Assembly: GCA_903956845.1 (NCBI GenBank)
Contig: CAJBOO010000272.1
Span: forward strand, 1 to 34,809
Direction of reading: 5' to 3'
Source: an uncultured Burkholderiales bacterium
GTDB lineage: Bacteria > Pseudomonadota > Gammaproteobacteria > Burkholderiales > Burkholderiaceae_C
Length of the DNA stretch: 34,809 nt
Shown here one piece after another: positions 1-34,809 of the stretch. The notes beneath the pieces were generated by a model that worked only from the letters and a program-made list of their open reading frames with translations, was not told the DNA's origin and did no database searches. A program made the position numbers and the translations under genes. Positions within the stretch are counted from its first letter, which is position 1; each line of letters begins with the position of its first letter.

Positions 1-35
1 ACCGCATCCTAACCAATTGGAGCGCTGACCGATGA
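1..35 (+). CDS. possible 3' end of an upstream gene (partial)
   Basis: The first bases may be the tail of a gene that begins before the window. The third frame is open from the edge to a TGA at 33-35 and would overlap the next start as ATGA, the arrangement used at seven other junctions here. The second frame is also open, to a TGA at 26-28. Fewer than 11 codons are visible, so neither frame nor product can be decided. Confidence 0.25.
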   Translation, partial: RILTNWSADR

Positions 36-955
36 TCGTGCAATGGGACGGCCACGAGATGAGCGCTTGGGACCATGACCACGCCCAGGCGGCAGCTGCC
101 TTGCAGCAAGACTGGGCCTATGGCTCAACCGCGGTCAGTTTGGGCGCACTGGTCTTGCGCGCCCGTGTGCATGCCGATGGCGTGCCGGTGGCGATGGCGC
201 AGTTCATCGTGAGACGCTTTGGCAAGCTCGCTTCGCTGGCCTTGTGCACGCGGGGCCCGATCTGGCTGCAAGCGCTCTCCGGCGCTGACAAAGCCTTGGC
301 CTACCGAGCCATGCGCCAAAGCATTCCCATGCGAGGCCTGCGCTTCATGATGGTCACGCCCGACGAGTTGCAAGGCGCAGACCATGGTTTGCCGTCGATG
401 CGCCGCGTCATGTCGGGCGCGGCCACGGTCATGATGGACATTGCACAACCCATGGACGCCTTGCGCGCCAACTTGGACAAACGCTGGCGGCAACCTTTGG
501 TCAGCGCAGAAAAGTCCAAGCTGACCATCCACCGCATGGGCACTAACCCTGGGCAATACCGCTGGTTGTTGGATGCTGAAATGAAACAACGCGAAGACCG
601 AGGCTTGGAGGGCATGCCACCGGTTTGGTTTCAACACTACATCGAGTCCCGCAAACAACCTGCCAAAAGTGTTTTGTTGGTGCGTGCTGATGTCGGCCGC
701 GATCGCGTGGCCGCGATGATGTTTTTGCTGCACGGCCAGGCCGCCACCTACCAAGTGGGCTGGACCTCGGAGGCAGGGCGGGACCTTCATGCCCATCACC
801 TGATCATGTGGAAGGGTATCGAGGAACTGCGCGAACGCGGTGTCCGCATGCTGGACTTGGGGGGCATCAACACCGCTCGCAGCGCCGGCATCGCACGGTT
901 CAAGATGGCCACAGGCGGCCAAGTGCGCGTGCTGGCGGGCAGCTACTTTTCATGA
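32..955 (+). CDS. FemAB/GNAT-like acyltransferase
   Basis: A 307-residue cytoplasmic protein without signal peptide or membrane segment. The C-terminal half (about residues 150-300) resembles the GNAT fold of the FemAB/BioF2-like group, enzymes that move acyl or aminoacyl groups onto amines. Visible hallmarks are a segment near 180-200 rich in basic residues, the strand AAMMFLLHGQAATYQVGWTS, and the late motif RMLDLGGIN followed by a Phe-Lys loop; LDLGG-type motifs are common in FemAB-like proteins. The substrate is unknown. A GGAG sits at 19-22, nine bases before the ATG. The stop overlaps the ccmA start as ATGA, so it is probably translated with the ccm operon, although the family has no established role in cytochrome c maturation. 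The fold assignment is fairly safe; the function is open. Confidence 0.8.
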   Translation: MIVQWDGHEMSAWDHDHAQAAAALQQDWAYGSTAVSLGALVLRARVHADGVPVAMAQFIVRRFGKLASLALCTRGPIWLQALSGADKALAYRAMRQSIPMRGLRFMMVTPDELQGADHGLPSMRRVMSGAATVMMDIAQPMDALRANLDKRWRQPLVSAEKSKLTIHRMGTNPGQYRWLLDAEMKQREDRGLEGMPPVWFQHYIESRKQPAKSVLLVRADVGRDRVAAMMFLLHGQAATYQVGWTSEAGRDLHAHHLIMWKGIEELRERGVRMLDLGGINTARSAGIARFKMATGGQVRVLAGSYFS

Positions 956-1578
956 ACACACCCTTGCTGCAGGTGCAACAAGTCAGCTGCGAGCGCGGCG
1001 GGCGGGCGCTGTTTCAAGCCGTGAGCTTTGGCTTGCACCTGGGACAAGCCCTGCATGTGCAAGGCGACAACGGCGCGGGCAAAACCACGTTGTTGAGGGC
1101 TTTGGCCGGTCTCACACCCATTGCCCAAGGCCAGGTGCAATGGCGAGGCTTGGACAGCGTGCAACACCGCGCTGGGTTTCATGCAGACATGCTCTACCTG
1201 GGCCATGCCTTGGGTTTGAAAGACGAACTCACGGCTGTGGAAAACGTGTTGTTCAGCGCCGCCATGGCAGGACAACAACTCAGTCGGTCTGAGGCCTTGC
1301 AAGCTTTGACCACCCAAGGTTTGCGCAGCCGCGCCCATTTGCCCTTGCGGGTCTTGTCTCAGGGCCAAAAAAGACGGGTCGCCTTGGCACGCTTGCAATC
1401 AGCCACATCGTGTTTGTGGTTATTGGACGAACCTTTCGTGGCGCTCGACACCGACGCGGTTCACGCACTGCAAACACTCTTGCAAACGCACGTGGCGCAA
1501 GGCGGAGCGGTGGTGTTCACCAGTCACCAGCCAGTGTCACTGGGTCAGGACATGCAAACACTGAGGTTGCAGGCATGA
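952..1578 (+). CDS. ccmA: CcmA, heme exporter ATP-binding subunit
   Basis: ATPase of the CcmABCD complex, which uses ATP hydrolysis to release heme-loaded CcmE from CcmC at the inner membrane. The 208-residue protein has the complete ABC ATPase set: Walker A GDNGAGKTT at residues 38-46, the signature LSQGQKRRVALARL, Walker B LWLLDEPF followed by VALDTD, and a switch His in the TSHQP motif. The reading frame stays open further upstream, but the ATG at 952 is chosen because it gives the normal CcmA length and N-terminus and overlaps the preceding stop by four bases. The stop overlaps the ccmB start in the same way (ATGA at 1575-1578). Confidence 0.96.
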   Translation: MNTPLLQVQQVSCERGGRALFQAVSFGLHLGQALHVQGDNGAGKTTLLRALAGLTPIAQGQVQWRGLDSVQHRAGFHADMLYLGHALGLKDELTAVENVLFSAAMAGQQLSRSEALQALTTQGLRSRAHLPLRVLSQGQKRRVALARLQSATSCLWLLDEPFVALDTDAVHALQTLLQTHVAQGGAVVFTSHQPVSLGQDMQTLRLQA

Positions 1579-2240
1579 ACATCTGGACCACCGTGGTGAT
1601 GCGTGACCTGCGCTTGGCTTTGCGGCGCAAGTCCGAGGTGCTCAGCGGCGTGTTTTTCTTTGTGGTGGTGGCAGCCCTGTTTCCTTTGGCCATCGGCCCA
1701 GAGCCCGCCATGCTGCGGCAAATCGGTCCTGGCGTGTTGTGGGTAGGCGCGTTGTTGGCCAGCATGTTGGCTTTGCCGCGTTTGTTCGAGGCCGACCACC
1801 GCGATGGTGCCCTGGAAAACATGCTTTTGTCCCCACACCCTTTATGGCTGTTGGTCTCAGGGAAAATAACCGCGCATTGGCTGCTCTCTGGCTTGCCCTT
1901 GGTAGCATTGGCCCCTGTGTTGGGTTTGCAATTCAATCTCTCCACCGATGCCTTGTGGGTGTTGTGTTTGACGCTGTTGTTGGGCACACCTGTGTTGTCT
2001 TGCGTGGGTGCCATTGGTGCGGCGCTCACCTTGGGGGTGCGGGGTGGCGGGGTGTTGATCTCTTTGCTGGTGTTGCCCTTGTTTGTCCCTGTGTTGGTGT
2101 TCGGTGCTGGGGCGGTGCAAGCGTTGGACAGTGGTTTAGGGGCGCAAGCCCATGTGTCGATATTGTTGGCCTTGTTGTTGCCAGCACTGTTTTTCAGCCC
2201 TTGGGCCTGCAGCGCTGCCTTGCGCATCGCCTTGGAATGA
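1575..2240 (+). CDS. ccmB: CcmB, heme exporter membrane subunit
   Basis: Membrane partner of CcmA in the heme-handling ABC complex of cytochrome c maturation System I. The protein has 221 residues, the usual CcmB length, with about six hydrophobic segments. It starts with a short cytoplasmic stretch (RDLRLALRRKSE) typical of the family, followed by a hydrophobic segment that ends in FPLAIGPEP. The conserved loop LPRLFEADHRDGALE lies near residues 65-80 and is the region that contacts CcmA. The ATG at 1575 is supported by the ATGA overlap with ccmA and by its match to the family N-terminus. The next gene begins four bases after the stop. Confidence 0.95.
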   Translation: MNIWTTVVMRDLRLALRRKSEVLSGVFFFVVVAALFPLAIGPEPAMLRQIGPGVLWVGALLASMLALPRLFEADHRDGALENMLLSPHPLWLLVSGKITAHWLLSGLPLVALAPVLGLQFNLSTDALWVLCLTLLLGTPVLSCVGAIGAALTLGVRGGGVLISLLVLPLFVPVLVFGAGAVQALDSGLGAQAHVSILLALLLPALFFSPWACSAALRIALE

Positions 2241-2244
2241 TGGA

Positions 2245-2994
2245 ATGACGATTCGCTGGTTTTATTACGCTGCGCCCCAGACGTTTCATGGTTTGGCCGG
2301 ACGCCTGTGGCCTTGGTTGGCTGCATTGGCCGCCTTGTTAACGGTGGCTGGGTTGTGGGTTGGTTTTGCCATGGCCCCGTCGGACGCTCAGCAGGGCGAG
2401 GGTTACCGCATCATTTTTGTTCACGTGCCCGCCTCTTGGATGTCCATGGTGATTTACATGGCCATGGCGTTTTGGAGCGTCTTGGGTTTGACTTTCAATA
2501 CCCGCTTGTCCGGCATGATGACCCGCGCGTTGGCGCCCACGGGGGCCATGTTTGCCTTTTTGTCTTTGTGGACCGGCGCTTTGTGGGGCAAGCCGATGTG
2601 GGGTACTTGGTGGGTATGGGATGCGCGCCTGACCTCTGAGCTGATTTTGTTTTTCCTTTATTTGGGCTATATGGCGCTGACCTCGGCCATCGATGATGTG
2701 CGGCGCGGTGACAAAGCCGGCTCCCTGATTGCCATCGTGGGTGCGATCAATGTGCCCATCATTTATTTCTCGGTCAAGTGGTGGAACACCCTGCACCAAG
2801 GCGCTTCGGTGTCGCTCACCAAATCACCCAGCATGGCGCAACTCATGTTGTGGGGCATGTTGCTTATGGCACTGGCATTTTGGTTTTACACCTTAGCCAT
2901 CGTGTGTTACAGGGTAAGGTCTCTCATCGTCGAGCGTGAGCGCCACGCAGATTGGGTGCAAGCTTTGCCCGAAGTATCAGGAGCACGCGCATGA
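2245..2994 (+). CDS. ccmC: CcmC, heme transporter / CcmE heme-loading protein
   Basis: Inner-membrane protein that presents heme to CcmE for covalent attachment. It has 249 residues and about six membrane segments. The tryptophan-rich periplasmic signature MWGTWWVWDARLT lies at residues 118-130, and the two conserved heme-ligand histidines are visible at H60 (FVHVPASW) and H184 (NTLHQGAS). The start at 2245 is preferred over an upstream in-frame codon that would add 31 residues unlike the family. The stop overlaps ccmD as ATGA. Confidence 0.96.
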   Translation: MTIRWFYYAAPQTFHGLAGRLWPWLAALAALLTVAGLWVGFAMAPSDAQQGEGYRIIFVHVPASWMSMVIYMAMAFWSVLGLTFNTRLSGMMTRALAPTGAMFAFLSLWTGALWGKPMWGTWWVWDARLTSELILFFLYLGYMALTSAIDDVRRGDKAGSLIAIVGAINVPIIYFSVKWWNTLHQGASVSLTKSPSMAQLMLWGMLLMALAFWFYTLAIVCYRVRSLIVERERHADWVQALPEVSGARA

Positions 2995-3167
2995 GATGGG
3001 AGAGTTGGTCACAATTTTGGGACATGGGCGGCTATGGCCTGTATGTCTGGGGCAGCATGGGCATGACTTTTTTGTTCTTGTTGCTTGAAATTTGGCAAGC
3101 CCGCGTGGCCCACCAACATGCCTTGGCCTTGGCCCGCACCGAAGCAGATCTCAAGGAGTCACCATGA
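2991..3167 (+). CDS. ccmD: CcmD, small heme exporter subunit
   Basis: A 58-residue single-pass membrane protein needed to release holo-CcmE from the CcmABC complex. It shows the CcmD plan: an N-terminal Trp/Met/Gly-rich stretch (FWDMGGYGLYVWGSMGMT), one hydrophobic helix (FLFLLLEIW), then a basic and polar cytoplasmic tail (RVAHQHALALARTEADLKE). The small size and the position between ccmC and ccmE, with ATGA overlaps on both sides, make the assignment firm despite low sequence conservation in the family. The longer in-frame extension upstream lies inside ccmC and is not used. Confidence 0.92.
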   Translation: MRWESWSQFWDMGGYGLYVWGSMGMTFLFLLLEIWQARVAHQHALALARTEADLKESP

Positions 3168-3616
3168 GTTGGAGTCCACGCCAAAAACGCTTTGGCTTGA
3201 TCGCAGGTGGCGTGCTGGTGTTGTCTGTCGCGGCGGCATTTGTGTTGAATGCCTTTCAAAGCAACTTGGTTTTTTTCTTCACGCCCACCCAAATCTTGAA
3301 CGGTGAAGCGCCAACCAATAAAACCTTCCGTATCGGTGGCATGGTCAAGGCAGAGAGTTTGAAACGCGAGGGCACCGAAGTGAGCTTTGTGGTGACCGAT
3401 ACCGCCAAAGACATCACGGTGCGCTACACCGGTTTGTTGCCCGACCTGTTCAAGGAAGGCAAGGGCGTGGTGGCGCAGGGCAAACTCAATGACCAGGGCG
3501 AAATGATCGCCGCTGAAGTGTTGGCCAAGCACGATGAAAATTACATGCCACCCGAGGCGCAACACGCCTTGGACAAAGCCGCCCAAGCCCGGGCAGCGCA
3601 GTCGGTCAAACCCTGA
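3164..3616 (+). CDS. ccmE: CcmE, periplasmic heme chaperone
   Basis: Membrane-anchored chaperone that binds heme covalently and carries it to the CcmFH lyase. The 150-residue protein has a basic N-terminus (SPRQKRF), one membrane anchor at about residues 11-30, and an OB-fold periplasmic domain. The heme-attachment motif LAKHDENYMPPE is intact, with H123 as the covalent ligand and Y127 as the conserved axial ligand. The tail after residue 131 is short and Ala/Gln-rich. The ATG at 3164 is preferred because it overlaps the ccmD stop as ATGA, follows AAGGAG, and begins the typical MSWSPRQKR N-terminus. Confidence 0.96.
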   Translation: MSWSPRQKRFGLIAGGVLVLSVAAAFVLNAFQSNLVFFFTPTQILNGEAPTNKTFRIGGMVKAESLKREGTEVSFVVTDTAKDITVRYTGLLPDLFKEGKGVVAQGKLNDQGEMIAAEVLAKHDENYMPPEAQHALDKAAQARAAQSVKP

Positions 3617-3630
3617 AAGTATGGCGCCCC

Positions 3631-5592
3631 ATGATTCCTGAACTCGGTCAATTTTCTTTGGTGCTGGCCACCGTGCTGGCACTGATCTTGGGGGTGTTCC
3701 CCTTGTGGGGCACGGTCAACCACAACAGCAGTTGGCAGTCCTTGGCACGCCCTGCGGCGCTGATGCAATTTGTCTTGGTGGCTTTTTCATTTGCTTGCCT
3801 GGCTTACGCTTTTTTAACCAATGATTTCTCGGTCAAGTACGTGGCTGGGCATTCCAACACCTTGTTACCCAAGCCCTACCAATTCGCTGCGGTTTGGGGT
3901 GGCCATGAAGGTTCCTTGCTCTTATGGATGCTGATGCTCACGGGGTGGACTGCCGCGGTGGCCTTGTTTTCCAAAAGCCTGCCCTTGGCCATGGTGGCGC
4001 GTGTGCTGGGCGTGCTCGGTTTGGTGGGTGTCGGATTCCTGATGTTCATCCTGATCACCTCCAATCCGTTTGACCGTTTGTACCCTGTGCCACCCGATGG
4101 ACGTGACTTGAACCCCTTGTTGCAAGACCCGGGGTTGGTGATCCATCCACCCATGCTCTACATGGGCTACGTGGGTTTGTCGGTGGCGTTTGCATTCGCC
4201 ATCGCGGCCATGTTGTCCGGACGTTTGGATGCGGCCTGGGCCCGTTGGTCGCGTCCGTGGACCGTGATCGCCTGGGCCTTCTTGACCTTTGGCATCGGCT
4301 TGGGTTCATGGTGGGCCTATTACGAACTGGGCTGGGGCGGTTGGTGGTTCTGGGACCCGGTTGAAAACGCCTCACTCATGCCTTGGCTGGTTGCCACCGC
4401 CTTGATCCACTCACTCATGGTCACGGAAAAGCGTGGCAGCTTCAAAGCCTGGACCGTGTTGCTCGCGATCGCGGCTTTTTCGCTGTCTTTGCTGGGTACT
4501 TTCTTGGTTCGCTCGGGGGTGCTGACTTCGGTGCATGCCTTTGCCTCGGACCCGTCGCGCGGTATTTTCATTTTGTGTTTTTTGGCGGTGGTGGTGGGCG
4601 CTTCGCTCACGTTGTTCGCTTGGCGCGCACCCTCGGTGACCTTGGGCGGCAGCATGGGCCTGATTTCCCGCGAATCCTTCATGTTGCTCAACAGCGTCTT
4701 GCTGGTGGTCGCCACGGGTGCTGTGTTGTTGGGCACGCTTTACCCATTGATCATCGATGCCCTGAACATGGGCAAGTTGTCGGTGGGACCACCTTATTTC
4801 AACCTGGTGTTTGCCCCGTTGATGGTGCCGCTCTTGTTCATCTTGGTGCCGGGCACGGTGGCGCGTTGGCGCGAAGCCAACATGGCTGAGATGTGGATGC
4901 AATTGCGCTGGGTTGGCCTGGCGTCGCTGGTCTTGGCCATCGCTTTGCCTTTTGTGTGGGGCAGTTGGTCTGCAGGCACGGCATTGGGTATTTTCTTGGG
5001 CTTGTGGGTGGCCTTGGGCAGTTTGCAAAGCGTGGTTGAACGTCTGCGCCAACCTGGGCGCATCGGTGGTTCGTTCTGGGGCCAGCATTTGGCCCACTTT
5101 GGCTTGGCAGTGGTGGTGTTGGGCGTCACCGGCGTCAAGTCTTTTGAGGTTGAGCGCGATGTGCGCATGGGCTTGGGTGACACCGTCACCATCGCGCCTT
5201 ACGCCTTCCGCTTGGTGGACATGGTGGACGTCAATGGCCCCAACTACAAAGCCTCTCAAGCGCATGTCGAGGTCCTGAAAAACGACGTGGTGTTTGACAC
5301 CTTGTTCCCAGAAAAACGCCGTTACTTCTCCACCGCCATGCCCATGACCGAAGCGGCTATCCGCTCGGATTTTTGGGGTGATTTGTATGTGTCTTTAGGC
5401 GACCCCTTGCCAGGCGACAAACCCAGCTGGAGCATGCGCGTTTATCACAAGCCTTTCGTGCCTTGGCTGTGGGTAGGCGTGTTGTTGATGGTCTTGGGTG
5501 GCATGGTGGCTGCGATGGACCGCCGCTACCGTCGACGCAATGTGGCCGCGCAATTGAAGACCGCAGGTGAGAGCCTGTCCTCGGCCGCCTGA
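3631..5592 (+). CDS. ccmF: CcmF, cytochrome c heme lyase subunit
   Basis: Core of the heme lyase that joins heme to the CXXCH cysteines of apocytochrome c in the periplasm. The 653-residue polytopic protein is of normal family length. The diagnostic tryptophan-rich motif GWGGWWFWDPVENAS lies at residues 234-248. Other family landmarks are the early AVWGGHEGSLLLWML segment, the loop DPGLVIHPPMLYMGYVG, and the LLGTFLVRSGVLTSVHAFA stretch after the WWD motif. A large periplasmic domain follows before the last membrane helix (about residues 615-635). It starts 14 bases after ccmE and ends five bases before ccmG. Confidence 0.97.
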   Translation: MIPELGQFSLVLATVLALILGVFPLWGTVNHNSSWQSLARPAALMQFVLVAFSFACLAYAFLTNDFSVKYVAGHSNTLLPKPYQFAAVWGGHEGSLLLWMLMLTGWTAAVALFSKSLPLAMVARVLGVLGLVGVGFLMFILITSNPFDRLYPVPPDGRDLNPLLQDPGLVIHPPMLYMGYVGLSVAFAFAIAAMLSGRLDAAWARWSRPWTVIAWAFLTFGIGLGSWWAYYELGWGGWWFWDPVENASLMPWLVATALIHSLMVTEKRGSFKAWTVLLAIAAFSLSLLGTFLVRSGVLTSVHAFASDPSRGIFILCFLAVVVGASLTLFAWRAPSVTLGGSMGLISRESFMLLNSVLLVVATGAVLLGTLYPLIIDALNMGKLSVGPPYFNLVFAPLMVPLLFILVPGTVARWREANMAEMWMQLRWVGLASLVLAIALPFVWGSWSAGTALGIFLGLWVALGSLQSVVERLRQPGRIGGSFWGQHLAHFGLAVVVLGVTGVKSFEVERDVRMGLGDTVTIAPYAFRLVDMVDVNGPNYKASQAHVEVLKNDVVFDTLFPEKRRYFSTAMPMTEAAIRSDFWGDLYVSLGDPLPGDKPSWSMRVYHKPFVPWLWVGVLLMVLGGMVAAMDRRYRRRNVAAQLKTAGESLSSAA

Positions 5593-5596
5593 TGCC

Positions 5597-6178
5597 ATGA
5601 AAAAATTTCTGATTCCTTTGGCCTTGTTCATGGGCTTGGTGGTGTTTTTGGCGGTTGGCTTGAAGCGCGATCCGCGTGAAATCCCGTCACCGTTGGTGGG
5701 CAAACCGGCACCCGCTTTCAGCTTGCCTACTTTGGTGGGAGACAAGCCTTTCAGCCCCGCTGATTTCAAGGGCCAGGTCTGGATGTTCAATGTCTGGGCA
5801 ACCTGGTGTGTGGCTTGCCGTGAAGAACATCCCCTGCTGGTCGAGTTCTCACAAACCCAAAGCGTCCCGATCGTGGGCTTGAGTTACAAAGAAATCCAAG
5901 CCGCCGACCAGGCCAATGGTCCGCTCAGCGAGGAAGCCAAGTTGGTCTTGGCGCGTGAGCGCAGCTTGCGCTTCTTGCAGCGTCAAGGCGACCCTTACAA
6001 GTTGTCGGTGATGGACTTGGACGGGACGGTCGGCATCAATTACGGGGTGTATGGCGTGCCCGAGACCTACTTGATTGACCGTCAAGGCATCATCCGCTTC
6101 AAGCATGTGGGTCCAGTGACTCCCCAGTTGTTGCAAGACAAACTCTTGCCCCTGATTCGCGAATTGGAAGCCTCATGA
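5597..6178 (+). CDS. ccmG: CcmG/DsbE, thiol:disulfide oxidoreductase
   Basis: Membrane-tethered thioredoxin-like protein that reduces the apocytochrome c or CcmH disulfide before heme attachment. The 193-residue protein has an N-terminal anchor (residues 3-22) and a periplasmic thioredoxin fold. The active site WCVACREEHP has C71 and C74 in a WCxxC arrangement, and the cis-proline loop lies in YGVYGVPETYLID. The ATG at 5597 is chosen because it begins directly with MKKFLIPLALFM, a normal anchor; an upstream in-frame start would overlap ccmF and add polar residues. The stop overlaps ccmH as ATGA. Confidence 0.96.
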   Translation: MKKFLIPLALFMGLVVFLAVGLKRDPREIPSPLVGKPAPAFSLPTLVGDKPFSPADFKGQVWMFNVWATWCVACREEHPLLVEFSQTQSVPIVGLSYKEIQAADQANGPLSEEAKLVLARERSLRFLQRQGDPYKLSVMDLDGTVGINYGVYGVPETYLIDRQGIIRFKHVGPVTPQLLQDKLLPLIRELEAS

Positions 6179-6618
6179 AGCGTTGGCTATGGATACTGTG
6201 CATGAGCGCGAGCGTGGCTTGGGCAGGCGAGGCCCAGCCGATGGCAGATGACCCCAAGGTTGAAGCCCGTTTGGTGGCGATTGCCGAAGAACTGCGCTGC
6301 TTGGTGTGTCAAAACGAATCCTTGGCCTCGTCGCATGCCGAATTGGCGGAAGACCTGCGCCGCGAAGTGCGCAAGTTGATTCGCCAGGACATGACCGACG
6401 CGCAAATCAAAACCTATTTGGTCGAGCGCTATGGCGACTTCGTGCTTTACCGTCCCCCTGTCAAACCCCTGACCTGGCCCTTGTGGTTCGGCCCCTTTGT
6501 CTTGCTGGGCTTGGCGGTGTGGGGCTTGTGGCGTTACTTGCGGCAACGCAAAGCGCTTGTTCACCAACGCATGAGCGAAGCCGACAATGCTCAAGCCGAC
6601 TCTTTGCTCAAGGACTGA
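6175..6618 (+). CDS. ccmH: CcmH (CcmL-type), cytochrome c maturation thioreductase
   Basis: Periplasm-facing membrane protein that handles the apocytochrome thiols together with CcmG and CcmF. The 147-residue protein has a Sec signal peptide (cleavage probably after AWAGEA), the redox motif LRCLVCQNES with C42 and C45, a three-helix domain containing REVRKLIRQDMTD and YLVERYGDFVLYRPP, and one C-terminal membrane helix at about residues 103-122. This is the short CcmH form; the TPR part found fused in E. coli CcmH is encoded separately here by the next gene, ccmI. Confidence 0.95.
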   Translation: MKRWLWILCMSASVAWAGEAQPMADDPKVEARLVAIAEELRCLVCQNESLASSHAELAEDLRREVRKLIRQDMTDAQIKTYLVERYGDFVLYRPPVKPLTWPLWFGPFVLLGLAVWGLWRYLRQRKALVHQRMSEADNAQADSLLKD

Positions 6619-7911
6619 ATGAACGCCGTTCAAATTTTCATCGCGCTTGCACTGGCGCTGACCGTGGTGGTGGTGGGTGTTTTGTGGCGTGCCTTGTGGC
6701 GTGCCTCCACCCCTGCGGTGGGTGGCCATGAGCGCGAAAACGTGCTCTCCCATGTGGCGGTCTACCGTGAGCAAGTGGCCGATCTCGAGCGTGAACTCGC
6801 GCATGGCAGCTTGGACCAGGCCGGCTTTGATTTGTCACACGAAGAATTGACGCAGCGCTTGCTCGAAGACGCGCCACCTCCCACGCCGACCGTTGTCAAC
6901 ACCCCGACCAGACCCAAGTGGTTGATGGGCAGTTTGGCATTGGCTGTGCCACTGATCGCGTTCAGCATGTATTTCGTGGTGGGCACGCCCATGGCTTTGG
7001 ACCCCAACCTCGCCGCCCAATCACAAGGGGATGAGCAAATCACGCCTGAGCGTTTGGCCGCCATGGCCGAGCAACTCAGCCAGCGGCTTGAAAAGGAACC
7101 CAACAACGCCGAAGGCTGGGTGATGCTGGGGCGCATTGAGCGGGCGCTGGCGCGCTACGACGAGGCAGACGTGGCTTTGCAAAAAGCACTGGCCTTGTCG
7201 CGCAATGACGATGTGATGATCGAGCGTGCCGAATTGTTGGCGCAGAAAAACATGGGTGAATTCAAGGGTGAACCTTGGGCCATCATCAACAAAGTATTGA
7301 AATCAGACCCCAACAATGGCAACGCCTTGCTGCTGGCGGGCAGTGCTGCCTTTTCAGAGGGTCGCTTCAAAGAAGCGCTGGCTTATTGGGAAAAAGTGCG
7401 TGCATTGTTGCCCGCTTCGTCCCCTGACATGCCTGCCTTGGCCGAAGCCATCGACAAAGCGCGTGAGCGTTTGGGGCTGGCACCCTTGGTGCCGCCAACC
7501 AGCTTGGCCAATGCGCCGGCGAGTGCGGGTACCGTGCCCAACAAACCCGTCTCCGATGGCACCGAACGCTTAACGGGGCGGGTGACCCTCAACCCAGCTT
7601 TGGCCGCGCAGGTCTCGCCCAGCGATACCGTGTTCATTTATGCCAATGCAGCCGATGGACCGCGCATGCCCTTGGCCATCATCCGCACCACGGTGGACAA
7701 ATTGCCTTACGACTTTGTATTGGATGACAGCTTGGCGATGAACCCTCAGATGAAGTTATCGCAAGTCAAGTCGGTGATGGTGCGTGCCCGCATTTCCAAA
7801 AGCGGCAATGCCATGCCGCAAGCAGGCGACCTGGGCGCCAGTGTGGGGCCGGTGACGCCAGGCAGTGCAGACAAGCTGACGCTGGATATCGCCCAGGCCT
7901 TCAAGCCCTGA
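6619..7911 (+). CDS. ccmI: CcmI, TPR protein that binds apocytochrome c
   Basis: Apocytochrome chaperone that captures the C-terminus of apocytochrome c for the CcmFH lyase. The 430-residue protein has an N-terminal membrane helix (residues 3-24), a cytoplasmic stretch with YREQVADLERELAHGSL that is typical of the family, a second membrane helix at about 95-115, then a periplasmic TPR array (about 130-270; motifs AEGWVMLGRIERALARYDEA and NALLLAGSAAFSEGRFKEAL). The C-terminal domain (about 310-430) has the CcmI-type beta-rich sequence GRVTLNPALAAQVSPSDTVF. The start directly follows the ccmH stop. It is the last gene of the operon, and its TGA directly abuts the complementary TGA of fliN. Confidence 0.93.
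   Translation: MNAVQIFIALALALTVVVVGVLWRALWRASTPAVGGHERENVLSHVAVYREQVADLERELAHGSLDQAGFDLSHEELTQRLLEDAPPPTPTVVNTPTRPKWLMGSLALAVPLIAFSMYFVVGTPMALDPNLAAQSQGDEQITPERLAAMAEQLSQRLEKEPNNAEGWVMLGRIERALARYDEADVALQKALALSRNDDVMIERAELLAQKNMGEFKGEPWAIINKVLKSDPNNGNALLLAGSAAFSEGRFKEALAYWEKVRALLPASSPDMPALAEAIDKARERLGLAPLVPPTSLANAPASAGTVPNKPVSDGTERLTGRVTLNPALAAQVSPSDTVFIYANAADGPRMPLAIIRTTVDKLPYDFVLDDSLAMNPQMKLSQVKSVMVRARISKSGNAMPQAGDLGASVGPVTPGSADKLTLDIAQAFKP
6682..6705 (+). repeat. 12-bp perfect tandem duplication inside ccmI
   Basis: The unit TTGTGGCGTGCC occurs twice in direct succession at 6682-6693 and 6694-6705. In frame it encodes LWRA twice, just after the first membrane helix of CcmI. The reading frame is kept. 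It looks like a recent slippage duplication adding four residues. Confidence 0.85.
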
Positions 7912-8265
7912 TCAGATGGATTTGAGTCGGTCGGTGGATGGCACCACGCGCGTCAAGCGAATGCCATAGCGGTCATTGACCAACACCACTTCGCCTTGGG
8001 CGACCACGGTGTCGTTGACCAACAGGTCCAGGGGTTCGCCAGCGATGCGGTCCAGTTCGACCACGCTGCCTTGGGTCAGGCGCATCAAGTCTTTGATCTT
8101 GATGTTGGTGCGACCGACTTCAATGGACAAATTGACCGAAATGTTTTGCAACACCTCAGGGTTGATGTTGCCCGGCTGCGAGACTTGAAATTCTTCAGCG
8201 GAAGGTGGGGTTGAGTCCAGTCCAGCCTCTTGCCCGTCTTGGGGTTCTGCGGTGGTGTCGTTCAT
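7912..8265 (-). CDS. fliN: FliN, flagellar C-ring switch protein
   Basis: Component of the cytoplasmic C-ring that forms the lower ring of the rotor and docks the FliH-FliI export ATPase. The 117-residue protein has a short variable N-terminus (1-35) and a complete SpoA domain (about 38-115) with the usual sequence NISVNLSIEVGRTNIKIKDL, LTQGSVVELDRIAGEPLDLL and a final DRYGIRLTRVV. AGGAG precedes the ATG. It is the last gene of fliKLMN here; the fliO, fliP, fliQ and fliR genes that usually follow are not present. Its stop touches the ccmI stop with no spacer. Confidence 0.95.
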   Translation of the reverse strand: MNDTTAEPQDGQEAGLDSTPPSAEEFQVSQPGNINPEVLQNISVNLSIEVGRTNIKIKDLMRLTQGSVVELDRIAGEPLDLLVNDTVVAQGEVVLVNDRYGIRLTRVVPSTDRLKSI

Positions 8266-8282
8266 GTTGTTCTCCTGCCTTC

Positions 8283-9281
8283 TTAAATCTGTCCGGGGAC
8301 AAGTTGTTTTTCAATGCGCACGGCCACGTTCGAGCCCCGTGTGCCGATGTTGACCCCAAAGGAGGGGACGCCGTTGGCTGTCAATTGAGCCAGCTCGGGC
8401 TTCTTGAAGAACAGCATGTCGCCTTCCTTCATCGTTTCCAAATGGTGCAAAGTGGTTTTGACGTGTCCCATGACCACTTGAACATCGAGTTCAGAGTCGC
8501 CCACGGCCACGGCCAAGTCTTCGCGCCAAATCTTGTCGGATTCTTCGTTGCCGTCGCCTGAGGCCACACGGTTGCGCAACAAATCGCGCAACGGTTTCAA
8601 GGTGGCGTAGGGGTAAACCAAGTCGATGAAGCCTTTGCCGCCTGAAGCGGTCGCTTCGGCTTCAAATCGGCTGAGCACGACCAGGTCGTTTTCGTCGGCG
8701 ATTTGGGCAAATTGGGGGTTGATCTCTGAGCTGACTTGCTCGCAATCGATGTCCATGACTGGACCCCAGGCATCTTTCAAGGAACGGAAAAACACTTCCA
8801 AGATGATGTTGATGATGCGGGTTTCAGTGGCGGTGAACAAACGGCCTGGAGGCAAGTCGGAAACTCCCTTGCCAAAGCCGCCAAAAAAACTGTCCAGCGA
8901 GCTGAAGACCACATTGGGGTCGATGATGATGACTGAATTGCCGCGCATCGGATTGATGCGGATGGTGTTGACCGACAGCGGTGCCTTGAGCATGTGCAGG
9001 TAGTCACCGAACTTCATGATTTGAACCCGCGTGGGGTTGACCCGCGGGGTGGTTCGCAACACCTCAAGCAGCCCCAAGCGGAACATGCGGATGAAACGCT
9101 CATTGATCATGTCGATCGATGAGACGTTCACCCCCAGGCTGCTGTTTTCACTGGCCAGATCGTGCTTGCGCACGCGCACCTTGGTGTTGAAACCAGTGTC
9201 CGACTCGAGCGAGCCGTCTTTCAGCCCTTCGGAAAGGGCCGCCAGTTCTTCAGGGCTGAGTAAATTTTGACGTGTTGCCAT
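8283..9281 (-). CDS. fliM: FliM, flagellar motor switch protein
   Basis: C-ring protein that binds phospho-CheY and switches rotation direction. The 332 residues are normal for the family. The N-terminal CheY-binding segment reads LLSPEELAALSEG, a variant of the usual LSQDEIDALL. The middle domain (about 45-235) holds the FliG-binding region with GGFGKG (about 134-139), and the C-terminal SpoA domain lies at about 250-325. The gene starts five bases after fliL and is followed by fliN after 17 bases, so the three are surely cotranscribed. Confidence 0.96.
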   Translation of the reverse strand: MATRQNLLSPEELAALSEGLKDGSLESDTGFNTKVRVRKHDLASENSSLGVNVSSIDMINERFIRMFRLGLLEVLRTTPRVNPTRVQIMKFGDYLHMLKAPLSVNTIRINPMRGNSVIIIDPNVVFSSLDSFFGGFGKGVSDLPPGRLFTATETRIINIILEVFFRSLKDAWGPVMDIDCEQVSSEINPQFAQIADENDLVVLSRFEAEATASGGKGFIDLVYPYATLKPLRDLLRNRVASGDGNEESDKIWREDLAVAVGDSELDVQVVMGHVKTTLHHLETMKEGDMLFFKKPELAQLTANGVPSFGVNIGTRGSNVAVRIEKQLVPGQI

Positions 9282-9286
9282 GGACC

Positions 9287-9871
9287 TTACTGCATCACAA
9301 AGGAGGTGAACATGACTTCTTCAATGCCGCCGAAGTCTTCATACTCTTCCAGCATTGCATTCATCACATCTTTGAGTTTGACGGCGAGTTCTTTGCGGAA
9401 CTCTGGCTTGGCTGTTTCGGCTTCGGTGGTCTGACGCATCACGTCAAGCATGGCCGAGCGCAAAGCGAATTCATGTTTTTTGATGTTGTCAAACACACGG
9501 GTGTCGTAATGGGTCATGACAGCCATTTGCACCACCATGACTTTTTTCGAGCCGGTGATGTTGGTCATCAATTCTTTGTCGATTTGAAAGTAGTTCTTTT
9601 CAAAGCGGGTGGCTTCAGGCGCTTCTTTTTTCAATTTGGAAGGCGCTTCGTCCTTGGCCTTGGTGGCGGCGGCTTCGAGTTCCTCGAGCTTGTCCATCGC
9701 CGCCAATTCGGCTTTTTTCTCATAGTAGCCAGACATGTACAAAGTACCGAAAGCCACGCCGACCATGACCACAATCGCGCCAACGACGCCACCGATGATC
9801 AAGAGAATCGGTTTTTTCTTTTTCGGCTCTTCCGTGCCTTCTTCAGGTGCTGGTGCTGCTTCTGTTGCCAT
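9287..9871 (-). CDS. fliL: FliL, stator-associated basal body protein
   Basis: Single-pass inner-membrane protein that surrounds and stabilises MotAB stators. The 194 residues comprise an acidic and lysine-rich N-terminus (EEGTEEPKKKKP), one membrane helix at about 21-43, a charged Ala/Lys/Glu linker (about 50-85, probably helical), and a stomatin-like periplasmic domain ending in the family-typical EVMFTSFVMQ. The linker between membrane and domain is longer than in enteric FliL. CAGGAG precedes the ATG at good spacing. Confidence 0.93.
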   Translation of the reverse strand: MATEAAPAPEEGTEEPKKKKPILLIIGGVVGAIVVMVGVAFGTLYMSGYYEKKAELAAMDKLEELEAAATKAKDEAPSKLKKEAPEATRFEKNYFQIDKELMTNITGSKKVMVVQMAVMTHYDTRVFDNIKKHEFALRSAMLDVMRQTTEAETAKPEFRKELAVKLKDVMNAMLEEYEDFGGIEEVMFTSFVMQ

Positions 9872-9896
9872 GGGGTACTCCTGTTTATCTCAGTGT

Positions 9897-11549
9897 TCAA
9901 GCGTAATTGTCAAATTGCAAACTGTTGCTGTGACGCGGTCTGACCTGTCCAGCGGGTTCTTCAGTTGCTGCATCCGACAGTGTGACACGATTGTCTGTGC
10001 GTTCTGCCGGTTGATGCGAGCTGGATGACGAACCTGGGTGTTGGTTTTGACCCTGTCCTACCAACACTGATGCATTGTTCATGCCAAGTTGGCCCAAGGC
10101 TTCTTTCAAGCGCTGGCTGCCTGATTGAATCAGGTCTTGGGTCAGGCTGGTGTCGGCATTGAATTGCGCGGTCAATTGGCCGTCCCGCATTTCAAGTTGC
10201 ACATCCACCAGTCCCAAGGAGGCGGGTTTCAAGGCGAATTTCATCTTCCATTCGCCTGCATTGAGTTGGTCGTGCATCCGGCCAGCCAGTTCGGTGGCCA
10301 GTTTTTGACTGAGCTTGTCATAGGTCTCAGCCATGTTGGGTTGTGCGGCCAAAGCGGCGGCGGCTTTGCTGGCAGCGTGCGCGGCGTTGCTGGATTCGGT
10401 GGAACGCAGACCAAAGCCGTGTTCGCTCGGCGAGCTGCCATCCAGCGAAGTCAGGCTGTCGAATTCATTTTTCAACGCATCGATGTCTTCAGCCCGCAGT
10501 TCGGTGTCCATCATGGACAACACCGCCAAGGTACTCACGGGCATGGCATGGGCAGTCGCTGGCCCCGTGCTTGCCTGGAAGTTCAAGATGTCCAAGGTTT
10601 GGATGGTTGGGTTGAGATTGGCGTCAGGGGCCGGGCTTTGCGCTTTCAAGGCTTGAAAGTCCGCGCTGGAGACCGCCACATCGCTGACCAAGGCGTCCAG
10701 TGCGTTGGCAGTCAATTGAGCGGTTTGTTCAGGCAGCAAGGCAGGCACGCTCACACTCGCCAAACCTTGTATGCCCAGCATTTGCTGAGTCGACACCGTG
10801 GCAGCACCGGCATGAGCGGTGACTGCGGTGTTGCCAAACAAGGCCTGTACCTGGTCAGGTGCCAGTCCCATGGCCAATGCAAAGTCAGCCACGCTCTTGT
10901 CGTCTGGCAAGGGCTGTGTGGCAGTGATGATGTTGATGTGGGGGCCCAGCGGTATCGTGGTGAGTTCAGCCGAGCTGGTGCTTGCCAGGGCGGGATCTGC
11001 GTCCGCCCGCCAGGTGTCAGCGTTGGCATTTGCTGCTTGGCTGCTGGCAGACAGGGGGTCTGACGTGTTGGTGGTCGCCACCGAGCTGTCATGTGTTTCG
11101 GAGGGCAATGCCTGGTTCTCTGAAGCAGGCTCCGCGTTGACCGCCTTGGGGTTGTTTGCTGGGGCTTGATCGGCCAGCTTGCGTTGATCGTTTTGTTGAT
11201 CTGCGCGCAGGACAGCTTCTCGCTTGGCCTCGGCGTGATCCAGTTGGCGGTCATTCGATGGCTCGGTGCGGGCGGTATCTGATCGGGCAGGTTCGGCAGG
11301 CGCTCGTTGAACCTTGGATGGGGGGGCTTCAGGTCGGGCTGTGGACAGGTTTGCCGCCTTGGAAGCGGCCATTTCTTGCCGCTGCATGCTTTTGAGGGCA
11401 TTGACCTGGTTGCGCAAGAAAGCCGCAAAGTCTTCACCCGACAAGGTCCCTGCGGGTACGCGTGGCAGGGCATTGGCAGAGGGTTGCGCCTCTGTCAAAG
11501 GGTTGATAGGGGCCTGTGGCAGGCCTGAATGCAAGGCAGATAAGTTCAT
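9897..11549 (-). CDS. fliK: FliK, flagellar hook-length control protein
   Basis: Secreted molecular ruler that measures the hook and triggers the FlhB substrate switch. The 550-residue protein has a long low-complexity N-terminal and central region (1 to about 410) rich in Ala, Ser, Gln, Asn and Pro, as in the family. The conserved C-terminal Flg_hook domain (about 420-505) is marked by MKFALKPASLGLVDVQLEMR and RLKEALGQLGMNNASVLVG. A polar tail of about 45 residues follows. It is the first gene of the fliKLMN unit and is divergent from flhA, with a 214-base spacer holding candidate sigma54 promoters on both strands. A second FliK-like gene lies at 23960. Confidence 0.92.
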   Translation of the reverse strand: MNLSALHSGLPQAPINPLTEAQPSANALPRVPAGTLSGEDFAAFLRNQVNALKSMQRQEMAASKAANLSTARPEAPPSKVQRAPAEPARSDTARTEPSNDRQLDHAEAKREAVLRADQQNDQRKLADQAPANNPKAVNAEPASENQALPSETHDSSVATTNTSDPLSASSQAANANADTWRADADPALASTSSAELTTIPLGPHINIITATQPLPDDKSVADFALAMGLAPDQVQALFGNTAVTAHAGAATVSTQQMLGIQGLASVSVPALLPEQTAQLTANALDALVSDVAVSSADFQALKAQSPAPDANLNPTIQTLDILNFQASTGPATAHAMPVSTLAVLSMMDTELRAEDIDALKNEFDSLTSLDGSSPSEHGFGLRSTESSNAAHAASKAAAALAAQPNMAETYDKLSQKLATELAGRMHDQLNAGEWKMKFALKPASLGLVDVQLEMRDGQLTAQFNADTSLTQDLIQSGSQRLKEALGQLGMNNASVLVGQGQNQHPGSSSSSHQPAERTDNRVTLSDAATEEPAGQVRPRHSNSLQFDNYA

Positions 11550-11586
11550 ATCCGTTCAGTGGTTCCCATGGATGACCCAGTGAATA

Positions 11587-11603
11587 AGCAAGATTCGTGA
11601 CTG
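11587..11603 (-). promoter_or_regulatory. candidate sigma54 promoter for fliKLMN
   Basis: Read on the minus strand, the site is CAGTCACGAATCTTGCT. The CACG-N4-TTGCT part matches the sigma54 consensus YTGGCACGN4TTGCW with correct spacing, but the -24 GG is GT, which is a serious deviation. Transcription would start near 11576, 27 bases before the fliK ATG. Confidence 0.4.
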
Positions 11604-11673
11604 GTTAAGGTTTGCCGCTTGTTGCCGGTCCCACATGCACATGCAAGTTTTGGGCGCACTCCAGAACTTCAAG

Positions 11674-11690
11674 CTGGCACATCCATTGCT
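11674..11690 (+). promoter_or_regulatory. sigma54 promoter upstream of flhA
   Basis: CTGGCAC at 11674-11680, five bases, then TTGCT at 11686-11690 matches the -24/-12 consensus at all key positions. The predicted transcription start is near 11701, giving a leader of about 63 bases before flhA. It would drive flhA-flhF-flhG-fliA and the following gene. Confidence 0.85.
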
Positions 11691-11763
11691 TGATCATTCT
11701 GACGGCGCTGAAAAGCCCAAAAAAATGAATCCTTAACGTAACAAAAACCGCGACAAAAAGAAC

Positions 11764-13866
11764 ATGAGCACCTTAACCCTGTCAACGATTCGACAGAACT
11801 TGGCAAAGTTTGACTACACCGGCCTGGGCATCCCAGTCTTGGTGTTGTTGATCATGGCCATGTTGGTGCTGCCATTGCCCCCGCTTTTGTTGGACTTTTT
11901 GTTTACTTTCAACATCGTGGCCAGCTTGGTGATCATCATGATTGCCATCAGCACACGCAAACCGCTTGAGTTTTCTTCCTTCCCAACCGTCTTGTTGTTC
12001 GCCACCATGCTGCGCCTGGCCTTGAACGTCGCCTCCACCCGCATCATCTTGGTGGACGGCCATACGGGCCATGAAGCCGCTGGTAAGGTGGTCGCGGCCT
12101 TTGGCGAGTTTGTGATCGCTGGAAACTATGTGGTGGGTTTCATCATCTTCGCGATCTTGATGATCATCAACTTCATCGTGGTGACCAAAGGTGCAGGCCG
12201 TGTGTCAGAAGTGAACGCCCGATTCACCTTGGATGCCATGCCTGGTAAACAAATGTCGATCGACGCTGACTTGAATGCCGGCGTGATTGACCAACCCACG
12301 GCCAAAAAACGCCGCGAAGAACTCGCGCAAGAATCTGACTTCTTTGGCGCGATGGACGGTGCCTCTAAATTTGTGAGCGGTGACGCGATCGCCGGCTTGC
12401 TGATTTTGCTCATCAACTTGGTGGGCGGCTTGGCCATCGGTGTGATGCAACATGATTTGTCAGTGTCTGACGCTGGCAAAATTTACACCTTGCTCACCAT
12501 CGGTGACGGCTTGGTTGCCCAAATCCCATCGCTGTTGTTGTCACTGGCCACAGCCATCATCGTGACCCGCGTCACCACATCGGAGTCCATTTCCGAACAA
12601 GCCGGTACCCAGCTGGCCAATCCCTCTGCACTCTTCATTTCCGCCATCATCTTGACAGCACTGGGCCTGGTTCCAGGCATGCCGCACCTGATGTTCATCA
12701 CCTTGGCAGCTGCCACCGCAGGTTTGGGCTTGCTGGTCATCCGCAATGAAGTGGAAGAAGAAGCCACCCAAGAAGCGCAGGCACAAGCCGTGGCCACCAC
12801 CGAAGCCAACAAAGATTTGGACTGGGACGATGTCGATCAAGTTGACCTGATCGGTTTAGAAATTGGCTACGGTCTGATTCCATTGGTGAACCAAGAAACC
12901 GGCGGCGAATTGATGAACCGCGTCAAGGGCGTGCGCAAGAAATTGTCAGCCGAGTTGGGCTTTTTGGTGCAACCCGTGCGCATTCGCGATGACCTGAACA
13001 TCGACCCAGACACCTACAACATCGTGCTCAAAGGCGTGGTGCGTGGCAAAGGCGAAATCAAAGTGGGTCGCGAACTGGCCATCAACCCCGGACAGGTCTA
13101 CGGTGAATTGCAAGGCATTCCCACCCGCGAACCAGCCTTTGGTTTGGAAGCCGTGTGGATTGAGTCTTCACAACGCGACATGGCGCGCACCTTGGGTTAC
13201 ACCGTGGTGGATGCCAGCACCGCGATTGCCACCCATCTGAACAAAGTCTTGCGTGAAAACTCAGCAGACCTGTTGAGCCATGATGAAGTTCAACAACTCT
13301 TGGACAAGCTGTCAGCCAAATCACCTAAGTTGGTGGAAGAGTTGGTGCCAGGCAAATTGGCCCTGGGCGTGGTCACCCGTGTGTTGCAACAGTTGCTCGG
13401 CGAAGGTGTGTCGATCCGCGACATGCGTTCGATCGTGGAAACCCTCACCGAGGCCAGCGCCCGCAGCACCGACCCCGAACAATTGGCTGCTTATGTCAGA
13501 CCCAAATTGGGCCGCATGATCATGCAAAGCCTGGTCGATGAATCCAGCAACCTGTCGGTCATGACACTGGAGCCAGGCTTGGAACAGTTATTGCATAACG
13601 TATTGCAACAAAGCCAACCTGGACAACCGGTGGTCTTGGAGCCCAGTTTGGCTGAGAACCTGTTCAATGCGTTGCGCCTAGGCGCACGTGAAATGGAAGA
13701 AGAGGGCCATGCCGCCGTGTTGGTGGTGTCGCCTTTGATCCGTGGTTGGTTGTCCAAAGCGGTTCGTTACCGCGTGAACGACTTGACAGTGTTGTCATAC
13801 AGCGAGATCCCAGACGACCAATCGGTCAAGGTGATTCACACTGTGAACGCCATGAACCGCAACTGA
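11764..13866 (+). CDS. flhA: FlhA, flagellar export gate protein
   Basis: Inner-membrane core of the flagellar type III export apparatus; it couples proton motive force to export and presents chaperone-substrate complexes through its cytoplasmic nonameric ring. The 700-residue protein has about eight membrane helices in the first 330 residues, including the FHIPEP-family signature region around RLALNVASTRIIL and the cytoplasmic loop GRVSEVNARFTLDAMPGKQM. The acidic linker (about 335-360) and the FlhA-C domain follow. The Shine-Dalgarno is weak (AAAAAGAAC). flhB, which often lies upstream, is absent from this window. Confidence 0.97.
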   Translation: MSTLTLSTIRQNLAKFDYTGLGIPVLVLLIMAMLVLPLPPLLLDFLFTFNIVASLVIIMIAISTRKPLEFSSFPTVLLFATMLRLALNVASTRIILVDGHTGHEAAGKVVAAFGEFVIAGNYVVGFIIFAILMIINFIVVTKGAGRVSEVNARFTLDAMPGKQMSIDADLNAGVIDQPTAKKRREELAQESDFFGAMDGASKFVSGDAIAGLLILLINLVGGLAIGVMQHDLSVSDAGKIYTLLTIGDGLVAQIPSLLLSLATAIIVTRVTTSESISEQAGTQLANPSALFISAIILTALGLVPGMPHLMFITLAAATAGLGLLVIRNEVEEEATQEAQAQAVATTEANKDLDWDDVDQVDLIGLEIGYGLIPLVNQETGGELMNRVKGVRKKLSAELGFLVQPVRIRDDLNIDPDTYNIVLKGVVRGKGEIKVGRELAINPGQVYGELQGIPTREPAFGLEAVWIESSQRDMARTLGYTVVDASTAIATHLNKVLRENSADLLSHDEVQQLLDKLSAKSPKLVEELVPGKLALGVVTRVLQQLLGEGVSIRDMRSIVETLTEASARSTDPEQLAAYVRPKLGRMIMQSLVDESSNLSVMTLEPGLEQLLHNVLQQSQPGQPVVLEPSLAENLFNALRLGAREMEEEGHAAVLVVSPLIRGWLSKAVRYRVNDLTVLSYSEIPDDQSVKVIHTVNAMNRN

Positions 13867-13901
13867 TCACCACAACAATTTTTTGACCTGCGAGAAACAA
13901 A

Positions 13902-15362
13902 ATGGAACTCAAACGAATCATTGCACGAGACACACGTGCCGCCAATGAAAAAGCGGTGGCCTTGTATGGTCCAGACGTGCTCGTCATCTCCAGCAGCAAA
14001 GTGCGCGGTCAAACGGAATTGATTGTGGCGGTCGATGTCGCCCCCATGAACACAGAAGTCGCGGTGGCGGAATCCTTCGTGCCGACTGAAAAGACCTATG
14101 CACTGGCAGCCAAACAAGACGCTGAAGAAGCGGTGCCTGCCGTCGCCACTGGCTCGGCCAGTTTTGGCGAGGTCTTGACCGAAACCATGATGAGCCACAA
14201 GCGCCCCGCCAAATCGGCCAAGGCCGCCGCGGCAGAAGGTTTCGTTCCTGCGGCTTCATTGAAAGCCAAGGCCAAAGTAGAGCTGCAGTCTGACATTGAA
14301 ATCCCCGCTGCTGTCCAAGCCACAGCGGCACAAGCGCCTGCAGCCCTTGCTGTGGCGGCAACGCCAGTCGCCCCAACAACAGCTGCTGAGCATGACGAAC
14401 GCGACATGGTTCGCGGCAAAGAAATTGTGCAACTGGTGCGTGATGAACTCGCCAGCTTGCGCAAAGAATTCAAGTTGAGCCAACAAATGGCTTGGCAAGG
14501 TGCGGGTTTGTCTCGCAACTTGCACCCACTGCGCAATGCCTTGCAAGAAGCAGCCATTCCCGTTGCTTTGCGAGCCTTGTTGGTTGACAGTATTCAGAGT
14601 TTTGAAGAAGTCGACCCTGCACTCGACGAGATTCGCCGCCAGTTGTGTCACTCCATGCAACAAAGCCATGTGGACATTGCCGATCAAGGCGTGCACGTGA
14701 TGGCCGGCCCTTCGGGTGCTGGTAAATCCCTGATGGTGGCGCGTTTGGCACAACATGCCAGCGTGAATTTGGGTGCCGAACAAGTCGCAGTGATTAGCTT
14801 CAGCGACCAACGTGCGGGTGCCTGGAACCAAACCCAATTGCTGAGTGCGCAGTCTGGCGTGGATTGTTTCCGCGCCACCAATGCCACCACCTTGAAACTC
14901 TTGTTGGAAGAACACGGTCAACGCAAATTCATCATCATTGACACCCCCGGGGTGCAAATGGCTGAACGCGTGGCTGAAATTGCCCACCTGTGTGTGCAGG
15001 CCCAATTCCATGTGGTCATGCCAGCCGACGCATCGCAATCTTCATTGCGCCGACTGTTGTCTACCCCCACCATCCAATGGCAAAGCCTGATGATCAGCAA
15101 AATGGACGAGGCTACCCAGCCTTGGTCGCTGATCCAAGTGTTGACCGAAGGCCATGTGGGTGTGAGCACCATCAGCCGCGGCGAACGATTGGGCGAATGG
15201 AGCCGTCAGTTGCAAGTCGAGGAGTTGGTCAACGTGGCTTTGAGCAACTTGAGCTTGACCAATGTGGAACCCGCACACGAAGACATGCGCAGTACCATGG
15301 CCATGGCTTCGGCCAGAATCACCCGATTGGCATCACAACAAGCAGGGGCAGCACATGACTAA
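13902..15362 (+). CDS. flhF: FlhF, SRP-type GTPase for flagellar placement
   Basis: Signal-recognition-type GTPase that sets the polar site of flagellar assembly with FlhG. The 486 residues contain a basic N-terminus (MELKRIIARDTRAANEKAV, typical), a low-complexity middle (about 60-165), and NG domains from about 180 on. The nucleotide motifs are recognisable but off consensus: G1 is GPSGAGKS (269-276; usual GxTGxGKT), G3 is DTPG (347-350), G4 is SKMD (399-402; usual TKxD), and the usual DxYRxGAxEQL reads SDQRAGAWNQTQL. The last motif, normally G-x-x-VPxD, reads GERLGEWSR. This may mean altered GTP turnover. It overlaps flhG by eight bases. Confidence 0.92.
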   Translation: MELKRIIARDTRAANEKAVALYGPDVLVISSSKVRGQTELIVAVDVAPMNTEVAVAESFVPTEKTYALAAKQDAEEAVPAVATGSASFGEVLTETMMSHKRPAKSAKAAAAEGFVPAASLKAKAKVELQSDIEIPAAVQATAAQAPAALAVAATPVAPTTAAEHDERDMVRGKEIVQLVRDELASLRKEFKLSQQMAWQGAGLSRNLHPLRNALQEAAIPVALRALLVDSIQSFEEVDPALDEIRRQLCHSMQQSHVDIADQGVHVMAGPSGAGKSLMVARLAQHASVNLGAEQVAVISFSDQRAGAWNQTQLLSAQSGVDCFRATNATTLKLLLEEHGQRKFIIIDTPGVQMAERVAEIAHLCVQAQFHVVMPADASQSSLRRLLSTPTIQWQSLMISKMDEATQPWSLIQVLTEGHVGVSTISRGERLGEWSRQLQVEELVNVALSNLSLTNVEPAHEDMRSTMAMASARITRLASQQAGAAHD

Positions 15363-16182
15363 CCGTAAAACCACCGAAGTCATTGGCATTGCCAGCGGCA
15401 AAGGCGGCGTGGGTAAAACCACGGTATCCATCAATTTAGCAGTGGCCCTCGCGCAACGAGGCCATGATGTCATGTTGTTCGATGCTGACTTGGGCTTGGC
15501 CAATGCACAAATTGCTTTGGGTGCCCGCGCCGAATACAACCTCAGCCATTTTTTGGCCGGCCAAAAAACGCTGGAAGAAATCACCTTGACCACGCGTCAA
15601 GGCATTCAATTGATCCCCGGTGCCTCAGGCATGCAAGAGTTGGCTGCGCTGAGTCAAGTGCAGGCGGCAAGCATCGTGCAAGCCTTCAGCAACTTGGGTA
15701 AAAACATCGACTATTTGATTGTCGACGTGGCGGCGGGCATTTCCCCTTCCGTGTTGGCATTCTTGGGCGCTTGCCAGCGCCGGTTCATCGTGGTCCAAGA
15801 CGATCCCTCTTCCATTGCAGACGCCTACGGCACGATCAAGGTCTTGTCGCAAGAAATGCAGTTGGATGAAATTTACCTGTTACCCAACATGGTGGACACA
15901 CAAACCCAAGGCTGGAAGCTTTACCAACGCTTGAACGATGTTTGCGTTCGCTTCTTGAACGAGTCCATCCATTACTTGACCGCCATCGAGCGCGATGAAA
16001 TGGTGTTGGCCGCACTGAAAAAATACCAATCTGTCATGGAATTGGCCCCTGGTACCGCGGCTGCTCGCGACTTCCGCCGTCTGGCGGAGTTGTGCACGCA
16101 GTTGCGACCGATTGATCACCCGTCAGGTGGTCTGCAGTTTTTCATGGAACGTTTGCTGCAAGGCAATTCGGAGCAATCATGA
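15355..16182 (+). CDS. flhG: FlhG/FleN, MinD-like ATPase controlling flagellar number
   Basis: MinD/ParA-type ATPase that limits flagellar number, often by acting on FlhF and on a FleQ-type activator. The 275-residue protein has the deviant Walker A GKGGVGKTT (15-23), the switch I-like DADLGLANAQIALG, and the switch II-like DVAAGISPSVLAFL. The C-terminal region has basic and amphipathic stretches suited to membrane binding. Only about eight residues precede the first strand, so the DQAxxLR segment that stimulates FlhF in some species is not present, as in Pseudomonas FleN-like forms. The ATG at 15355 is chosen because it gives the family N-terminus; the frame extends upstream inside flhF. The stop overlaps fliA as ATGA. 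Confidence 0.93.
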   Translation: MTNRKTTEVIGIASGKGGVGKTTVSINLAVALAQRGHDVMLFDADLGLANAQIALGARAEYNLSHFLAGQKTLEEITLTTRQGIQLIPGASGMQELAALSQVQAASIVQAFSNLGKNIDYLIVDVAAGISPSVLAFLGACQRRFIVVQDDPSSIADAYGTIKVLSQEMQLDEIYLLPNMVDTQTQGWKLYQRLNDVCVRFLNESIHYLTAIERDEMVLAALKKYQSVMELAPGTAAARDFRRLAELCTQLRPIDHPSGGLQFFMERLLQGNSEQS

Positions 16183-16931
16183 GACCTCTTTCACCCATGA
16201 AGATGTACCAACAAGCCCGCCCGCAAGGCGAGGAGTTGGTGTTGGCCCACCTCGGCTTGGTCAAGCGTGTGGCATTGCATTTGAAGGCCCGCGTGCCTGC
16301 CTACATGGAGCTGGACGAATTGATCCAGGTTGGCATGATGGGGTTGCTTGAAGCATCCCGTGTGTTTGATGCCAGCAAAGGTGTGGATTTTGAAAACTTC
16401 GCGCACAGCCGTGTGCGTGGCGCCATGCTCGATGAAGTGCGGCGTTTGTCTTTTCTGCCACGCTCTGCCGTGGCTTTCAACAAGTCACAAAACGAAACGC
16501 TGCATGCTTTGTCGTCTGAATTGGGTCGCGCCCCAACGCAAGCCGAAATGGCTGAGTACATGGGCAAAGACCTCGAAGATTTCCAAAAAGAGCGTGGCAA
16601 AGCCCGCCGCTTTGAAACCTATTCCCTCGAAGTGGTGACCGAAGAGGTGATGAGCATTGCAGACGATTCCTCACGTCAACCCGATGTGATGGTCGAAGAA
16701 GCCGAATTCATGCAAGCTGTCACCGAGGCGATCAGTCAATTGCCCGAGCGCGAGCAGCTGGTGATGCAGCTCTACTATGTAGAAGAGCTCAACTTGAAAG
16801 AAATCGGTGAAGTGCTGGAAGTCAGCGAATCCCGCGTGAGCCAAATTTTGTCTGCCGTGGTCAAGAAACTGCGGGGCAATTTGCAGGTGGATGACAGCGC
16901 CGTCAGCAAACCCAGTAGGAGGGCCGCATGA
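16179..16931 (+). CDS. fliA: FliA, sigma28 factor for late flagellar genes
   Basis: Alternative sigma factor that transcribes class III flagellar genes and is held inactive by FlgM. The 250-residue protein shows region 2 (AHLGLVKRVALHLKARVP through FENFAHSRVRGAMLDEVRR), region 3 (about 105-150, SELGRAPTQAEMAEYMG) and region 4 with the helix-turn-helix LNLKEIGEVLEVSESRVSQI. Length is normal. A second possible ATG lies at 16197, but the first overlaps the flhG stop as ATGA. Its own likely targets in this window are the FliA-type sites upstream of fliS and flgM; flgM encodes its antagonist. Confidence 0.96.
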   Translation: MRPLSPMKMYQQARPQGEELVLAHLGLVKRVALHLKARVPAYMELDELIQVGMMGLLEASRVFDASKGVDFENFAHSRVRGAMLDEVRRLSFLPRSAVAFNKSQNETLHALSSELGRAPTQAEMAEYMGKDLEDFQKERGKARRFETYSLEVVTEEVMSIADDSSRQPDVMVEEAEFMQAVTEAISQLPEREQLVMQLYYVEELNLKEIGEVLEVSESRVSQILSAVVKKLRGNLQVDDSAVSKPSRRAA

Positions 16932-17677
16932 GCAGTTTCTTCCAACTTTTTTTGGCATGGGGGCTGTTGTTGGTCTTCGTGCTGATGCTTTACTTGGTGG
17001 ACAAAGTCAATGTCATTTACCAAGGATATGCCTCACCTGACCTGCCCAAAACCTACAACGACGGTTTGTTTGGCGAGTTGAGCGGCAAAACCCTGTGGGA
17101 TGCCATGAGCGGCATTCCTGTGCCTGGCGTGGATGCGAAATTTGCCAGCACCTTGAAGCCGCATTACGAGCCCGTTTTGCGTCAGCACATTGAACAAGTT
17201 TTCATGGAAGGCTTGAATCACGGCAAAGCAGGCACCGCTGGCGTGCCCACCAACAACCGCATCATTCCCACGCCGCGTGGCTCGGTGGAATCTTGGTTGC
17301 CCATGCACCACTTGGCCAGCATTTACCAAGCGGGCGTTGATTTTGCAGCGAACAAGCCGGAAGACCTGTTGAGAATCCAACAATCCTTGGACCAAGTCAC
17401 CGCCATGATTTATGCGCGCACGGGCATGGAGTTGAACGAAGCTTATTCAGCCACGCTCCTGGTGCAAACCGAAGAGGAAGAAAGCGGCCAAATGTTGCCG
17501 CCTCCAGAAAACGAGTTGATGATCAACGCCCCAGCGCCCACGGCTGAGGCAGCGGCTGACCCTGTGTTGCAACCCGACTTGAACCGACTCAAACCGTTTG
17601 CGCTCGAGCCCGCGCTTGCCACTGAGACTGCAGAAGCAGCGCCCATGCAAGAAGAAGCCAAGCCAATCCCTGCTTAA
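16928..17677 (+). CDS. unrecognised membrane-anchored protein between fliA and fliS
   Basis: A 249-residue protein that I do not recognise. One hydrophobic helix at about residues 4-25 (FFQLFLAWGLLLVFVLMLYL) can anchor it to the inner membrane. A globular part follows (about 45-185), with stretches such as GELSGKTLWDAMSGIPVPG and HYEPVLRQHIEQVFMEGL; the C-terminal 65 residues are rich in Pro, Ala and Glu and probably disordered. It overlaps the fliA stop as ATGA, so it is translated with fliA, and the sigma28 promoter of fliS starts just after it. Codon use looks like that of its neighbours. A role in motility is inferred from position only. Confidence 0.85.
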   Translation: MSSFFQLFLAWGLLLVFVLMLYLVDKVNVIYQGYASPDLPKTYNDGLFGELSGKTLWDAMSGIPVPGVDAKFASTLKPHYEPVLRQHIEQVFMEGLNHGKAGTAGVPTNNRIIPTPRGSVESWLPMHHLASIYQAGVDFAANKPEDLLRIQQSLDQVTAMIYARTGMELNEAYSATLLVQTEEEESGQMLPPPENELMINAPAPTAEAAADPVLQPDLNRLKPFALEPALATETAEAAPMQEEAKPIPA

Positions 17678-17702
17678 TCGCGGGTTGACCCATCGTTTTG
17701 TC

Positions 17703-17729
17703 TCAAGTTCAATCCAATCACACCGATAC
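17703..17729 (+). promoter_or_regulatory. sigma28 (FliA) promoter for fliS
   Basis: TCAAGTTC at 17703-17710, 11 bases, then ACCGATAC at 17722-17729. This fits the FliA consensus TAAAGTTT-N11-GCCGATAA and is nearly the same as the flgM site at 26202-26228, with identical spacing. Transcription would start near 17736, which rules out the upstream in-frame start codons of fliS. Confidence 0.75.
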
Positions 17730-17752
17730 ATCCATGGTCAACGAAATAAAAC

Positions 17753-17757
17753 AGGAG
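17753..17757 (+). promoter_or_regulatory. Shine-Dalgarno deciding the fliS start
   Basis: AGGAG lies nine bases before the ATG at 17767. The in-frame TTG at 17698 and ATG at 17734 lie before or at the predicted transcription start and have no such site. Confidence 0.7.
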
Positions 17758-17766
17758 CCTTTGATC

Positions 17767-18189
17767 ATGCGAGCCAACCACCGAGCCATTGAAAGCTATG
17801 GAGAAGTCAAAGTCACCACAGGTGTCTCCAAGTCCAACAATGTCGAATTGATTCAGATGTTGTTTGATGGTCTGATTGAAAGCCTGGCAACGGCCAAGGG
17901 CCATATCCAGCACAACAACATTGCCGAGAAGTCCAAAGCCATTGCCCGCGCCAGCCGCATCGTGTTGGGCCTGCAAGGTGCTTTAGATTTTGACAAGGGT
18001 GGTGAATTGGCCACCAACTTGAATGAACTTTATAACTACATCACACGTCGCTTGTTGCATGTCAATGCCCGCAACGACTTGGCAGCCCTGGATGAAATCC
18101 ACGGTTTGATGACAGAAATTCGCGGCGCATGGGAAACCGTGCCTGCCTTGATTCCCCGTTCAGCCCCCGGTGGCGTGATGGTGAATTAA
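17767..18189 (+). CDS. fliS: FliS, flagellin export chaperone
   Basis: Cytoplasmic chaperone that wraps the flagellin C-terminus, prevents premature polymerisation and docks it on FlhA. The 140-residue, all-helical protein matches the family along its length: an N-terminal AIESYGEVKVTTG, then VELIQMLFDGLIESLATAKG, the central RIVLGLQGALDFDKGGELA, and NLNELYNYITRRLLHVNARN. It ends with an Ala/Pro/Gly/Val-rich tail. It is away from fliC and fliD, its usual neighbours, and has its own sigma28 promoter, which fits expression with late genes. motA follows after 105 bases. Confidence 0.94.
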   Translation: MRANHRAIESYGEVKVTTGVSKSNNVELIQMLFDGLIESLATAKGHIQHNNIAEKSKAIARASRIVLGLQGALDFDKGGELATNLNELYNYITRRLLHVNARNDLAALDEIHGLMTEIRGAWETVPALIPRSAPGGVMVN

Positions 18190-18202
18190 GAAAATTTGCC
18201 TG

Positions 18203-18231
18203 TTGGGCGTGACTTTTTCAGTTACTCTAAT
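18203..18231 (+). promoter_or_regulatory. candidate sigma70-type promoter upstream of motA
   Basis: TTGGGC (18203-18208), 17 bases, then TCTAAT (18226-18231). The -10 matches five of six consensus bases and the -35 three of six. No convincing sigma54 or sigma28 site is seen in this gap, so motAB may use this promoter or read-through from fliS. Confidence 0.35.
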
Positions 18232-18252
18232 GGGATATGCAATAAGGCATGG

Positions 18253-18282
18253 TGTGTCAATGGACACATCGTGCTTTGACAC
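18253..18282. repeat. nested inverted repeats in the motA leader
   Basis: TGTGTC-AATG-GACACA at 18253-18268 is a perfect six-base hairpin. The left arm also pairs with a second element: GTGTCAA at 18254-18260 and TTGACAC at 18276-18282 form a perfect seven-base inverted repeat. The two pairings share the left arm and exclude each other. The right edge is three bases before the motA ribosome site (GGAG, 18285-18288). Confidence 0.6.
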
Positions 18283-18294
18283 TTGGAGTGAGAC

Positions 18295-19155
18295 ATGGCA
18301 GCAGTAGGTCTGGTTGTTTTGATGATCGCGGTTTTCGGGGTTTTCGTCGCCCACGGTGGTGACATGACCCCTGTGATCAAAGCTGCGCCATGGGAATTCG
18401 CACAAATTTTTGGCGCCGCGGTCGCTGCTGCCATGATTGGTAACAGCAAAGCTGGCGTAGGCGCTGGTTTCAGTGCCGTGGGCATGGTGTTCAAAGGCCC
18501 CAAGTACCACAAAGAAGATTACTTGTCGGTGATCTTGGTGGTGTCGAAAATCTTGAAGACCCTCAAAGCCGAAGGCGCGGTGGCCCTGGAGCCGCACATT
18601 GAAAACCCAGAGTCCAGCGCGATCTTTGCGGAATATCCCCCCATCTTGCATGACCACGCTTTGCTGGACATGATTTGCGACACCGTGCGTTTGATGGTGG
18701 TGTCCTCAGGCAATTTGAGCCCTTACGCGGTAGAAGATGTGATGACTGCGTCCATCAAAAACCACCACCACCACGAAATGATGAACCAGGCCTTCTGGGC
18801 AGGCATGGAAGGCGCGTTGCCCGCGCTGGGCATTGTGGCCTGTGTGTTGGGTGTGGTGAAAACCATGGGTGCGATTGACCAACCGCCTCCCGTGCTGGGT
18901 GCCTTGATTGGTTCAGCGCTGGTGGGTACGTTCATGGGCGTGTTGCTGGCTTACGGTGTGGCGGGTCCTTTTGCGATTCGCATCGGTCAAGTGATTGACG
19001 AAGACGGCGAGATGTTGAAATGCGTGCAGCAGTTGATCGTTGCCAACTTGCACGGTCACCCCATGCCCTTGGTCATTGAAGCAGCTCGGTCGGTAATTAA
19101 CCACCACAACAAGCCGTCGTTCGGTGAAATTTTTGACGGCATGCGAGGCAAGTAA
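18295..19155 (+). CDS. motA: MotA, stator ion-channel subunit
   Basis: Membrane part of the stator that turns ion flow into torque on FliG. The 286-residue protein has two N-terminal and two C-terminal membrane helices around a cytoplasmic loop with the torque-generating segment SKILKTLKAEGAVALEPHIE. The channel prolines are seen in ALPALGIVACVLGVV (P176) and YGVAGP (P225). It is a MotA of the long enteric-like type. A run of four histidines at 157-160 lies in the loop. GGAG precedes the ATG. motB begins two bases after the stop. Confidence 0.96.
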   Translation: MAAVGLVVLMIAVFGVFVAHGGDMTPVIKAAPWEFAQIFGAAVAAAMIGNSKAGVGAGFSAVGMVFKGPKYHKEDYLSVILVVSKILKTLKAEGAVALEPHIENPESSAIFAEYPPILHDHALLDMICDTVRLMVVSSGNLSPYAVEDVMTASIKNHHHHEMMNQAFWAGMEGALPALGIVACVLGVVKTMGAIDQPPPVLGALIGSALVGTFMGVLLAYGVAGPFAIRIGQVIDEDGEMLKCVQQLIVANLHGHPMPLVIEAARSVINHHNKPSFGEIFDGMRGK

Positions 19156-19157
19156 CC

Positions 19158-20249
19158 ATGGCTGACGACAAAGCCAGCGAAGAAGCGGCAGCCGCAGCTG
19201 CCGCCGATGCTTCACCAGACGCACCGCCAGACGCGCCGCCACCCGCAGAGGGCGCCGCACCTGCAGCTGAGGCGCTCGCACCTGTCATCATCATCAAGAA
19301 GATTGAAGATGGTCACGGTGGTGCCCACGGTGGCGCCTGGAAGATTGCGCTGGCTGACATGATGACCGCCATGATGGCGTTCTTTTTGTTGATGTGGTTG
19401 TTGGGCGCGTCCAATGCCGACCAACGCAAAAGCATTGCAGACTATTTCAAACCAACCTCACACAGCTTGGTGCCCGTGGGTCAGTTGGCGGGCTCCAATG
19501 GTGTCTTGGGTGGTCGCTCGATCATCGACCCTGATGCCTTTCCCTATGCTGCTCGTCAAACCGGTTTGCTCGAGCGTCTGACGCCTAAATCAGAAGGCGG
19601 CCCTAACCCTGATACCGATCCTGGTCCTGAAAATGAAAACGAAGCCAAAGACCCGTCAAAAGGCGGTAAAGGCGAAGGACAAGGTTCAGGCGAAGGTGGA
19701 CAAGGCGAGGGCGGCAGCGACCCTGACAAGTTGAGCAAGGCCGAACGCAAAGCCATTGCTGAGCAACAAGACAAAGAAAACTTTGAAAAACTCGAGCAAG
19801 AACTCAAAGAAAAGCTGTCTGAAAACAAAAAATTCGAATCGCTGAAGGACAAAGTGGCCATCAGCCGTGACAAAGACGGTCTGCGCATTGAAATCATTGA
19901 CAACGCTGACTTCGCGATGTTCCCAAGCGGTGCGGCTGGCATGCAAGGCAAAGCCTCGGCACTGATCGGTGAAGTGGCCGCTTCATTGGCCAGCATGCCC
20001 AACCAAGTGGCCATTCGCGGTCACACCGATGCCGTGCCCTTCCAAAATGCGGAAGGCAAAAACAACTGGTCTTTGTCGGCTGAACGTGCAGAAGCAACGC
20101 GTCAAGTGCTGCAGAAAAAGGGCATCAAGGAAGAGCGTTTCAAACGGATTGAAGGCGTGGCGGACACCGATCCGTTCAACCCCAAAGACAAGTTTGATCC
20201 GCGCAACCGCCGCATGAGCATCACGGTGCTCAACCAAGATCCCAAATAA
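19158..20249 (+). CDS. motB: MotB, stator peptidoglycan-anchoring subunit
   Basis: Stator subunit that carries the ion-binding Asp and anchors the stator to peptidoglycan. The 363-residue protein has a single membrane helix at about 68-86 with the ion-binding Asp at D67 (KIALADMMTAMMAFF), a long linker, and a C-terminal OmpA-like domain (about 250-360; AIRGHTDAVPF and RIEGVADTDPFNP). Two features are unusual: an N-terminal extension of about 40 residues made mostly of Ala, Pro, Asp and Glu, and a Gly/Glu/Asp/Ser-rich linker (about 150-195). The helix sequence resembles proton-driven MotB. It converges with the activator gene. Confidence 0.95.
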   Translation: MADDKASEEAAAAAAADASPDAPPDAPPPAEGAAPAAEALAPVIIIKKIEDGHGGAHGGAWKIALADMMTAMMAFFLLMWLLGASNADQRKSIADYFKPTSHSLVPVGQLAGSNGVLGGRSIIDPDAFPYAARQTGLLERLTPKSEGGPNPDTDPGPENENEAKDPSKGGKGEGQGSGEGGQGEGGSDPDKLSKAERKAIAEQQDKENFEKLEQELKEKLSENKKFESLKDKVAISRDKDGLRIEIIDNADFAMFPSGAAGMQGKASALIGEVAASLASMPNQVAIRGHTDAVPFQNAEGKNNWSLSAERAEATRQVLQKKGIKEERFKRIEGVADTDPFNPKDKFDPRNRRMSITVLNQDPK

Positions 20250-20253
20250 CGGG

Positions 20254-20279
20254 GCAGGCGTGTCAATAGACTCGCCTGC
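20254..20279. terminator. hairpin between motB and the convergent activator gene
   Basis: GCAGGCG-T-GTC, loop AATA, GAC-T-CGCCTGC: ten of eleven base pairs around a single T/T mismatch. There is no long T run on either side, so it is at best a weak bidirectional terminator. A second imperfect hairpin (arms ACGCC 20304-20308 and GGCGT 20313-20317) overlaps the stop of the activator gene. Confidence 0.5.
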
Positions 20280-20316
20280 ATGGTTTCAAAAGGCATGAGC
20301 GCCACGCCAACAGGCG

Positions 20317-21447
20317 TTACGCGGTACGCAACTCGTACTTGTTGATCTTTTCGATCAAGGTGGTGCGTTGCAAATTCAGCAGCTTGGCGGTTCGAGACAC
20401 ATTGCCTTGAGAGCGTTCCAAGGCTTGCTCGATGATGTTGCGCTCAATTTCAGCCAGCCGGTCTTTCAATGACAAGCCTTCGGGCGGCAAGTGCGGCATG
20501 CCTTGCGCCAACATGATGATGCTTTCTATCTCGTTGTCTTGCGGCTCAGGCTGGTCTGTCATCCACGCATCGGATGCTTGCGCGCCATTCATTTCAGCCA
20601 AGACTTCTGGTGGTGGCGTCATCTCTTGTGTTTGCACCACGGGTCCACTGCGAAGCAACATCTCCGCTTGAATCGGTACCAAGCCTTTGGGCAACAAGTT
20701 GGCAGGGATGGCTCGCAGGTCCAAGATTTGACCAGGGTAGAGGGTGCTGAAGCGGTCCATGAGGTTGCACAACTCACGCACATTGCCGGGCCAGGGGTAG
20801 TTCACCAGGGCTTCTAAAAAGTCAGGCGAAAAGCGAACGGCTGGGCCTTTGGGGAGTTTGTAGTGTTCTGCGTAAAACCGAAGCAACTCAGCGATGTCCT
20901 CAGGGCGTTCACGCAAGGGTGGTGTGACCACAGGCAGCACATTAAGCCGATAGTACAAGTCTTCGCGAAAGCGACCTGCTTGGATTTCGGCTTCTAAATC
21001 GCGGTGTGTGGCGGCAATGACACGCACATCGATGGGAATCTGACGGGTAGACCCCACAGGGTCGATCACACGCTCTTGCAAAACACGCAGCAACTTGACT
21101 TGCATGTCCAAGGACATGTCGCCAATTTCATCCAAAAAGATGGTGCCACCATGGGCCAATTCGAAGCGACCGATGCGGTCGGCAACCGCGCCAGTGAAAG
21201 AACCTTTGCGGTGACCGAAAAGTTCGCTTTCAAGCAGTTCTTTGGGGATGGCTGAGCAGTTAATAGGTACAAAGGCGCCACCAGCGCGGTCAGATTGCTC
21301 GTGCAATGAACGCGCCAACAGCTCTTTGCCGGTGCCACTTTCGCCGGTGATCATGACCGTGGCGTTGGAGTTGGAGATGGTGGCTACCAGCCGACGCAAG
21401 GCTTGTGCGATGGGGCTGGTACCAATGAAAAATGATTGCGATTTCAT
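20317..21447 (-). CDS. FleQ-type sigma54 activator lacking an N-terminal domain
   Basis: Bacterial enhancer-binding protein that would use ATP to open sigma54 promoters. From the ATG at 21447 it has 376 residues: an AAA+ domain directly at the N-terminus (about 5-235) with Walker A GESGTGKE (35-42), the sigma54-contacting loop GSFTGA (82-87; usual GAFTGA), Walker B GTIFLDEIGD (101-110) and REDLYYRLNV; then a linker and a Fis-type helix-turn-helix ending in AKLLNLQRTTLIEKINKY, a sequence characteristic of FleQ/FlrA regulators. The roughly 130-residue FleQ or receiver domain is missing, so it has no visible signal input. A TTG at 21492 would add 15 residues. Its position suggests that it controls the sigma54 sites seen here. 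Confidence 0.9.
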   Translation of the reverse strand: MKSQSFFIGTSPIAQALRRLVATISNSNATVMITGESGTGKELLARSLHEQSDRAGGAFVPINCSAIPKELLESELFGHRKGSFTGAVADRIGRFELAHGGTIFLDEIGDMSLDMQVKLLRVLQERVIDPVGSTRQIPIDVRVIAATHRDLEAEIQAGRFREDLYYRLNVLPVVTPPLRERPEDIAELLRFYAEHYKLPKGPAVRFSPDFLEALVNYPWPGNVRELCNLMDRFSTLYPGQILDLRAIPANLLPKGLVPIQAEMLLRSGPVVQTQEMTPPPEVLAEMNGAQASDAWMTDQPEPQDNEIESIIMLAQGMPHLPPEGLSLKDRLAEIERNIIEQALERSQGNVSRTAKLLNLQRTTLIEKINKYELRTA

Positions 21448-21495
21448 GCTTGATGCATTGTCGCTCAAGGTCTGAGCCTGGCAAGCCGTCAAAAG

Positions 21496-21522
21496 TATTC
21501 GGCTGATTTGCGAATTGGCTTA
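21496..21522 (-). promoter_or_regulatory. weak sigma28-like site upstream of the activator gene
   Basis: On the minus strand TAAG, 15 bases, then GCCGAATA. The arrangement fits FliA spacing, but the -10 has an inserted A relative to GCCGATAA and the -35 extension does not match. Transcription would begin near 21489, which would favour the ATG at 21447. No better promoter was seen. Confidence 0.22.
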
Positions 21523-21621
21523 AAGAAGTTGGGGGAGTGGTCGATTCTTCGCATGTACCCCATGAAGCAAGCGTGCTTGGATGAGCCGGGCACCAGCGCT
21601 TTACCTTGAGAGGAAAACACC

Positions 21622-22167
21622 ATGATTTACCGAATTGTTCTGGGCTCGATGGCCTTGGCTTCATTGACCGCTTGCGAGGCCATTCGTCCTTACGCAGCCA
21701 CACCCGCACCCGTGGTGTCAGTCGCCGCGCCTGCTTCTTCATCCATCAACAAAGCGGCACCCAGCAATGCCGCTGAGCCAGCACCGGCTTCCATGATCAC
21801 CCCGATGATGGACAAGCGTGAGACTTACGTGGCCACAGGCTATGCGGTCATCAGCGTACAGAACCATAAAAATGCTGCTCAGCAACGCTTGCTCGCCATC
21901 CGCGCCTCCAAGTTGGATGCCTACCGCGCATTGACCGAGCAGGTGTATGGCCAACAGTTGGACGCCAACACCACCGTGGCTGACATGACCGTGATGAACG
22001 ACACCTTCCGCACCCGTGTGGAAGGCGTGATTTACGGCGCTCAATTGGTGAGCATCACCCCTGTGGGCGACGACACTTACGAAACCACGTTGTCACTCGA
22101 CCGCAATTCTGTGCAAGATTTGCGCATGCTGTACCTGACACAAATCGCTTCACGCACCACCCGTTGA
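21622..22167 (+). CDS. flgP: FlgP-like outer-membrane lipoprotein (LPP20 family)
   Basis: A 181-residue lipoprotein: signal peptide with lipobox LTAC (acylated C18), an Ala/Pro/Ser-rich tether (20-55), and an LPP20-type domain (about 65-175) with AAQQRLLAIRASKLDAYRAL, EQVYGQQLDANTTVADM and VEGVIYGAQLVSITPVGDD. These match FlgP, which in Vibrio and Campylobacter forms outer-membrane-associated disks or H-ring parts around the flagellar P/L rings. AGAGGA precedes the ATG. The next gene is FlgT-like, supporting the assignment; a third partner, FlgO, is not seen. LPP20 proteins also have other roles, so the name rests partly on context. Confidence 0.82.
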   Translation: MIYRIVLGSMALASLTACEAIRPYAATPAPVVSVAAPASSSINKAAPSNAAEPAPASMITPMMDKRETYVATGYAVISVQNHKNAAQQRLLAIRASKLDAYRALTEQVYGQQLDANTTVADMTVMNDTFRTRVEGVIYGAQLVSITPVGDDTYETTLSLDRNSVQDLRMLYLTQIASRTTR

Positions 22168-22192
22168 TTCGTTTCAGAAAAGACACTGCATC

Positions 22193-23248
22193 ATGCGCTC
22201 GCCATTCCGTCTGCTGACTTGCCTGGGTGCCTTGGCATTGGCCACCGCACCTGCTTGGGTGATTGCAGATCCGTTGAGCGCAGAAGATCGCTTGGAAGCC
22301 ATTCGACAGTCTTTGGTGCAGCATGCCATGCAAGGCCCGACAGAGGTCAGGTCTGCTGCTTTCATCGATGGAACGGGTGCTCTACGCGAAGCCAGCAGTT
22401 TCGTGACTGGCATGGAAATCCGTGGCATCCGAGTCATCGCATATGGTCGAGACATGGATGATGTCAAAGCGGACAGCAAAAAAGCTTTGCCTTTGGGTGG
22501 CTGCCCAGCCGCTGACAAGTCGGGTGCGTGGCACCACATCAGCTGGCAAGTGGCTTATTCGGCCCACATGCCTGTGGCCTATCAATTTGAAGCCCAGCAA
22601 ATCGCTTTGCAATTCAAGCAACAGGCCTTTCGACGCGCTCAAGCCTCTGCCCTGTGGCGACTGGTCGAGCCCAAGAGCGTGGCGGACGGCTATGAACAGG
22701 TCTTGGTGGGACAAGGCGAGAAAAACATCCCGTGGCAGCTGAAATTGACCATCGCGCCCAGCATGGCCGCAGGTTTGCCACGCACTTCAGCCTATGACGT
22801 GCGTTGGGAGTTGCAATCCAAATGGAATGGCGCCACTGTGTTCGCCGCAGAACAAAAAATCAACATCGACCAACCTCGGTTGGTACCTACCTCCAGCCGG
22901 CCCTTGGGACCGGTGGTCCTCGCCCAAATTCAAGCGGCGTTGGCTGGTTTTTCACAAGGCATGGAGCGTGAGCTGTCATGCCGCGTCCCCCAGTTCGAGG
23001 TGGTGAAAGTTCGCACTGACCTGGTCCGCATCGCCGGAGGTGCAGCCAGCGGTTTGAAAGTGGGCGCACGCATGGTGTTGACCGACAAATCCAAGCTGCC
23101 TTCACGTGCCCTTGAACCCAAAGCGCTTGACAGCCTCGCCATGGCCGAAGTGGTGTCTGTCAGTGACTATTACGCAGAATTGAAAATGAAAACGGCTGGC
23201 AAAATTCCAGATCCTGCGAGCTGGATTGCCATTCCCTACATGCCTTGA
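22193..23248 (+). CDS. flgT: FlgT-like periplasmic flagellar assembly protein
   Basis: A 351-residue secreted protein with a Sec signal peptide (residues 1-25, ending AWVIA). The N-terminal part (about 28-115) starts with DRLEAIRQSLVQHAMQ and contains SSFVTGMEIRGIRVIAYGRD, resembling the FlgT N-domain. A middle domain (about 115-245) follows, and the C-terminal part (about 265-350) has the beta-rich FEVVKVRTDLVRIAGGAASG and LKVGARMVLTDK pattern of the FlgT C-domain. In Vibrio, FlgT builds the H ring around the basal body. The position directly after the flgP-like gene agrees. Divergence is high, so the assignment is good but not certain. Confidence 0.72.
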   Translation: MRSPFRLLTCLGALALATAPAWVIADPLSAEDRLEAIRQSLVQHAMQGPTEVRSAAFIDGTGALREASSFVTGMEIRGIRVIAYGRDMDDVKADSKKALPLGGCPAADKSGAWHHISWQVAYSAHMPVAYQFEAQQIALQFKQQAFRRAQASALWRLVEPKSVADGYEQVLVGQGEKNIPWQLKLTIAPSMAAGLPRTSAYDVRWELQSKWNGATVFAAEQKINIDQPRLVPTSSRPLGPVVLAQIQAALAGFSQGMERELSCRVPQFEVVKVRTDLVRIAGGAASGLKVGARMVLTDKSKLPSRALEPKALDSLAMAEVVSVSDYYAELKMKTAGKIPDPASWIAIPYMP

Positions 23249-23268
23249 CGAGTTGAAGGAGCATCCCT

Positions 23269-23922
23269 ATGAAATCCCCCAAAGCCAAATACGTTGTCCC
23301 TGTTGCATTGTTGCTCCACGGCTTGGTGAACATGGCCTGGGCGCAAGAACCCAGCAAGCAGCCCCCCTTGGAATTGCCCAAGACCATGGCCCAACTGGAT
23401 GCACCCAAAGCCTCTAATGCGCCTGAAGAAAAAGAAAAACCCAAGGCCGCACCTGTCAAAAAAGCCAAACCAGTGGTCACAGAACCCCTGGCTGACATGG
23501 CCACGGATCCTGCCAAAGAGCAGATGGTCTTGCCAGAGATGGGCACGTACAAGGTCAAGGCCGGTGACACGGTTGACCGCGTGATTCAAAAGTTTTATGC
23601 CAGCAGTCCTTTGCGCAGCGACGTGTTGCGCAATGCCTTGGTTCAAAGCAATCCCAAAGCGTTTGTCAAAGCCAACCCCAAGTCATTGATTGCCGGTGCT
23701 GTGCTGGTGTTGCCCGACCAAGCTGAGTTGGTCAAAAAGCTCATGCCACAGTTGGCACCCGTGGCGCCAGAACCAGGCTCTGTCAGCACATCGGTTGCCA
23801 ACGCCACGCCTGCCGTGGCTGCGCCCAGCCTGCCCGCACCTGTCGGCGGCGCTGCTGCCCACCATGCAGGGCACAATCCAGGCACAGAATCCAACAAACG
23901 CCATTGGGTGCGTTACCCCTGA
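23269..23922 (+). CDS. secreted LysM/FimV-like protein
   Basis: A 217-residue exported protein with a Sec signal peptide (cleavage probably after AWA, residue 25). A Lys/Pro/Ala-rich stretch (45-70) leads to one LysM-like domain at about 93-150 (GTYKVKAGDTVDRVIQKFY ... LIAGAVLVLP), whose spacing is closer to the FimV N-terminal LysM than to a classical cell-wall LysM. The C-terminal 65 residues are Ala/Pro-rich and probably disordered, ending in a basic segment. It sits between flgT-like and fliK-like genes with short gaps, so a role in anchoring flagellar periplasmic structures to peptidoglycan is likely but inferred. I know no named family for it. Confidence 0.82.
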   Translation: MKSPKAKYVVPVALLLHGLVNMAWAQEPSKQPPLELPKTMAQLDAPKASNAPEEKEKPKAAPVKKAKPVVTEPLADMATDPAKEQMVLPEMGTYKVKAGDTVDRVIQKFYASSPLRSDVLRNALVQSNPKAFVKANPKSLIAGAVLVLPDQAELVKKLMPQLAPVAPEPGSVSTSVANATPAVAAPSLPAPVGGAAAHHAGHNPGTESNKRHWVRYP

Positions 23923-23959
23923 CCCGCACCGCACAACGCGGTGACAAAGGACACAGTCC

Positions 23960-25087
23960 ATGCTCGGTGCCGAGATTGTTTCCGCTGCCAATCGCATCAC
24001 GCCAGTTGCCCTGGAGAGCCGAACCATGTGGGTGCAAACCCCGGTGGCTCAACAACTGGGTTTGCGGGATGGGCAAATTGTCCAAGCCGTCGCCGAAGTC
24101 AGAGACCAGCGGGTCCGTTTATGGTTGAAAGACTTTTTCTTTGAATTGCCCAATGGCTGGGTGCTCAAAGACGGTGACAAACCCTTTTTACGGGTGAACC
24201 ACAACGCCAGTGGCTGGGGCTTCTTGATACAGGCCTATCCGACAGGCCAAACATCCACCGCCACCCCTGCCGCCGCCAGTTTTGGGTTGCAGACTGCACA
24301 AGACTTGCATGCATCCGAAGCACGTAACGCGAATTTGGGCATGCTTTTGACGCAGCCTGCAGGCTTTGCCAGTTTGGCGAAATTGCTCAATGACATGCGA
24401 ATGGGGCAGTGGCCTGTTCAAGGTGAGATGTTCAATCTGGTGCAACGCTTGCTGCAGCAGCGCAGCATCATGGCTCAGATGAACCCCATGATGCTGAAAA
24501 AAGCGGTGATGGGGCAGGCCCGCAGCCTGGAAAACGCCTTGTCGCTGGGGGAACCCCCTGGGGAAGATGCCAAGACCATCATGAAACAGATGATGGCCTT
24601 GCTGCAAGATGCGTCCACGGAAGGCGTCAGCAAAGAACAATCCCGCGAATTGGAGTCTGCCCTTCGGGAGTTGGAATCTGCGCAAGTCCAAAGTGCGCAA
24701 AAGTGGCTCAGCGGTGAGCTGTCACTGCATGTGGTGTTGCCATTTGTGGATGCCGATCCGGTCGACCTGCACTTTCAACGCGCACCCCGCAAGCCTGGGC
24801 AAGAAGAGCCCCCCTTGAGTGTCGACATCCATTCCCGCAGTCGGATGTTGGGCGAAATTTGGCTCAACACCGTCATCTCCAAAAACACCAGTGTGGACTT
24901 GGTGATGTGGGCCCTCAGAGGCGAGGTGGCCACGCTGGCGCGAGAGCGTTCAGGCGAACTGGGTCTGGAGTTGGGTGCGGCGGGTTTGCAGTTGCAAACC
25001 TTTCAAATTTTCAATGCCCCCAGACCCTTGGTACGGGCCGGAGAAGCCTCTGGTACCCGTGGCTCGGTGATTGACACGCGAGCTTGA
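23960..25087 (+). CDS. second FliK-like protein (Flg_hook C-terminal domain)
   Basis: A 375-residue cytoplasmic protein with no signal peptide. The N-terminal half (1-100) contains APVAQQLGL-like and LKDFFFELPNGWVLKDGD segments of unknown fold; the middle (about 110-240) is helical and Met/Gln-rich. The C-terminal part (about 245-360) resembles the FliK Flg_hook domain: LSGELSLHVVLPFVDADPVD, LGEIWLNTVISKN, and VATLARERSGELGLELGAAG. The partner gene encodes an FlhB C-domain 12 bases downstream, the same pairing as ylqG-ylqH in Bacillus. AAGGA lies eight bases before the ATG. This is separate from the main fliK at 9897-11549. Confidence 0.8.
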   Translation: MLGAEIVSAANRITPVALESRTMWVQTPVAQQLGLRDGQIVQAVAEVRDQRVRLWLKDFFFELPNGWVLKDGDKPFLRVNHNASGWGFLIQAYPTGQTSTATPAAASFGLQTAQDLHASEARNANLGMLLTQPAGFASLAKLLNDMRMGQWPVQGEMFNLVQRLLQQRSIMAQMNPMMLKKAVMGQARSLENALSLGEPPGEDAKTIMKQMMALLQDASTEGVSKEQSRELESALRELESAQVQSAQKWLSGELSLHVVLPFVDADPVDLHFQRAPRKPGQEEPPLSVDIHSRSRMLGEIWLNTVISKNTSVDLVMWALRGEVATLARERSGELGLELGAAGLQLQTFQIFNAPRPLVRAGEASGTRGSVIDTRA

Positions 25088-25099
25088 AGGACGGACCCC

Positions 25100-25387
25100 A
25101 TGAAAGCACCCTTTGAAGCCGTGGCGCTGGAATATGGCCAACAAAAAACACCCCGCGTGGTGGCCAAGGGCCAAGCTGAATTGGCCATGCGCATCTTGCA
25201 AGAGGCCAAGAAGCAAGGCATTTATGTCGCTGAGGACCCGCAATTGCTGGCCTTGTTGAGCAAGTTGGATGTGGGCGATGAGATCACGCAAGACATGTAC
25301 ACGGCCGTGGCGGTGATTTTGTCTTGGGTTTATTGGCTCAAGGGCATGCAGCCCGGGGACGAAAAAAAAACCACTCAAGAAACATGA
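25100..25387 (+). CDS. FlhX, stand-alone FlhB C-terminal (FlhBCC) domain
   Basis: A 95-residue protein equal to the small cytoplasmic domain of FlhB after its self-cleavage point. It reads FEAVALEYGQQKTPRVVAKG where FlhB has the segment following NPTH; the later GIYVAEDPQLLALLSKLDVG and LYxAVAxVL-like MYTAVAVILSWVYWLKG also match. The NPTH cleavage motif itself and all membrane helices are absent. In other bacteria such FlhX proteins can partly replace the FlhB domain in export switching. The end of the frame, including nine A bases at 25362-25370 and the last codons, doubles as the terminator of the opposing flgMN unit. Confidence 0.88.
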   Translation: MKAPFEAVALEYGQQKTPRVVAKGQAELAMRILQEAKKQGIYVAEDPQLLALLSKLDVGDEITQDMYTAVAVILSWVYWLKGMQPGDEKKTTQET

Positions 25388-25391
25388 GTGG
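25362..25391 (-). terminator. intrinsic terminator of flgMN, inside the 3' end of flhX
   Basis: Arms CCACTCA (25371-25377) and TGAGTGG (25385-25391) form a perfect seven-base stem with a seven-base loop. On the minus strand the stem is followed by nine T bases, a classic rho-independent terminator, nine bases after the flgN stop. The stem and T run lie within flhX codons and its TGA. Confidence 0.85.
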
Positions 25392-25399
25392 CTGGGGGT

Positions 25400-25822
25400 T
25401 CAGGCCTCGGTGAACCCGCGCAAGCGACGCAGTCGCTTGATTTGCCCCAAACGGTCGTACACCTCGACCGGACTGGTGGGGTCTGTCACGTTCAAACTCT
25501 CCAACGCGCCACGGATGGCGTCCAGTTTGCGCATGATCAATATTTCATTGCGACGGTGCATGTCGCGGCAAGCCATCATGCGGGCACGAAATCCATTCCA
25601 GTGGGCACCCAGTTTGTCTGCATCGTCTGGCTGTTTGACGCCGGTCAAACGGCTGAGTTCCAACAAGATGTTGTTTTTCTCAGCCAGCAAGACCTCGAAC
25701 TGATCCAGGTTTTGCACCTTCAGGGCTTCGAACTCATCATCAAGAACCACTTCCAAGCGGTCAACCAAGGCTTGCGCTTGGTCAACTGCGTGTGTGTCGT
25801 CAATGGCGGCTAAGGCAGACAT
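25400..25822 (-). CDS. flgN: FlgN, export chaperone for hook-filament junction proteins
   Basis: Cytoplasmic chaperone for FlgK and FlgL. The 140-residue protein is almost entirely helical, with the family pattern of an N-terminal coiled coil (LVDRLEVVLDDEFEALKVQN, LDQFEVLLAEKNNILLELSR) and a helix with MMACRDMHRRNEILI. The C-terminal tail is arginine-rich (GQIKRLRRLRGF). It starts ten bases after flgM and is followed by the terminator at 25362-25391, so flgM and flgN form a unit driven by the sigma28 promoter at 26202-26228. Confidence 0.9.
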   Translation of the reverse strand: MSALAAIDDTHAVDQAQALVDRLEVVLDDEFEALKVQNLDQFEVLLAEKNNILLELSRLTGVKQPDDADKLGAHWNGFRARMMACRDMHRRNEILIMRKLDAIRGALESLNVTDPTSPVEVYDRLGQIKRLRRLRGFTEA

Positions 25823-25832
25823 GGTGGGACGC

Positions 25833-26147
25833 TCAGCCTTGGATCATCTTTTCGATGGACACAAAGCTTTGGGCGATGCGGCCAGGATGGATGGGGTAGT
25901 TGCCACCTTGGATGGCCGCTTTGATGGCTTCAACTTTGGCGCGGTCAAAATCGGGCTGATCTTGGACGCGTTGTTGCACATTGCTGAGGTTCACGGAGTC
26001 ACCTTCTTTGGCTTGAACAGGTGCTTTGGGTGCGCTGGCAGATTCGGTTTTGCCCGCTGCGGATTTTTTGTCCAATTTTTCCAAAGAACGTGCAGCCGTG
26101 TTGGCCAAAGGCACGCGAGATGGGCTGGAAGAGATAGGGTCAGTCAT
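25833..26147 (-). CDS. flgM: FlgM, anti-sigma28 factor
   Basis: Binds FliA and blocks late gene expression until it is exported through the finished hook. The 104-residue protein has a disordered, Ser/Ala/Lys-rich N-terminus (1-45) and the conserved sigma-binding C-terminal half: GDSVNLSNVQQRVQD, FDRAKVEAIKAAIQGGNYPI and IAQSFVSIEKMIQG. Length is normal. AAGGA precedes the ATG by seven bases. The gene has its own clear FliA promoter, which gives feedback control. Confidence 0.95.
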   Translation of the reverse strand: MTDPISSSPSRVPLANTAARSLEKLDKKSAAGKTESASAPKAPVQAKEGDSVNLSNVQQRVQDQPDFDRAKVEAIKAAIQGGNYPIHPGRIAQSFVSIEKMIQG

Positions 26148-26201
26148 GATGGATCCTTTGAAGCAAAAGTTGAGTACTTTGTTTTTGACTCGACATCGTC
26201 A

Positions 26202-26228
26202 GTATCGGCCCCAATTTTGAAGACTTGA
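26202..26228 (-). promoter_or_regulatory. sigma28 (FliA) promoter for flgMN
   Basis: On the minus strand TCAAGTCT (26228-26221), 11 bases, then GCCGATAC (26209-26202); six of eight and seven of eight consensus positions match. Transcription would begin near 26195, about 48 bases before flgM. Confidence 0.85.
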
Positions 26229-26282
26229 GGATTCAACGGAAAAAAATGCTGAAATTTTGAAATGACATACAAAGCGTTCATT

Positions 26283-27071
26283 TCACAATCCCCGCGCCAT
26301 GTTGACGCCTGTGACCACTGCAGTTAATGATCGACCCGATTCCGGGTTTTTCAAGCGAATTTGGTCACCCAACAGCCCATCTTGCTGGGCCTCTGCTCTC
26401 ACGGTGATCAGAAAACCTTTGCCTTCACCCACGGCCACGGTCACTTGTTGACCGCGCTTGACCATGGTCGAGGCTTTGATGTCTTGCAATTTCAAGGGCG
26501 TATTGGCGGGCAAGTCACGCACCAACTCGGTGTTGAGCAACTCGCGCTCATCGTTCACAAAGCGGGTTTCGTGGGCAGGCACGGTTTGCTCAAGCACCTT
26601 GAACATATGGGCTTGCACGGTGGTGCCACGCTTGAGGGATTGGGCAGAAACCCAGACCATGCGGGTCACGGTGTTGTTGGCTGAGACGGGCGCACCTTGC
26701 GAAACCAGGTTGGCGCGGGTCTGAACCATGACAAAGTGCTGCCAGGCAGGCTGTGCACAACGCGCACGCACGCTTTGTTTGTTGCCAAAAGGTTGGTCAA
26801 AGCTGATGGCTTGCGTGCAGGCTTCAAATTTGATGCGGTGATCCATCGGCATGATGTTGACCGCGGACGGGTCGAGTTTGTACGTCTCGACAACGAACTG
26901 CTTGGCACCTTGTTCCAAGGCAGCCCATCCAGGGTTGGCTGTGGGAGCCGTTTGCGCCAGGGTGGGTCCCCAGGCGGCGCCCATCAGCACGCTGGCGCAC
27001 ACCAAGCTTTTAGCGCCAGGGCTTGAAAGTCTTTTGAATGTTCGGCACAGCATTTGCAAGATGGTCTCCAT
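26283..27071 (-). CDS. flgA: FlgA, P-ring assembly chaperone
   Basis: Periplasmic chaperone needed for FlgI polymerisation into the P ring. From the ATG at 27071 it has 262 residues: a long signal peptide (to about TLA, residue 39), an N-terminal domain, and the C-terminal SAF/beta-clip part with VRDLPANTPLKLQDIKASTMV, KRGQQVTVAVGEGKGFLITV and the final DQIRLKNPESGRSLTAVVTG. The frame begins at a TTG at 27110, but a sigma54 promoter places the transcript start near 27106, so that TTG is not used. A third candidate ATG at 27053 has GGAG 12 bases upstream. flgM follows after 135 bases with its own promoter. Confidence 0.92.
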   Translation of the reverse strand: METILQMLCRTFKRLSSPGAKSLVCASVLMGAAWGPTLAQTAPTANPGWAALEQGAKQFVVETYKLDPSAVNIMPMDHRIKFEACTQAISFDQPFGNKQSVRARCAQPAWQHFVMVQTRANLVSQGAPVSANNTVTRMVWVSAQSLKRGTTVQAHMFKVLEQTVPAHETRFVNDERELLNTELVRDLPANTPLKLQDIKASTMVKRGQQVTVAVGEGKGFLITVRAEAQQDGLLGDQIRLKNPESGRSLTAVVTGVNMARGL

Positions 27072-27116
27072 GGGTGTGAATGTTTTGACGTTTTCAGGCG
27101 TCACGCCCAAGACCGA

Positions 27117-27133
27117 TGCAACTTTGATGCCAA
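27117..27133 (-). promoter_or_regulatory. sigma54 promoter for flgA
   Basis: On the minus strand TTGGCAT (27133-27127), five bases, then TTGCA (27121-27117). GG and GC have the correct 10-base separation, and eleven of the thirteen fixed consensus positions match. Predicted start near 27106, giving a 35-base leader before the flgA ATG. Confidence 0.75.
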
Positions 27134-27160
27134 CCCTTTCAGACCTGACCCGAGCGCAAA

Positions 27161-28321
27161 ATGAACTTCAATATTGATTCCAAGGCACTCGTTAAAACAG
27201 CTTTTGTCAATCCAAATGACCAAACAAAAGCGGTGAGACAAACCACGCCCATGGTGCCTGGTCGGGTGGGCTTTGCCCAAACACTGGCGCAGTTGCAAAG
27301 CAGACACACTGTCAATTCGTCGACGTTTTTGAATCCGCAGGTACCCAGCGTGGCGGTTCAAGAGGGCGATACCCTCAGCAGCATGGTGAAAAATCACATG
27401 GAGGCGATGGGCAAACCCATCAGCAACGCCGAGGCTTTGCGTTTATCGCAAGACCTGGCCAAGGCCAATGGCATCAGCAACCCTGACCGCATTTACCCAG
27501 GCCAGCGCCTGAACATGGCTGTACTCAACACCAACATCTTGGCCAACACACCCAACACGGCTGCCATGAAACCCAACGCGGTGGCCAACACTGCCTTGGC
27601 CATGAACCAAGCCGGTCAGGTCAGAACACCCTTTGCCCAGCGACCTGCGGTATTGAATGGCAGCCACCCTGTGTTGGAAAAAACATTGGACAGGGCTGTT
27701 GCTAAAGGGTTCATTCCCCCTCAAGAAAAACAGATGGTGTATGAAAAAATACTCACCATGTCTCGAACCTATCAGTTTGCGCCGGATGATTTCGCCCGCA
27801 TGACACTGATGGAAAGCGATGGCATGAACCCCAAAGCCAGCAACAGCCGTTGTCACGGCATCATCCAGTTTTGCGATGGACCAGACCGGGGGGCGGCCAG
27901 CGCAGGCTTTGGCAGCAACCCCAAAGCCATCTTGGGTCACAGCGTGTTGCAGCAACTGGACATGGTTGCCAAGTATTTTGATGAAACAGGTCTCAAGGGG
28001 ATGGGCCCCACCAGCTTGGACGACCTGTACCTGACGGTTTTGACACCTGCCGCGCGCAGCGTGAAGGCCCCAGATGCGCACCTGAACATCGCCGGCACCC
28101 AAGCCAAGCAGTTGTACGTCAACCGTGACAAGAGTGCGCCGATCACCCGCAACTCGATCATGCAAGGCCTGTATCAAAACGCGATTGAACGCCTGAGTAA
28201 GTTCGACCACAGTCAATCAGTGGCCCAGGCCAATGGCACCCCGTCGGCCAATGCGACGCCAGCCAACCGAGCACAGGCACTCAGGGTCAGTGCCTATTTG
28301 AACCAAGACTATTTGCGCTGA
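27161..28321 (+). CDS. LysM plus lytic-transglycosylase-like flagellar cell-wall hydrolase
   Basis: A 386-residue protein with a LysM domain at about 64-120 (VQEGDTLSSMVKNHM ... DRIYPGQRLNM) and an SLT-like domain at about 165-350. The catalytic-glutamate motif is MTLMESDGMNPKAS (E218), followed by CHGIIQF, the usual G-[LI]-[IM]-Q-F element of goose-type or Slt transglycosylases; a distal TVLTPAARS segment also fits. No Sec signal or lipobox is visible: the start is polar. Rod assembly needs local cell-wall opening, usually by FlgJ, so export through the flagellar apparatus is plausible but inferred. It lies between flgA (divergent) and flgB. Two cysteines (C231, C238) flank the active-site loop. 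Confidence 0.85.
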   Translation: MNFNIDSKALVKTAFVNPNDQTKAVRQTTPMVPGRVGFAQTLAQLQSRHTVNSSTFLNPQVPSVAVQEGDTLSSMVKNHMEAMGKPISNAEALRLSQDLAKANGISNPDRIYPGQRLNMAVLNTNILANTPNTAAMKPNAVANTALAMNQAGQVRTPFAQRPAVLNGSHPVLEKTLDRAVAKGFIPPQEKQMVYEKILTMSRTYQFAPDDFARMTLMESDGMNPKASNSRCHGIIQFCDGPDRGAASAGFGSNPKAILGHSVLQQLDMVAKYFDETGLKGMGPTSLDDLYLTVLTPAARSVKAPDAHLNIAGTQAKQLYVNRDKSAPITRNSIMQGLYQNAIERLSKFDHSQSVAQANGTPSANATPANRAQALRVSAYLNQDYLR

Positions 28322-28322
28322 G

Positions 28323-28338
28323 CGGCAACGTTTTGCCG
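28323..28338. terminator. hairpin after the hydrolase gene
   Basis: CGGCAA (28323-28328), CGTT, TTGCCG (28333-28338): a perfect six-base stem directly after the stop. No T run follows, so terminator function is uncertain. Confidence 0.35.
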
Positions 28339-28410
28339 ATCATTGGCCTAGGCGGTCAAGCCTTGCCACCTGTTCTCCAGGAAGCGAAACGGTAAGTACA
28401 CAGCTTTGGA

Positions 28411-28426
28411 TGGCACACAACTTGCA
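28411..28426 (+). promoter_or_regulatory. sigma54 promoter for the flgBCDEFG operon
   Basis: TGGCAC (28411-28416), five bases, TTGCA (28422-28426): full match at the -24 and -12 cores with correct spacing. Predicted start near 28437, leader about 67 bases to flgB. Confidence 0.88.
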
Positions 28427-28443
28427 AGTATCGACCGGAGGCA

Positions 28444-28456
28444 CCTCAACTTGAGG
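28444..28456. repeat. 13-base palindrome in the flgB leader
   Basis: CCTCAA-C-TTGAGG at 28444-28456 is perfectly symmetric and lies just downstream of the predicted sigma54 start. It could be an activator or repressor site, or an RNA element. Confidence 0.45.
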
Positions 28457-28491
28457 GCCAAGTGTCGTGAAAGCGGCGGTAACAACAACCG

Positions 28492-28497
28492 AGGAGG
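28492..28497 (+). promoter_or_regulatory. Shine-Dalgarno deciding the flgB start
   Basis: AGGAGG, six bases before the ATG at 28504 but only three before the in-frame GTG at 28501; spacing favours the ATG. Confidence 0.75.
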
Positions 28498-28503
28498 TGT
28501 GTG

Positions 28504-28887
28504 ATGGACTTATTGGCTGGTGCATTTGGCATCCATGAGCGAGCCCTCGGCGTGCGCAGCCAACGCTTGGAAGTGTTGTCTCGCAACATTGCCAACGCTG
28601 ACACCCCTAATTACAAAGCAGAAGACCTTGACTTCAAGGCCATGCTGAAAGAGACGACGCGCGAATACTTATCAGCCACCAACGCCAAGCACTTTGCAGC
28701 CTTGGAAGAGCAACCAGATGACGGCAAACGCTTTCGCGTGCCCTTCAACAGCTCATTCGATGGCAACACGGTAGAAATCAACGTCGAACAAGCGCAGTTT
28801 GGTAAGGCCGCAGCTGATTACCAAACCACATTGAACTTCCTCGAAAACCGCATTGGCGGCATTCGCAAAGCCTTGAAAGGGGAATAA
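28504..28887 (+). CDS. flgB: FlgB, proximal rod protein
   Basis: First rod subunit, joining the MS ring/FliE to the rod. The 127-residue protein has the conserved N-terminal rod motif (RLEVLSRNIANADTPNYKAED) and the C-terminal helix VEQAQFGKAAADYQTTLNFL typical of FlgB. A long gap region in the middle is short here, as usual. It begins the operon flgB-flgC-flgD-flgE-flgF-flgG, three bases before flgC, under the sigma54 promoter at 28411. Confidence 0.95.
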   Translation: MDLLAGAFGIHERALGVRSQRLEVLSRNIANADTPNYKAEDLDFKAMLKETTREYLSATNAKHFAALEEQPDDGKRFRVPFNSSFDGNTVEINVEQAQFGKAAADYQTTLNFLENRIGGIRKALKGE

Positions 28888-28890
28888 ACG

Positions 28891-29319
28891 ATGAGAACCC
28901 TTGACAGCGTATTTGGCATTGCAGGGACAGCCCTGAATGCGCAAACCGTGCGCATGAACACCACGGCTTCCAACTTGGCCAACGCGACCACCGTCGCGAA
29001 ATCAGAAGGTGAAGCATTCCGTGCCAAACGCACCGTGTTCAAAGCCTTGGTCAAAGAAGAAATGACCAATGCCGGTTTTCAATACCAAGGCGGCGTGAAA
29101 GTGGACCAAGTGGTGGACGACCCCACACCGATTCGCAGTTTGTTTGACCCGGGCAACCCCTCAGCCGATGAAAACGGTTATGTCTATCTCTCGAACGTGA
29201 ATGAAATGCAAGAGATGGTCGAAATGATGGCCGCCTCACGCTCCTACCAAAACAACGTGGAAGTGGTGAACACCGCGCGTCAATTGATGCTGCGCACCAT
29301 CGAAATCACGAAATCCTAA
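28891..29319 (+). CDS. flgC: FlgC, proximal rod protein
   Basis: Second rod protein of the operon. The 142-residue sequence has the N-terminal rod motif NAQTVRMNTTASNLANATTV, a typical mid segment with VKVDQVVDDPTPIRSLFDPG and NPSADENGYVYLSNVNEMQE, and the conserved C-terminus EMMAASRSYQNNVEVVNTAR. The gene starts three bases after flgB and flgD starts 16 bases after its stop. Confidence 0.97.
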   Translation: MRTLDSVFGIAGTALNAQTVRMNTTASNLANATTVAKSEGEAFRAKRTVFKALVKEEMTNAGFQYQGGVKVDQVVDDPTPIRSLFDPGNPSADENGYVYLSNVNEMQEMVEMMAASRSYQNNVEVVNTARQLMLRTIEITKS

Positions 29320-29335
29320 ACCTTGAAAGATTGAC

Positions 29336-30034
29336 ATGGCCACAGCGACCACAGCCAAAGCACCTCTGCCCAGCGGCATCGTCAGTTATGAGGATTACGT
29401 TGCCAAAAACAAAGTCAAAGCACCGTCCAATGAAATGGACCAGGGGGCTTTTTTGACCTTGTTCACCACGCAACTGAAAAACCAAAACCCCTTAGACCCA
29501 GTCAAAAACGAGGCCTTCGTGGCCCAGTTGGCGCAATTCTCACAACTGGAAGCAACCACCGCCATGAAAACCAGCATGCAAGCCATGGCGGACAGCCTGC
29601 AAGGCGACAAGATGTTGGCGGGCGCTTCCATGATTGGTCGCAAAGTGGCTGTTCCCAATGGACCTCTGGTGTTGTTGGGCGGTCAACCCATCGATGCCTC
29701 CGTCGATTTGCCCACCGGTGCCGATGGCGTGCAAATGCAGATCATGGATGCCAAGGGCCAAGTGGTTCGCAAACAGATTTTTGGTTCGCAGTCGGCTGGC
29801 GCCATGAAGCTGTCATGGGACGGCTACAACGACAGTGGCGCAGCCATGCCAGACGGCACCTACACCATGCAAGTGCTTGCCAGTGCGCAGGGCAAGGCTT
29901 TGCAACCAGTGGTCAATACCTTGTCAACCGTTCGCAGCGTGAGCAACGCTGGCACCGGTGACAACACTTGGTTGTTGGAAGTGGACGGCGGCAAGTCCGT
30001 CAGTTTGGCTGAAGTCAAACGCATTGCCTACTGA
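29336..30034 (+). CDS. flgD: FlgD, hook-capping protein
   Basis: Temporary cap that guides hook subunit polymerisation. The 232-residue protein has the conserved N-terminal export and cap region FLTLFTTQLKNQNPLDPVKN followed by EAFVAQLAQFSQLEATTAM, and a C-terminal part with a FlgD Ig-like/Tudor region (about 85-225; VRKQIFGSQSAGAMKLSWDG, MPDGTYTMQVLASAQ). The size is ordinary even though the hook protein it caps is nearly three times normal length. Confidence 0.95.
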   Translation: MATATTAKAPLPSGIVSYEDYVAKNKVKAPSNEMDQGAFLTLFTTQLKNQNPLDPVKNEAFVAQLAQFSQLEATTAMKTSMQAMADSLQGDKMLAGASMIGRKVAVPNGPLVLLGGQPIDASVDLPTGADGVQMQIMDAKGQVVRKQIFGSQSAGAMKLSWDGYNDSGAAMPDGTYTMQVLASAQGKALQPVVNTLSTVRSVSNAGTGDNTWLLEVDGGKSVSLAEVKRIAY

Positions 30035-30068
30035 ACGCACACACACATACAAACGGAGTAACTGAACC

Positions 30069-33000
30069 ATGTCCTTTTTTACCTCACTCACAGGTCTGAA
30101 TGCAGCCACTGCGCAGTTGGGCGTCACGTCCAACAACATTGCCAACGCGAGTACCGTTGGTTTCAAGCGCAGCCGTGCTGACTTTGGTGACATTTTTGCC
30201 ACCTCACCTTTGCAAAAGGCGACATCGACCATTGGTCAAGGTGTGTCTTTGAAACGTGTGACCCAAGAGTTTGGCCAGGGCAACATGAACTTCTCGTCCA
30301 ATACCTTGGACTTGGCGATTTCAGGCGATGGTTTCTTTCCTTTGAAATCGGGTGACGGCTTTCAAGACATTTTCACGCGCAATGGCTCATTCATGATGAA
30401 CGACCAATACAACGTGGTGAACTCGGCCGGTCAGCGTTTGATGGCGGCGTCGGTTGACTCGACCGGTAAAGCCAACCTGAGCGACATGAACGTGTTGACT
30501 ATTCCACAAAAGACAACCGGCATGGCCAAAGAAACATCTTTGGTGCAGCTGGGCTTGAATTTCCCGGCTGACGCGCAAGTGGTGACCACCGCTTTCAACC
30601 GCAATGACCCCGCGACTTACAACAAGAGCACTGCCTTGACCGTGTATGACAAGGGTGGCAATGGTTACTTGGCCACGGTTTACTACGCGAAAACCCAAAA
30701 TGCGAGTCAAGCAGACCCCAACAACAAATGGCAAACCTATGTGTATGTGGGTGATACCTTGGTGGCCGCCGCGCTGCAACAAGCCACCGACACCACAGGC
30801 GAGCCTTTGTATGTGAACAAATACGGTCAACTCAAGCCTGAAAGTGAAGTGGGCGACTTGTTGGTGAATGCGAAAACGCAAAAGTTTTCACTGAACCAAT
30901 TGACTGATCAACGCACGTCAGAGCCTGCCACCGTGACCGGTGGCAAGACCGCGGTCAACTTGACCACTTTGAACCCGATCAACTTTGAAAATTACTCCTC
31001 TACACAGTTGGCCAGTTTGTTCAGCATCGATGTCGATGGTTCTGGCTCTCCGGTGAGCGTGGGGTTGGAAAACCTGGCGGGTAAGCCCTTGAAACTCTCT
31101 GGGACGGAAGTGGCCAAAGAATTGACCAACGTGTTGAACCGCAAGTTTGGCGACGAGCGCTACTTCAACTTTGGCTCTGACAAGCAAGAAAACTTTCAAA
31201 TTGGCGTGACCAACACCGATGGTTCGATCGAGTACCGCAACATCCAACTCGACACCGCCAACATGACCTATGAGCAAGTGGTGGACAAAATCAATGGCCA
31301 GCTTGGCAGCAGTGGCGTGGTGCTGTCGAACGTGGCTTTCTCGACCATCCCTGCGCAAGCTGATTTCACCAATTACTCTTTCACGCTGACAAACAGTGCA
31401 GGAACGACTTCGACCCTGGAGGGCATGATCACTTGGCCAGCCACAACGCTAAGTCAAGTGCCCATGGAAGATTTGGCAACGGGTTTGCAAAACAGCATTC
31501 GCCAACAGTTGCAAAAAGCAACAACTGCCACACCCCCTGGATTGGCCATGTCTGCAGAGGATGCAGCCAAAATTTCTGTGAATGTGCAAAACGGCAACGA
31601 GATTCGCATCAACGATGCCGCGGGCAATACCTTGGGCGCTTTGAGCTTGTTCAAAGGGGGCAGTGGCAGCACGCTTGGCACCACCGCAGCCACGTCGACT
31701 TCCGGTGTGTCTATCGTTGCATCGACAACCACGGCAGGTGTCCCCAGTGCCAGTTCACTGACCTTGTCCAACGTGACCATGGAGACCTTGAAACCCAATG
31801 CCAGCGGCACGGGCACGATTGATCCAGGCTTCACCTCGTTCGACCTCACCATTGGCTCTGTGGCCGCCAGTAACCGCGTGGTTATTTCTGGCGAATCGCT
31901 GGGCTTGATTGTGGGCAATTCGCCCATGGAAGACTTGGCCGCCCAATTGAAGTCCAAGATCCAAAATTACCTGAAGACCAAGGCTTCGCCTGTGTGGACC
32001 GAGGCTGCAGCTAACAAAGTCCAAGTGGCCGTGGTCAATGGCAAAGACATCAAGATCACCGACAGCGGTGGCAATGTGTTTGAAGGTTTCACCTTGAACA
32101 AGTCCGGCACCACCACCAGCACCGTGTCAGCAGGCGGTAAAAACCTGAGCTATGGCCCCATGGCCAACCAGGTCAAGGCCAACTATGACCCCGCGACACA
32201 GCAGTTTTCATTTGCACCTGTGGTTGCTTCCAACGTCATCTCGTTGATCGGTGTCAATGAGCAACTGGGTTTGACGGGTTACACAGAACAAACCGCTGGC
32301 AGTGACTCCCTCAATTCCTTGGGCTTGCCACTGTCGACCAACGATTACATCCGTCCTTTCAAATTGCAGCGCACAGGTTTGAAGGTGGAGTACGACACCG
32401 TGAACCAAAAATTCGTGTTCAAGTCGGGCACCACGGGTGACAACTCCAGCATTGCCGTGTCCAACCCCAGTTCCTTTGCCACAGAAAACTTTGGCTTGGC
32501 AGCAGATGGTCAGTACGAGGTGAAAACTTCCCAAACCGCTTTGCGTGGTTTGCAGTCCAACCCGGCGATCATGACCGGTTCGCCCATGGGCATCAACCCG
32601 GGCAATAACTTCAGCGTGGACTTGACCAACAACCGTTTTGTGGTGTCTGTGGATGATGTAAAAGGCACCGTGGTCCTTGAGCCCAAAAGCACTTACACGA
32701 TTGACAGCTTTGTCCAGGCTTTACAAAACGGCATCAACAACTTGGCAGGCCCGCCAGACCAATCTGGTTTGACTGGTTCCACGGTCAGTGGCGTCAAAGT
32801 GTCTTACGACTCTGCCACCAACAGCTTGAAATTCACCACGGGCACGGCGTCCTCCAATTCGTTCATCAAGGTGTCTGGCGATACCCAATGGGGTCTGTCC
32901 AATTCAACGGGTGCTCGTGGATCCAGCTCCACTTGGGTCAAACCTACGCAGTACACCCAAACGGTGAATGGTGTCCAGGTGGCTCAGTACATCGATGAAT

Positions 33001-33608
33001 TCGGTAAAGAAACATTCAGCCCTGACGGCTTCAAAGCATTGCCCGAGTGGTCACCGATCTTCTTGGAAAAAGGTGAATTGACCTTTGACACCGGCGGTAA
33101 CTTGGTGTCACCTAAGCAGGGTTCCCAGTTGGACACGGTTTACCTGCCAGACGGTAAGGGCGCGTTGACCATCAACATCAACTACTCCAAATCAACGCAG
33201 TTCTCTTCACCTTATGCCGTGTTGTCACAGTCGCAAGACGGTGCACCTGAAGGTGACTTGGTGGGTTTGTCGGTCGGTGACGACGGTTTGGTGAATGCCT
33301 CTTACTCCAACGGATCGCAAAAGTCCTTGGGCAAGGTGGTGCTGGTCAACTTCTCCAACCCCACCGGTTTGCGTCAGATTGGCGACACCAGTTATTACAA
33401 ATCCTCTTCCTCTGGCTCAGCTAAATACGGTGAGGCTGGTTCGGCCGGTTTCGGCACGGTGCGAGCCGGTGCGACCGAGCGGGCCAACGTGGACTTGACG
33501 CAAGAGTTGGTGGATTTGATCACCGAGCAGCGTAACTTCCAGGCCAATGCCAAAGCGATTGAGACCAGCACCACGCTGACCCAATCGATTATTCAAATCC
33601 GAGCGTAA
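30069..33608 (+). CDS. flgE: FlgE, flagellar hook protein of unusual size
   Basis: Subunit of the universal joint between rod and filament. It has 1179 residues; about 400-450 is common. The ends are standard: N-terminal TGLNAATAQLGVTSNNIANA with STVGFKRSRADFGDIF, then ISGDGFFPLKSGDG, and C-terminal LTQELVDLITEQRNFQANAK with AIETSTTLTQSIIQIRA. The extra length is in the surface-exposed middle (about 330-960), rich in Ser, Thr, Gly and Asn, with repeated helix-plus-beta units that resemble flagellin hook-IN motifs (around 347-420, 465-560, 619-700 and 877-945). Reading frame is intact with no sign of frameshift. Confidence 0.95.
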   Translation: MSFFTSLTGLNAATAQLGVTSNNIANASTVGFKRSRADFGDIFATSPLQKATSTIGQGVSLKRVTQEFGQGNMNFSSNTLDLAISGDGFFPLKSGDGFQDIFTRNGSFMMNDQYNVVNSAGQRLMAASVDSTGKANLSDMNVLTIPQKTTGMAKETSLVQLGLNFPADAQVVTTAFNRNDPATYNKSTALTVYDKGGNGYLATVYYAKTQNASQADPNNKWQTYVYVGDTLVAAALQQATDTTGEPLYVNKYGQLKPESEVGDLLVNAKTQKFSLNQLTDQRTSEPATVTGGKTAVNLTTLNPINFENYSSTQLASLFSIDVDGSGSPVSVGLENLAGKPLKLSGTEVAKELTNVLNRKFGDERYFNFGSDKQENFQIGVTNTDGSIEYRNIQLDTANMTYEQVVDKINGQLGSSGVVLSNVAFSTIPAQADFTNYSFTLTNSAGTTSTLEGMITWPATTLSQVPMEDLATGLQNSIRQQLQKATTATPPGLAMSAEDAAKISVNVQNGNEIRINDAAGNTLGALSLFKGGSGSTLGTTAATSTSGVSIVASTTTAGVPSASSLTLSNVTMETLKPNASGTGTIDPGFTSFDLTIGSVAASNRVVISGESLGLIVGNSPMEDLAAQLKSKIQNYLKTKASPVWTEAAANKVQVAVVNGKDIKITDSGGNVFEGFTLNKSGTTTSTVSAGGKNLSYGPMANQVKANYDPATQQFSFAPVVASNVISLIGVNEQLGLTGYTEQTAGSDSLNSLGLPLSTNDYIRPFKLQRTGLKVEYDTVNQKFVFKSGTTGDNSSIAVSNPSSFATENFGLAADGQYEVKTSQTALRGLQSNPAIMTGSPMGINPGNNFSVDLTNNRFVVSVDDVKGTVVLEPKSTYTIDSFVQALQNGINNLAGPPDQSGLTGSTVSGVKVSYDSATNSLKFTTGTASSNSFIKVSGDTQWGLSNSTGARGSSSTWVKPTQYTQTVNGVQVAQYIDEFGKETFSPDGFKALPEWSPIFLEKGELTFDTGGNLVSPKQGSQLDTVYLPDGKGALTININYSKSTQFSSPYAVLSQSQDGAPEGDLVGLSVGDDGLVNASYSNGSQKSLGKVVLVNFSNPTGLRQIGDTSYYKSSSSGSAKYGEAGSAGFGTVRAGATERANVDLTQELVDLITEQRNFQANAKAIETSTTLTQSIIQIRA
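31323..32204 (+). repeat. diverged tandem repeat coding for the FlgE middle domain
   Basis: Two units of about 147-154 codons. Unit 1 begins LSNVAFSTI (L419) and has PMEDLATGLQ (465); unit 2 begins LSNVTMETL (L566) and has PMEDLAAQLK (619). Both continue with a helix and then NVQNGNEIRINDAAGN or VVNGKDIKITDSGGN. Identity is visible at protein level only. Confidence 0.75.
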
Positions 33609-33630
33609 AGCCCCTCCTTAGAGAATCGAC

Positions 33631-34398
33631 ATGGATCGCTTAGCCTTTAATGCTTCTGCTGCCATCACCGAAATGCGGTTGGCACGGCAAACCCTGGCCA
33701 ATGAAATGGCCAACATGTCCACCACGGGCTTCAAGCGCTCGTACGAGGTGTCCATGAAGGCGTTCAAGGCGGATGGCGAGGGTTTTGACTCGAATTACCA
33801 ACCCCAGGCTGCGCACATGGACTTCATTCAATTGAAGCCTGGTCCTTTGATGGCCACAGGTCGGGATCTCGACATCTTGTTGAATGACCAAACCGTGTTG
33901 GGCGTGCAAGCGCCCAATGGTGAGCTGGGCTTCACACGTCGGGGTGACTTGCGGGTGTCAATCAATGGCGTGTTGGAGACCGGCAATGGTCATCCGGTCA
34001 TGGGTTCAGGCAACTCACCCATCACCGTGCCGCCTAATCTCAAGGTATCCATTTCAGACGATGGCGGTGTCTATGTCACCGATCCTACCCAGCCTGGCGT
34101 ACAACAACCCGAGTTAATTGCTACTTTATTACTCAGAGACGCCAGTCAAACACCCTTGACCCGCCGGGAAGACGGTTTGTTCAAGGCGCACGATAAACCG
34201 TCAGGCGCGGATTTTGCTTCAGGTCCTATCAGAACGTCAGTGACGTCACAGGCACTGGAGGGCAGCAATGTCAATCCTTCAGAAGCCATGGTGAAACTGA
34301 TTGAACAGTCCCGCATGTTTGAACAACAGGTTCGCATGGTCAAGACCAGTCATGACAACGATCAATCTGGCGCGTCCATGATGAAGTTGAACCCATGA
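33631..34398 (+). CDS. flgF: FlgF, proximal rod protein
   Basis: Rod protein that follows FlgB and FlgC. The 255-residue sequence has the N-terminal motif LARQTLANEMANMSTTGFKR, a middle with MATGRDLDILLNDQTVLGVQ and GELGFTRRGDLRVSINGVLE, and the C-terminal helix VNPSEAMVKLIEQSRMFEQQ typical of rod and hook proteins. Length is normal. It starts 22 bases after flgE; flgG starts 49 bases after its stop. Confidence 0.95.
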   Translation: MDRLAFNASAAITEMRLARQTLANEMANMSTTGFKRSYEVSMKAFKADGEGFDSNYQPQAAHMDFIQLKPGPLMATGRDLDILLNDQTVLGVQAPNGELGFTRRGDLRVSINGVLETGNGHPVMGSGNSPITVPPNLKVSISDDGGVYVTDPTQPGVQQPELIATLLLRDASQTPLTRREDGLFKAHDKPSGADFASGPIRTSVTSQALEGSNVNPSEAMVKLIEQSRMFEQQVRMVKTSHDNDQSGASMMKLNP

Positions 34399-34447
34399 TC
34401 AAACCTTGCGGGGACGCATTGAGCAGTTGAAGAACAGGGGTTAACCG

Positions 34448-34809
34448 ATGGATGCAGCATTGTGGGTTTCCAAGACCGGCTTGGACGCGCAGCAAACGCG
34501 CATGAACGTCATTTCCAATAACTTGGCCAACGTCAGCACGACGGGCTTTAAGCGCGACCGCGCGGTTTTTGAAGACCTGCTCTACCAAAACATCCGCCAA
34601 GCGGGTGGGCAAACCACCGCCAATACGCAAGCCCCCACAGGATTGATGCTGGGTACCGGTACCAAAGTGGTTGCCACCGAAAAACTGCACATCCAAGGCA
34701 ATTTGGTGAACAGCCAAAACCCATTGGACGTCGCCATCATGGGTGATGGCTTTTTTCAAATTCAACAACAAGACGGCACCACCGCATACACACGCGATGG
34801 TGCATTCAA
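34448..34809 (+). CDS. flgG: FlgG, distal rod protein (5' part, runs off the window)
   Basis: The first 120 codons of the distal rod gene. It opens [20 protein letters not shown] followed by [20 protein letters not shown], includes the FlgG-specific segment [20 protein letters not shown] with [16 protein letters not shown], and the conserved [16 protein letters not shown] with TAYTRDGAF at the edge. FlgG has the 18-residue-type L-stretch insertion that straightens the rod. GGGG at about 34437-34440 may serve as a ribosome site. Confidence 0.95.

Follow-up and report, generated by a model that had tools for sequence, protein, structure and literature searches.

A flagellar gene cluster of an uncultured freshwater bacterium of the Burkholderiales encodes, in a fixed operon, homologues of the H-ring proteins FlgP and FlgT together with a third protein that combines a LysM fold with an invariant C-terminal tail shared among its relatives. 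The three genes strictly co-occurred in the sampled genomes. The gene products may constitute an H-ring-type scaffold, with the third protein docked on the ring by its tail and anchoring it to the cell wall by its LysM domain, a proposal to which we give about an even chance of being correct. The analysis covered 34,809 nucleotides of DNA (referred to as the window), which make up contig C272 in a draft genome of 2.42 Mb and 283 contigs with an estimated completeness of 98%.

Gene organization and identification of FlgP and FlgT

The window contains a flagellar gene cluster, and all three open reading frames (ORFs) were located on the plus strand with tight spacing, followed by a fliK-like gene and an flhX-like gene (Table 1). 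FliK controls hook length, and FlhX is a stand-alone homologue of the C-terminal domain of FlhB. The gene of a sigma-54-dependent regulator is the divergent neighbor of flgP; it is part of the genomic context and lies outside the ring.

Table 1. Features of the flgP-flgT operon and its divergent neighbor in the window
Feature	Position	Strand	Length	Remarks
Sigma-54-dependent regulator	20317..21492	-		Best match among NCBIfam sigma-54 regulators E 1e-103; none reached its cut-off
flgP	21622..22167	+	181 aa	LPP20-domain protein, putative lipoprotein, expected basal-disk/H-ring subunit
flgT	22193..23248	+	351 aa	Divergent FlgT; predicted to be secreted by reading of the sequence
Third protein (LysM)	23269..23922	+	217 aa	Putative signal peptide, low-confidence linker, LysM (residues ~90-152), low-confidence linker, C-terminal tail
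Tail H-W-V-R-Y-P	23902..23919	+		Directly 5' of the stop codon of the third gene
fliK-like gene	23960..25087	+		Flg_hook E 0.014, below cut-off; next in the operon
flhX-like gene	25100..25387	+		PF01312 E 1e-16; TIGR00789 E 2e-21, below cut-off; last of the five genes

A search with a FlgP alignment in a collection containing one genome per species confirmed 292 relatives, and the best 80 of these 292 were taken as named loci. The nearest named loci belonged to Comamonadaceae and Limnohabitans and were derived from both metagenome genomes and isolates, which places the organism in Limnohabitans or close to it. Cultivated Limnohabitans strains with the operon include T6-20 and WS1 (loci L113 and L145). 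In the best 80 of the 292 loci, the gene order flgP-flgT-LysM gene-fliK-flhX was kept on one strand over the full extent of each locus; five genes were present in 66 loci and four in another 4, while 5 loci reached three genes, 3 reached two, and 2 held flgP alone. The LysM gene followed flgT in 75 of these 80 loci, and in the five loci lacking it the sequence stops within 410 bases after flgP or within 225 bases after flgT. A fliK-like homologue was found at the same position in 70 loci (the remaining 10 end early), the flhX-like gene was present in 66, and the sigma-54 regulator gene lay beside flgP in 78, the other two loci being cut. Because fliK and flhX, which do not encode ring parts, also belong to the operon, operon membership alone proves nothing about a role in the ring.

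A scan for sigma-54 promoters upstream of flgP gave a best site of 15/21 in the window. Significant sites (shuffle p < 0.05) were obtained in 13 of 78 loci, at scattered positions, and a sigma-54 promoter upstream of flgP was set aside. Elsewhere in the cluster, a second LysM protein is encoded at positions 27161-28321 between flgA and flgB, and flhF- and fleN-like genes were recognized upstream by reading of the ORFs. In the window, the stator component encoded near the operon came closest to MotA1, scoring 293.5 bits, slightly below the cut-off of 303.8. It was also nearest to MotA1 in locus L009, over the cut-off, and nearest to PomA in loci L010 and L177, under the cut-off. It is therefore apparent that the operon sits beside both kinds of stator.

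The initial annotation had described a lipoprotein of the FlgP type adjacent to a FlgT-like protein, and this description was borne out. FlgP of the window matched the Pfam family LPP20 (PF02169) above the cut-off (E 6e-7), and a five-row FlgP profile searched against the PDB detected the FlgP chain 8z5n_2 of the LPHT-ring structure (E 1e-19). An LTAC lipobox occupies residues 15-18 of the window protein, and a simple lipobox pattern fits 68 of the 80 rows. Judging from its sequence, FlgP is homologous to FlgP of the Vibrio H-ring. Among the three proteins it shows the highest conservation, with 60-70% identity to the window protein in four syntenic members of the family; FlgP of locus L079 is 98% identical to it over 120 trimmed columns and 90% identical over the whole protein.

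As a single sequence, FlgT of the window matched no family of Pfam or NCBIfam and found no match in the genome contig collection. Likewise, a search of the window's own genome with the FlgT model PF16538 gave no match, and the protein shares no more than 26-29% identity with its syntenic relatives. A profile of five FlgT homologues searched against 177635 distinct PDB sequences gave four matches at E ≤ 10, all of which were FlgT; these matches were weak (E 0.003-0.1) and aligned over the C-terminal domain. The AlphaFold model of FlgT, computed from 74 rows, had a pLDDT of 81 and a pTM of 0.68. When this model was used in Foldseek, 8z5n_0 ranked first (E 3.5e-14) and 3w1e, given as FlgT of Vibrio alginolyticus (PMC12222027), ranked second (E 1e-13), followed by a match with E 9e-6. 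VIA-align gave Z 16.9 for 8z5n_0 (223 residues, 3.6 Å) and Z 14.8 for 3w1e (249 residues, 5.5 Å), the next value being Z 10.0. FlgT structures thus headed both comparisons, and the 351-residue protein, checked for a non-FlgT fold, kept its assignment. The middle and C-terminal domains are clear in the model. The N-terminal domain is poorly predicted (pLDDT below 50 at residues 73-76 and 78-100), and the alignment with 3w1e starts at residue 36. The profile, Foldseek, and VIA-align tests agree that the second protein is, by profile and predicted structure, a very divergent FlgT. The Pfam FlgT models were silent in the window and in the in-cluster loci L175 and L177, yet they matched all eight FlgT proteins scanned from the out-of-cluster loci described below, with FlgT_M over the cut-off in seven of the eight. 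These results indicate that the in-cluster branch of FlgT is the divergent one.

LysM domain and C-terminal tail of the third protein

The third protein appears from its sequence to begin with a signal peptide and would hence be secreted. Its structural model is of low confidence except around residues 90-152, where it shows a single LysM domain, and this segment aligned with known LysM domains at a modest level (Z about 5-6, rmsd about 2 Å). Against Pfam, the third protein of the window matched no family at E ≤ 1, LysM (PF01476) included, and Foldseek with its model gave no match at E ≤ 0.001. On the other hand, a profile of the third protein (A6, 65 rows) matched LysM proteins in the PDB, with a best E of 6e-5. 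The NCBIfam model FimV_core (TIGR03505) matched with E 7e-6 and 25.7 bits, below its cut-off of 43.45, and covered only part of the core. Of the initial designation "FimV/LysM-like," the LysM part is therefore supported by profile and fold, and the FimV part is not. A separate FimV-core gene above the cut-off was present in four of the eight genomes tested (G080, G092, G124, and G447), and none was detected in the window's own genome. In Pseudomonas putida, the LysM domain of FimV has been described to bind peptidoglycan (PMC12918733).

Within the third protein, conservation is highest not in the LysM domain but at the extreme C-terminus, with the residues W-V-R-[YF]-P. These were counted in 72 complete LysM third proteins, namely those of the window and of 71 named loci from the best 80 of 292. 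Both the W at the fifth position from the end and the terminal P were present in all 72 proteins; V occupied the fourth position from the end in 71 and R the third in 63, and the second position was divided between Y (37 proteins) and F (35). Two positions before the tail W, R or K was present in 72 of 72. Of the 75 LysM proteins, 71 ended in the pattern W.{1,5}[YF]P$ and four were truncated at contig ends; the pattern had no match among the remaining ORFs of the named loci (7949 ORFs of at least 40 aa in all). When the strict tail pattern was applied to 15258 distinct ORFs from 289 sources among the fetched loci, 96 matches were obtained, 94 of which were this gene, compared with 7 matches in a control in which the order of the last 12 residues was shuffled. 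The two matches outside this gene were short chance ORFs of 41 aa and 57 aa, the latter in a FlgO locus. Near FlgT in other orders, the tail was seen in one 41-aa ORF among 30 loci (approximately 1.5 kb on each side of the matched domain). At the FlgO loci, none of the C-termini read ends in the tail, a weak result because in several of the 30 cases the gene lay on the opposite strand and the wrong frame was read. The third part had been proposed to bind peptidoglycan, and the LysM fold is in line with this proposal, yet the most constrained element is the C-terminal tail, which is also carried by proteins without LysM.

Distribution of the system and related loci

Among 150 genomes of the family, FlgT was found in five, and the same five had a close FlgP and the specific LysM protein (E ≤ 8e-22). 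A sixth genome, G123, had two distant FlgP matches (27-29%). At E ≤ 1e-3, the profile of the LysM protein matched in 121 of the 150 genomes; the weak ones fell largely within long frames, often near 900 aa, that are taken to be FimV. Of 399 family genomes, 16 had a close FlgP, representing 5 of 141 genera and indicating that the system is rare, and G1047, a genome of the window's genus, was without FlgP. Any match to LPP20 was found in 54 of 399 genomes of the order. Twelve of these 54 belonged to families f25, f30, f43, and f44, nine having two to four matches and three having one match under the cut-off, and the FlgT profile gave no match in six loci from LPP20-positive genomes of these four families. 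In the loci sampled, co-occurrence of the three genes thus holds throughout the Limnohabitans lineage, where all exceptions are loci that end early, but across the Burkholderiales, taken irrespective of flagellation, the system is not general.

FlgO, which the initial annotation had noted as missing from the window, had no match in the whole genome either, and it was found in none of 14 genomes of the LysM lineage. The same model matched in 5 of 31 other FlgP-positive Burkholderiales and in 15 of 20 FlgT-positive genomes from other orders of the class, these 20 being drawn from 44 FlgT_C-positive genomes. MotY_N had no match in 18 FlgP-positive Burkholderiales genomes, including the window's own, and matched in all six controls, which were 6 of those 20 genomes. 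Describing the third protein as a replacement for FlgO oversimplifies: genome G472 has both the tail protein and FlgO, and the third protein itself gave no FlgO match.

In other families of the Burkholderiales, 31 out-of-cluster flgP-flgT loci, mostly 12-13 kb each, were examined. In 30 of them, no neighbor had a BLAST match to the flagellar proteins of the window, FlgP excepted; the one exception (L162, family f51) lies near an flhX-like gene. In 12 of the 31 loci, flgP-flgT is adjoined by the gene of a short LysM-free protein that has a signal-peptide-like start and ends with W-x-x-Y-[ST]-[YF]-P. Such proteins were found in 7 of 10 loci of f5, 3 of 4 of f33 (the fourth being cut), and 2 of 3 of f15, and in none of the loci of f28 (0/12), f51 (0/1), and f21 (0/1). 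No third gene was found in 18 of the 31 loci, and one more locus was cut by a contig end. These results suggest that the third gene is dispensable for some FlgP/FlgT pairs. The LysM profile matched none of the 12 tailed LysM-free proteins, and the one scanned against Pfam (from L167) had no match. In an alignment of the 12 proteins, little was kept beyond the signal-peptide region and the tail, and the FlgT proteins beside them were typical by Pfam. In families f13, f18, and f19, the LysM form was present at nine in-cluster loci; among them, L239, L243, and L244 of f18 carry the tail plus one or two extra residues and were missed by the strict pattern. Locus L176, also one of the nine, was broken by a masked stretch, and L252 was cut before FlgT. 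Because the tails WVR[YF]P and WxxY[ST][YF]P are similar but not identical, their common descent is unproven.

A quick FlgP tree built from 66 rows placed the LysM form in one group (support only 61) and the loci with a tail only or with no third gene on the other side. The tree has long branches and includes only five rows from other orders, and L195, a long-branched row from another order, fell on the LysM side. An old tail followed by one gain of LysM fits this tree, and loss of LysM or separate origins fit it too.

Possible role of the third protein and comparison with known scaffolds

Most known parts of periplasmic flagellar scaffolds come from Vibrio and Campylobacter. The Vibrio H-ring consists of FlgO, FlgP, and FlgT, and the T-ring of MotX and MotY; such scaffolds help to set the stator number of the polar motor and aid the passage of the flagellum through the outer membrane. 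By analogy, the products of the three genes would build an outer-membrane-linked periplasmic scaffold of the H-ring kind around the flagellar L and P rings, in which the putative lipoprotein FlgP would form a disk beneath the outer membrane and FlgT a ring on the basal body. The third protein would serve as a tether: its C-terminal peptide would dock either on the ring of FlgP and FlgT or on the L ring held by it (FlgP, FlgT, and FlgH being the candidate partners), its flexible linker would reach down, and its LysM domain would grip peptidoglycan. The scaffold of the Limnohabitans lineage would thereby gain a cell-wall anchor like that ascribed to MotY in Vibrio. By the same analogy, such a scaffold may affect torque or flagellar insertion. 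The coexistence of the tail protein and FlgO in G472 and the modest LysM matches weaken the tether reading. A broader suggestion, for which we see somewhat less than an even chance, is that the H-rings of Burkholderiales have a third class of subunit not known from Vibrio or Campylobacter, a modular tether with an invariant C-terminal aromatic-proline peptide as the conserved plug into the FlgP/FlgT ring at one end and an exchangeable other end, which would be a flexible arm alone in some families and a FimV-type, peptidoglycan-binding LysM domain in the Limnohabitans lineage.

The LysM domain could instead point to a small polarity factor of the FimV/HubP kind, which would find polar peptidoglycan and place or number the polar flagellum from outside the ring. 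The third protein shares with FimV/HubP a periplasmic LysM domain of similar type, as reflected in the TIGR03505 match below the cut-off; the weaker family-wide profile matches fall mostly in the long frames taken as FimV, and the flhF- and fleN-like genes upstream in the cluster would suit such a role. However, the protein has only 217 aa, a single LysM domain, and no further confident fold. It is without the membrane and cytoplasmic parts described for FimV (PMC12918733) and ends with WVRYP. Half of the tested genomes contain a separate FimV-core gene, though the window's own does not, and the occurrence of a similar tail on LysM-free proteins implies a constrained function that does not need LysM; we therefore consider a polarity factor unlikely. 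The same LysM-free proteins bear on a further explanation, in which the third protein assists a flagellar peptidoglycan hydrolase in opening or shaping the wall for the rod and the P and L rings, and the tail is a ligand of the enzyme. A LysM domain without an enzymatic domain would be suitable for this purpose, and the second LysM protein between flgA and flgB is an example of a possible partner. The LysM-free tail protein, on the other hand, adjoins flgT even where flagellar neighbors are missing and so tracks FlgP/FlgT rather than a hydrolase, which makes this explanation quite improbable. The tail might also be a mere signal for export, sorting, stability, or folding that does not dock on a ring, since it is C-terminal, short, and invariant and the protein outside LysM is modeled at low confidence. 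A general sorting signal would be expected to occur more widely, whereas in the fetched loci the tail was confined to this gene and two chance ORFs, and we doubt this explanation as much as the polarity factor.

The proposed scaffold resembles the Vibrio H-ring in the adjacency of FlgP and FlgT and in the matches of the FlgT model to 8z5n and 3w1e. It differs in that FlgO and MotY had no match, a LysM tail protein is the third part, and the stator of the window is nearest to MotA1 and not to PomA. In Vibrio, FlgT and FlgP are reported to act in outer-membrane passage and stator assembly, and MotY is the likely peptidoglycan anchor of the scaffold (PMC7990780). In Cereibacter sphaeroides, FlgT builds an H-ring although MotX/MotY are lacking, and its interaction partners include FlgH and MotB (PMC7277832). 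The Fla1 system of Cereibacter (Rhodobacter) sphaeroides is accordingly similar to the present one in having FlgT and FlgP without MotX/MotY and a proton-channel stator; in contrast, its extra part is MotF, which has a transmembrane segment, and the available portion of the source mentions no LysM or tail protein (PMC7277832). The Campylobacter basal disk (FlgP, FlgQ) also has FlgP, with an SHS2-like fold, under the outer membrane (PMC12222027), whereas epsilonproteobacteria are described as lacking FlgT (PMC5758724). FlgP, FlgT, and H-rings without a T-ring, as in Cereibacter, are thus already known. Searches of the open-access literature, with subscription journals mostly outside their scope, revealed neither a description of betaproteobacterial FlgP/FlgT nor one of a third part with a LysM domain or a tail; a review that names both FlgT and betaproteobacteria attributes sheathed flagella to the latter, not FlgT, in the portion available (PMC7175336).

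The genes were also considered as the source of the periplasmic ring of Hylemonella gracilis, the proteins of which have been called unknown (PMC5758724, PMC6096493). Genome G964, in which a flagellinolysin gene lies beside NUDIX and MarR genes as described for H. gracilis (PMC7643111), was taken as Hylemonella. Presumably included in the 399-genome sample, it is outside the 16 FlgP-positive genomes, and searches of its congener G014 for FlgT, FlgP, and LysM were negative; this idea is probably to be rejected.

The association of H-rings with sodium stators has been stated as a rule for Gammaproteobacteria (PMC6375700). The compact FlgP-FlgT core found here, which by gene content is without FlgO and MotY and lies near a MotA1-like stator, would depart from this rule, as does that of Cereibacter. 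The tail of the third protein provides a five-residue handle on this system that is directly testable by peptide binding and point mutation.

Operon composition and the adjacent stator genes

The FlhX-like gene is a constant component of the flgP-flgT-LysM operon. MotA1-like stator genes are present in the window, whereas PomA-like genes occupy the equivalent site in two relative loci that also carry this operon, L010 and L177 (types by best family match, all under the cut-off). The stator type is swapped at one position between the window and these two relatives. A Limnohabitans-type flagellar cluster was also found on contig CALQKH020000002.1 (locus L138), which is titled Akkermansia muciniphila; this record is probably mislabelled.

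Coordinates of the features
Feature	Location	Remarks
FlhX-like protein	window 25100-25387	stand-alone FlhB C-terminal domain; directly after fliK-like gene
Second LysM protein	window 27161-28321	386 aa; flanked by flgA and flgB
Gene at flgE (hook) position	window 30069-33608	1179 aa
PomA-like stator genes	L010 14518-16699
PomA-like stator genes	L177 8637-10817
Flagellinolysin gene	L287 6006-9285	genome G964; NUDIX and MarR genes on either side

Second LysM protein and hook-position gene

The synteny of the second LysM gene is kept in relatives, and LysM was the sole domain of its product matched by Pfam. This protein may be a flagellar peptidoglycan hydrolase. The flgE-position product is 794 aa in locus L009 (a relative from genome G087), compared with 1179 aa in the window; usual hook proteins are shorter than the latter.

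The Hylemonella ring

In G964, flagellinolysin is encoded between a NUDIX and a MarR gene, an arrangement that points to this genome being Hylemonella. G964 was absent from the FlgP-positive genomes (16 of 399 family genomes with a close FlgP match). Therefore, the ring of H. gracilis may differ in composition from the FlgP-based one.
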